A stretch of DNA of 64,000 nt, from contig JASANH010001389.1 in the NCBI GenBank assembly GCA_030248295.1, positions 458,254 through 522,253 of the forward strand. The letters are read 5' to 3'. The notes under the pieces were generated by a model, which worked only from the letters and a program-made list of their open reading frames with translations, had not been told where the DNA came from and did no database searches. Within the stretch, counting starts at the first letter, position 1; each line of letters starts with the position of its first letter. Below are positions 1 through 64,000 of the stretch, in pieces. Source of the DNA: Mesodorylaimus sp. YZB2_4. Its lineage: Eukaryota > Nematoda > Enoplea > Dorylaimida > Dorylaimidae. Made by a program: the position numbers and the translations under genes.

Positions 1-3000
1 GATGCTTCAAAAGATTAGGTACAACGACACAGGGTGCCACGCCACAGCACTGCGTGGGCAAGAACAAGAGTGCTAGACGCGAGAAATCAAGAAAGGGTTT
101 CTGCCAGCGGACACCTGCTCTCACCTTACTTTTTCCCCTATCACATCAAAATACCTTTACATGTCTAATCATGCACGAGCAATACCTGTGATTGAGGACT
201 ATTTTTCTTGTCTATATTCGCGAGTTAGAAGTGCTATGGCAGGGGCAAGGCAAATGGCATTGTGCTCGAAAGACCAAAACAGTGAGTGGTAGCAAGATGC
301 CTTCGTAGGGTACTCGCTCTGCTAGCAGCTGGCTGAAAATCAGTGCAGGTGGAGAGGGCAACAGGAGATTGACCTCTAAGCAGCTGCCTATTCGCAAGAC
401 CAGCACAGATATGGCGGTAGCAATTAGAAAACCTGGTCTTCTCAAGACTTTGGCCTGGCTCCCACTAGTATCATTCCGCACCGACTCCGACGTAGCCCCG
501 CAAAACAATAAAGACGTAGTTTCCTGAAAGTCATTTTTAAAGCATTCATTTTCCATTATCTGAGAAACAATCTAGTTTCTAGCATTTGATAAGAAAGGAG
601 AGAAATAAAATGGCCTTTGTCTAATCAAGCAAAATGACCCGCACGCATCAACGATCTCGAGACGAGTGAAGCGAGGATGGCTAAGGAATAGAGACTGAGA
701 CAGGTCTCGTGATCACCTCAGCGTTCGCCAACAGGACAAATGGCTAGCGGCCATGAGCTTTTTCAGTAATTCCTCAGAAGTTGGTATTAGCCTGCAGCTG
801 TTGGCACGAGGGCGCCAGTTGACGGAGTATAGATGCAATGGCGATCCCGCAGAGAGTCAAGGGTACATCTTCTGCGTTTTGGTCCAGGCGGACAAGCCAG
901 TCTCCGAATGCTGGATGTCGATGTGACAAATTCAGACAAGATTCACCCACCGTAAAAGGGACCTTTGCGCCAAAGGCCTTCAGTATGTCGCACTCTTGCC
1001 GGGCCAAGAACGACGAGGAACCAGTTTCCAATTTGGCTCTCTGAAAACCTGCCATGATCATAACCAGCTAAAAAGTCTTGACTAAAATATTAAAAACTTT
1101 ACTTCCTCATAAATATCTTGAGTGAGCACTTTCTCGAAGAATTCAGCAATTCACGAAGTTCGGCTCTCGTCAACATGCATTCGAATTCAAAACCTCAATC
1201 CAACTTCTCCAAATAGCGTAAATAACTTCGTAATAGATCTAGTCAGCGGAGACACAGGAGGCAGTTTGGATAGCTTTCTACCGAAAATTGAGTTTAACCA
1301 AGCGAAAATTGAGTCTTCACATTGCCATCCCTCTCACTGCGTCCGTCATCCGTCCTAATCGCCACCTCGTTATTGTGCGATTATTGACAGCACACGGGCC
1401 AACACACTCGTCGAGCCAAATTAGGTTTACATACACAAGATGTTATTAGCTCGACCGTGATCGTTTTACAGCCCTTGCCAAATGCCGACCAGAATAGTCC
1501 ACTTCTCTTGCGTGCTTTTATGAAAACGAGAAATGCGAAATTTAAAATATAAACATATTGAGATGGCCGATTCACCAAGTCCCTTCTCCTTCTCCATATC
1601 GCTAGCTAGCATGAACAGAACGCCATACTTCATTTTTATACTCAAGCACCACATGCGCGCTCAGGGAGCACAAGGAGGAGCATGCGCGAAATAAAAAAAT
1701 CAAGGCACAATAAAAAAGATACGCGTAGATAAGCTGTCGAAAATGCGTCTAATCAGACAGTGCCGCGTCTTAACTGGATTCCGTACAGAGATGACCAAAA
1801 AAACTAAGCTTTGCTTGAAGCCCTCATAAAAGTGCCATGGGATGATAAAGTGATGGGTGGCACACGTTCTGGCATTTGAGCGCAAATCAAATCTTTGCAA
1901 AAAGGGCACATTCAGAGTAAACCAAAAAACGGTTACGCCCATCTAAAAATGAGGATCAGCCAACCCTAATGAGACCATCATTTAAGTACAGCTTCAGGGC
2001 CTGAATGTGCACGTTCAAGATTAGATCTATCATTTTTCAGAATAGGCTCCGTCCACACTAGAACGAATACAAGTAACGAACATCACCAAAACAGTTGAGA
2101 TTTAGAAATGATGAAGTCCAAACCAATCACCAAGTCAATTGGTTGTCCTAATTGATCTCGTCCAAACATTGACCTGGGAATGCACAAGGTCGTGTGCAAA
2201 CGGAGATGCGGGACACGAATACAAAAGCCGCGGCGAGGAGGACGCATGCAGTACGCATCCTAGGTGTATCTCGAGCACGACATCGATTCATAAGAACAAA
2301 TGAGAGCCCTCTGATTGTGTCATCGATTGATACCACGATCAGAGGGCTCATCGATCGATCACACGATGACAATTAACGGATCTGATTCGGTGGACGAAAA
2401 ATCTGAGATCCAGAAAAATTCCTGCAACAAAATGACAGTTTTTCTAATTTGTAAAGAATGCGTTCGCTGTCCAGAGGCTTGTCCTTTCTGGCGCAAAAGG
2501 CGCCGCCTTCTTTTGTCGCATTTTATCAGCTGCAGCACCAAAACGACTTTTACCCTCAGACCCCATCTCGCTTCGAGCCTACAGTAGTCCGTCGTAACAC
2601 TACTCGTTTCCGTGACCCAGCCCCCATGTTCGTGGCAAGTGATCATCTCCAACACAGCCATTCAACCAACGCATTGATTATTCAATCAAAAAACCAATCA
2701 TATCCAAAATCGCGAGATGAAAAAACGAGCAACGCGTTAGTTAAAAAGAGAATCAATATATCACGTACCATAGCATCTGTAATAAGGTGCACTAACCTGC
2801 TTGTTCTATTCCTCCTTGCAATACACTATTATAAATTTACAATATATACCCTTCCCCATCAAGCGCTCACTCAGTCAATACAATGCATACTCCTCCAATA
2901 AAAATGCATAGCAAATATGAAAACTGCGCATCCGCCGCGCCAGCAGTTATCCATATACCCGCATATTAGCTCAATACACAACAAACAAAATAATTAGGTT

Positions 3001-3221
3001 ACAATGAACATGTCAGTAATTTCAAAAAATCGATTACGATAATGAACAGCGAACAGTCTTAATCCCAAACAATCAATGCAAGTGTACATCTAATCGAAAA
3101 ATGTCTATAATATTGCGCAACCGGATTTCAAATAATGCCATGCGTTAGCTAATGTATTGCCACTATAACCTACACCGGGTTCACCCACACTCTCGTTCCC
3201 ACTGTCTTCTTCGCTCGGTAG
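1..3221. other. gene-poor flank downstream of ACC
   Basis: No convincing gene is seen. Open frames up to 147 codons exist (for example around 2458-2901 +), but they show no recognisable domain, overlap frames on the other strand and have no splice context linking them. The only structured element is the inverted repeat near 2301-2350. The stretch from about 2650 to 3200 is AT-rich, as expected for sequence 3' of the acetyl-CoA carboxylase gene. Confidence 0.6.
2301..2350. repeat. short imperfect inverted repeat
   Basis: A 12-bp arm GAGCCCTCTGAT (2303-2314) is matched exactly in reverse complement at 2338-2349. The pairing continues with a small bulge and one mismatch, around a loop of about 23 nt. 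It could form a hairpin or be a remnant of a mobile element. No function can be assigned. Confidence 0.7.
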
Positions 3222-6200
3222 TCATTGCGCATCGTCCTGCTGAAATCCGCGACTAGCAAATATTTTCGCCAATTCTGTGCACTGACTGTAACTAAGCTGC
3301 TCTGACAATTTTACAATCGTGTCCATGAGCACTTCCGGATTCGAAGACACCAACCTGAAACAAGGAACCGTCAGCGCATGGCGAGCAATAAGGCAGTTGG
3401 CAGAGAACGTACTTTTCAACGTTGTGCACAATCGATTCACGATGAAGGCACGCCAACGTTTCCTGGGTCATCGAAGTGGCATTTCCCTCCTGCAGTTGTT
3501 GCTCCCACCACAACGTCACGTTTTTGTCATCGTCCCAATTATTGTTTGTCTTAAAAAGGGCACTAGCAAATACACTCGTCATGCTCACGTTCGCTTTCCC
3601 ATCCGCACTCTCTTCTGAAAATTCTAAAGCACAAACAGCACCACTTACCTGTCCTTCCCGATCAGTCGCGTACCAACGCCGTATCCTAGCATCCACTTGC
3701 CCGTCGCTTAAATCGGGAAATGACGCGCGAATTTGCGACTTGACCTTTTCCTCTGATAAGCGACGTCTCAAACGCCAATAGAATTTTTGTCTGGCATTCA
3801 CCCACGGTATAATTCTCTGAAAACAACATGTCATAGTTCCCAATCGGAAAACCAACCAGACCAAGCCTCACCATAATCACATTCTTCTCCAACATCCTTC
3901 CACCAGCCGTATCATGCAGATCAACGAACTGTACGGCCACGCTGTGATAAATCGGCATCAAATGCTCTTCCCGACTCTTCAAATCTTTCTGCAACGATGC
4001 ACGCTTGTCGGCACCTCCATCCACCGATCCGTCGATCGACTGGATTTCCTTGAGCAATCGTTGACACACGGGGTCGCATCGATGCATGGCCTTTTGCAAA
4101 TCCTTGAAACGGAATTTGATCTCGACTGTTCCTTCCGGTTCCAGAACGTTGCCCCTAAAATCATCGAATGCTTAGACCTTCAAGTACACAACGAACATCA
4201 GGTGCTAACTCACCTTGCATCGTTATCGGCATACATCTCCATGTATCGCGAATTGATGGCTGGATCGACCACAACCCACGCACCACCTCGTAACTCACCG
4301 TACGGCGGGATATACACGAAGACTGGTTGCTTATATTCTCGCAAACCGTCAACGATATAAGCTCCGAATTTGACTACTTGATCGAACATGTCTGAAAACA
4401 ACAAGTCTTTATGACCAGGTAAACGGAAAGACCCAAAAGCTATAAAGCTTACCTTTCATTCCGCCCGAAAATCCCCTCCAATTCGCAAAAATAAATAAAG
4501 GCAGTCCCTCCCGATTGAAATCTTTGATAGCTTGCGCAGTCTTGTAAGCCGAGTCGGGGAACCACACTTGACCAGCCTGAACAATAACCTTGGCCTCCGA
4601 ATCCAACGTAGCCGGGTCAGCTGGCACTTCCACTTCGACCGTCCGTGTCTCCACCGCGATCACAGCCGTCGGTATACCGCCCAATCTGGCCCGTCCACAG
4701 ACAACAGTCTTGGCCCATCCAGCCATAATTTCCGTCCACGAACCGCGGTCGAAGAATCCCGATTCCCAATATCCGGTCGACGGATTCACACGGCCTTCCA
4801 ACATCCATCGAGGATCATACGGATTCCTGGTCGGGCAGAACTCGATTTCTCGATCGATCGAATCGATTGGAACAGTGCACGGCAAATCGGCGTATCTTCG
4901 TTTTGGTATGTAGGACAACCACTTCAGAATCATGTACACACCATCGTAGTCATTGTGGGACACTGCGTGCGATACGCCATTGTTGTGCATGATTTGGATA
5001 CCGCCCAGCTGGTTGTTGGACGTGTAGACTTCTCGCCCCAACAGCTTGTTCAAGGCTGGTGCTCCGGTCAATATGATATGACTATTCTCCACTTGAATCG
5101 TACGCTGACCCAGTCGAACGAGATAAGCGCCGATGCCCACCGTCCGACAAGTGACTAGGCTTATTGTACATACTTCATTGTACGCATCCGACGTTTCACC
5201 AGCGATCATACCAGAACCTTTCAAATTCTCCACTCCAATGCTTTCCTCACGGCCAATTATATCAGTTATTTTGTACCTGAAACTGATATTCCGCCATCAG
5301 TCCGATTTTTACACTTACATTCCTATTCAACACTAGAACCCAACTTACCTCTGTTCACCATCGTCTTCCACCAACTCGCCCTTGACGACATTCCCAGTGG
5401 AGTTCAATCGATTGTAATCTTCCGGCGTCAAATACAAATATTTGAATCCTTTCTCCAAACATTCCGTATCCTCCCACGCGATGCGGAAACAATCTTTCAC
5501 ATCTTCCGATAAGCCAATCCTGGCACCACTGTTTCCAGCAACGTAGACGCGTGGGACCCCAGTGCGACGACTCAATTCGGATGCCTTCTGGAACAGCTCA
5601 TCTTCTCTCACACCGAAACTTCCAATCAAATAGGTCATATCATTGGCAATAACGATAACTTCCCGTCCCTCGTCCGGATATTCGGGCGTGCGCAAGGTCA
5701 ATTTCCAAGCCACCATGCCGCATTCATTCTCGCCAGGAAGGCGGGTCATTTCCTAAACAAGAATCATTTTTCATTCCGCCTACTTCCTAAATCTATTTAT
5801 TGCAGTCGAGCTCGGATAATTGCGGCCGCTTGGTAGTCAGAAAAAGTTGCAATTATCCAAAGGTGCAATTTTATATGTTACGCATAGCCCAAAGAATCAG
5901 GGAATCAGGACTTGTTACAATTATCCGAAGTCGACTGCATGACTTAAGTCACATACCTGCAACTGGCCTCTCGAATCCAAGACTAATTCTACGCACGACA
6001 AAATTTCCACAGTATTCGGCTCGTCGTCATGCCGACTACGCTCAATATTGTATTCCTTCCACAACTTTATCAAAGCTTGCCTGAACATCTCCGGGATATC
6101 GTACACGTAAGTCGTTCCCATTTTCTGAGCCATATATCTTTTCTGTTGCATATGATCTTTCGTTTGATACGGCGTACTGACTGGCAACGAGTGCAAAGGA

Positions 6201-9200
6201 CCAGGTTTGGCTCCATCCCAGGTTACGAATTTCACTTGTCCATTTTCTTCGTCGATGACTTCTTGATACAAATGCAAATCCAAATAATAACCGCTCTCGT
6301 TCGATACGGTCAAATGCATTGGTATGGCCGGACCGTTCGGTGCGAGACGAACGGCAAACTTCAATTCGGCTTGCAGCACGCGCAATTTCCACAAGCGACT
6401 TCCATAACGCAATATAATATCACGAACCGTATCGACCACTTTTTGCGGATCCAAAGTGACCGTTGGAGCGAAATTCAAGAAAATATGATTACAATCGCAT
6501 CGACGAGCATCCGGATACGACAAAGCCACATCCAACTCGTCCATGGCTTCCAACAGGATTCGTTCACCTTCATTCTTCATGTACTCGAATGACGCCTCTT
6601 TGGAAATCAAATCCGAATGGCGAATAATACTTCTCAAAAATAGTCGCTGATCGCTGACCTCTTGACCATGCGCTGATCTAGCCGTTCCCAAATACACGTG
6701 CATGCGTTGATTAGCTGTCGGTACAGCTTGCAACGTGAAATTCTTCATTCGATTGATCTCCAACTGGAAAGCTAAGGCCGGTTCCAAATGTCGATAAATC
6801 TTATCCTCCTTGAACTGATCGCGGGCACGGAACGTGAAGTATCTCGGGAAACGTCTTTTCTCCAAGGCCATAAACGTCATTCTTCGAATTCTTCTCTCCA
6901 ACAAAGTCGCCTTCTGGTCGTAACAAAATTGTTGAACTTTAGCCGCCAGCTCTTGATCCTTCAAATTTCCTTCCGTTTCGTTCAAACGTATGGCCACGTT
7001 CAAAATGTAAATAGGTTCATCCACTTTCGAGTCATCTCCATCGCCAGCAGTCGACGAGAACGAATTTTTCATATAGCTACTTCTTTCTTCATTACACGTT
7101 AAACTAACGCTCAACGTGAATCGATGCAATAAGTCGGCGAAACTTTGTTCAAATTCGCCAAACGTTTCGAAAACAGCCAAAATGCAAACGCGTTGACAAT
7201 TCGGCAAGTCGGGTAGGCTCAGTCCCAACAGATCGTCATCCACGCTTCGAATACGGCACATCATATCGCCCACGTTCTTTTTCTTTGTGCTCGCACGATT
7301 CGGATGCGTATTCGGCAATGTGAATTGATACTCGACAGCGCACGCCCCATTCACGAACTGGTGATTCTTCAAACAATTCAGCTCGTAGGCGATATAAGCT
7401 CGTCGCACATACACTTCCAGAGCGGCCATTCTTACTATCGGGTTGGCGTGGTAGAAGAAATCGTGCAGGACATCAAATATCGTTGTCTCTGATAAGATCA
7501 ACTTCGTCAAATTGTCCGGTTGGAACGAGTGACCATACTTGTCCACAGCAGACAGAAAGATCGATTCCACTTGATTGTGACGGGTATCGTACGATGGTTG
7601 ATGAGCGGCAATCAACACTTGACGAGCACGTAGGGCCACACGCGAATGCTCCGTCTTTCCCAATACCGTTAACTGTTCCAATACGGTTTTCAGTTCATCG
7701 GCCAGGCCAGGCTCGTAGGCGGAAATATGATCGATCAATGAGATGACCAATTGATTCTTCTTTTGAACTTGCGAATGCGAGAAAATAGCTCGTGTTACCT
7801 TGCTCATATCGTCCTTCCATTTTTCGCGCAGCACGCTGACACATTTGTCATATTGATACTGCTGGAAATACTTCTCCGTATTCAAATACTGCCGAAGCAA
7901 ATCGTTCAAAACGCTGCGCAAATGACTTCGAGTACCGCCTCGATAACTAAAATACAGCAGCCTTTAATCGACTCCCTCATTATCCATGAAATCCCGCATA
8001 CCTTTGAACCAATGCCAACAATGCATGAGTGGTCATAAAGAACATATCCCGGTCTTCGTTCTTTTGCAACTTAGCCGCATACTTGTCCAGCACATTAGCA
8101 ATTTGTTGAGCAGGAAACTGACACAACATCGACGTGATATTACCCGCGTAATTGACCATCAGCTGATTGATCTGCATGTCGACCTCTTGAGGCAATCGAC
8201 CAGATATCACAGACATCGCTTCCTGCAAACAAGCAGCATTCTTATTCCCACCGACTGTACGGCTTGCTGAAGGAAAACCCTTACCTGAAGCTCCAACAAT
8301 GGCAATAACGGGTCTTTCAAAATCGAAAATAATTTGTCCACACTCTCGCGCAGGTTTTGACTAAAATACGGTTCCGGCATCGTATAACCTTCCAAAATAT
8401 TGGTCAGGTGTTGAATAAGTTCACGGAACGTCTGATGCAATTTATCAGCGTTATTCGGAACTGGCGAATGGATCGGGAACAAATGTGTGTATCGAACAGC
8501 CTAAAATTCAATGCAAATCCTTCAATGCCTCAAGAAGCAGCCTCCAAGTTTGGCTCGCTTCAACCTCTGACATACAAAGAGACCCCAAACCCAAACATAA
8601 AAGCGACTTACCGTTTTCACGCGGTCAGGATTATCCAGAACGAGCCGTGCAATCGCTGTACCGGCACTTACGACGGCTCCAGGTCGTTTGATATAATGAA
8701 CACTAAAAACTCGCGGTTCAATCAGTCCAGTAAAACTTAAGACCTTATTTCTTACTGTCCACTCTCAGGCGCGTTCAATGTCATGATCATCTTCATGACT
8801 TCGATCTCCGCGTATGGCTTATCGGCATCGACGTGTCCGCCGTCATCTACCACATAACGAACCAATTTTCCAGCAGATGGCGATCTGGAAGATCAAAAAC
8901 CCCCACATGGCAATCTGAAACCAATTGCTATCATCACGCCACAGCATACCGTACCTCAATTGCGTGGGATCATTCGTTTTTTCAAAGACTATTGTCTGAT
9001 TGCCAATTTGCACGCGAAATTTGTCCACTTCTTCTTTCATAAAACAAGTATACGAGTTGAAGTTGTACGAAATCAATAAACCACCATCAGCCATAGCGTA
9101 GTATTCAATTTCAATACCACTGCCGTTCATCATCAAAAAATATTTCTTCGGTCCACTACGCGTGACCTAAAATACCAACTCCACTTCCTATCGATCGAAA

Positions 9201-12200
9201 ATATGCCCTAATCAGAACATTCGCACCTGAACACAATACTTGACACCATCATGCGTCAGTTCCACGTCAATTGTGTCTGTCAATGAATTTGCAGGAAGAA
9301 CTTGACCTCTAAAATAACGAGTAATCACTTGAAACAGTCGAACATTTCGTGAGACCGGTGAGCCATACCTCTCCAATGATGACTGAAAGGTCTGGAACGC
9401 GTTCACCAGTTGAATATCGGCGATCAGAACCGATGCACACATGACACCAACAATTACGTCTGGTTTCTCAGCCTAAAATCGAGAACGTTTCAGAAACCAG
9501 CAGGCACTCAGCAAGCAACTGTTTCGCACTGCCCTACCTTCACTTTCTCCGCAATCAGTTTATCCAACCAGGCAGTATCGAAATCGTTTTCAATAAAGTC
9601 TTCCGTTTCTAACAGTTTGATCAAGTATTCCACAGTTGTGCGGAAATCACCACGAATCGACAACTCTTTCAAAGCAAGAGCCATGTTCCTAAAGAAAAAC
9701 TAGCATTAATGTTTTCCTCATTCACGAAGTAGAAGAACCTTAAGTGCTTACGCTCTAGCATCATCACGATTCTCTCCCCACGAAAAACAATGCCCAAACT
9801 GAGAATCAGCGAACTCGTGCAAACCACCAGCTGCGCTAACGCTGAAATAGCCCCACACGTTTTTGCTGCTCCTAAAGTTCAATTCTTGAACAGTTCCCGA
9901 GCTCGGTTGAAAGCCTGTAAAAAAGAAGAAATTCCCGCATCAAAGGCTACATGCACACAAGGGGAACATTAGAATAACATTCATACCTTCGTCAGGATTC
10001 TCGCTAGTGATCCTAGCCGCAATCACGTGGCCTCGTGGAACAGGCTTTGACGGCGGCTCGTCGAATTCCAACGGCGAATCGCCCCACGAGCTGGCCCCAT
10101 AGAGCAACCGTATGTCCTTGATTCGGTGCAATGGCAGGCCCATAGCAATTTGCAGTTGAGCCGCTGGTAGATTCACATTGGCCACCATCTCCGTACATGG
10201 ATGCTCGACTTGAAGACGAGGATTCAATTCAAGGAAGTAATATTCTTGCGTATCCGGCATGTACAAATACTCGACAGTGCCCGCGCTAACGTAGCCGACC
10301 ATTTTCGCCAATCTTATAGCATCCTAAACAACTCTCGCTGCTTCCATTGCTTTCAGTCTACAAAATCCAACGCACCTGTTCCATCCTTTCAAAAATTTCT
10401 GGTGGTGCAATGGTTGTCGGCGCTTCTTCGATAATTTTCTGATGACGTCGTTGAATCGAACAATCACGACCGAATAGAGATATAGCATTGCCATAGCAAT
10501 CAGCCAGAACTTGTACTTCCAAATGCCTCGCGTTGCTGGCCAACTTCATCACAAATATCGGAGAACCGGGAACTTCAGCTTGCACCTAAAACATACGTCA
10601 TTTTGCATTCACCACCCACGAACCATCGCTGTCACACGATACCATACCTGATAGAACTGCGTAGAAAACGTTTCGATGCATTCACATTTACGAATCCCTT
10701 TTCCTCCACCGCCTTCAGACGCCTTGATCATCACAGGAAAACCAATTTTCGACACAATCTAGAAATATAGAATCTGACTCTCCACTGACGAAGCCTATCC
10801 AGTACTCTAAACCCTTATCCATTCGCTAACAAATCGATCGACAAAGCCCCAACACCTTACCTTAAGGCCTTCCTCGGCAGTTCGTATGCACGCCAGATCG
10901 TACAAGTCACGTGGCACAACTATCTTCTTTCCACGCCTCATATCCTCCTCCGTCCACGCAACGCGTAAACCGGATCCGCTCCACTGCAGCGTTGGTATAT
11001 CGAGCGTTTGCGCTACGATAGAACTAGCGATCTTGTCTCCCAATGCCCACATGGCTTTGGCTGGCGGACCTACAATAAACAAAGTCCCACATCTACCCTA
11101 CCCAGCCTAAACAAAATATCCATACCGATAAAGACGATGCCGTGCTTCTTCAGCAAATCGGGCAATTCCGGGTTCTCCGACGCGTGGCCCCAACCTGCCC
11201 AAACGGCCTGCACTTCCATTTTCTCCGCCTTGTCCAAGATCAACTTCGTGTTTGCATAATTATTGTTGTTCGTGCCACCAGGAACGCATACGATCGAATC
11301 GGCCATGCGAATATACTCTGCAGAGACAGACCTATTAGAACATTCAAACTTGCAAGCTTTCGTTTTGAGAATTCTTATCACATCTGCAGATTATCCATAC
11401 CCCGTTTTAGCACATTCCCAGCTCTATCGTAAACAGCCCTTGCCCAGAAGCCAGGCAGCCCCCGTCTGTCATGTTTTTCACTTCGAACTTAGGCCTTTTT
11501 CGAGGCCCAAGTGAATTTCTATACTTACCCGCATTAGCTTTCATATCTTCCGGCGTCACCATGGCAACAAATTTTATAGCTCGATCATTTCGGAATACCT
11601 CATATGCCCAACGACGTATCGATCTCATGCATTTCACAGCCGCGATGCCATTATTTGCAATCAAAACCTGCAATGACAAATCCACATTTCCATTTCCTGC
11701 TCCAGCCCCATGCAATCAATCTAGCAAACACTCGACTCGGCTTACCTTACTAATAACAGTTGTGCCACCAAATTTCTTCACAAATTCTTCCGGCGTAGCA
11801 GCCATATTCAATTCCCTCGTATCAAATGAACCGTTGCGACCATAGCCACCCGGCGTGCCACCGACTCGATAACCATACATTCGAGATATGCTCGTAGAAG
11901 ACATAGTACATCTGAAAAGAAAAAGGAACACTACATATACGCCCTTAATTAGATCTCTATCGATTTCTTTACAAAACGTACGTACAACACATCACACCAA
12001 ATACGGTCTACACGAGCCAGTGCATAAGCGGTTTCTATCAGGCAACAATTTAAACTACTAAACTATGCATGCGCCTGAGAAAAATATTTACGCGCCCACT
12101 TTGAGAACATCGCTGATGGTACGCCAGGCCAGGCAGCCAAGAGTTTAAATGCACGATTAAGCTATAGTAGCTAATCTACAATCCCTTGGTTCACGCGTAG

Positions 12201-13018
12201 CACTTATCAGATGCAACAACTCCCACGCCATTCGATTGGCTGGAACCTTCCCAACCGAATGTTGTCTCACCGTTAGGAGAATTCCACTCGATCCCTTCAT
12301 ATTAACCCCAATCGTGAGAATGAAGGGATCGGGGCACCCACAAGCGTTAATCTACGCCAAAGCTAGGATTCGATTGTTTCTAAGAACTAATCGCAGCATT
12401 CGTTACCACGCCCGACACGACCAACATGCAGTATATGAGATGAGAACACTTACGATCCCTCTCGTCCGCCTATTCCAATAGTGGAATGGCGCCTGAAAAC
12501 CAAAAAATCAGAAAACGAGTTAGGGTGCGGATTCAGCTTGATCGTGTTACAGCAAAGGATCGAGACAAACTCACATTACACAACTGAATGAATAACGTAT
12601 GCCCCCTTCACCGTGTCTATACCCAACGAGACATGCATGCACGATAAGGAAGTGCCAGAACACGAACCTGACCCAAACTTATCCTTGCTCTGGCTCACCT
12701 GATCGGTTGTGGTTTCATAACAACTCCACCGTCAGGCATTGTACGAAATCCAGCGATAGGCCCCTTCTCCGTCCCAGTTCTTTGCTGCTCCTGATCATGC
12801 GATTGATCCGAATCCGACGCGCCACCATCGCTACTCGCACTGTGGCAAATAAAAGATGCCCTTTTGCCATCGGAAGATTGAACATCGTCCACTCCACCCT
12901 TCGGCGACACCATCGTGGCCGCATTCTCAACGTGCATCTCGCCTTCGTGTTCCTCATCATGCTCGTGTATCGTTTCCGATTTGAAATTCCCGCCAGAAGC
13001 GGTCCTCGAATCCATCAT
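3222..13018 (-). CDS. ACC: acetyl-CoA carboxylase (multidomain, animal type)
   Basis: This enzyme makes malonyl-CoA from acetyl-CoA, bicarbonate and ATP, the committed step of fatty-acid synthesis. My model has 24 exons: 13018-12699, 11911-11746, 11667-11529, 11317-11126, 11069-10861, 10758-10648, 10585-10376, 10323-9987, 9914-9752, 9688-9538, 9472-9369, 9308-9227, 9166-8955, 8884-8756, 8702-8612, 8500-8285, 8222-8002, 7946-5957, 5752-5349, 5276-4453, 4391-4214, 4154-3872, 3816-3413 and 3354-3222. They total 7,269 nt, or 2,422 aa plus stop, the usual animal length. Biotin carboxylase starts near residue 160 ([20 protein letters not shown]), with ATP-grasp [10 protein letters not shown] near 355 and [11 protein letters not shown] near 480. 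The biotin-carrier motif EVMKM, with its biotinylated Lys, is near 830. A central domain and a carboxyltransferase (about 1680-2240; motifs [24 protein letters not shown]) follow. No catalytic motif is lost. Exon 1 encodes an acidic Ser-rich extension; a second in-frame ATG at 11904 could start a shorter isoform. Confidence 0.96.
12289..12331. repeat. perfect 12-bp inverted repeat in ACC intron 1
   Basis: CGATCCCTTCAT (12289-12300) is followed after 19 nt by its exact reverse complement ATGAAGGGATCG (12320-12331). It lies in the 787-nt first intron of the carboxylase gene, which is long for this gene and would hold any promoter of a shorter isoform. A regulatory role is only a possibility. 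Confidence 0.7.
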
Positions 13019-16000
13019 TGCTCTTCAGTCAACGGTCAACTAAAAATCTAAAAAAACCAGCATAAGCATCATTTCAAGACAAAGCCCGGACAAACTCGAC
13101 ACGACCCCCTCCCATAAGCATTTGATTGACAAGTGGAGCTCCTCTCCCGGGAACTTTTTTACAGTACTCAACTCCGGATAGCTGAAGAACTAGCAGGGGA
13201 GAAAAATTTCCCATGGACAGCAAACTTCCATCCAACTCGCCATGTGTTCATTCTCTCCCTACACAAAATTTACCCGAGAAGGCGAGGCATTCCATCGATT
13301 CTCCCTCTTATTCCAAAGGAACACATGGCGAGATGGATGTGGTGACCAGGTTAGAAAGTAGCAAGGAACACGGACTTTATAGGCACGCGCTAGCAGAACT
13401 GCCTGCATCGAATAAAGACCATACATGCAAAAAATCACCCTTCTCGAGCCCGAGAGATCAAGAATTATTCAAGAAACCGACGAAGTCAAAAAGTTGACTG
13501 ACAAACACCACCCTCGCACCTGCCTCGTGTTATTGTCCACGGACCAAATTACCATAAAAACACTTCTGACCGCGCACACGTCACATTGAGACAGGCCCAT
13601 AGCCACCCACCCATCACCCCACACATCTCCTTGTACATTCCCCCCTCCCCCCCCACACAGCATCGCACTGTCGATTCCGGTTGTCAAATATAAATTGCAA
13701 GTCCCAAAACCAGACCCAAGTCGTGGGTCGCCAAACACGAAAAGTTCTAAAATGGTGAAAAGGCAACGCCAAAAGAGCGCAGTACTTTCACAAGGCGGGC
13801 ATTGAGGATAGGCAAAGGGTGCCACCATCGCAACACATCCGCCCTAACTTCGAAAAGTACGACTGTCTTCGAGACAGGCGAGAAGACGAGTAAAGAAGGC
13901 CATCAGTTCAATACCACCTTCTACGGACCATTGCACCCGTCACTTGGAAATGACGCCAACCTTCATCCATAATGCAACTAAATACCCCAGTCAAGACAAA
14001 CCAGCCTGCACGATTATGCGCATATCAACGGAAGAATCCCCGGGAGAGTCCACGATACGGGACAGGTGAACAAATCAGACCACCCCTAAGGGCGACGGGC
14101 AAAAGCTAACGGCACAGAACAAGTACCCAACATATCTATGCCTAACTTTTGCACTGGCTGATAAAACGCAGCGCTTACGATTAGACGATACTACTCGACT
14201 GATACGCAAGGCGAGGCGTAGCACAATCTAGCATTCACGTGTATAACCACCAGCAGAGCAGCGTCGGCCGGAAAATGCCAGCGCTTGCTTTTCCAAAAGG
14301 CCACGTTTTCGAATGCAGGTAATTCACGTGAAAACCTCGTCTGTCTGTCAACGACTGTGACCAATCTAGGCTTGCTGCAATAAGCACTGCAAAAGTGGTT
14401 TCTCCCTTGCACCGCTTTATCGATTCGTCGATGAAAGTGCCTTAGCAACTAGATTTTACACAAATCTTGGCCGAATTTGCATAGCTGATGAAACCTAGAT
14501 TTTACTGCATAAACAAATCCCAGACATAAATGCGCTGGCTCAGCGCTAGAAAAACGATCAAGCCTAGCCCTCTGACAAGAAAGCTTTGAAGAGTAATCAA
14601 GTGCTATTTCGACGCGCGCACGCCTAAAGCAGCTGAATAACACGTGAACAGGGGCGGATAGGCTTCCCGAACCAACCCAACTAGCTCAAGGCTACACGAA
14701 TGGCTTTCTCCTTCTAAAAGAGATTCCTCCAACCGAGCGACCAAAACATTACGACCGTGACCATACGAGTATGCGCTGGGGGCCCGCCCTGTGCCAACCG
14801 ATAGAAAACACCTTAAAGAAGGTGATCATATGGTCAAGAAGACGGGTACGACGCGGCACCCGTACCTGGCCACCTCGGGCTCAAATAAAAATAGAACATT
14901 CTTTGAAAACACAAAATGCCAAACTAGCCTATTTTGCGTCAGGGTTTAGGGGTTTCGAAGTGAGCTTTCGATTTTACTGCCCCTCTTCGAACCATTCATT
15001 TTCGATCGGTCAAAAACAAATATCTTAGAAAGTGCAAGCAAAGAAAATGGCGAGTCTTATTTCTGGAAATGTTTTTAACCCTGTTTTCTTCTTTTCGAAT
15101 TCAGTTATTTGAAAATTTTCCTACTGCGTTTTGTGTGCTGGTTAGCACCAGTTTGGAGCAGAACCAAGGCGCCATGAAATGCAGAAGAGGCGTCGACAGT
15201 TGTCGTAAGTGCATCAAGGCTAACAAATGTAGATGGGGTGTTTGAAAGGGTGCGCAATTCTATGCTGGCGCAAACCGGTTGCCGTCGACAAGAAACTGCC
15301 GCCACACCAGAACACGTGGTCGGGTAGACTGGTGTAGGGTGCAGAAAGCTAGCACCTCAGCTGCATAAATTTCACGCTTTCACGTGAACGACACGCGACG
15401 CGACCTGCAGTCTCTTCTCGAGCAAGACTAAACCGAGACCAGAAATTTAGAAAGACGAAAAAATTATGGGTTGTATTGCCCTCAAGAACTTTTTCTCATA
15501 AAAAGTAAAAATACATATTGTATTTTCACGTAGAATTAAAAAAGTTATGCGACTAGGCCCGATGATCTCATGGCGTTAGTCCAAATGATAAAATGACATT
15601 GTTAGCCCCAAGCCATGCCAACACAACACGCTCAAGCCTAGCAGACGGAAGCTTGGGAACGAAAGATTTACTGAACGGCGTGCCTGTAACAACAGATTCA
15701 CTCATCACACACACGAGCTCATATTTCTCACGCTATTCACCACGCCCCAATCTCTCGCCACCACACTGATATCACGCTAGCACAAACAGAAACCCGAGTC
15801 GCTTGCCAATCCCTGGAAATTTCCCCCATGTTTTTTGAGGGAAGCCCCGCGGGGATGGCACGCATTTAAGTACCTTATCTACTCCAAATTAAGAATGCGA
15901 TAAAACGTACCTATCTGCGGATTACAAAGGTAGGTTATTTACATCTACGTTTAATATCCCGGAATCGGCATGATAAAGTAAGCCCAGAGTCAGACCTAAC

Positions 16001-17557
16001 AGACTCGTGAGGATAAAAGGAGACTTACTAACACAGACTACTTGCCACTACGCCAATCGGTCGGTTCGGGAAGACTTGGTGTCCCACTTACAATTAGGTT
16101 CCGTACTACTATTAGAAGGAAGAGTTGAGACCGCAGCAGAAAGGACGGCTTCACACGTCACTAGTCCATTGGAAGAAAAATAAATACTGACTAAATGTAT
16201 ATGTAGTCACAGACCAGACGAGTCATGTTCCCACAAGCTGCACGACATTCGCTCTCTCCCCGCTAATATCCAAGATTCCAAGAGACCTTTCAAGTTGAGG
16301 ATTATGGTAGCGCACACCATAGCATTCTTTGTGAGCATTTTGCTATAGGCGGTAGTAAAAGCGCGTATTTCAATTTACTTTTCTAGCTATGCAATGCAAT
16401 GCAATGCAATGCTGTAGGAGTATGCATGTTTGCCTATCGAGGGGAAATTGACCTGTTGTATACTCGATCGAACTTTCTTACACGATTTTGAAATATATTG
16501 TGCTGAATAAGCATGTTGTCCAGAATACCCTGTAGGGAGGAGCTTGCCGGCAGGCAAGGTCTGTTCAAGATAGTTAGATGTACTGTGCCCAATGTATCCC
16601 ACAATGGCAAAATTTGTGTTACAGTAATGCAGGGATGAAGTAAAATATCCTGACGCTATTAATCTCGCAACGACAGCTCCAATGTATCTTACTGTAGATG
16701 CCCGAGCCTGTTCAGTACCCTACCAACTACGCGAAATCCACGCACTTCATGTGTTGGATGGGAGTCATCGATACTCTGTTTTGAGTTGTTGCTGTGTAAC
16801 GGCATGTCGAGCTCGCTTTTATCCATCTATCGCTCTGAAAATCAGTTGCTCTAGAGTGGCACCCGAAACCTCGTCCCCCAGTTCTATAAAAACCTATGCG
16901 AACTTCGTTTTGAGGAAAGATTTGAACTATCTTTCAAGGATTCGATCTATACCTGATAAAAACTCACTGCAGTAAGTGCAATATCAATAATTTACATTTC
17001 GCATGTATACTAGTATACCAACAGGATTGACACGGCGATCAGAGCTAGTAAAAAAGAAGTCAAGAATAATGCACACGTGACGAATTCACAGAACAACTAG
17101 CACAAACCAGAAAATCGGCCACACTTTACATAGTAAGCTTGAGTAGTGATCGGACTCGAAACTTTGAGAAGAGAAAGCGTGTTTTCTTTTGGCCCAGACT
17201 CACAAACAGAGGATTTGCGAATCAGGATGCGCGACTGGGGCGTTTTTCCTGGACTCGGTGCACAGGAGCCAAAGGAGAGTGTCATGGTCGGTCACTTAAC
17301 GATACTTGTAGCTGCTCCTTTTGGATACAGGTTCACTGTGACTGACAAATGGAAACCCGTCAGTCAATGCATGCCCGTGGCTGACCGAATGAAGTACAGA
17401 CACTTCGATCACTGAGGTGCTTTCGCTTCTGCTTTCATTCAATCTGCAAGGTCTGCAAGCAAAGCATGCAATTTCATAGAAGTAGGCCATCACTGTCGGA
17501 GCACGATACAACACAAGTCAGCGAGAACACTCTGCACCGACGATCACTCAGACAGCT
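13019..17557. other. intergenic region upstream of ACC
   Basis: No gene is supported. Frames of 60-119 codons occur on both strands without recognisable domains or connected splice sites. The region must contain the ACC promoter and any 5' leader exon, but I see no defined motif I would call. There is a C-rich run near 13642-13660 and a short pentanucleotide microsatellite near 16388. Confidence 0.55.
16388..16411. repeat. pentanucleotide microsatellite
   Basis: About four tandem copies of a GCAAT-type unit lie in intergenic DNA. This is a simple sequence repeat with no coding context. Confidence 0.85.
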
Positions 17558-19102
17558 TCACTCTTTCTTCATGCGACGGAAACGCTTCGACTCCAACATC
17601 ATCTCAGTGAGCAGCTGCGGCTCCTCGTGGATCATTTTTCGCCACTCCTCGTTCTTGCGCGCCTCCTCGCAGTTGTTGTACAGGTACCTGAAGCAGACAG
17701 ACTTGGCGGCGGTCATTCGGTGCTCTTCGGCTTCGAGCAACATTTGCAGGGCGGCGTCGACGCTCGAGACTTGCTGGGCGGCCATCTCCCGTTCGCACAC
17801 GCGCATCAGGTCGGTCACTTCGTAGGTGGACGCCAAAACGTGCACCAACGGGGCCAGCTGGAAATATGGCATCGATGAGGGCGGACTCATGCATTATCCA
17901 TGGCATCTCACCTTGGAGAAGTCGTCGCTGGGGTCCTGGCGATAGATGAATCGAAGGAACTCCTCGACCACGTCGTCGTCCATGTCGTCCATGTAGGCCA
18001 TGTTCATGTCGGTGACTTCGGACTCCTCCTGCAGAAAAGCCGCGAAGGCTGGCGAAATGGCGTGGACGATTTGAGAGTGGACGTGGAATTGCGTGCCTCC
18101 CTTGGTCATGATCATCTTGTCGCTGTAGGCGTGCCTCTTCCTCAGTCGATCGCTGTTCCGCCACACGGCCCGCACGCCCTGCGAGAACGAGCTGAGTTTC
18201 TCGGAGTCGTCCTGCTTCAAAGATCGCCAATCCGGATTCTCCTTCGTCCACTCTACCGACCCTTCGAACAGTTTTAACAGGGTGTCCGGACGAATCGAGA
18301 CGCGAGCCCAGTCTCGTTCTTTCACCATCTTCTGCAAGTTCGCGTAGATGAAACGCATGACTCTGTTCGACGCGTCCTGCAGGTTGAACTCGTCCGCGAA
18401 CAACCACAAGGCGACTGCGCTTTCGGTCTTCAACGGGGCCACCTCAGCCGCCAAGAAAGAGGCTCGTTTCAAGTCCGGGATCTGAAAGAGAGCAACGTTG
18501 GTTACTCAGCATTCAAACTCCCAGCAGCAGATACACGACTCGCTTACCTGATACGTTTCGGCAATATTGACGATCTCGGCCAAATGACTCGGAGGCAGCT
18601 CGGTGATCGATCCTCCGTACATGAAACGCAACGCCGAGCGCAGGATCTCGCCGGAGAAGACGTCCACATCGATGATCCAGTCTTCAAGCCCCGACCGACT
18701 TTTGATGCTCTTGGCCAGCCCCAACAACGACGGGGACCAGACAGCGAGCACGAGCGAGTTGCAGTAGAAGTACTCGCCGCCAGACGTGTGCAGAATGATG
18801 TCGCTGAAGGTGGTCTTTTCGTGCAGGCCATGGCTCTCGATCCAATGGCGCTGAGCCCTGGAACACAAACCGCACGCACTCGGCTTCGTGCCGCTCGATC
18901 GTTTTGTTTGTTTCGAAGTTGACGCTTGACCCTGGACTGGAGGCTTTGTCGGTCCATGAGCTCGCTTACGGCGCCGAGTATTTCGATGATGAACCATTTC
19001 CCGCAGAGACGGCACCGAGTTCGTTCCTCCGACCACGCTCATTTGACGGTGGTGTTTCGGCATTCCGCCAGCCAACACTGCTCCTGGTTCCTTGTCGTCC
19101 AT
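17558..19102 (-). CDS. double BTB-BACK domain protein
   Basis: Three exons (19102-18548, 18481-17912, 17857-17558) total 1,425 nt and encode 474 aa. The N-terminal 85 residues are basic and Ser-rich. A first BTB/POZ domain follows (about residues 95-185: FSDIILHTSGGEYFYCNSLV, then ALRFMYGGS), then a BACK-like helical segment (AVALWLFADEFNLQDASNRV). A second BTB-like domain (GGTQFHVHSQIVHAISPAF, then FLRFIYRQ) and a second BACK-like segment reach the C-terminus. BTB proteins usually dimerise and often recruit substrates to Cullin-3 ubiquitin ligases; that role is inferred from family. The BTB-BACK-BTB-BACK order recalls LZTR1, but no Kelch repeats are encoded. An in-frame GTG upstream (19177) was not used because ATG at 19102 is the first Met. 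Confidence 0.88.
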
Positions 19103-19808
19103 TTTCGCCTGATCAACAAAAGACTTTTGAGCTAAAGTCGACGCGCGTGTTGTTCGAATCAAACCGATCGGGACCACTGCCCATTCGACAATGACACTGG
19201 CCGCCTTGGCGCTGCTTACTCGATATGCCAGTGTAAAGGGGTCACTGCAATGAGGTATTGTACAGTATGTTGTAAATATGGCTTGGCCTTTAAAGCACCC
19301 AGCGAACTTTGCCTTCTAGCATCCGGCTGGCGGATATGATCTTCCTCCACCAGGGAGGTGCGCCCATGCTTGACAAAGTCTGGCATGCACTTGCATGTCG
19401 CACTGCCAGACCAGTTGTGCAAAGCTATCGCAAACTCAAGACACCCAAGATGCAGCCAGAAGCAAGGTCGAGTCAGAGTCGAGCAAGTATTCGTACTTTG
19501 CATCTCTAGCAGTTCGAGCAGGAGGCGTTGTGCTCACAAAACTCCTGCAATGTGCGAGCTTTTAACTGACCAAGCATCTAACACAAAGGTAAAATTTTTG
19601 ATCTTGTTGGTGGCTCCATCACTAATGAATCCAGAATGGATTCGCACCCTGAACCATGCTGGCCTGTATCTGTAGCCTCGGTGCAGATTTTAATGGATTC
19701 TCACGACTAGTACAGGAGGTTGTAGACCATTTTACAGGTCTCTTGGAATGTAAAATTTGAATGCCGTGCAGTAAAAGCACACCTGGCTGTGCATGTCCTA
19801 TGTCATGT
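19103..19808. other. gene-free spacer between BTB gene and retrotransposon
   Basis: Nothing recognisable is encoded here. It contains the upstream region of the BTB gene and the target side of the retrotransposon tail, where the sequence turns into a short ATG/TCA trinucleotide run (about 19806-19822). Confidence 0.5.
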
Positions 19809-22436
19809 CATCATCATCATCATGTTTTATTCATTAGACAAACGCTGAAGCGCACTCAAGGTCTAAGAAACATTCAGTTATAAACACGCGAGAGAAATCA
19901 CAGATACAAAAAGACGATTTGGAAAGTTCGAGTATGACGACCATGCAGTCTCCCAAGACAACTGATTCCACATATGAGTACACGAGAAAATGTAATGGCG
20001 GAGAAGTTTGCTTATACGCATCAAAAAAGTGCTTAGGCGTATCCAGGTGATGCGGCTCACAGGCTTGACGGGTGGCACGGGACACAGATCGATGTACAAA
20101 GCGACTATTGGAAAAATCATGAAAGCCATGATAAAAGCGATAAAACTGACACAGCTTTAGACCTTTCCTTCTGTCATGTAGTGAAGTCCACCCATCGCGA
20201 ACAGATCCCAGGACCACTGGATGTACGTGTCTGCCCAATCTGCGTCTAATAGCCGCAATCATATTGATCGCTTTTCGAACAATCAAAGAAACGTGCTCAC
20301 TAAATTTCATATCACAGGAAAATACACTGCCGAGGTATTTTACCTGATCAAAGAAATCAAGTTTCTGATTGTTCAAATACAAATCTGGATGGGAGGAGAG
20401 CACATTATGACCATAGCGAAACAGAATCGACTGGTATTTTGAGATGTTGAAATCCAGACCAGCTGATTTGACCCAGGACGAAATGAAATCAATCATAGGC
20501 TGGACAACGGTAATCAACTCATCCAATTTCTGGATGGGAACAAAAAGAGCCGTGTCATCAGCGTATGTTTGTAATAGTCGACGATGCGTTGGTGCACATG
20601 GTGTTGTGACCATCGCCGCTTGGGGAGGCCTGGAGTTCTTGGGGGTGTGCCTTGGGCAGTTGGCTCGGTGAGGAGGAGCCAGGGCGGTATAAGAGCAGGC
20701 CGCCTGGAGAGATCGGGGCTCTCCCTTGCTTGTTTTCACTCGATTCGGGTCCATCTGTTTTGTTCTGAATTTGTGGGAAGCCACCCCTTGTGTTGTCCAC
20801 CCTATTGGCAGAACTGTGGGGCAGGCCAGGCGCCAGCCAGGGACCTTCGATTAGCATACTCTCAAAGGGCCTCTGCGGTTGTCGTTTCCTTTGGTTCGTA
20901 CTGGAAGAGTCCAGGAGTTGACTCCAGGGCAGGTACTTGGTTTGTCTGCGGATTGTCTGTGGGTAAGATCTAGGACGGCTGAGACATCGTCGTGCTTTGT
21001 TGTGCTTCGTAAAGGATCCTCTGGTGTTGACGGAAGTCTTTACTGCGCCACCGACTGTGGAACTGCTCGTCAGCGTAGGCACCTTAGGACCGGGTGCATT
21101 CGACCAGCAGCCAGGCTAGTGTATCATCGCACAGAGCAGTTGCACGCACCCTTGGGAGGCGCGGTAAACACGCCTGAGGGGTTTGTTGGGGAATCGGGAC
21201 CTTAGTGATCGAAACTCTGCAGGAATAAGCCTTTCTACCAGGCTTGGGCTATTGAAGACCTTGGAGCGCTCGCTTGTAAGATCAGCCCGAACCCGCCGGT
21301 ACGAGCGCGAAGAAGAGCTGTCGCGCTCTCACAAACAACAACCATAACAATGGAAATTTGGCTTGAAATTTAACGCGCAGATCGTTGATGTATAGGCGAT
21401 GAATAAAGTTGGACCGAGGACACTTCCTTGTGGCACTCCAGAGGTGACAGGGATATCAGCAGACGAATGACCATCAATGACCACGAATTGTGAACGATCC
21501 GACAAGTACGAATTGAGCCAGCGAACCAGCTTGCAGGAAATTCGGTGGTCCCGTTGGAGCGACCCTAAAAGAAGAGGGTGAGGTACTCGGTCGAAAGCCT
21601 TTTTGAAATCCAGAAAAACGCCCACAACGAGTTTGTATTTTTTTGAATTCAGATGGTCATGAATAAATTGACTGGCTGTGATCAAGGCCGTATTTGTACC
21701 ACGACGCTTGGTGAACCCATGTTGTTGAGGGGAAGTTGTAAGGAAGGATCGTAGAATGTTGTCTACGTGGCGCTCCAATAATTTTGGAAAAATGCATTAA
21801 GGAAATTGGCCGGTATGCTTTCAAATCACTCTTGTCACCAGACTTAGGGACAGGCGTAACCTTGGCACGTTTCCAGTAAGACGGGAAGGATTCTTCGGAG
21901 ACAGACCGATTGATCAATGCTGTGAGAGCGGGAGCATTTGCGGGCGCAATAATTTTAATTATTTGTGTCGTAATACCATCTATACCAGGTGCACAGTTTC
22001 TCCGGAGGCGTTTGATTTCGCTGAGGACGAAGTTAACATTTGCAGAGTAATCGAAGAAGTCGTCATTATCTGGCCCGATTGGAACAAACTCTCCGAAATA
22101 GGTTCAGTTGAAATTCGGCGCAAAATGATCATTCAGGGCTTCAGCCTTTTCTCTGGTGGTCAGTATCGGGTGACCGAGATCATTTACCAGCGCTGGCACT
22201 TTCCGAGACTCGGCTGTCAGGCGACGATAAGCAGTCCAGAAATTACCTGGCGAGTCTACATCGGCAAAGGTTTTCTTGACGAATTCGATCTTTGACTTTT
22301 CAATTTTTTTTTTGCATTGTGCACGAAGGAATGAGAAAATTCGCTTATCTGTGATGTTGGCACTTCGCTTCCATGTTTTATATGCCTCATTTTTCTTCCG
22401 TATAAGCCACGGTAGAAATAGTATAGTAGTATGTCA
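19809..22436 (-). mobile_element. decayed non-LTR retrotransposon (Jockey/CR1-like RT)
   Basis: This is a 5'-truncated copy read on the minus strand. Ordered motifs of a non-LTR reverse transcriptase can be followed: an upstream segment with FWTAYRRLTAESRKVPALV and ALNDHFA (22300-22100), NCAPGIDGITTQIIKII, VTPVPKSGDKSDLKAYRPIS, GVFLDFKKAFDRVPHPLL, TSGVPQGSVLGPTLF and then YADDTALF, followed by thumb-like sequence and the C-terminal WNQL motif. It is dead: there is an in-frame stop near 22105, a frameshift near 21780, another near 20000, and a large insertion splits the RT before YADD. The 3' end carries AATAAA followed by a short TGA/ATG trinucleotide tail, typical of some LINE tails. The exact clade would need a phylogeny. 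Confidence 0.9.
20567..21343. mobile_element. GC-rich insertion nested in the reverse transcriptase
   Basis: About 775 bp separate the conserved N-F-H-C-Y reading at 21345-21360 from the A-D-D-T-A-L-F reading at 20540-20562 of the retrotransposon, so this block was inserted after the element landed. It is clearly more GC-rich than its host and carries no recognisable domain; its longer frames look like by-products of high GC. Its ends are GTTTGT and ACAAAC, a weak 6-bp inverted match. A clean target-site duplication is not obvious (TATG versus TACG). It could be a non-autonomous transposon or another class of insertion. Confidence 0.65.
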
Positions 22437-23273
22437 CACGGTAGAAACACATCAACGACTAGAAAGTCGATCAAGTGGAGCGCTCCCTCGCCAAGAGGAA
22501 CCTGGCGGCATATCAAAAACATCCACTGGCTCAACAACCACCAAACAATAAGCCCAAACAGTGCTACTGCAGTTGCTCTCGTTGTCGCACTTGCACGCAC
22601 ATTTTCCAAATCTAAATCTATCAGGTTTTAGAGCGGGTCGTCGTACTATAGTGAAAAAAACAAAGGAGATCCCCTGATACACGTCAGATGGGGGAGGGGG
22701 TGTTCACGAACCACAGACACGAAATATCATCGCCTCGTGGATGCTCCTTGATACCTGATAAAAGAAAACAGGCTCTAACGCGCGGCAGGTGAATCTAGCT
22801 TCCAGATATCTCTCATTGATTGATCATGCGTTTCTTCCTGTTGTCTCGCTTACATTGACCACTGTACGCAACCAAGGAGTTGGACATTTAACAGACGTCT
22901 ATTCTATGTCCAACTCCAACTCCTCGCCGCAACTGTGATACCCCTCCCAAGTATGGATGGGAATACCTGCTAGGGTCGAATCACCACTGCGCTGTCCCTA
23001 CCGAAACGGACGCTAACAATGATAACTCCCTCATCGAGGGACGCGCTTAACACTACTAATCTCGCAGATATGCATGGGACTGTACAATACACTGCGAGAC
23101 GAGCGCGTCGTCTTGCTAGCGCATGTATCGATAGATATTTTTGGCGGTTGCGGCCAACGTCTTCTAAAAAATTGAACGCTGCTCTTCGTCTCGGGTAAGA
23201 TGGCGACTTCAAGCGAAACTGAGAAAAGCCCGCGCACATTTCCTGATTATATCATACGCTATTTGCAGAAACG
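22437..23273. other. intergenic
   Basis: No gene or RNA is supported. The proximal part must include the promoter of the 23274 gene. A TTTGCAG acceptor-like sequence directly before the start codon (23262-23268) hints at a 5' leader exon further upstream. Confidence 0.5.
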
Positions 23274-24190
23274 ATGGAATCGGGCAGTTCCAAAGCAACA
23301 AACTCATCGGTCATCGATTTTAAATTGACGCGATTTGAATCGAACATGCTGGAAACCGACCTGCGTCGACGACTGGACTCGTGGATCGAGCAATGGAGGA
23401 AAGACGGGGAGAGGGCTGCGGGCCAGTGTGTGGACGAAGTGACCACCACACGACCGACTTGTAAGTTGCGGTGTCACAAAAAGTTCGTCGAGTAAGTTTC
23501 TTTCCAGATGATTTGGATACACCGATCCGGTTTCTGCGTGCAACGACGGACAAAATGACCGAACTGGTTGAAGACATCGAAAAATTAATTCCCAAAGATT
23601 TGAAAATTGTGCAGGTATGTATGGCCTCTCATTTTTCTGGACTCTTTTTCATATCTCTTTATTGTAAGACGGCGGAATGCAAGCAAGTCTTGAAACGATT
23701 TTCGGACAAACTGAAACGCGAGCACAGGGAGGCTTTGCGTTGTTGCGAACAAGCAAATAGCATATTGGCTGGCATGACTCATTCAGTAAGCTATCTTTTT
23801 CAAGCAGCAGCTTTTACGAAATCGCTGTCATATTTATGATTTCAATAAAATAAAAAACGCTTCCAGAAACCTCGAGGAGAGAGCCGACGTCCATTCAAGA
23901 AATCTCTGCCTCAGTTACCGAAAGAAGCTCGGTCATGCGCCAAGAATTTAATAACGCAGGCCCGTCGATTGGGCGAGTCTGAAGCGCAGAAGGGCGGCGT
24001 TTTCAAGAATTTCATCGAAACAGAAGCCTGTGTCATGGTTCGTCGCAGTTGGATGGAATACGTGAATCAGCAAATGCAACTGTCCAAGTCGCCTAAAAAG
24101 CCGTGGCGTAACCTTGAGCTTGACAAGGAATCACAGGTGAAAAAACCCGATTCCGACAAATCCAAGGATGACGAGGATCTTTACAGGTGA
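23274..24190 (+). CDS. uncharacterised 244-aa basic helical protein
   Basis: Four exons (23274-23460, 23508-23614, 23669-23785, 23867-24190) join in frame to 735 nt. I do not recognise the protein. It is rich in Lys, Arg, Glu and Asp, has no signal peptide or membrane segment and is predicted by eye to be mostly helical (TDLRRRLDSWIEQWRKDGER; TECK-type stretch VLKRFSDKLKREHREALRCC). The tail is Lys/Asp-rich and ends DKSKDDEDLYR. Its introns are 47-81 nt with good GT-AG ends, like the rest of the window, and phase is preserved throughout, so I regard the gene as real. A nuclear or cytoskeletal role would be a guess. Confidence 0.75.
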
Positions 24191-25792
24191 TGTGAGTGCA
24201 GGCTGCTGAGGCAAGAGAGACGTCCTTTTGTATTTCCTTATGCTTACTAGACCTCTTTAGTTTGATGACGTAATTCGTGAATATTTGATCGATGAGATCG
24301 CGAATATTTGATCGAAAGATACTGACTTGACCGAGTCCGATACATGTTGACTAGGACCCACCCCTTCCTACTCAAATTTATATATTCCACTCGACCTCAT
24401 CGAACATGCTTGCGACATGGATCACTTGCTGACTGTTTTTCTTGTCATTCAAGTTCACAGAAATTTTAGAAAAACCAGGGGTACCGTCTCCTGGGGCTAT
24501 TTTGAACGATGTTCATGTGCTTGCACCTTTTTGCCACAGATATGTCTTGATGCCAGGTTAGTAAAGCGCTTTGGGCTTTCATGCCAGACACGCTGCACGC
24601 TCACTTCATGGATTTAAAGCTGTAACTGTTTTATATTGTGTCTGTCAGCCAGGTCTTGGCTCACCATTTGGGTGTCCTGCACCCACGCGTCCAGAAAAAT
24701 GAGAGGCCATATACAATTATCAAATCTTTAGTAGTAGTTTTATTATCAAATCGAATTAATTTTTTGATCTCTTCAATCAGTTAGGTCATTTTGTCCGAAC
24801 TGTTCGGCCAGGATTACAGTAAAGCCGGTTGACAGAGATCGTCATCGTCTGCAACTCTAAAAAGCCAAAACATCCCGAATAGGTTTTCGGCGGACAGGGC
24901 GGACAAATGTGTTAAATTCTACGATGGTATTTAGGATTGTTGCATATTTATTAGAAGGAGGTCTTGCAAAAACCAGTCCAACACTGGATTGAATCGTCCA
25001 CCTTGGCATCACGGTCACCAACGCAGGGATAGATTACTTCGCGCATTAGCGTCCTGTTCTTGCTTCTGTTTATGCCAGCTGCGAGATGACGTGGCCACAC
25101 TCCCAGTGTCATAATGACAGCTTCAAACTTCAAAGAAACTCTGTCAATTACATGTACATGTACATGTTTAGAGCTTGTTTTAAAAAAACGATTTTGATCC
25201 GATCTTTGATCCGATCTCGATCCGATCAAATCCGAAATTTGGTCCATCCGATCCGACAAGCCCTTGTCCCGGCAGCTACTTTGTAAGAAAACTTCTACCA
25301 TTTTTGATGTATCGACTGACTGGCCCTGATCGCTCTGCTTGTACTGCTGGCTGCAGGTTTCCAATACTGTTACAGTGCCTGCCACTCCCTTACAATGAGG
25401 TAGAAAAGTATCCCAGAAATACTCCCCCTCGGAGCTTATGCCCCTGCATACGTGGTAAAATGGATCAAGGCGACAAATCAAGTGTGACATCAAATCCAGT
25501 GTGCAGTCGAGAAATCTTGCTAGTTCAATTCCCCTTGTCGGTTTAAAATTTTCCCTCGAGGACGATTATTATTTTTATGCTAGGACTTATCGCTGCTTTC
25601 CCTGTTTCCAGTGGCCCCACTTCACTCACTGCCAGGCGTAGCGGCTACCAAACGAAGATCTGCGCACTCGAGGGTAAAGACTGCACAAATGGCCAACGAC
25701 TCGAGCACTTGCCTGTACTGCGCCCCTAATTTGAGTGTGACGCAGGCCTAACCGATTAAAATAGGTCACGAGCCAGACTATTCGAGTGAGTG
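24191..25792. other. intergenic
   Basis: No gene is supported. Small local repeats are present: a duplicated GAATATTTGATCGA block near 24280-24314 and reiterated GATCCGATC words near 25195-25230. None has coding context. Confidence 0.5.
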
Positions 25793-25876
25793 CCGGCCTC
25801 GTGGCCTGGTGGGTTAGGCGTCTGCCTCTCACGCCGGGTGCGCAGCTACGGGCGAGTGTTCGACTCGCGGGCCGGT
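25793..25876 (+). repeat. tRNA-like sequence (SINE head or tRNA pseudogene)
   Basis: The ends fold as a tRNA. CCGGCCT (25793-25799) pairs with GGGCCGG (25869-25875). A perfect T-stem GCGAG/CTCGC closes the 7-nt loop TGTTCGA, and the A-box-like TGGCCTGGTGGG resembles Leu/Ser-type tRNAs. It is not a normal tRNA: two extra bases lie between the acceptor and D arms, and the anticodon stem GGCGT/ACGCC closes a 9-nt loop. It is best read as a tRNA-derived SINE head or a pseudogene. Confidence 0.55.
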
Positions 25877-27290
25877 AAATCGTTTCGTGTAAAATGTGTC
25901 CCTTCGCCCTCGAGTGCGCATAGGCGTTTGGTGATGTGGTAAAAGATGAATGAAGGAGATGGAAAACGATGCCTCCTAAGTTTTGGCTCTTTATCGATTA
26001 GATCAGGATGGTGTGACCCCAAAGCGACATGTCTCTGTTTTGTTGCGTTGCGTCATCTCTGCAACCAGACTGCATCGCGCACCAGTCTGCACGCTTGCAG
26101 CAACATCGAGTTCGAGATGATGTTTTCGCCCCCTGCTGGCTTGCAGTGGCCATGTAGGTTTCAGCTCCCATTTGAACAGATTATGTGCTCCTGAGCACCA
26201 TACAGTACATAATAGCACAGTTCTGATCACCCTCTGATGTGGGAAATTTTGTCAGACTTGGAGTCCATAAAGACACAGTATGATGTACCGTGGCACAACC
26301 GTGTGCACATGTTCTTCCGGCAATGCTATCAATGCCATCGAACCTCCTCTGCCAGTTGTAGGCGTATTTCTAATCAAAATTATTAAACCGAAAGCGGCAT
26401 CGTACGAATTTGGGGAAATAAGTTTCACTTCCTGTATCCAAAGGACGTAAGCCCCACTGCGTTACTCCAACGCATTTACAGGATGCATCAGCATCAATCA
26501 TAGGAGGAGCAAAAAACTCTGAAGCTCTGGAAAGCGTTTAAAAGCGGGCCGACTCCTCTTGGAGGATTTATCTCATGATCTAAGGGCGACACTATGATAG
26601 ATTTCCTCGTCAGAAGCACTGATGCATCAGATGATACAAGCAAGTCCGTATCAGAACACGCTGACTGGTTGCCAGTGACCCATAAAATATTTTCTCAACA
26701 CAAATAAAAAACAATACGACTCATCACCACCGCAGGGCTCAGGACATAAGGACGATATTTGGTATTTCTATTTATACAGTCGGGAACGGTGGACACCGAA
26801 GTGCGGGAACGGAATGCGGGAACGGTGGACACCGAAGTGTGCCCCGAATATCGGCGACGCCGTCCGAAAAGCTTTGTCCAATATCGGCCGGGCTCACGAT
26901 CATCCTGGGTGGATGTCTAAGGGACGTGAAGGGTGGTATGATGGCTGTGGCTGTCCTTCAGCTTCAGCGAGTACTTTCACGAAACTTTATTTAGACCAAC
27001 ATTGGGCAGTAATAACACACGTAAGAGGACGCCTGGACATGCTTTATTGTTTAGTTCCGAAAATCCTCATATCAGATCAGTTTAAAACTTGAGTATTGAA
27101 CAAAAACAGGTCCAGTTAGCATATTTAAAAAAACGCAGAAAACTTCACTCGAAATCGGCGTAATGTAGAATGAAAAAGGACGCATAAAAAGAAAACCTAG
27201 ACACTCTATATTACTAAGTTCTTACGCTAGCTTCTATCAGATGCACGACGTCATCAAGAAACCCACTGAACTGTGTCATCGATTTCTCGA
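25877..27290. other. intergenic with a short direct repeat
   Basis: No gene is supported. A 23-bp sequence (CGGGAACGGTGGACACCGAA plus GTG) occurs at 26781-26803 and again at 26817-26839. The minus-strand 3' UTR of the VCPIP1-like gene is expected at the right edge. Confidence 0.5.
26781..26839. repeat. 23-bp direct repeat, two copies
   Basis: Identical 23-bp copies start at 26781 and 26817 with a 13-nt spacer. It looks like a recent local tandem duplication in non-coding DNA. Confidence 0.85.
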
Positions 27291-30195
27291 TCAGCCATTA
27301 TTTTTCTCGCAGCGGCCACTCAGTCCAGCCGGAACCAGCAGGCAGATGCTGTGGACACTTTCGTGCACGATGCAGTGATCGCTGCCCAAACACACGAGCA
27401 ACGAGTCGTCCACGTCCACTTCGCAGAAACAAAATTTCTGAAAAAACAAGTGTCAACAAGCGCAGTGCAGAAAAAGTTGACTCACTCACGGCATCCCCCA
27501 TCAGCGGCAAGGTGAAGTGGCGGTCAGTCCTCTCATACAGTCGCGCGGCGTAATGGAAGTAGAAACCGCCGAAGTGGAACAGCTCCCTCTTGGAGCACAG
27601 CAGACGCCAACGGTCCTCTTGGTCGTAGTTCCTCAGCCGCTTCTCCAACTCCCCGAGCACGCACGCATCGATGGCCTCCTGGGTAGAGTTCAGCTCCTTC
27701 AGTTCTTGCTCGAAGGTCGGCTTGCCCTGAAAACCACTTGCATGCACTCTCAGGCAGAGGCAGCCACGGTGGACCCACTCACTCGGATCTCCTCCACCCT
27801 CTTGTTGTGCTCCATCAGCATCTCCGTGGCCGACTTAAAAATAACGTCGATGTCCCCTGGCTGAAAGACACACGGTCCATAATCGAGGGCATTCGTAATC
27901 TTTTATCAAAGACCCCTCACCCCCACTTCGTCTCGACTGTCCTGCTGTCCCTCTGGACCACTGTCCTCGATCAACCCGTCCTGCAACTCGGCCCGCGAAA
28001 TTTTGCAAAAGCATTCGTTGAAATGCATGTTGCGGTGAGGCGAGTGCAGACTGGAACTCGTCTGCTCCACGATCTCAGTCAACACGACTCCATCTAACCC
28101 ATTCACATCGATCCCTGAAAGGAAGTTCCAAGGCGTTTTCGGGATGACAAACCTGACCCTAACGTACCACGTTTCGCGAGCTTCTCGATCACTCGGCGGG
28201 TCACCTCGTCCACGGTACTGTTCAGTTTGTGGTCAGATTCGTCACTGAACCACAGGACGCGCTCCTTCACCCGCTCCCCATTCGCCTGGATTTGCAGCTC
28301 GATGCTGAAACGCAGAGTCCACTTAGCACAGCGCGTCCGGGCAAGGACAGACCTCGAACTTACGTCCTCGGCGCGTTGTCGTATTCGACGCCGTCGAAAA
28401 AATGCTTTTGCTTCCTGAAGCACCACGAATTCGGCGCCCTCGTGGCTGTGTGGTCCCCGTTCTTGTACTCGACAGTTCCGTTAATTTTCTGCTTCCTCAG
28501 ATGTCTGAAACAAACGTCAGCAATGGCCGCAATGCGACAGTTGCTTGTGTCTTACTTGTCCGATTTGCACTCTGGACACGAGGCTGCCTCCGATTTCACC
28601 AGGATTTCGCACTGCACGCAACGGAGCAGTTTTCCGTTGGTCGCCGCCATCACGATCTTCCTTCCCGTATCGCCTGAAACCTGGCCTCCAAGTTTTCCAC
28701 GACTCTGAAAAATCGTGCCTTCCTACCTTTTACTTGTTCATTGAAATCGCGCGCCCACTCGGCCAACAAGCGGGGATGGACGGACCCCTTTTTCACCGCC
28801 TCGTTCTGGAAAGCCGTCACAATGCGACGCAAGTTTTCCGGCTTGCAAGTGAAAAAAGGCTCAGCTATTGAGAGAATAATTTAAAGAGACCGGACTTGCC
28901 TTGAAATACTTTCCGTTGGCCACCTTGCACAGGCCTTGTTCGTCAAAGTCCACGTAGTGGGCCACCATCGCCTCGCTCAGACCGCCCCAAACCGGTTTGA
29001 ACCACTCCTTCGGAAGTCGGATCGTCGATACTGCGCGTTCGTTGGCCGTCGCCACCAGAATCGATTTCGTCGCACGATTGTCGTTCGACCAAGCAAAAAC
29101 CAGAGGCGAGATCTTTCGGCCACCAGCGTCTCGACAGTCTTCAGGACGCCGCAGGAAGGGCACGAAGACGTTGATGGTGAAGGGCGACTTTGAATCGAGA
29201 AGCAGGATCGTCCTGCAAAGAACATTCGCCATGGCGGCTAGCTCGAGTACGCAGTTGCGGAGGCCTTCGACAGACGAAATGTACTTCCGGTCGATCATGG
29301 CCCACAATTTGTCGTCGTTTAATCGCTTTTTGTACTCGCGTCCTGACTGCCGCAGGTGCTTGATCGTTTCTTCGACGATCCTGTTCGCAAACACCTCGCG
29401 CCCAGTGCAAGCCCTGCTCACCAACGCCGCCGAGTTCCACGGCCACTTTGTTTCAACGGTCGACAACGGAACCAGACCGCGATTTTCGTTCAACTTCCCG
29501 ACTGTCTGCAGCAGGGGCGACAGATATTCGACCACGGCTTTGTCCATGCCATATCTGAAATGGAGGAGATGTTGCTGCGACGAGGGATATGGCATTTCGA
29601 GCGTGGTGTCTTATTGCTCCGCATGAACCCACAGCGACTTACTCGATCAAATCGACGTGTTCGTCTCGAATTCCGAAGGCGAAGTCGCCGAGCATGACAA
29701 CATTAAACGGTTCCTTTCGTCCCATTTTCGACAGTTTCTTCACCTCGCCGCTTTGCCAATCGACGCCGTAATGTTCGAAGTCATGCTGCATCACTAAGGC
29801 GTGCCCGTAGCCCATCAACCCGTCGATCATCTGGCCAGCCATTTCGGCCCGACCTTTACCCAACGCGCCTTGCATTTGCAGCAGAGACGCCCGAGAATTG
29901 TACCAATCGTCCACTTCTTGCTGCGATTTGGCCTCGACGATTCCTCGAAGTTGTCCAACAAGCAGGCGGAGACGACACCACCAACAATTGACGTGCGTTG
30001 ATGTCTCGAAGAATATCAACGGCCGACGACACTTTTCGCAAACGGCACCACGCATGACGAGAGCTTCTTTCAACAGTTCCGCAATTGTCGTACGATCGTA
30101 TTCTAGTAAAGCGATGCGACAATTGAGGAAAGAATACTTGCCACAACGAAAAAGAATACTGGACCATTCCAAGCTTGATGCTTGTAATTGGAGTC
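27291..30195 (-). CDS. VCPIP1 (VCIP135)-like protein with inactive OTU domain
   Basis: Ten exons: 30195-29643, 29554-28900, 28859-28727, 28673-28556, 28504-28364, 28304-28168, 28114-27921, 27860-27783, 27726-27490 and 27437-27291. They hold 2,393 nt in one frame; the first needs one base from an upstream exon carrying the start, which I could not place. The intron after 28900 appears to be GC-AG. VCPIP1 is a p97/VCP- and syntaxin-5-associated OTU deubiquitinase that acts in Golgi reassembly. Matching blocks run in order: a zinc pair (CEKCRRP, NCWWC), VVMLGDFAFGIRDEHVDLIE, LRNCVLELAAMANVLCRTIL, FAWSNDNR, zinc-binding CVQCEIL and CPECKSD, HFFDGVEYDN, and LWFSDESDHKLNS. Where active members have D-G-x-C this protein reads T-K-W-P-W, and the catalytic His segment reads RATKSIL, so the enzyme should be dead. 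The last exon is Cys-rich (FCFCEVDVDD) and of unclear origin. The product is about 800 aa, shorter than vertebrate VCPIP1. Confidence 0.85.
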
Positions 30196-30691
30196 CTGCA
30201 ACGAAAAGAGACAATCACTTTACACCCTGTCTACGTGAATCAGCGTTGGTTAACCCTTCCCTTGTCAAATTTGTGGACTCATATTCTACAGTACGGGGTC
30301 CACACTTTATAAGTTGTTTTTGATCGATATCTCCCGAACCGATCAAAATATCGCGAAATCCCATCGTAGGGTTCTCAGGTACGTGTATCAGCGAAGGCTC
30401 TTCATCAGTATACCCAAACGAGACTAACAGCTGTTATCTATGAATTTGCTGTCAAGTGCTTACTTGCAGCACATATGTATCCGTACACTAGATGCCATCG
30501 GTGGCGGTGCTGGCTTGCGAAGTCTTTTGCATATATGGTGGCTTACTGGCCGACAGGCTGAAGAATTTAGACGACATACGGCACGCAAACTGCCCATTCC
30601 CGTCCGGTGGCCCTCATAATACAATAAGACTGTGGCCAGTCTGCCCTGGTCTAATCCGTCTAAGCTGCCGATGGTAAGTTTAAACTTGTGG

Positions 30692-30960
30692 CGCGGTGGT
30701 GCAACGGTTCCTTGTTCGTCTCTCCGTATTGCTTGGGAGCGATTGGCTGGGCTCATTCCGGGTTCGATCCCCGGTCGAGTTGAGAGACGGAAGCCAAACG
30801 AGTAGAAAGTCTCGGCTGTCGAACACCGACAGGGTTCAAAGCTCACCCGCCATCGTCCGAGGAAGTCGGTGTCCTGTCCAGGATACTCTCGTGTGGAGGT
30901 GCTCCTAGTGGAGACACGCAGAGGGACGCTGCTGGTCCCCGCACAGCCTCGCTTATAAGG
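30692..30960 (+). mobile_element. tRNA-derived SINE
   Basis: The head has a pol III A-box-like GGTGGTGCAACGG and a perfect B box within CCGGGTTCGATCCCCGG, the latter forming a T-arm-like hairpin. About 170 bp of unrelated body follow, including GAGAGACGGAAGCCAAACGA. Similar words (GGAGACGAAAGACAAACGA) follow the B box of the minus-strand copy near 40060-40400, so the two belong to one diverged family. No poly(A) tail is evident. Confidence 0.65.
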
Positions 30961-31023
30961 TTTGACTGCTAGCCGGTGTCGCATGTCAAACCAGCCTCAA
31001 GTCGATGTAAGTGGGAGGGATAA

Positions 31024-31787
31024 TTTGACATGGATATTTGCCCATGTCAAAGTAACCGCTGGTCATAATATTCGCTCATGTCCAGACTTAGTGCATCCAA
31101 TACGAGTTACGTCAGACTTAGGATGCGGATGGTGTTTCGACTTGGTTGGGCCGTTACATGAAACTGAGAACGAGACCGGGTATGGTTTTTTGAATATAAA
31201 GTAGGCACTTGAGATGAGACTGTGTCCACAGTCCAAAATAGTCTATCAATTTTGAGCATTCTGCGGTAAAGAATTTCGCAATGAATTTTGCAATGATTTT
31301 GAACGTCACATGTGTGAGAAGCTTGGTATCAAAAAAGCTTTTTCGACAGCGTATCAGTCGTCTGGGTGCGCAAGAAATCGAAAGAGCTCGGAATCAACAC
31401 TAATGGCGTCATAAGGAAAGTCAAGTGTCAAACACGACACGTCATCGATTCTCTCCCAAAGCCAACTAGCGTTAGAAGTATCCGTGGAGATGGCAACTGC
31501 TCGTTCCGCAGCGTGATACGCGCGATTATTTGCGATCAGATCAAGAAGGCAGGAAATTGATATCACTAGGCTTCGCTCCAAGTTTTCTTACACTTGTTCC
31601 TCCATGGTTGAATATTTAGTAACTGTGCGTTCTGTGTCTTCGTTGACAAAGGTGATGCTTGTTGGAAAGAAATATCAGGTCTAAAATATTTTGCAACTTA
31701 AAAAATTATACCCGGATACTTTGACATGACCCCGGTTACATTGGCATACTGATATGTCAATGTAACCGACCGGCTACTTTGACATGG
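31024..31787. mobile_element. fold-back element carrying an OTU fragment
   Basis: The left end is a hairpin, TTTGACATGG (31024-31033) with CCATGTCAAA (31042-31051). CCATGTCAAAGTAACCG (31042-31058) is repeated in reverse complement at the right end as CGGCTACTTTGACATGG (31771-31787), with 16 of 17 bases matching. Next to it another hairpin (31733-31768) and a further copy of ACTTTGACATG (31718-31728) reuse the same words. These nested inverted ends suggest a non-autonomous DNA transposon of about 760 bp. The broken OTU ORF lies inside. Confidence 0.6.
31366..31683 (+). pseudogene. OTU-type cysteine protease fragment, frameshifted
   Basis: The frame contains VRSIRGDGNCSFRSVIRAII, which matches the catalytic-Cys segment of OTU proteases (D-G-N-C-x-F-R). 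The frame stops at 31559-31561, but the shifted frame continues in OTU-like style (EIDITRLRSKFSYTC, then SSMVEYLVTV) to about 31683, so one frameshift near 31550 explains the break. The His-bearing C-terminal part is not seen. OTU domains of this kind are common in transposon-borne proteins of animals, and this copy sits within inverted repeats. It is not part of the VCPIP1-like gene, which lies on the other strand. Confidence 0.6.
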
Positions 31788-34700
31788 TGTTTCACGACCG
31801 GCGCGGCGCGGTCTTGGTCACCAGTTTGCCTCTTGCAGGTGTGCCGCTGTGTTGATCGACTGTGACATCGTGAGAGAATCAGAAATGCGAGTACTTAGTC
31901 CAAAGGACCAGTGCGTTTTTTATGGATCACGAACACATGCTCTCTTTACGTGAATATGCAGTTCAAGATAAGATCTTGACTATGGTGTTCATGCAAACTT
32001 GTTTCCCTGGAGCTTACTGTGAGATCTAAAAGAGGTCAGAGGCCAAAACAATGTCACTCATCGCTTACAAAGCAACGCAATAGAATTAAAAATTTTGTCC
32101 AAAACCTACAGCATTCTATGGAAGGATCTTTGAAAACAAAGCACTGGGAGCATAATTTGCGAAAGGTGCCAAAAACCCAACACAGCATGCAACAACAATA
32201 AATTGAATGAAGTGTTACCGATAATCGGAAGCCTCAGATGCTCGGGTAATGCAGTTCTCTGTCCAGGGCTCTGCGTGAACCCCAGATTGCTATTCCTGCC
32301 GTGATGATATGGATAGTAGAGCATATGTTCGTGTCTAGCTCAAGGTCAGCAGCTCTTGGCATGAACGTGGTGGAGGTGTATTTAATCGTGAGGAAAACTA
32401 ATTGATGACCTTTGACACAACAACTTACTGTCTGTTGCTTAGATTGGGAAATGTCTGCGCTATATGTAAACTTTAAAATTCAGTAGCTGCGTGAGCAGTT
32501 ATGTGCAAGATGATAACTCCTCCAGCTCTCTGTTGTTTGATTAAACCGGTGAATAAAATGTTGCACTAAGAAATGCCTGTTTGCAGTCGAGGCAACGACA
32601 TGCTCGACTAGGTGCTGATCCAAAGTGCAGCATGGCCTTCGAATAGCAAGTCAATCCACCAGTGACAGTCGGCCTGATTTCCACTGACTTCGGCAAACTG
32701 CCAATCACGATTGATAAATATTCATCAGAACTCTATTTTCAGTCCCCATCTTGTAACATTTTGTTTGATAATAGGTCACGAGATGTCACGGAAAAGTGTT
32801 CCCATGTCATTTTCAAACATGACACTATGACAATGGCCAGCATACTTCAATCAGTCACGCGGGGCCACGTACGATGAGCTGCCTTCAGTAATGCACCTAC
32901 AGCACTGTACAGACAAGTGACCAGTCTTGACCACATTAGCAAGAATGTGATTGCGCTAGCGGATTCGAGTCAAGGGGATAAAGTTTTGGCACCAGATAAT
33001 TTTATTCCTAAATTTATACCAGATTTCCTTCTTTCAATCTGGACTGATAATGAAAAATTCTGATGAAAATACAGGGTGTTCAAAAAATTCGATTACTTTT
33101 TGAAAATTCCATGTGAAGATCGGGATCGATTCAGTTTTGAATTGCCATGTGTTCCCAAAATCCAAATGGAAAGACCCGTCTATGGATTCTGCTGTGCTTG
33201 GGATTAGTTTTGCGCACTGTGCTGCGGATGCACCGCAGGGTTTTTGGTGAAGTAGTAAACCTCGTTTTTGGCACCACCGAGAGAGTGTCCGTCCTGGTTT
33301 TCTCTGGCATTGTTGTTCAGTAGCTGTTGTGTTTGTGCTTGAAATAACCTGCTTTGCCAGAAAGGATTTGACCACTGTCTCTGAGCGCCTTCCGACTTCC
33401 GCACTGTCCGAAAGGATCTGAGCGCCTTGTATCGCGTGCCCCGTTCACAGTAGAGATACTTCCAACGGAAGTAATCTCACGCGAGTGACATGTATGTGTC
33501 TATTGCATTCCTTTTTCTGGCTCATGGAGGTAGAGGGTCGGCTGCGCCTTTTGCGTAAAAGTAAATGGCCCGCTCGGATATCTATTTCGAATTAAGTCGA
33601 TTCCTCGGACATGGGAGCTGGGGTATTCTTGTTAGAGTGTGGAATGAATTTGTATCCTGCATACCGTTTCCCACGAGATAGCCGGATCAGTGCGTTCATT
33701 CTCTCTCCAGCACGGCGTGTGGCAGGCGCGTGTTTGGCGGCGGGTGGGATGCCTTGGTTAGGAATGGGGGTAGGAAAAAACGAAAATGAATGGATCTTGT
33801 CCGTGTGCTCAACCCCGAGAGTCTGTGGGATCAATATCCAAAGGCGTTCTAGGAGACCGCTTCCAGTAGTGCAGACACCGTCAGTCCCCTTTTTCCTCAA
33901 CAATTTCCTTTTGCATTGCGTTTTCGCGCTTTCCGATTCCGAGACGACTTTGACGACGCGAGCCAAATGGTAGTAAGTCGAAAAAAGGGAAATTTAACTG
34001 AGGCTTTATCTTTTCAGAATAGAAAATGTTTCCAAGAGGCAGTCCGTTTCTACTCCAAGTCCGAGAGCTATAGCTGTGACTAGCTGTTCTTATGCCAAGT
34101 CTCCCTTTCTCTCACACTCTGTACTTCAACTCAGTCTGGCTACCGATCGGGTTACTTTCGTTTAGGCGTAATTTTCTCACGATGGGGTATAGTGTACATA
34201 AATCTGGCCGTGAAACGCAGTCCCAGTTGCACCAGTTCGTTTTCGTCGTATTGATAGGGTCGGGAGTTCAACCGAAAAAGGATTTACGAGGTAGCTTCTG
34301 AGGACCCGATAGCGGAGGTGGTGCAACGGGGAGAGGGTTGGGTGCGTTGATTAGACGGATCTTTTACAAGAATCGATGGAGAGTTCTTGCAGAACGTTTA
34401 ACAATGAAATGCTTTTTCTATGAATGGCCTGGTTTCAGGCCGCAACTTGTGACAGTTGGAGGGCAGACATGAAAGTCCCACGACCCCACCATCCGACAGT
34501 AGGCCATCCTTACTTATGGCAGGCTTGTGGGGGTGTAATTGAGTGAGCAAATTGTGATCACTCACCGATCAATTATGTTTTGAGAAAAACACGCCACTAA
34601 CTTGATCCAATTTTTAAGAAGCAGCTTCCAATAACCAAGAGCTTATCTCTTTTTCGATTAATAACTGAAGCGATGGGCGGGTACTCGATGCCATATGTTC

Positions 34701-34906
34701 CTCGTTTCGTCTCGCTCCCAGGCGGTCGCTGCCTAGGCAAACGAGGGGAAATCGAAAATTGACATTTTACTGAACGCCATGAGTAATTTGTCAATACCCG
34801 ACGCCTATATTTTATTCTCGCTTTAGGGTGTGCAGCCGATATGCGCAAGGCCAGCATTTCCCTTTGTTCTACGATCGCTTGACGCCGCCGAGTCAAGGCT
34901 GTGAGG
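31788..34906. other. intergenic
   Basis: No gene is supported. Overlapping frames of about 120 codons on opposite strands at 33592-33973 have no recognisable domain and are probably composition effects. A polypyrimidine-rich stretch near 34095-34140 stands out only weakly. The promoter of the Ly6-type gene should lie at the right edge. Confidence 0.5.
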
Positions 34907-36328
34907 ATGGCCAGATTTGGTCACTTCCGAACTGGGCATGCTCTCAATCGGGGGAATCAGTGTCTCATGTTGGTCGTCGGGTTTATTGTTTTGATAATTT
35001 TTAACAGAGTGTGCGAGGCGGAAGGTGGAAAGAGACTGACGATCGAGGATGGTGCTACTAAAGGTGAGCGTCGTATAGAACGCAGTACATTGGCTTTGCA
35101 TATGGCATGGTGGCGAATTTTCGGGGATGATTTAGCGCACAGTATTAGGTTGGATGGGGACTGTACCAGCATTATTCGGAGCAGTAGTTGGCCAGTGGCG
35201 CACACTCGCGAGGATGCGTTGAGTGGACAAATCGTCAGATTTCCTGCGTTCTCATGCCCTCGAATACGCGTGACCGCGTTTGGAAATGTGACTGCACTAT
35301 GTGTATTCAAGACCCATGGGAATGAACTGATCTGTTATTAGCTTCTGAAAATAGTTGGGAGTGCCCTGGTAATAATGAGCTGATTCAAAGGTGAATCATA
35401 AAGGTCAAGTGTGAGGTCCATTCTGGAATCACAATGCCAGAAAAGGCATGTCAGGGTCGGATCAATTGTACATATATCCTTGCAGATGACAAGATCGTTC
35501 GGTGTTATTATTGTTCCACATCCCCTTCAGTAATTCGATCTGAGAAGGTCAGGAAGATATTCCTTCCGGAGGAGGAGGAAGAAGAGCGATATAATGATGA
35601 CGGCACTTTGGTGACGGTGGCGAAACCATTTCGACTGCCCCCAAAATATGACCCAGCCTGTGCTAGACCGTCCAATTTCTCTCAGTTACAAACACAAACA
35701 TGTCGATACAACTATTGCATCAAACTTTTCATCGACGATAAGGATTGTAAGCGAACGGGCACCAGGTTGGGCACAAATGCTGCAATGTGTTATTATGTCG
35801 AGAGTATAGGAAGTGGATGAAAGGGGTGGCCACGGGGTGTTTGTTTAATTTTCTATTTTAGGGGACGGTCTAAATGAACCACCCTAGGGCTAGGGAGGTC
35901 CCTCCTGTTCTACTCTACAAAAATTTGTCCTACTGCATAACTACATGCTTGTAGTTCATATAGGTGATTTAGATATTCTTTTTTGACCGGTATTGAAATC
36001 AGGAGGAAAATTCAAAGATCCCGACGCAATGACCGTCTCTCCTGTTAGTCTATCAACACACACACACTCAACCCTAGACGATCTTTTCGTTTCAGCTGAT
36101 CCATTCGCCTTGCGAGGATGTGTGGACGCGATAATGCCTTTTGCACAACCTGCAAGCTACGCCGAGAAATGCGTACAAGAAGAATCTTTCTATAACAATA
36201 TGTTTTGTGTGTGTAAGGGCCCGTTCTGCAATGGTGCACCTGTTCTTATTCCGAGCTACAGATCCCTCATTTTACTCCTACCATCCATTGCTTATGCACT
36301 CTTTTTGTGTCTCGCTACTCGTGTCTGA
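34907..36328 (+). CDS. GPI-anchored three-finger (Ly6/uPAR-type) protein
   Basis: Three exons (34907-35063, 35486-35746, 36096-36328) give 651 nt and 216 aa. An N-terminal signal segment (CLMLVVGFIVLIIF, about residues 22-35) leads into the mature protein. Ten cysteines follow the LU/three-finger order: CYYC, PACA, TCRYNYC, RGCVD, EKCV and a closing FCVCKGPFCNG. A terminal hydrophobic tail (LILLLPSIAYALFLCLA) after a small-residue stretch is typical of a GPI-anchor signal. Such proteins modulate receptors or channels at the cell surface; the partner here is unknown. The first finger is unusually long and contains an acidic run (PEEEEEERYNDDG). A TGF-beta-receptor-like ectodomain is the main alternative, but no kinase follows. 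Confidence 0.85.
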
Positions 36329-37102
36329 TTTGGTTTCTAGTTATGTGTGATTGTCCAGTAAACGTGTTTCGGCACTGGGATGCTTATGTGTTGTATGGAA
36401 TGTAGGGGTGATCTGCAGCCTGGGAGGCTCAGCGACTCGTTCAGCCATATTGTCCAGCAGCGAGAGGGTGGGCTCCTCCCTGATTCAATCCTTGGCGACG
36501 AAAAACCATACTGTAAACCCATAATGCTGACCCATGAGAAGGGGGCTCACCCAGTAGCCCGCACGACCCACTTGAGCGAAGTCCCTTTTGCCTGCAGCCA
36601 GGCAGTACTAAAAGATGCAATGAGTGGTGTACAGAGCAGTGGGTCGTTGCAGATGCGCAGTGCACACGGCATCATCAAACGAACGGCAATGCCTAATCTG
36701 ATTACCATCATGATAATCGACTGTGATCCAAATCCAAGAGCTACTTTCCATAGTCATCCTTGGCTAGTCACCCACTCCAGTCTTTAGAAAAAAACATGCG
36801 AATCAATCTCGCGTCACCAAAGCATCCCTATTGCTGAACGCTCCTTAAAACACAATAGGCGCATCAAGGTGAATGAGAATGGTTTCCAGCACTAGCTAAG
36901 CGACAGGTATCTATTGGCGTCATAACTGGCCATGGTCATTGTCAACACGAGTCCAGTTGCCCGGCAGACAACGCCGGGCAACCAAAATTGATCCAAACTC
37001 ATAAGCCGTAACGGAAAACGGAATATGAGCATATGAGATACAGTAGGTGTGAATTGACGATGAGAGGGCCTGACTGAAGCACTTGTGACAGTGGGGGCGA
37101 AA
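36329..37102. other. spacer with possible degenerate SINE
   Basis: No gene is supported between the Ly6-type and 7TM genes. GC-rich sequence at about 36410-36600 contains TGATTCAATCC, a weak pol III B box, so a degraded SINE is possible but not established. Confidence 0.4.
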
Positions 37103-39275
37103 ATGTATCGGATTCTCATTTTGGGAGGAGTTGGTGTGTTCTTTGTAAGTTAGTGTGGCCATCGAGTGGACTGGTCACTATTATCATTGTTATGCTTCCA
37201 TTTCAGGTGGCCACACCAGCCGCAGCTCAGTCATCACTACCCGATGTGAACGGAGGTTGGTCCCCTTGGGAATTAGATCCGAGCATAGACTGTTGTATTT
37301 ATGGCCCGTACGCCCGCTACAGACGCTACTGCACGAACCCGACGCCAGAACGGAACGGCTTGAAATGCTTGACTTCTAACGGAACCTACGCCAGCACAGA
37401 GGACGCATGGAGAACATGTAACTGTAAGTCGTGCACTGGACACCAGCACAGTGTGTGCTCTGGAGAGTCTAGCGTGGTTCTAGAATAAGTTCCTAGCCAG
37501 GCCAGCCAAATCCAGATGAGTGTAGCACGTTTTCCAGCACGAGAGTGACTTGAGTGCTTGTTGGTCAGACGGTTAAGGTAAGGTATGATCCAAGAAAGAG
37601 CGGCCGTCAAGGGCAAGTATCAGACTGAAGTGCCTTTCCCTTCCGTTCTATAGTGTCACCTCCCCGAAATAAGTGAGGGAATGGATGAGTGAGTGAATGA
37701 ATGGGGTACAGTATGCCAAGCTGCGACCAGACGACGGGATGATCCGAACCGCCATGACAAAAGGGTATCATGATCAGAATTTCAGGCGGGTGTGTGCCAC
37801 CATGCGACCCTGCCGTTTCGTTCTGCGTCAACGATTCGGGTCTGACTGGGCCATACTGCAAATGCAACTATCCCATGGTCCCTGTACCTAATTCTGATTA
37901 TCTCAATGGCACGCAATGCATGAACGTGACATCCACCACCACAGCTCCCGTCACCGCTCCGCCTGTGACCATGGATGCGGTAAGCTTCCGGAGTCAAGGC
38001 AGCATATACGAAGAAGAGCCTAGCCTTGTTTCAGAGTTCGAAAAAGACCAAGGACACTGTCCAGTATATATGCATTGTCATAATGCTGGGCTGCCTGGCC
38101 ACTGTGTTCGGCCTGATGATCTTCTGTTAGTAAGTGGCATCTAAGACTCACCACGATACGCACTTAATATCTTGCCTTCAGCGGTTTCAAAACCCTTCGC
38201 ATCATCCAAATGAGTGAAGAAGTGACTCTGGCGGCTACATTCGCCCTTGTAGGATTCTTGATTGAGAGCACTGGTGACAAGGTAAGCCAACGCCGACCCG
38301 CATATAACATGATTGTGATAAGCCGATCCTTTCAGACGGGATGTATGATCATAGCCATCCTTGTGCACTATCTATTCATGTGCACCATGACTTTCTACTG
38401 TTTGGAAGCCCTGCACACGTACAGCATGGTCACCTACGTGGTCCCCGTCAGGGGCTACTTATCGGCCATTGTCAATATCGTCCTTGGATACGGTGTGTAG
38501 CTTGTGAGAAGCTTCAATGCCCGAGATGAAAGCACTCTGTTCTTTCCAGCCATCCCATTGTTGCCCCTGGCCTTCTCGGTCGGCTTCTTGTACACGAGCT
38601 ATGGAAACAATGGTCGTCAGTAAGTGCAAATCGAACGGGTAGTCTCGCAATCAGATGCACGTAAGTGAGGTTTCAGTTGCTGGTGTGATATCAATGGAGC
38701 CGGGACGGGTCAAGCTTGGGCATTCTTGTTCCCCATTTGCTTCGGAGCATTGGCTTGCGCTGTGATAGCCGAGGCGCAAGGACAAGGCAAATACGAACCG
38801 TTGCCTGGCACTGATGAGTTGGAATTGAGAAGCGCCAAGTAAGGTTTTTTTTGGAGAAGGGACCGTCTCCTGAACTGTCGTTGAGAGGCTGCATGACTTT
38901 CAGGATCAGTCAATACACCATCATGATCAACATGCCCTTGAGCGTGGCAACGTACGTGGTCGGCCTGCTGGCAGTCGACCTGCAGATCTTCGCCCTGTAC
39001 ATGGTCTTCTTCGCTTTGGCCGTTTTTCTGGGCGTAGCCATCTTGCTGTCTCATGCGGCAGCCAGTCCCAGGGTATGTTCACGCACCTGCTACACATAGG
39101 CTGTTACGAACCATAACTTGCTTTTAGTTGGCCAGTATGTGCCCATGCGGAGGCGGATCCACGAGCTCGAGTGGAAGGGTAAGATTGCCATAAGCATTTT
39201 GGTGACTGCTAAAATTAAATATACCTTTTCCAGGTTGCACCAACCCCGCAACCCTTGCCGGGGAAGATACAGTAG
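37103..39275 (+). CDS. 7TM receptor, class B/adhesion-like, TSP1 + EGF ectodomain
   Basis: Eleven exons: 37103-37144, 37207-37423, 37786-37979, 38035-38129, 38182-38281, 38336-38492, 38550-38619, 38677-38838, 38904-39072, 39128-39178 and 39234-39275. They total 1,299 nt and encode 432 aa. A signal peptide (MYRILILGGVGVFF) precedes a thrombospondin type-1-like module (NGGWSPWELDPSIDCC, then YRRYC and C-x-S), an EGF-like module with closely spaced Cys and a Thr-rich stalk. Seven hydrophobic helices follow. TM3 has the class B pattern (CMIIAILVHYLFMC, then LEALHTYSMV) and extracellular loop 2 has HCWC, the partner of the TM3 cysteine. Only about 25 residues lie between the EGF module and TM1, so there is no room for a GAIN/GPS autoproteolysis domain. 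Ligand and G protein are unknown. Confidence 0.85.
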
Positions 39276-40059
39276 ATGCATGAAGCAGAAGACATGAGTG
39301 TGAGAGCAGGCAAAATGATAACCACATTTGGCACTGCACCATCACTGCTTAATTACCACATGCCCCGTGAGTGTTCTGATGTATTTGCTGATCATAGCGT
39401 CCCCTACAACCCGCCACAGTATTCCATGCTTGCCTCGCATCACAGTAAAATTGGAGTTGCCTTGTGAGTATGCATTAGGCGGATCCCAGATGCGAGGGGT
39501 CTTCTCCAACTGGAAAGCGGCTCACGCACACAATCATGCCCTCGAATGCCCCGTGGCATGCGTATACTAGCATTTCGCCACCAGAGTGGACCGTGGTGTT
39601 CATGAAGGCAAATTTTATCGTAGTTGCGGGCAATGTGCGCAGGACGTAGGACAGGCGGGTCGATGTTTACCCAAGTCCGTCTCGACGACAATCGGTGTCG
39701 TTTCGTTGCGGACGAGTGGAATCGGTGAAGTGAAAGGAAACAGCGCCTGGTGCCAATGCGCATTTGACGCCATAAAACTTATTTACGCAAGCGCCGCCAT
39801 AAAAGTTTCCAGTAGCCAGCCACCCGCGCTTTACTGATCGTCTCCTTTCCGTCTCTCAGGGAGGTCGTTACTGAAAACTAGCCTTTCACAATTAGGTCTA
39901 CAAATTGCCCTGGTCATAGGCTGGTTGGGAGGGGATGCACTCGTATCTGATCCCTGGGGGGATTATATCGATTGGCAGATGTGCTCTCCGATCGTGCCCT
40001 ACGTGATCATACTGGTTTGACTTATGCTAGCTAATGATCAGTGAGTTTGGACGCGGTAA
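39276..40059. other. intergenic
   Basis: Sequence 3' of the 7TM receptor. No gene, RNA or clear repeat is seen; small frames on both strands lack domains. Confidence 0.5.
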
Positions 40060-40400
40060 AAATCACCTGGGTGGCTGCTGTGCCCTGACAGACGTAGCGT
40101 AGCGCACGGACTGACGGGATATGGGAGGATTCCTGGCAAGCGGTGAACTTTCTCCCCAGTTGACTGGAGTTCATTTTGTCTGCAGCCGACCACCAATCAA
40201 GATTACAAGCAAGACCTGCCTCCCTCCAGTCTCCGTCCTGGGCCAGATCCGATGTCCATTCGTTTGTCTTTCGTCTCCCAGAAACCTGAGGGTACCGTGT
40301 GGGCCCGACTGGCTGTGCTGGAGTTTTGACAGCCTCCATCACCGAGGATCGAACTCGGGGCCAGTCGCCCAGCACTATTTATCTCGTACCCCGAGAATGC
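40060..40400 (-). mobile_element. tRNA-derived SINE, minus orientation
   Basis: Read on the minus strand, a B-box-like GAGTTCGATCC flanked by CCCGAG/CTCGG (complement of 40351-40367) marks a tRNA-like head. The body contains GGAGACGAAAGACAAACGA and AGAAAGTTCACCGCTTGCC, related to GAGACGGAAGCCAAACGA and GTTCAAAGCTCACCCGCC of the copy at 30692-30960. The A box is degraded. The boundaries are approximate. Confidence 0.55.
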
Positions 40401-43400
40401 ATGGTTTTTCTTCGGTTCTGCTTGTGAGTGAAAAGTGGAGATACTTATCGTTAGTGTCATAGTTGAGATCGCGGTGTCGAGGACATCGGACTGCTGGAAC
40501 CCCAGTTGGCAAAAACCAAGGAATACTAGCTTATTCGTAGATCAGAATCACATTTTGTCACGGTCCTATTCTGTGTTCTATGTAAAATATGAGTGACCCA
40601 GTCAGACACTCTCGGTTCATTTCCGCGCGTTTCTAGTTGGCTTGCGCTCCCAGTTCAGCGTCCTTTCGTGGCGTCTGTAATCCACCTACGCCTCTTTGTC
40701 TAGCGGTACGGAGAGAGCTTCATGTCGACATTCATTTTTTTATTTCCGAATCTAATATGCGGGCGACGTTTTTTCCAAATTATTCTTACACAAGAACAAG
40801 GCGAGAGAGAATATTTCAAGTAAGCTTTTCTCGGTATTTTGCCCACCAACTTTTCGCATGGTCTATTAGTCGGTGTTTTGTAACAGGAAAAGGACAATTA
40901 GGATGTTTACCTCCCCTTGACTCAATGTTATGGCACGATTGTTTTGTTTCTGACCCGTTCGATGATGAATGAGTTGTGGAAGACCCACAACGTTCCATAA
41001 TTGGCCTTGCTAAGCCGATCGGCCTTTTGCTCTTTGAGCACTTTCTTATCTCTGCCGTACCAAACAAGGTGTTCGAGCTGGTGGGGCGTCAATGTAGACT
41101 GCATGTACAGTTTGTATACTCTGCATGTCCTTATGGAAGGCGATAAACGGGACGCGTTTGAGTGGATTTTATTGCTGGCTCACGCATTTTGCACTGGTTT
41201 GGTTTTGGTGATAAGAAAATCACCTTTTGCCGTATTTAGGGGCCGCAATGATGGTTAGTGTCTTGGCCGAGGGATATGCAAACAGGACCCGAGTGAGAAG
41301 AGGTCGTTTATGGTTTAGGTGGGCAGGAAGGAGAGGACAAGTTCTTTATAATATTCATAAAATCATTGGAGCGTGAAAATGCGCGAAGGGGACCTTTTCG
41401 GTGATGTTTCCTGTTTAAAATGGGACACGGATTTAAAAATTTTCATTTTGAATGGTTGTTATTTGAAAAAATGTCATTTTGGCGCCACGTTGGATTTGAG
41501 ACGAACGAACGAGACTCGGTTATTTTTTCATTTTTGATTTCTTGTGCGATTGAGATTGGTCGAATGGACCAAGCGTATTTGACGTGGTGAACAAATGGGC
41601 AGGTTGCGGGTGGTACGGTGGATCGTATCGGATTATCAGGACGCCGGAAAACTCAGAAATTCTGGCTTCGGCGTCTTGATATTTGAATGACAACAACAAT
41701 TTTTCATGCGCGCCAAGCTTCGATTTCTAGCCTAAGAAACTGAATATATTGTCTTTGGGTTGGGGTGATGATTGATGGGGTTTAGGGGGAGGGGGAGAAA
41801 GAATAACTGATTCGCCAGCTAAGTTCGAATTCGACCTATTTCATCTTCTTTTTCCTCGGGATCGTGGCCTTGTTTTGATTGGGGGGGGGGGGGATGAAAT
41901 GGCAAACCGTTTCCTGCTGGTCAATGATGACAGGCGCCGCGGTGAGCAGGCCTCGGGCGGATGGTCCGAGTGATGAGATGGACGCGCCACAAGTTCGACC
42001 GATCGAGTAGCCACTGGTCATTCGATGAGGCTATTTTTGAACACTGCCAGTCGAGTTTTATTGCGAGACAGCAGCTGGCCGCCTGGCCTGGCGCGTGTCG
42101 TCGGGTTGGACTGGACAGTAGGAGGCGAGTCGGATGGGCGGACTAGACTGCTCGGACATGGAGCACTTGACTTGTGCGCGGATTTGGTTGGAACTTGGAG
42201 GGATTTCAGTCAAATCGTGGTTTCTGACATGATTTCTGCGCGTTGAATAGACATATATGGACCAATGATTTGTGGATTTCTAGCGTTTTTATGGAGTAAA
42301 AACAGGAATCGTGTTTCTTAGCTAAGGTATGTACCTATCTGGTCTACAGTAATCCAAGTGCTGTGCGGGTGACGAGCAGGCCTTGAAGTCTCTCCGTTCG
42401 ACCACTCATTCACGTCACTCTTCTCAAAAAAGTTCCATCGAAGTTTCTGTTTGATAAAGAATTTTCCAAAATGATGAATGCCTGTATTCAATCAGTTTTA
42501 TATTTCCTACCTTTATTTCTAATGCATTTTGACGCCTTGGCGGGGGTGCAGCATCTGGCGCCTCGAGCTGTGGGGGATGTTTTAGATCGAGAGGACTTTC
42601 GTCTTTTCGTTTTGATATACAACCGTAGGCGCGGCGAAATCTATGCGGGCCTTGAAAATGTTTTCGAGAGTGAATTTTGCAGAACATGAAAAATTTCCAC
42701 ACGTGCATCATCACTGGAGAAGGTGCGTAATTTGAAAAGTTTTGGTTGGTACAAGTCGAGTGTGGTGTTTGGCTTCCAGCTGTCGCCGATTTTGAGCTTA
42801 TCGTGTCTTAACCAAAGGCTCCGACCGACGCCGACTTGTCGCCTTGTTGTCCTGCCGGTTGTCACTTTCGAATCGACACATAGTAGGTACAGTAGCCGAG
42901 GACAAAGTAAACGAGTCGACCAGATGGTGTGAAGCTTTGGAAAATGTGGGAGCAGCTTTCTTGGCTAACTTGATGCAATTGCTGTCGACGAGGTACTTGA
43001 AGATGGGCTCGTTGAAATGGTGCAATTCACAAATACTTGCACTCTGGTCTTCTTATCTGATCCGTATCCCGTCAATTTAGGGCGGGCGGGAAGAGAAAGT
43101 TTGTGGGCGTATGATATAACAGCTGATAAGCTAATGCATTTTTCGACGCTTTGACGTTTAAGTGGATGAGAAAATAGGACTTTATCGTCAGAGCACGTCA
43201 TTTTGGCTTGTTGGCAATTCATTTCAGCCACCGTCTAGCCAATGTGTCTTTGCGATTTAGGATTGTATAATGGTTCAGGTTGGTAGCTTATGTTCGATGC
43301 CAGTTGGTGAACATTTCCAAATGCCCGCCTGACAGACGTCGACTGGTAATGACGAGTTTGACACTAGTCGCAAGGAGAGTGAACAAATTTTTATTTTCAC

Positions 43401-45081
43401 TTTACCACTTTTGCATAATTTGACACCATGCTCAGACGAGTTGGGTGAAATAGGAGCCAAAATGAGATGAATTTGGTAAACAGATGTGGTTGAAGAAATA
43501 AGCATAGTTTGGTTTTTCTATGCCTCGGGCCAATTCTTATGTCAACTATTATCATTGCCTTCACTCATCATACCCGAGTCGAAATCGCGTTTTGGAGAAA
43601 CCAGTCTTATTCCATTTTCAACCAAATGTTCTACGTCCTTTTCGATAGTCGCCTTGAGAATTTTGGTTTTTGTTTTGGATGGAGTGGTTTGGGCGGGTTG
43701 AATATGGGATTCGGGGGTTAAGCTTGGACTGGGAGAAACTGATGATTAGACAGAAATTCAAAATTTCGTGTTAATAATTGGAGCAGTTTTTTGAATCAAT
43801 TTTGGTACGGATGGACTATCAGAGGAATTAGACTAGGCCAAACCTGTCACGCTTGTTACTCGTATGTGAGCCAGTTTTGCTTGGCATTTTTGAATTTGAG
43901 TTATGAATTGGAGTCATGTTTGAGAATGCTGGGCGGAATTGTGTGGGTGCTGAGGTCAGGCGCGTGCATATTTGGCATACCGATATGAACAGGGTGTGAT
44001 GGAGGGTGCAACGAATCCATCAAATGTCTCAGATTTCAAGAAGCAAAGGAAGGGCCAATAAAGTTTTTCTTACAGGAGGAGGGTGCCATTTCCTGTCCCC
44101 CCTGCGGCCTGGCTTATCTCATTACCACAGGCGCAGGTGTGGCTCGTTAAACAGCCTCGAAAGGGTGCCCACACTGGATCGTAAACTGTTTTATATCGGT
44201 TCGTGGTCTCGAGGAAATGGTGAATGGCGCCCGAGGGTGAAAGGCAGGGATGGCATAGTTTGCTTGGTGTGGCACGCGCCCGCGGTTTTTGCTATTTCCG
44301 CTGGATGTTTGGATTGATGATGGTCGGCCGAGGATGTGGACTGGTGAGATAAACTTAGGTTCGGAGATGCTCGTAAGTTGGGAAATGGACTGGAGAGATC
44401 GGTTCTGGCCTGGTGGTTCCACGGGAAGGGTTCTGATGAATGGCTCGGTGGTGGTCGCCTTGGTAGCGGGTTCAGGTGTGGTGTGGGTCCAGACTTAGTT
44501 TCGATTTGTCAGACCTTTTCAACCAACGGACGTCAGTGGCATCTTTTCTGCCTGGTTTTTCAAAACTTACAGTAGCAAGATGGAACCAGGTTGAATGAAT
44601 CTTCTGGCTGGAAGGTGGATCAAGGTGCACAGGTGGGTCCAGCAATTTCATTCCAGATTCAGTGGTCCCACCCATATTGTCGATTGGGATCCTGGTCGGA
44701 CGGGGTAACGAGGCAATGCTGGATGGGCCACTACAAAAAGGGGCTAGTCACTGTTCCTCTCGAACCCGAACCTATGCTAGTCGGTGGAGCGAGAGCTGAA
44801 CCTTTCTCACCAGACCAACTAATCCTTTGTGCTGTGAAACTTGAAATTTTAAGAATTTTTTGGTGACAAGTTTCTGGTACAATAAGAAGCTTGTTGAAAA
44901 CATTAGTTTCGTATGGCGGCTGCTTTTAACTTTGACTTCGTCGCCTGCATGTCATTTTGCTACTCGGCCAGATGGTCGTGCGGACGAGTGTTTCGTGATG
45001 CACTTGAAACTGTGTTTACTCGATACAAGTCGGATAAGTTTCGCTGCTCCATAGCTTACTCGCTTTTGTTGAAAATCCAAT

Positions 45082-45130
45082 CGATGCTTGTCGATTGGGG
45101 CTCACGCACACTAGAACTAAGCTGAGGTCT
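45082..45130 (+). repeat. dispersed repeat, copy 1
   Basis: CGATGCTTGTCGATTGGGG begins this copy and recurs at 46529. Similarity continues through CTCACGCACACTAGAACT versus TTCGCGCGTAACTAGAGCT and a shared GGTCT. Both copies are followed by GTGTAAAG-type repeats, so they mark the same element. Confidence 0.7.
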
Positions 45131-45212
45131 CTGCTTGATCGGTTGCTTATCCTTAGTTGCTTGGAATTCATATAGGAGCCGAGGCGCGATGTGATTGGCG
45201 TGCTTGGCAGGA

Positions 45213-45421
45213 GTGTAAAGAGGGATTGGCGGATTATGAGTGTAAAGCGAGGTTGATTAGATAGTGTAAAGAGAGATTGGCTGGATAGGAAGAGTGTGAA
45301 GTGGGGTCAGCTGGACAGAAGTGTAAAGTGGTGTGATTCCCTCCCCATGTATGGGGGCACAGGAGCGCAGGGTGTAAAGTGGGCTGGCTGGCTGGATAGG
45401 AATGTAAAGTGGGATAGAGGA
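45213..45421 (+). repeat. degenerate GTGTAAAG minisatellite
   Basis: About seven imperfect units of 22-50 bp, each starting GTGTAAAG or a close variant, with a typical body like TGGGATTGGCTGGATAGGA. The units differ by substitutions and length. A related GTGTAAAGCGGGG occurs after the second dispersed-repeat copy near 46617. Confidence 0.8.
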
Positions 45422-46528
45422 TCAGAATCAGGTAGTTTTGGATGGCTCGCTCACTATGAGCTTTGTAATTCTTCCATGCTTGTCCTCTAAAATCGCTCCC
45501 TCAACTGAGATAATGTCTCGATCATATATCTGTCAAAATCAGAATCTTTAGAACTAGCCACGATCCCACGTTAATAACTTTGTGATAGCTGGAGGCCTCT
45601 GTGACTCTGACCACTGCTGTAATAAATAGTCAGCTATCAGACGCGTACTAGCATGGTTTTTGGACTCGGCACGATGGGGTTTGAATGTTATCGAATGTGT
45701 TTTGGTGGTTGGTGAGATTCTTTTTGACTCGACCGCCTAGTATTTTATGTGGTGGCTGTATGTGCGAGTCGACATACATTACTGGGAATACACATTTTTC
45801 ACTAGCCCATCTTTTCTACCTGGCATCGCCATCGTAGCTGGCTTTAGTAGACTTTTATTTTTCGAGGATTTTTAACGAGTTTTTTAAAACAAGCGGCACT
45901 TCTTTTCAATAAGACATTGCACCTGCGGGTGCAATGCATTTGTAAGAATGTGAAAGTTTATGCGTTTGTGGTAAGCTGGCCAGAGTGGCACCTGTTGCCA
46001 TCTTAATCCTGGTCTCAATAATGACAAGACGTTTCGAGAAATGGAATATGACTAGCGGGCACCATATATTTTCTGACGTGTATACACGCATGTTAAGTGA
46101 ACATTTCTCAGCTATTTTCAACCACATTTTTCAAGGAGATCTGATCGATGTTTGAGACGGGTTTTGTTTTGTTGATGGGAGAAAAGTAGTGAGATCTTTT
46201 TTACTTCGTTGCTTCACAAGCGTCTGTCTTCTGACTTGAGTTAAATCTTTTCTCATTCGTCACTCGAGACAGGTGGTTTACTCGAATACGAAGCAAAGAC
46301 TTGCAAAAAATTGAGCCGGATATGAACGAGGATCAATCTTGGGCAATGCGAGTCTTCGAAAATAATCTTGCATGCGGACTCGAAGATAGGCGTTTCCTGT
46401 GAATGGTCCAAATGTGAGTCGAGTCAAGGAGGTTAGATTTGGCTGTTATCCTCAGGCACTGTGAATTCAGTATCAGGAAGAGTTCGGCCATGCTGTTTTG
46501 GTGTTTCATGGTTTTCTGTTCTCGATGC

Positions 46529-46630
46529 CGATGCTTGTCGATTGGGGTTCGCGCGTAACTAGAGCTGGGGTCTGTGATTGGTCTGATTAGATACAAGTGT
46601 GACGGGCTGGTTAGGAGTGTAAAGCGGGGG
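46529..46630 (+). repeat. dispersed repeat, copy 2, with minisatellite remnant
   Basis: Repeats the 19-bp core of the copy at 45082 and, after a spacer, ends in a single GTGTAAAG-type unit. It supports a mobile or duplicated element with a minisatellite-like tail. Confidence 0.65.
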
Positions 46631-46863
46631 AAGACTTATTAAAAATCCCAGTGGGAGGCCTCCTGGGAGACCCACCCTGTTTCGGATACTGGTGAATACA
46701 CAGGAAATAACGTTATGGATTTTTGATCAATGGCTCATTTAGCAGGAACAGTTTTTTTGAGGGTTTACAGTTTCCCTCGTTTGTTGTTACCGCCTTTGAT
46801 CGGTTTGGTTTGAAATGCATTATCGAGGGTGTCTGGTCGGGTTTTTTTGTTATAACGTTACAC

Positions 46864-46877
46864 GGGGGGGGGGGGGC
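46864..46877. repeat. homopolymer G run
   Basis: An uninterrupted run of about 14 G residues, comparable to the run at 41880-41893. Such runs can form G-quadruplexes and are also prone to length errors in sequencing. Confidence 0.85.
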
Positions 46878-48562
46878 GTGAGACCGCGTACGGTATCTTT
46901 GGACTGGTATGAGTTTGAAGTCAGTTTTGGTAATTGCGCGTGAAGTTTTCGAGTATGGCCATTCATGAGTTGGCACGAAAAAGATAGTCATGGTTTTATG
47001 TGGCTGTGGTTCTAGTTTGAGCTTAATTTATGGATGTGCGGAAGTGCGCATTGCGCAGTGCGCACAGTTTTGTTAGGGTGGCTAGAGTAATGCATTTTCA
47101 ATAAATAAGTTTGCCATCTTTGACGTCGGTGTAAAAGTCAATTAGGGCTGGTTTGGGGAAGGTAGTGCCTGGTGTGGACGCACTGTATTCGACACTCAAT
47201 CCTTATTCAATCGTCGTATATGACTTTGTAGTGAGACGATTCATTGAGTAGAAACAAGGCGCGAATGGAATGCGGGATGGGATGGCCCGGGAAAATTTAC
47301 TCTGCAATCAGTATACTGCGAAAGGACTACGAGTATGGTCGGGCCGGGTTGTCTAGGATGTCCCTGGCTGGTGCTGAGGGACCACCGGTGTAGCGCATCC
47401 CTGCGCTGGGGATCTTCAGTGATCAGTCCCTCTCATTGGCATACAGCGACTGCCTGCGACCCCGTCGTGCACTGTTGGCGAGTGGTGTATGAAGAACATG
47501 GATGGGAGGCGCACGGTCGTCTGGGCCTGTTCCAGTTTCTGTTGGACTAAGCGGTGCGGTAGGGCGGCTTACCTGTCCTGTGTCTTCTTCCACTCTTAAT
47601 TCCCAACGTACTCCTCGTCGACACGGTGTTGTCGGATGTGGTAGTCGTCGCGGCGACTTGTCTAGCGGAAAGGGGATTAGGACTTTTTCTAGGCTTAGCA
47701 CAGGAGCTGATTATGATATTATGTTTTTTCTTAGTGGTGACAGTTTAGTTGAGAATGAAATCGTCACGCGCTTTGGCGAATATATAATTCGCGGGCCAAT
47801 TCCTTGTACGGCGAGCGCCTAGAATGTGTATAGGATAATTTTGAGCCTTGAAAACTGGCCACTTTCTTCGACTGCACCCGCGTCGCCGCCGCCGAGGCGA
47901 CTAGTTGACGAGTGCGTTGATGTTAGAAAATGACGGTTTTGTCTTACTGCGCGCATTCCTTGGACCAGAGTGCAGAAGTAGTGTTCAAGACGAAGTCGAA
48001 GTTAGGACCAGAGCGAGTGTATTACGATCCTAAAAGTTTAGGTTGTCGCCAAAATGCGAACGGAAGGTGACGACGGCGGCGACAGTCGTCAGTCGCCATT
48101 TAGCCCACGGCCATTTACACACACTGGCGCGCTTGGTATACCAACTCCATATATGGCGAGTAGTGCGGGAGGTGGGAGAGTGCCTGCTGTAGAATGCCTA
48201 GCAAACTATCTTGGTTCAATTTGTGTCATTATTAGAATAGAACGTTTAGACGAAGCGAAAGGGTGCTTGTCTGCATATCCTTTTATGGAAGTGATGGGAC
48301 CTGGAAGGAAGGTGCGGCTAGGGAGGAGCCTATCAAGTCTACTTACCTGTTGTCCGAATGGATCGTCTCCGCGCTCTGAATGTGCCTCGGTGGTGGAGTA
48401 TAGTTTATCTTACCATTTTAGGTCACAGCCACGATTCGGTTATGGTGCCGATCATAGGGTTTGGTATTGATCGGTCGAATCGTGCTTTTTTAGCGATTAT
48501 CGATTAATCTTAGTTGGTCTTATTTGATTTTGGAAGCGATCGTTGCGATTAATCGATCGAAG

Positions 48563-51500
48563 ATGAAAGAGGGAATATTAGCGATGACGACGTTTGTTTT
48601 GGCTGCGCATTGCGCATTAATTTTTATCATTAATCCTATTGTGTGTGCCGAGAATGGACGCCGAGTCGAGCGATCGGATTTGACAGGTAATAAATTTTGG
48701 GCGAGGCAAAAATTGTGAAGAGCGTATGTTGGGGATAAATGGGTTGTTTGGGTTTGGCGAGTTGTGAAGGAGGGTCCCCGCGGGGGCGTGGAGTGCCGTG
48801 GCCTTGGCCTTGGATCAGGTGTGAAAGCGATTGAGGATCCAGAAGTGATGTACGTGGGTCTGAAGAATCTGTGGCAAGAAATTTTTTAGTAATGAATCCA
48901 CGATTTCGATCGCACGCGTCACGAAAACAGGAAGTTATGTTGGGCGATCGATTGAAATTGAGATGCGCCGCTGTCAGTAAACCACGTCCGTACGTGCACT
49001 GGTATCGAAATAACGAGCTATTATCCAAAGGACATACTAAACCGAGGATAAAAATTTCGCAGTATTCACTTACGATATCGAGGGTAAGTTTAGTGTAGTA
49101 TGGGACTATAAGTAGTTTCCTGAGAATGCGCTTACTGTACTGTTAGTGCGGGAAAGAAGTGGAAGAACCTGTGAAATTTTCAGCAATGCATTCTAAGAAA
49201 CCCGCCGTTGATCGTTCCTAAATAATTGGGTGCAGACTCTTAAAAAATGCCGACTGTATTTGATGATCGAAATCAATCATGCTTTATGACAAGTGACTCA
49301 TTCGCTCTTGACCCCCCGACGTGCAGTGCACGAAAAAGTAGAAACCTCCCAAGGTCCGGAATGTGATCAAGATTGGAGGACTAGTCAATTACTTTGTTCT
49401 CCTTTGACGATTGGTTTTATGATAACAGGTCGAACCGGGTGATCAAGGGCAATACGCATGCAAAGTGTGGAATCAAGTCGGAGAGATATGGCGAAACTTT
49501 ACTGTGGTCATTATCGGTATGTTGTTGGGTTATGCTTAGCATGCGGTTAGATCGAGACTTTGGCATGACTGTTCTCAGGGGGCTCATGGGGAACCATAAA
49601 TCAGTCTGCCATCTTGAGCATGGTGCATTGCTGGCTACGAGGCATGGACAAATGGCAGGTATGCTTTACTCGGAGACTGCCGAGTCGTAGCTACTGTATG
49701 TCAGGAGGGGGACTATGTCCTTGCCGGGGATGCCATTCTCTTACAGCACTCCTAGTGGGAATGATGCATGTATGATCATGACTGTTTACGTTGTGTTGTC
49801 TTTTGCCGCGTCAGATTTGGAAGCTTGGCAGCGGGAAATGAAAGCGGCGGCGGAAAAAGCGGCTCGACATCGTCAACAACAGGCGTCGACACCATCAACT
49901 GATTTGTTGACTCAGGGTGTGTTTTTTTTTTGTTGTTCTGCATTATTTTTTTGACGCACTAAAATTGAGCATGGCAAAATCAGTTTACAAAGCAAGGCTT
50001 GATAGAATAGATTGCATGCAGTGACTGGCCTTGATTAGGAAATTATATTGATCATGTTGTAGAGCCTGATCAACTTGCCGAATGGTTGGACCCGGAATGG
50101 GTGGCACGATTTGGTCATCGTGCCACGCCCCCGTCGTCGGCACTGAGACCGAACAGAGGGCGTAAATACGAGGATGACGACGATGATTTGACTGATGACC
50201 AGTTGGAGAAGATCGGTACAAATAACGAGCTGGGCCAAGGATCGGATGAAACCGAATCTTCGGGTTGGTCACCCCGTGCAGTGTCCTCGACGACGGCATC
50301 GTCTATAGCTCGATCGCCAATCGATATGGAGGATCGGCCGCAGAACGATTTTGCGCCTCAAAATGATTGGTGGGATCGAAGTGGCCTCGGATTGACTGGT
50401 ATTCGAAGAAGACTGCCTTCGTTTAACGGCCACGTGGAATCGAGAGAGCGTAATGATACTAATATAAGGACCACTCAGAGTGCATATTACAAGACAACGT
50501 CTAATGTGCCTTCGACAATTCAGCCATCGTCATTATTGGATACGTGGGAGCGTAAGTGCTGGGCGTGGTATGGGTCGGGTACGCAGTGTGCCCCAAATGT
50601 GACATCTCTTTTCAGGAGCGCCCTATTGGCATAAGCAGGAACAAGACCTGCTTCAGGTGATAGCTACACCAGCTGGTCGTTCTGTTAAATTGCCGTGCCG
50701 TGCCAATGGGAAGCCGGAACCGCAAGTGTTGTGGTACAAAGACAATGTCGAGATCGGTACCGATACGGACCGCAATTCTGGATATACGGTAAGGCATAGC
50801 CCGGTACTCGACGATGCTGGTCATTATCGTCTTCCTTTTTCAGTACATCATCAAGAAATGGGCTTTGGTGTTGGAAGATGTCGTGCCATCGGACGAGGGT
50901 GTGTACACTTGCAAAGTGTTCAATAAGTTGGGCGAGATCTCGCACAATTACACCTTGAAAGTAGTCGAACGTTTGCCGCACAAGCCAATCATCGCTCCGG
51001 AGTGGCCGAGGAACGAAACTGTGCTTGTTGGTGAAATGGCCATGTTTCGATGTTACGTACTCTCCGATCTGCACCCGTACATCGAATGGTTGAGGCACTA
51101 CACAGTTAATGGAAGTTACAATAATGAGCAAGGCCAACCCTACGTGTACAAGGTGTTCAGCGATCAATCGATGGCTGAAAAAGACGAGCGATACAAAGAT
51201 CCGACGTTCTTGATTATCGATAATGTCACCTTGGACGATGAAGGCTGGTACACGTGCTTGGCTGGAAATCATCTGGGTATCACATACCGAACGGTCTACT
51301 TGACTGTTCTGCTGCACAGTAAGTGGTTGTCTTACCTGAGTTGGGCACCACTCTAGCACAGGGGGACCGGAGCTTGTTTTTGTAACCCCCCGCCTGGTAG
51401 GCCATGGCGAGTGAGAGAGTCATCGATACTCTCCCCTGGTTGGGAGACGTCAACCCCTCGGGTTGATGTTTCAGCCGCAGGTAGAGTCGCACCTGCTCCA

Positions 51501-54172
51501 GTCGAAGCTTTTGTCCCGCCGACTTCGGTTGGCCACCTCCCTCCTACGCCTGCCAGGCTTGGTTACATTTTGCCCGAGCTGAAGGTGCTGCATGAACTTA
51601 TCGATTGGATGGTCTTGTTTCAGGGAACGATTCACTTCTTCTTGGCGGTTCAATTCACGGCAGCATCACTCCGGACGGTAGTAATAAAAGCGTGGTCATA
51701 ACCATATCATTGTTCGCTGCCTTGGGGATCATTATTTTCATTGTTATCTTTATGTACAAGAAGTAAGATTCGTGTTGACTGTCTCCCTTTGACCCGCTGT
51801 GATGCATTGCTATTTGTTGCAGGAATAAGAAGCGCAAATATCGGCAGTCGCATTTGCGTCCAATGGGCAGTGATATGGTGAACGGATTTATGCGAGAGAA
51901 GAAGATCGTGAAAATCAATTATCGCAAGGATTATATCGATCGATCGATGTCGTCGTCTTCGCTGCTTTGCTCGAGCGACGAATTCCCCATTCCCCACGTG
52001 GAGATCATGCCTTCGCCGGACAATCGGTGTCGATTAAGTACACAGTTGACGGCTTTGTCCGAATACGACCTCCAGTTAGATCCGGATTGGAAGATTCAGT
52101 CGGATGCATTGACTTTGGAGAAACCGATTGGCGAAGGGGCCTTTGGAGAAGTATGGCGAGCTCGTCTGACAGTACCGTCGGCGGGGGCGGTCAGATTAGG
52201 AACGAGACATTCGGTCAATGGAGAAACGGTGGCTGTGAAAACGTTGAAGTGCTCGGCAACGGATCGTGAACTGTGCGATCTGATCAAAGAGTTGGAAGTT
52301 ATGCGGTACATTGGTCGACACCAGAATATTATCAATTTGTTGGGATATTGCACAGCATTTGGTATGTTCAGGTTAGGAGTTGGTGTGGCATGCGTGCAAG
52401 TGCTGTGTTCATTTTCAGAACGCGGCAAGCCGCTGTATGTGGTGGTGGAATACTGCGCCAATGGAAACCTCCGTGATTTCTTGCGTAGCCAAAGGCCGAC
52501 TCCAACTTCGTCCAATTCGACAAGTTCGTCCGGCCCGAATCAAGGCCCAGCTCAAACTGAGTTTCATCGTTTGCTGCGAGCTGGCTTGGAATACGAGGAG
52601 CCGAATAGTAGACGATCGACCGAGACGCAGGATACGCCAGAACGTGTCATCTATACCGAGATACAGCTGGTTCAATTGGCTCATCAAATCGCGCGCGGCA
52701 TGGAATATCTGTCGAGTAAAAAGGTAAGTTAACTTCAGAATTTGGCTATGCTACAGGCATTTTTTCTTCACTTGACTTCAAATCTACTTTCCAGTGCGTG
52801 CATCGCGACTTGGCAGCACGCAATGTGCTCGTGGGCGATGGTTTGATTATGAAAATTGCCGATTTTGGTCTTGCTCGCAACGTCAGCGAAACTGAGTATT
52901 ACAAGAAATTGTCGGATGGACGTCTACCTCTGAAATGGATGGCACCAGAAGCCTTATTCGATCGGACATATACGGTCAAGAGCGATGTGTAAGTCTTGGT
53001 TTTGTTTTGTTTTGGTTTTAACTGAAAACAGTTTTATTTCAGATGGTCGTACGGTATACTGGTGTGGGAGATCATGACTTTGGGCGGCACCCCTTATCCA
53101 TCGGTCCCCCATCAAGATTTGTTTGATCTTCTGCGGAATGGATGCCGGATGGAGAAACCGCATCAATGCTCCGACGACATGTACGACTTGATGAGAGCGT
53201 GTTGGAATCAATTGCCACAAGATCGACCTGTTTTTTCAAAGATCGTCGCGTATTTGGATAACTTCTTGACCCAAGCTAATCCCGAAGTAAATCATGAATG
53301 ACTTGTAGGGTAATGTGGGGGGGGATCGCAAGCCTCAATTAGTGGCCTCCCAACGTCCATAAATACATGGATAGAGCGCACAAGAATTTCAATTTTAGAA
53401 GTCTTGCGGGAGATCCCCTGGAATTCTGGTATATTTCTTCTCATTTTGAACATCTGGCATGTTTTAGGATTATCTGGAGGTCCAGTCGCAAGCCCCAATC
53501 GATGAGTTTGGGGACGAACCACTTCTGGTCGAAGAACCCAACGAAAGAATGATGCTGGACGGAAATGAGTCTGACAAAGAAGTCAACGAGAACTCGTGCA
53601 TGTTGCCAACGAGTGGTGTCTTGGAGTTGACATCGGGAGGCTGTTCATTCTCGTCACCTGACTCGCCAGTAGAGGAAAAAGTATCAATTAGACAGACCGA
53701 CTGCTTGGTCGGCTCGTCGTGCCAACGTGCATCGACCAGTCTGAGCGATTCGGCTTGTTCAGTGGACGCTGACCTGCCCTCGACGAGCAGCCCACGCTCG
53801 AGTACATCATCGTCGGTCAATCTGCGGTTACCCAGCCTGGCTAATTTCGATTATAGTCACCATCGATTGAGCGGCAGCCCGTTGTCGTCGCCGCGTGAGA
53901 AACTGCGTCCAATCAGCGAAGTATTTGACGAATTGGACATGGAGGATAGGTCATCGTCCGGGGGAGGACGCGGGGCAACGGACAGTGGCCATCCGTCGTC
54001 GAGAGGAGGCAGCTACGAAGGCAGTAGCGATTCGGTCGATTCAGGACACTCGTTCGGAGGAGGGGGGACGAGTTCGTCCGACTCGTACGAGGATCGTCGT
54101 CATCGTCGACCGCACAACCCCGCGTCGTCAGCTCTGCGTCGTCATCATAACCCGCATCGCAATTATGTCTAA
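48563..54172 (+). CDS. FGFR: fibroblast growth factor receptor tyrosine kinase
   Basis: Thirteen exons: 48563-48686, 48890-49083, 49429-49516, 49815-49916, 50063-50551, 50616-50788, 50844-51318, 51624-51762, 51823-52361, 52419-52723, 52795-52988, 53043-53286 and 53468-54172. They sum to 3,771 nt and encode 1,256 aa. Domains run: signal peptide, Ig1 (about 60-135), a long linker with the FGFR-type acid box ([10 protein letters not shown], near 206-215), Ig2 starting at RAPYWH (333), Ig3 with [13 protein letters not shown], one TM helix (about 570-590), and a kinase. Kinase motifs are [30 protein letters not shown], the paired activation-loop tyrosines YYKK and SDVWSYG, all intact. The membrane receptor binds FGF and signals through Ras/MAPK; this follows from the family. 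The Ig1-Ig2 linker (about 195 aa) and the Ser-rich C-tail (about 230 aa) are longer than usual. An earlier in-frame ATG at 48524 is possible. Confidence 0.96.
51319..51623 (+). other. enlarged GC-rich FGFR intron 7
   Basis: This 305-nt intron is several times longer than most of the gene's later introns and is GC-rich, with short hairpin words (GAGAGTCATCGATACTCTC; CAACCCCTCGGGTTG). It may contain a small insertion. No coding sequence is seen. Confidence 0.45.
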
Positions 54173-55074
54173 TCTTATCAGTAAGAATATCAACTCGCAT
54201 TTCCTCTTTATCACTTTTTGTGTTGTATAGTAGATTTTCAGTTTGAATATGCTTTTCTACGCGCGTGAGTCATGATTCGAAGAAAGAGCGTAAAGTGTTT
54301 GTAAGTAGGGAAAGGAGTCAGAGAGATAGAATCATGGTTTTTTGTAAGTTGTGAGCGAACAGTGCTGGGAAGCAGTACAAAAATGCATATGCCTTTCTTA
54401 CGTTTCTACTTTTGTATTTCGCCTGCGTCGAATAATGCGAAGTCGATGTGTGCCTCAGTAGTTGCTCCTTATTGTTTGGCATGTTTTGTTATTACTTAGC
54501 CATTTGAAAGCGTGTTTTCGAGTGCCTGCCGCTTGTGTATGGAAGTCATGTCATGTGCTCTCTGGGCGCGTTGAGAAAATATGGAAATTTGCGAATTTTT
54601 TTAGGCGGACATAATGAGCAGAGGGAAGTCGGAGGATGTTTGACCGGCTTGAGTGAGGAGTCGAAGGACTGTGCAAGGAAGCAATTTGGGGGCAAGATTG
54701 CAGGCAGGAGAGGAGGTCTGGGAGTGTGCATGAATTTGCATGGAATGGGTACAATAAGTGCCCGCAGAAAGGGCGATGCGGTTGAACGCAGCCTGTATGA
54801 ACAGATGCTATCTGATAGTCTGCTCAGTTGTCACGATTCTGATCGATCACCAATTTCTCCGGATGTTCCTTGTAGAACAAAGGTGTGTGGCCAGCCTAAA
54901 AACGGAATTGTGAGGTAGAAAGCTGGGGTGACCTGAGGCGGAACGCTACGCTTGGGAGATCAGTGTCAGGTGGGGTAATGAGTGCTTGTTGACCATGCAT
55001 ATTGTATATGTCAGGATGTTTTTCAGAAACGGCCCAATGTCTTGGCGAGTGACAATGGAAGACTGCGGAATGCA
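54173..55074. other. intergenic between FGFR and ankyrin gene
   Basis: 3' UTR-like sequence of the FGFR gene, then sequence that could hold further 3' exons of the minus-strand ankyrin gene. No independent gene is supported. Confidence 0.45.
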
Positions 55075-57908
55075 TCATGACTGAGTACTCACCAAATCCG
55101 CAACTGTCTCATCGCCAGTTTTTTCAACTAGCATTTGATAGATCGTCGATTCTTTGAGTGTAGCCGCGTAGTGCAGGGATGTGCGTCCATCCTAGAACAT
55201 ATGGCTTGTATGACCATGCCGAACTGCTCATCCCACTTCTCACTTTGTCTCTGTGATTAATGCATTTGGGGTAAGTGTTGATGAGATACTTCGCAATGTC
55301 GGCCTGGCCACACAGGATTGCCAACGTCATGGCATTCCGACCATCTCGGCCAGGAGCGGCGATCAGTTTCCTAAGATCGATTAAATTCTTGACGCCGCGA
55401 ATGTCGCCTTTGCGGATGGCTTCGTGTATTGAGTCGATTTTGGTCTAAAATTTTGAGACGATCAACGAAAAGGTGATGTGCATTTTGGAAGTCTTATCAA
55501 CCAAAGGTAATCAGCTTCAGTTTTACATGACAGTATTTGAACTGGGTGTGGCCTTGTTAGGTGACAATACCTCGCTAAAATGGATGTGCAAATGGGAATT
55601 GAAGAAAAGGGGAGGCCCATCGAGGTGGGGGGGGGCCTTAGGCAACGCGATTTTTCATGCCATCTTCTGTAATTTTGTGGGTGGCTACAGGGCCACATTG
55701 CATAGGCCTGAAGAGGCACTATGCTGCATGTGTGTGTCGGAACACTTGGATAATCCTGTAATGCATGGTCTCCATGATGAAATGATGAAGGCCAGGAGCT
55801 CACGATCAGACACGGAGACGAACAGTAGTCCATCTACGCCCACGCTCTCGCTTCAGACACTGGTGATCGAGCTGGCATACAATTGATGGCTCGCCAGTCA
55901 GCAGGCCAGTTAATGAAGCTACAGTAAGACTACCAATAGGGAATAGAGGTGGGTCAGTCAGCAGGTCAGATAGCAGTGGAGGGACAATACGGGTGTCCAG
56001 TCAATGCATCAAGCCAGAGTCAATGTGTCAGCATGAAGCGCGCACTACTGTATATTCAGGCCGAGCACAAGTCTCAGACTTGTGCTTCTCCACAATTTGT
56101 TAACCCAGACAACACGAATGTGTGGGAGGGGTATTCCGGCACAAGGGGCAGGCTGTCTGATAGCACTACAGTGGGCTATATTTAATAGGCGCGGACTGGT
56201 CACTCGGCACCTTATCAAAGCACTGGTTCAAGGGACCAGTCCACCTCTCTCAAGTCAGGGCCGGCACGAGACTGAGAGCGAGATCGAGTTCGAGTTCGAG
56301 CGTCTGGGTTGGTTTTCAGGCATCGGTAGAGGACTTGAGTTCCTGGTCCGGACTTGTTACATGAACACTTCAGGTCCGTCAGAGCCCCTCTGATGGCCGA
56401 CACATGCTGCCGCTCCCTGAATTGAGAGTCTATACGGCTCTTGCGGTGCCTTGCCAATACTCAACACGAGGTGCCATGGGCTGCCCAGGAATGAGAATGG
56501 GCCAGTAGGTCAGGTGTCAGGTGTCTTACCTGGATCTTGATAAGAACTAGGCAAGATTTCTAGAAAATATCGATGGTTTCTTAGTTATCGAAATCTTACC
56601 AATATCTGCCTAGATTTTGTGCTCTCAGCTAGGTCTTACCAAGATCTTTGAAAGAAATGGCACTTTCACAGATCTTTCTAAGAAAATAGCTAGACCTTCC
56701 TATGATTGCACACTGGCGCTCAGATTTTGCCAAGTCTTTGTGAGAAATACGTGAGATGGGAAATATGGGAGTACAAGGGCCAAGGAGAGTATGGCGATAC
56801 GTTCCAACCAAAATGGGATAACTGATTTCTGGCAAAATTAGACACATGCAGACGTATCTAGTTCAAATGACACAGCGGCGCGCCAGCGTCGAGTTATCCC
56901 ATTTCAGCTGGACATTTCGGGTGTGTGCCCCTCTGTCGCGCGAGCGGACACCCGTCTCAAACAGTTCAAGAACGATTTTCTCCGAAGTAGGTCATTTCGA
57001 GTTATCCCATTTTGATTGGAACACATCGATGGGTAGTCAATGTTTCAATCGAGGGCGAATATGTCAGCATGAAGCTGCGAATCATGTTGAGCGTATACTC
57101 TATCTAACGTAAGCCAAGTATGGGCAAATCCCAGATGCAAAGGGGGGGTAAATTTATAAAACATTTTCCCCTATTACCCACCTCCTGAGAGATCTACTTC
57201 CAAGCCTGGGCGTCCAGCATTCCGCTTTGACTGTCTACCTCATCGTCAGCTCACCTCATCTAGGTACCTCATTGTCATCTTTCTACCTCGCACACCTTTG
57301 TTCTCAAGGAGCATCTGAAGGAACTGATGATCGATCAGAATCGTGATAGCTGATCAGGCTATCAGATACAGCAGCATGTTTTCGACGAAGAGAGCGTATT
57401 TCTAGCTGGTTTTCTGCATAACGTCCGAAAATGACATATCCTAGCGATAATTAATTGGTTTTTTCCAATGTCATCATCTTAGGGGAAAGGGTCTTTCCCT
57501 TGAGACGCCGAGGTTGAGGGTAAATCATGTGCCCATACTTGATAAAGGTTGTGCACAAACGACTGCGCAGACAAGATACAAACAGGAGGGGTCTTGTTGG
57601 GTATTTCCCAAATCATGCCAGTGCAAAGAAAGTTTGGAATATTTCCTCAGACTATGACAATACAGCCTGCGCCTTACCATATTTTCGTGCACGTGTCGCA
57701 CGTACTCGCAGATCTCTCGATCTGCTTCGGTGCTCAGATTTTGTTCCAATTTTCCATTGAGGGCTAGTTCATCGAGCAAGTCGAAATCACCGCCATCGCG
57801 CAGTCGACTGATAAGCAAGGCAGCATCAAAACTGGTTTGCGATTCGACCATGATTCCCGACGTTCGACCGACCAAGTGCAGAGACTGAGTGCCGAGTGAG
57901 GTCGACAT
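55075..57908 (-). CDS. ankyrin-repeat protein (3' end uncertain)
   Basis: Three exons (57908-57678, 55444-55244, 55191-55075) join in frame to 182 aa. The N-terminal half is unfamiliar (GIMVESQTSFDAALLISRLR). The C-terminal half holds about three ankyrin repeats, including GRNAMTLAILCGQADIAKYL and DGRTSLHYAATLKES, which usually mediate protein-protein binding. Intron 1 is 2.2 kb, far longer than others in the window, and holds a MITE-like element. The last exon can read through to a stop at 55075-55077, but a strong GTGAGT donor at 55092-55087 falls inside the last repeat, so the natural protein may continue into exons I could not place. An upstream in-frame GTG at 57929 was not chosen. Confidence 0.62.
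56801..57022. mobile_element. 222-bp MITE-like element
   Basis: A 23-bp terminal sequence starting GTTCCAACCAAAATGGGATA (56801-56823) is repeated in reverse complement at 57000-57022, with 22 of 23 bases matching. A partial internal copy (GAGTTATCCCATTT, 56891-56904) is also present. There is no ORF, and size and structure fit a non-autonomous DNA transposon. It lies in the large intron of the ankyrin gene. I do not see a clear target-site duplication. Confidence 0.75.
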
Positions 57909-58357
57909 GCCCTTACTCAGTTTATTCACCAGGAAGTGCGATTCTGAGAAAACATTCGACTCCTTGCTGACGTCAATGGGTCACGCCTATGTGGCACCTG
58001 GGTGCGCTTAATGGACATTGAAAGCAGTGATGTCGTGCCAAAACTGATGCAATAGAGACAAATCGAACATTTTAATTACGTCAGTTACTGGAGAAGAAAA
58101 ATTTCCTGTTTTCTTTGCCTAATGGTAGTAAAAAATTCTGGAAAATTAAAAGTTGCAGCGCTGGTCGAACATTTTGCGGAGAGCATTAGCATACAAAGGA
58201 AATAAGATATAAATAGAATCATGCTCAATTCGCGGCATCGCAAAAGAACAAGAGTCTTTAAAGAAATCACAAAATGGGAACAACAATAAAGGTATCACAT
58301 GAAACAAAAAACAAAATTAGGAATCACTTATTGCTATAGCTACATCAGCTTCTCTAC
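57909..58357. other. intergenic or 3' region of SQ-repeat gene
   Basis: AT-rich. On the minus strand an acceptor TTTTCCAG near 58140 could add a short last exon to the SQ-repeat gene if the GTGAGT overlapping its stop codon is used as a donor. No other gene is seen. Confidence 0.45.
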
Positions 58358-58906
58358 TCACTTCTTCTGACAATATCGTTGAAATCTCTTGATCACCAGC
58401 TCGCAAAAGTTTACTTCGTAATCTTCAAGAGTCTTTGTCTCGATCATTTCCAGCATGTATCGGCGAAAAGCTGCGTTGTCCGTCAATCTCAAGAAATCAG
58501 TAAAAGCACGAGCCAAACCTGGAGCGATATCATTTTGAATCGAGAAACGCTCGCTGGGTGCTTGAGAAGATCGTTGAGAAAGACCCAGCTTCGACTGCTG
58601 CGATAAACGGATTTGTTGAGACGATGCCATCTGCGAAAGACACAGTTTTGACTGTTGCGATAAGCGGATCTGTTGAGAAGGTGGCAGCTCAGAAAAACTT
58701 AGTTTCGATTTCTGCGATAGGCCTAAACGAAGCTGTTGAGACGATGCCAATTGAGAAAGACCCAGTTTTGAGTCCTGCGATAAACACATTTGTTGAGACG
58801 ATGGTAACTGAGAAAGACCCAGTTTCGATTCCTGCGATTGGATCTGTTGAGACGAGGGCAAAGGCGAAAATTTGAATTCTTGAGACGAGCCGAATTCGGA
58901 ATTCAT
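58358..58906 (-). CDS. SQ-rich tandem-repeat protein, 182 aa
   Basis: A single open exon from ATG 58906. I do not recognise the family. Residues about 15-110 are five imperfect copies of an 18-21-residue unit with consensus SSQQIRLSQ-SKLGLSQLA, so Ser-Gln pairs are very dense. The repeat is visible at DNA level as units of about 57-63 bp. The C-terminal 60 residues are not repetitive and look helical (LARAFTDFLRLTDNAAFRRY, then a basic end). SQ clusters are typical targets of ATM/ATR-type kinases, so a DNA-damage or cell-cycle role is conceivable but only inferred. The stop overlaps a GTGAGT donor, so the true C-terminus may differ by a few residues. Confidence 0.7.
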   Translation of the reverse strand: MNSEFGSSQEFKFSPLPSSQQIQSQESKLGLSQLPSSQQMCLSQDSKLGLSQLASSQQLRLGLSQKSKLSFSELPPSQQIRLSQQSKLCLSQMASSQQIRLSQQSKLGLSQRSSQAPSERFSIQNDIAPGLARAFTDFLRLTDNAAFRRYMLEMIETKTLEDYEVNFCELVIKRFQRYCQKK

Positions 58907-60257
58907 GATCGGAATCGTCGAAACAATTTAAAGAGAGATTATACCGATCGTTGTCGCTGGCTGCTGGGCTGACAAAGCAGACCGGCAGATCAAAATCGAA
59001 TATTTCATGTTTTTAAAAACTTTGCCGCGCACAGCAGACAAATCAAAAGGATGTATGCCAAAGAGCGGGAAATTTCAATGTTTGAAGATCTATGGCATTA
59101 CAATACTTGTCACGATCCTTGGACATGCAAGTACTCTGTAAAAAAATCCTAGACGTACCTACTAACGATCAGAAAGGTAAGCAGTCCTGTGAGTACAGGG
59201 ATGGACTTGTCCTTGGTCTGGCACAGCAGCCGTTGGCGCACCCAACGTAGGGCAGAAGTTGCGCAGAACTGCACGGTCGAACTGCTCTGATCTTCGATCA
59301 CCACTTTACACTTCCAGCATTACTCTCCTGTCCAGCCAGCCGATCACTTGCTTCAGGAAGGCAGATGCGCAAGAGCTGGCTTGCCGCTCGCGGGTAACAG
59401 CCACGACCAAAAAGAGCAGCTCGCATCAACTGAACTTACAAGTGGGATACCTATTTTGTGCATTGCACATTGTTTTGTGGGTCACCTACTCCATACACCA
59501 TGCTTCCAGAATTATCTGACGGCGTTTTTACAGTGAAGTAGATGTGGCCTCAAAGAGCATCGACCTGGCGCTTCGAAGGTATGACTGTCTGCGTACAGAA
59601 AATTCCGACTCATTCACTATTAGCATTTTGAATCAGGCTGTGTGCCAAGTTGGACATATTCGACTTGATCATCTCGTCCAAAATTGATCAATGCAAATTG
59701 GGGTCATGACAAAGGAGAGTTTTGCATTTACGTATGTAGGCTTGAATCCCGAGTTGGACACCTGATCTCGCTCAAACAAGGAGACTCGAGTGGGATTAAA
59801 ATTAGATTTATGAAAACAGTGATTAAGGCAGCTGGCAGTGTGCACAGCAGCAGTTGCCTGCCTAATGGAGCAGTTAATCGTGTTTGCTTATGCAGCCGGG
59901 CCTGTGCAAAGGTCCAGTCAACGTCATGCGCAAAGATTATGTCCAATGGGGTCATTTACAATCCTATATATTAGAAGGCTAGAATCTGAGAATCGTCAGT
60001 CCGGAAAAGCGCAACCGAGTTAGGTGCCTGTCGGAAATCTAAGAAAGGTAAGTGCCTTGGTGATGTGGGTGCGACGAGTGTGTTGCCTGTAAGACTGAGC
60101 ATGAAATTTCGAGGAATTTAAAGACACAATGGAATGTTTCGGCTTGTGGTGGCCTGTGGTCTAGCGCGCATGCTCCGCGCTTGGAGTGTCTGGTCACAGC
60201 TTATGATTGTTCTCATTCATACACCTGATGTGATTTTAGGAAGCTTCAAGCAACGTC
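58907..60257. other. intergenic
   Basis: No gene is supported. A TTTTAG acceptor just upstream of the lipid-binding protein start (about 60234-60239) suggests that gene has a 5' UTR intron with a leader exon somewhere in this stretch. Confidence 0.5.
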
Positions 60258-61745
60258 ATGTCTCGCATCGTCTTACTGTGCTTGCTGTCGGTGGCGGCCT
60301 TCGTGGCCTGCGAGGGAGTACGCGTTCGTGCGGGTGGTGTCCGCTTGGGTCCAAATCCAGGCCTCATCTTCAGACTCAAAAGACGGGCTGTCGATAAGGT
60401 CCTCAAGGGTATTACAAGCCTCACTGGCAAGTACGCAACAAAGATCCCAATCCCGGACGTGGAGGCCACTGTGAGCGGTGTCGATATACAAACGAGGGAT
60501 CTGCGCGTGACCCACTTCGCTGAACCCGTCATCCAGTACACCTTGAGCGCACCCAATGTGATCCAAGGTTCGGGTACTCTGCCATCGGTCGGCATTCAGG
60601 GTCCGTTCAACGCTACTCGTCGTACTTTCATCAACACAAAGCAGGATAAAGGTTTGATCGTGTTCAATGCCACCAACGTGCAAGTCAGCTTCTCGGCCGA
60701 AATCGGTGAATTCGAAAATGGTGCCCCTAAGGTCGATAAGTTCACGTGCCGCTCTTCGTTGGGCCCAGCCAACTTGAACGTGCGAGATGCCAAGGAGAAG
60801 TTCGCCATCGAAGTGATGGGTTTGGCGGCCAAGACCTTCCGTCCCCTCTACAACTCGCAAGTGTGCCCCGTCCTCGAGCGATTGATCAATGGTCAAATCA
60901 ACCGCCTGCTGGCCCGATTCCCTAACGTGCTAGAGGTGAACAAGAACCTGGCCCTGAAATTCCAAGTGAAGCCTCAAGTTGCCAGCGACTACGTGCAACT
61001 TAGCTTGTACGCCAAAGTGCTCACTGAAGAGGTCAGCCCATTCGCACCCGCCAAGTTCGTCGAAACACCCAACGAGGATGCCTACGGCGTCCTGTTGATC
61101 AGCGATGCCCCGTTCAATGATATCGCCTACCAGCTGTTCGTCAACGATAAATTCCAGTTCACCGTCAACAAGGACAGCCCAGCCATCATCTACAGCCTCG
61201 TGGCCTTGAAATGCGACGCTGAGAACGAGGTTTGCTTGGGCAACGTGGCCCCCAAGTTGGCTGAGAAATTCGGTGCCGACGCTGACGTGCAAGTTGTTTT
61301 CAAAGCCACCAAAGCGCCCGAAGTTGAATTCGTTCAAGACAAGGCCGTCTTCAAAGCCGCCTTGGCCGCCGACCTGACCATCACGCCGACGAATGGCAGC
61401 GGAAGTTTCCACGAAGCCACCGCCTCCATCGACCTCGTTGGCGCTTTGAAAATCAGGATCCACGATAACCATCTGTACGCCAAGATCGATATCGAGCAAG
61501 TGACCGTGCACATTGACGAGGAACACAACAAGAAGTGGGAGGACAAGATCGGCGGCACCATCAAGAAGGTGGTCGAAGAGTCCATCAATGGTGGTCTCTT
61601 GCTCAAGGGTTTGCCACTGAAATTGCCATTCGGCATTGCTCTGAAGGAGGCTCTGATCAAGTTCGCCCCACACACCCTGCAGGCCCACACCGATTTCACC
61701 GAGGAGCGTCCACAAACTAGCTCGGAACAGCAGGACCAACAATGA
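60258..61745 (+). CDS. secreted BPI/LBP-family lipid-binding protein
   Basis: One uninterrupted coding exon of 495 codons starting at ATG 60258. A clear signal peptide (IVLLCLLSVAAFVACEG) is followed by a BPI-fold N-terminal half. It includes two Cys in the family positions, one in FTCRSS and one in NSQVCPVLERLINGQINRLL, the latter close to the NSQVC motif of BPI proteins; they should form the conserved disulfide. The C-terminal half (for example KIRIHDNHLYAKIDIEQVTV and LPFGIALKEALIKF) resembles the second BPI barrel. Proteins of this family bind lipopolysaccharide, phospholipid or other lipids, in immunity or lipid transport; the ligand here is unknown. The total length (495 aa) fits a two-barrel BPI/CETP protein. 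Absence of introns and strongly biased codons (AAG, GTC, GCC, AAC) set it apart. Confidence 0.88.
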   Translation: MSRIVLLCLLSVAAFVACEGVRVRAGGVRLGPNPGLIFRLKRRAVDKVLKGITSLTGKYATKIPIPDVEATVSGVDIQTRDLRVTHFAEPVIQYTLSAPNVIQGSGTLPSVGIQGPFNATRRTFINTKQDKGLIVFNATNVQVSFSAEIGEFENGAPKVDKFTCRSSLGPANLNVRDAKEKFAIEVMGLAAKTFRPLYNSQVCPVLERLINGQINRLLARFPNVLEVNKNLALKFQVKPQVASDYVQLSLYAKVLTEEVSPFAPAKFVETPNEDAYGVLLISDAPFNDIAYQLFVNDKFQFTVNKDSPAIIYSLVALKCDAENEVCLGNVAPKLAEKFGADADVQVVFKATKAPEVEFVQDKAVFKAALAADLTITPTNGSGSFHEATASIDLVGALKIRIHDNHLYAKIDIEQVTVHIDEEHNKKWEDKIGGTIKKVVEESINGGLLLKGLPLKLPFGIALKEALIKFAPHTLQAHTDFTEERPQTSSEQQDQQ

Positions 61746-63307
61746 TTGACAGTGCCTAGATGGGTGGTCAACGTGCGTGTGATTAGGAGCATAGAATGTG
61801 AGTCTAATGTTGTCATTTGATGTGCACTTTGGCTAAACATATTGCTGAGCAGTAATGCCCGAGGGAGAGCTAAGTTGCGCTCAGTAGAGTACTTTTTGAA
61901 AATAATATACAGCATTGGACTTTGTGCAATTTGGTAAAGGTATGCAGCGCGGGCAGTGGGTTTGATCATCCTCATGATACCTATCGCAACGCTTGCCGCA
62001 GTTTAGCGGCCAGCCAACTCACCTTGTCGACGCACCAGGTATGCGATGGTTGCCATATCCCGTAGTATGCTAGCGAGATGGCGCACGAGAGGCTGCTAAA
62101 TGCACTGCAGGCAGTGGGTTTGACAGCATCCTCATGATCGCTATCACAGGTAGGCCCATGACCCATTAGACCATAACAATTCGCTTTTCAATTTGCGACA
62201 TTACGCTTGCTTAGCATGATATCCGTTCGTCTTGATCCATTCCAGGCGTGGGTCCGGGGGGGAGGGGGCCAGGCACTTCCCTTCGTTGCAAAAGTTAGGT
62301 CAAGGTAACTACACATTTTGCTCTATGGAAACTTTCCAAGGCAAAAAACCCCTAAAATTTACATGCAATAATTTCTTTAGTGAGCACTCCTACCTTAAAT
62401 CCTGTATTCGATCACTCGTAAGGTCCAGCAGCCAGCAGGGCCAGGGCCAGGGTCTTTGTGTCGAACCTAGTGTTCAGAGCAGTGTAGGTGGCGTAGGTAA
62501 GGACACGATGGCCTGATGACAGGGGGGCAACTACTATAAAAGCGCGTGTGGAATTAGGCAGTCAGTGAGAGAAAGGAGCTACCTGCTTAATTCCCAGATA
62601 TGGCAGCTATAGAGTGTCACTGACGTTATTCAGAAACAAGTTACCAGCCTGATGCGCAACAAAGAGCTTATGTGAACCGATGGAAAGAGCATCGATTATC
62701 ACAAAGTACGCGATTATCACAAATTACGTCGTCATAATAGGTAGTATGTCAGGTGATAGTATGGACTGTAAGTTGAGGTTTAGCTCGGTTTTGTGAACCT
62801 GATTTCGTTTCGATCTAATAATGATTATTTGATATAAACCTATGATCTTGTTCCTGATTCAATTTTGTGAATCCAGTTATCAGTGCCGGGGCTCAACGAG
62901 TCCCATCTCATCTCATTGTCTGTTGTGACAAAAAAGGTAGTTATGGTTTAGCACAGGAGAGTGGCTCGCTCAAGGCATACAAGGCATACAATCGCGTACA
63001 ATAGATCTCTGCTGGGTGGGTCTTGTCCGACTCACAAGTGACGGACGGCGTCCATATTCAACCGCGTTGCACCCTGAGAAACCAAATTAAACTCGAAAGT
63101 ACCACATGCTGCACTGGTTCTTGAATCTTCGGCACTGAGTCCCAAACCATGCAGGCTACGGCGCACCGACCATCGAACGTCGCTGAGAGTGGCTCTATGG
63201 GTGTACCCTGCTTCAATCAGTACTCACACAACGGATTTACTCTCGGCCAGCGAGCAACAAGCACCGAGTCAGTCACTCACACAAACGCAAACGAAATCAG
63301 TGGGTCA
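61746..63307. other. intergenic with a local duplication
   Basis: No gene is supported. A segment at 61944-61985 is repeated imperfectly at 62106-62145 (shared GGCAGTGGGTTTGA and ATCCTCATGAT). A short direct repeat CGATTATCACAAA lies near 62693-62720. Confidence 0.55.
61944..62145 (+). repeat. imperfect direct duplication
   Basis: Copies of about 40 bp start near 61944 and 62106 and share GGCAGTGGGTTTGA, then ATCCTCATGAT and CTATC. They flank about 120 bp, giving the appearance of a terminally repeated small element. No ORF is present. Confidence 0.6.
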
Positions 63308-63963
63308 TCAGCGTCGTTTCAGGGAGCTGTTGGTCGTGCTCTTCTTCTCTTTCGGATCGAAGTCCCGGCCGACGGGCGCCTTGGACACTTCCACCTTATC
63401 GTCGAAATGCAAGGGCTTTCGCTTTCCCTGCCTCTTCTCCTTGATCTTCTTGGCCGTCTTCTGATCGTCGTCCCTCGGCTTCGACAGCGCGTACGACACG
63501 ACCGTATTCTCTTTGACCAACACGTCAAACTGCTGCGGGTCCTTCAGACGCAACTCGACCAGTTCTTCAGGATCCATGTCCTCGGGCTTCTTCGTACTCG
63601 CCGCCTTCTGGCGCACCGACGCTTCCATCTAAAACAAAGAACGGACTGAGCATGAGATGACGAGAAGACTCGGCTGGCACTCACCAGAACGTCCTGCAAC
63701 GTGATCGTCAGCATATGGCCCTTGATCTCATTGACGGCCGAGTCGTCCAACGTAATCGATTCCGGCTGCGATCCGTACGCTAAGCAGAAAAGCACTGTGA
63801 GCTGTGACGGTCAGGAGAAATCGAAAGTGTGCTTACCCTCGTGCGACCATGACGCACTCTTGCCGCTCACGTCTGCGCCGCCCTTCGCCGATCCTCCGCC
63901 CTTTGCTGATCCTCCACCCGACTTTTCCAGGAACGACTTCCGCTGGAGTTCCAGATCTGACAT
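63308..63963 (-). CDS. uncharacterised lysine-rich 180-aa protein
   Basis: Three exons (63963-63837, 63779-63685, 63628-63308) total 543 nt in one frame with good GT-AG introns of 56-57 nt. I do not recognise the family. It starts MSDLELQRKSFLEKS, has a Gly/Ser/Lys linker with a duplicated GGGSAKG, then a more conserved-looking core (SITLDDSAVNEIKGHMLTIT and DMDPEELVELRLKDPQQF). The tail is highly charged and Lys/Arg-rich (KKIKEKRQGKRKPLHFDDKV), with likely nuclear-localisation character. No membrane or signal segment is present. The start is 38 bases from the window edge, so an upstream exon cannot be excluded. Confidence 0.72.
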
Positions 63964-64000
63964 GCCCGTGCTCGGAATGGGATGATCGAGAGCGACGACC

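Follow-up and report, generated by a model that had tools for sequence, protein, structure and literature searches.

A predicted family of VCPIP1-like proteins with asparagine in place of the catalytic cysteine in the genome of a Mesodorylaimus nematode

Introduction

About 13% of deubiquitinases (DUBs) are considered inactive (PMC10919355). Pseudo-DUBs are already known, and so is a pseudo-OTU, OTULINL/FAM105A, which carries the broken triad Asp139/His350/His352 (PMC7862380). In human VCPIP1, the catalytic cysteine is Cys219, a UBX domain (residues 773-852) anchors p97, and a further region, VCPID (589-666), contacts the p97 D2 domains (PMC12394548). Among the matches listed in the open-licence literature, as judged from titles and abstract openings, there was no inactive VCPIP1 paralogue.

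Here we describe a VCPIP1-like gene of Mesodorylaimus sp. YZB2_4 located in a stretch of 64,000 nucleotides, hereafter the window, along with its relatives in the genome. An initial annotation of the window had read this gene as a VCPIP1-like protein devoid of both OTU catalytic motifs, possibly retained by selection as a pseudo-deubiquitinase and possibly acting as a p97-bound scaffold.

Results

Structure of the window gene and homology to VCPIP1

The gene was modelled from genomic DNA as ten predicted exons on the minus strand (30055-27291), comprising 750 codons and no internal stops (Table 1). Its introns are GT-AG with the exception of intron 2, which is GC-AG, and the GC donor of this intron is common to the window gene and to two further copies described below, C184a and C184b; exon 2 (29554-28900) is preceded by the acceptor TTTCAG. 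The whole model aligned with human VCPIP1 at E 2e-43 (phmmer) as two collinear segments (residues 7-411 and 430-529), the OTU exon alone reached E 3.5e-9 in the same kind of comparison, and the VCIP135_N domain (PF19437) was recognised in the protein at E 3.6e-17, above the Pfam cut-off. These values indicate that the resemblance to VCPIP1 is not due to chance. The four VCPIP1 blocks named in the initial annotation were all found, in order, within this single open model; as for their assignment to 28900..29554, LAAMANVLCRTILLLDS does lie in that interval, but LGDFAFGIRDEHVDLIE belongs to exon 1, HFFDGVEYDN to exon 5 and LWFSDESDHKLNS to exon 6.

Table 1. Position of the exons and active-site codons of the VCPIP1-like gene in the window
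Feature	Position	Strand	Remarks
Exon 1	29643..30055	-	VCIP135_N domain, zinc-finger-like CxxC...CxxC; 3' end at a phase 2 intron (LIE|YG); carries LGDFAFGIRDEHVDLIE
Exon 2	28900..29554	-	OTU-like domain without catalytic Cys and His; GC donor; carries LAAMANVLCRTILLLDS
Asn178 codon AAC	29434..29436	-	Aligns with human VCPIP1 Cys219
Thr300-Lys301 codons	29065..29070	-	Thr300 at 29070-29068; align with His-Tyr of C85 and human VCPIP1
Exon 3	28727..28859	-	Stalk region
Exon 4	28556..28673	-	Stalk, CxxC...CxxC knuckle
Exon 5	28364..28504	-	HFFDGVEYDN block; second aligned stretch, human 535-633
Exon 6	28168..28304	-	VCPID hairpin region, carries LWFSDESDHKLNS; VCPID limits 589-666 as given in PMC12394548
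Exon 7	27921..28114	-	No convincing match among Protein Data Bank sequences
Exon 8	27783..27860	-	Gene model
Exon 9	27490..27726	-	C-terminal domain common to C85 and C30
Exon 10	27291..27437	-	Contains the stop codon

In the C-terminal part of the protein, exons 7-10 taken together gave a best E of only 0.3 against Protein Data Bank sequences, and the last 218 residues found no match in human VCPIP1 with phmmer up to E 10. The counterpart of the exon 9 domain in the paralogue C85 showed a weak alignment to human VCPIP1 904-981 (domain E 0.031). A papain-like OTU fold of the window exon is supported by sequence alignment. A model of the OTU exon built by AlphaFold2 from seven sequences was of low confidence (pLDDT 46.6), and a Foldseek search of the PDB with this weak query returned no matches at E up to 0.001, so that the fold assignment is one drawn from sequence.

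The neighbouring genes encode an acetyl-CoA carboxylase, a protein kinase and a BPI-like protein. A reverse transcriptase fragment (RVT_1, E 1.6e-16) was observed at 21332-21796 on the minus strand. At 31318-31560 on the plus strand, 1.3 kb upstream of the VCPIP1-like gene, there is a short frame with RGDGNCSFRSVIRA that appears to be an otubain-like remnant (Peptidase_C65, E 0.0014, 18.6 bits for a cut-off of 24.3) and is not VCPIP1-like. A search of the window gave no Rfam family at or above its gathering score, and a search allowing at most one mismatch did not find the SL1 leader of nematodes.

VCPIP1-like genes in the genome

Searches of the assembly (145 Mb, 1067 contigs) with the OTU exon, the N-domain protein and Pfam VCIP135_N revealed at least seven VCPIP1-like genes: the window gene (C65), C184a, C184b, C121, C30a, C30b and C85. 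The counts are lower bounds, and exclude a weak match on C36 (E 0.41); a fragment on C184 (L008, query residues 112-183, one stop), which does not include the Cys site, was likewise left out of the six copies treated below. This degraded extra OTU exon with a stop (L008/L015) lies on the same contig as C184a and C184b.

All genes but C85 lack the cysteine, and these six fall into three lineages: the window group (window gene, C184a and C184b), the C30 pair, and C121. Over the first 400-odd residues, the window protein is about 97% identical to the two C184 copies, and identity among the three lineages is 36.7-42.3%; the six copies share 25.2-27.5% with C85 and 26.5-29.2% with human VCPIP1. The frame is open over the whole model in four of the six (window, C184a, C30a and C30b). 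For C121, three exons were modelled and are open, its later exons being open stretches recognised by eye. C184b is damaged, with the acceptor of exon 8 lost and a 7-base deletion in exon 10. One weak donor, GTCACG, is present in C30a, and in C30b an alignment gap directly follows the same GT.

C85 (L007/L014) is the only VCPIP1-like gene found with both Cys and His. It matched human VCPIP1 at E 1.8e-63 and the Pfam OTU family at E 2.9e-13 (exon) and 2e-12 (full model), and over the first 400-odd residues it is 29.6% identical to human VCPIP1, the corresponding value for the window gene being 29.2%, so that in plain identity C85 is no closer to the human protein. Its motif is S-P-G-N-C instead of D-G-x-C. 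Mutation of the Asp of the D-G-x-C motif abolished cleavage in Arabidopsis OTU1 (PMC3950621), and the activity of C85 is therefore not certain. As evidence that would speak against its own reading, the initial annotation had named a second, active paralogue beside an untranscribed window locus; the paralogue part agrees with the residues of C85, which is putatively active as judged by its Cys and His.

Active site of the Cys-less copies

In the window protein, the string T-K-W-P-W, originally placed at the active-site loop itself, stands just before the catalytic position when this is counted gap-free from the shared VSRA; the cysteine is indeed replaced, by the Asn that follows the string (N178). 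The predicted loss of both catalytic residues was also borne out, with Cys changed to Asn178 and His to Thr300; the His found at the latter position in C85 and human VCPIP1 is presumably the catalytic one. In our alignments, every one of the six Cys-less copies has Asn in the Cys column, where C85 and human VCPIP1 have Cys. The His column contains Thr300 in the window protein, Ser in C121 and His in C30a and C30b, the residue being lost in four of the six copies. Since His survives in both C30 copies, the invariant loss is that of the cysteine. The Tyr following the His position is Lys in all six copies, and further derived changes are common to the three lineages: H242 of C85 and human VCPIP1 is replaced by an acidic residue, F244 by Ala and L187 by Cys. 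Out of 73 OTU columns common to C85 and human VCPIP1, 26 are retained across all three Cys-less lineages.

The Pfam OTU family (PF02338) was undetected in the window protein and at all six Cys-less loci in a genome search that returned 36 matches at E up to 1. This total is above our expectation for a small animal genome; OTU matches may possibly be carried by mobile elements, which is a guess. A scan of viral contigs with a four-sequence OTU alignment produced 61 pattern matches and no relatives. An alternative exon restoring D-G-x-C was considered and rejected: between 27000 and 31000, searched in all six frames, the sole string of this type was DGGC at 27502 on the minus strand, downstream of the OTU exon, and none was seen at the OTU position.

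Phylogeny and duplication history

In a tree built from the seven genes and human VCPIP1 (eight sequences), the six Cys-less copies were separated from C85 and human VCPIP1 with an ultrafast bootstrap of 100, and the same split was recovered at 98 when the columns around both active-site positions were masked. The rooting is weak because the active side of the tree consists of two sequences, C85 and human VCPIP1. The branching order of the three lineages had support values of 49 and 67 and differed between the full and masked trees. Introns 1-5 occur in identical order and phases (2,0,1,2,2) in the models of the window gene, C30a and C85, and C121 agrees in the first three. On these sequence comparisons, one loss of the cysteine in the ancestor of the six copies would be the simplest account.

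The more recent copies share defined blocks of DNA. A duplicated unit of 3.2 kb, introns included, is common to the window and the C184 copies, with 95.5% DNA identity to C184a (27101..30248, minus strand) and 94.3% to C184b (30233-26972). When 5.8 kb of the window was compared with 10 kb for each C184 copy, no homology beyond this unit appeared among matches of more than 150 bases. C30a and C30b have a block of 4.9 kb in common, at 93.9% identity. The three pairwise unit matches agree in their 5' ends to within about 30 bases, and TTTTCGTTGCAG follows some 40-65 bases downstream. It was observed that the unit starts just upstream of this conserved acceptor-like sequence (window 30250-30195; matching places L009 and L010), which is possibly a 5' intron or a trans-splice site. 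Two other origins of the copies were rejected: haplotigs, given that the flanks of the window and C184 are unshared in the stretches compared, and retroposition, given that introns are retained.

As a separate observation on the assembly, the 488 kb contig C73 (L048/L049) contains a stretch of low GC content that looks mitochondrial and carries COX1 in both orientations, and 15 COX1 matches were found genome-wide. Read with mitochondrial table 5, a code of our own choosing, a COX1 frame stays open for 523 codons. The stretch represents either nuclear copies or a chimeric contig.

Selection on the Cys-less copies

Values of dN/dS below 1 were obtained for the recent copies (0.34-0.42): 0.420 for window-C184a (Fisher p 0.017), 0.346 for window-C184b (p 0.0003), 0.357 for C184a-C184b (p 0.0002) and 0.341 for C30a-C30b (p 0.005), with p values from rounded and small counts and with window-group pairs that are non-independent, two of the three including the damaged C184b. 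Neutral simulations of two pairs (2000 runs) reached nonsynonymous counts this low at frequencies of 2.05% and 1.2%. The chance of acquiring no stop under neutrality was 0.231 and 0.295 for the two recent pairs, so that their open frames are, by themselves, weak evidence. Within the OTU exon alone, window-C184a showed 1 synonymous and 4 nonsynonymous changes (ratio 1.26), and C30a-C30b showed 3 synonymous and 2 nonsynonymous changes. Among the three old lineages, differences amounted to 0.464-0.492 at first, 0.355-0.383 at second and 0.645-0.666 at third codon positions, a pattern as under protein-level constraint.

Elements linking to p97

The UBX domain (Pfam) was undetected in the window, C30a and C85 proteins, in a search run without the UBX of human VCPIP1 as positive control. 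Genome-wide, six UBX matches above the cut-off were found and none of them was at the seven VCPIP1-like loci, in a search that an intron-split UBX could escape. The VCPID hairpin was aligned to the human sequence; by eye, the position of Tyr623 corresponds to Asp in the window protein and to Glu in C85, and that of Phe638 to Phe in C85, the alignment of the window protein ending before it. The members tested, among them C85, gave no sign of a UBX, which makes it unlikely that they anchor to the p97 N domain in the UBX manner. The proposal of a p97 scaffold is thereby weakened, although the stalk and the VCPID hairpin do align with human VCPIP1. The apparent absence of UBX, also from C85, raises the question of how such proteins would meet p97.

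Discussion

The sequence comparisons suggest that the window gene is probably a member of an old family of non-catalytic VCPIP1 paralogues, described here from one genome, in which DUB chemistry would have been lost once and the family then retained. The catalytic Cys would have been exchanged for Asn on a single occasion, with remodelling of the preceding loop and of the His region, and the dead copies would then have been kept as non-catalytic proteins. The initial observation is real and not a product of chance, and the six copies most likely constitute a retained pseudo-deubiquitinase family. The preference of the initial annotation for a selected pseudo-deubiquitinase over decay is supported by the change of Cys to Asn in six of the seven genes, by fully open models in four of those six, and by dN/dS below 1; what it did not foresee was the gene family itself, the retention of His in the two C30 copies and the damage in C184b. 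Most copies look intact despite the replacement of Cys by Asn, and they probably work without cutting ubiquitin.

As for the mechanism, we tentatively propose, with somewhat less than even confidence, that these proteins act as dead partners or competitors of C85 in the same assembly, where they would only bind and in this way set how much cutting occurs. They might occupy the assembly of C85 through a VCPID-like contact with p97 D2, or through common substrates or adaptors. A binding-only role beside C85, probably within its assembly, is favoured over a simple p97 scaffold because no UBX was found and the Tyr623 position, as read by eye, is not Tyr. It is a doubtful conjecture that a VCPIP1 duplicate, having lost its cysteine once, founded a multi-copy, Asn-bearing family of dead DUBs which, without a UBX, tunes the single Cys-bearing VCPIP1 or p97 in this animal lineage; if true, evolution would here have produced a natural dominant-negative family acting in membrane fusion or in the quality control exerted by p97.

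Next best after the binding-only role is that of a reader of ubiquitin or ubiquitin-like proteins, in which the OTU groove would bind, shield or present chains and p97 would not be needed. This reading, which overlaps with that of a retained pseudo-deubiquitinase, seems rather unlikely to us as the specific function: few parts of the exon are as well conserved in the six copies as the stretch that follows the active site (VSRAC.GRE.FA), and known inactive DUBs act as scaffolds or activators (PMC10919355), but OTULINL, the nearest known pseudo-OTU, reportedly does not interact with ubiquitin (PMC7862380), and H242 and F244 are altered in all three lineages, so that a surface may have changed as well. 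The main sceptical rival is slow decay, that is, redundant VCPIP1 duplicates which lose function one by one and whose frames are open owing to their recency. The damage in C184b, the stop-bearing fragment L008 on the same contig, and dN/dS values that are not low would fit with such a process, as would the 5' breakpoint of the duplicated unit, which precedes the assumed start codon by some 200 bases; because this breakpoint is near the start and no common DNA was found beyond it, promoters may have been left behind. We nevertheless consider decay unlikely, in view of three lineages at 37-42% identity in which frames are still open, fully or over long stretches, splice sites are kept and the second codon position is the slowest, and of the identical Asn and Lys at the active-site positions of all six copies.

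A cryptic enzyme, using another residue as nucleophile or having gained a different reaction, is improbable. There are precedents in USP52, called inactive and later reported active (PMC10919355), and in USP53/54, likewise later reported active (PMC12037411), and in every one of the six copies the Asn is followed, nine residues on, by a Cys; this Cys, however, stands in the conserved post-loop stretch at a position occupied by Leu in C85 and human VCPIP1, and four of the six copies have lost the His as well. Very improbable, finally, is an artefact of assembly or modelling, in the form of haplotigs or of a wrong exon choice hiding the active-site exon. The gene models were predicted from DNA alone, with a weak donor in C30a and GC donors in the window gene and the C184 copies, but in the stretches compared the flanks beyond the 3.2 kb unit do not match between the window and C184, two copies are present on C184 and two on C30, and from 27000 to 31000 the OTU position has no D-G-x-C-type string.

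A retained pseudo-deubiquitinase family would also bear on VCPIP1 itself. In human cells, the VCPIP1 C219A mutant fails to rescue Golgi area (PMC12394548); against this background, a family that keeps the body of the protein and drops the cysteine suggests that VCPIP1-like proteins may have functions that need no ubiquitin cutting.

In comparison with C85, the window gene has the same domains, first five intron phases that are alike and a C-terminal domain in common, and it differs in that C85 retains Cys and His. Human VCPIP1/VCIP135 (PDB 8yka, 9dil, 9mpr) presents the same order of N domain, OTU, stalk, HFxDGxEYDN block and VCPID hairpin; compared with it, the window protein has its catalytic Cys and His replaced, no UBX was found, and the model is of 750 codons versus 1222 residues. 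The likeness to OTULINL lies in being a broken-triad OTU paralogue beside an active relative, which in that case is OTULIN, at about 33% identity (PMC7862380). OTULINL belongs, on the other hand, to another OTU subfamily, and its Asp139/His350/His352 contrast with the Asn that takes the Cys position in the six copies described here.
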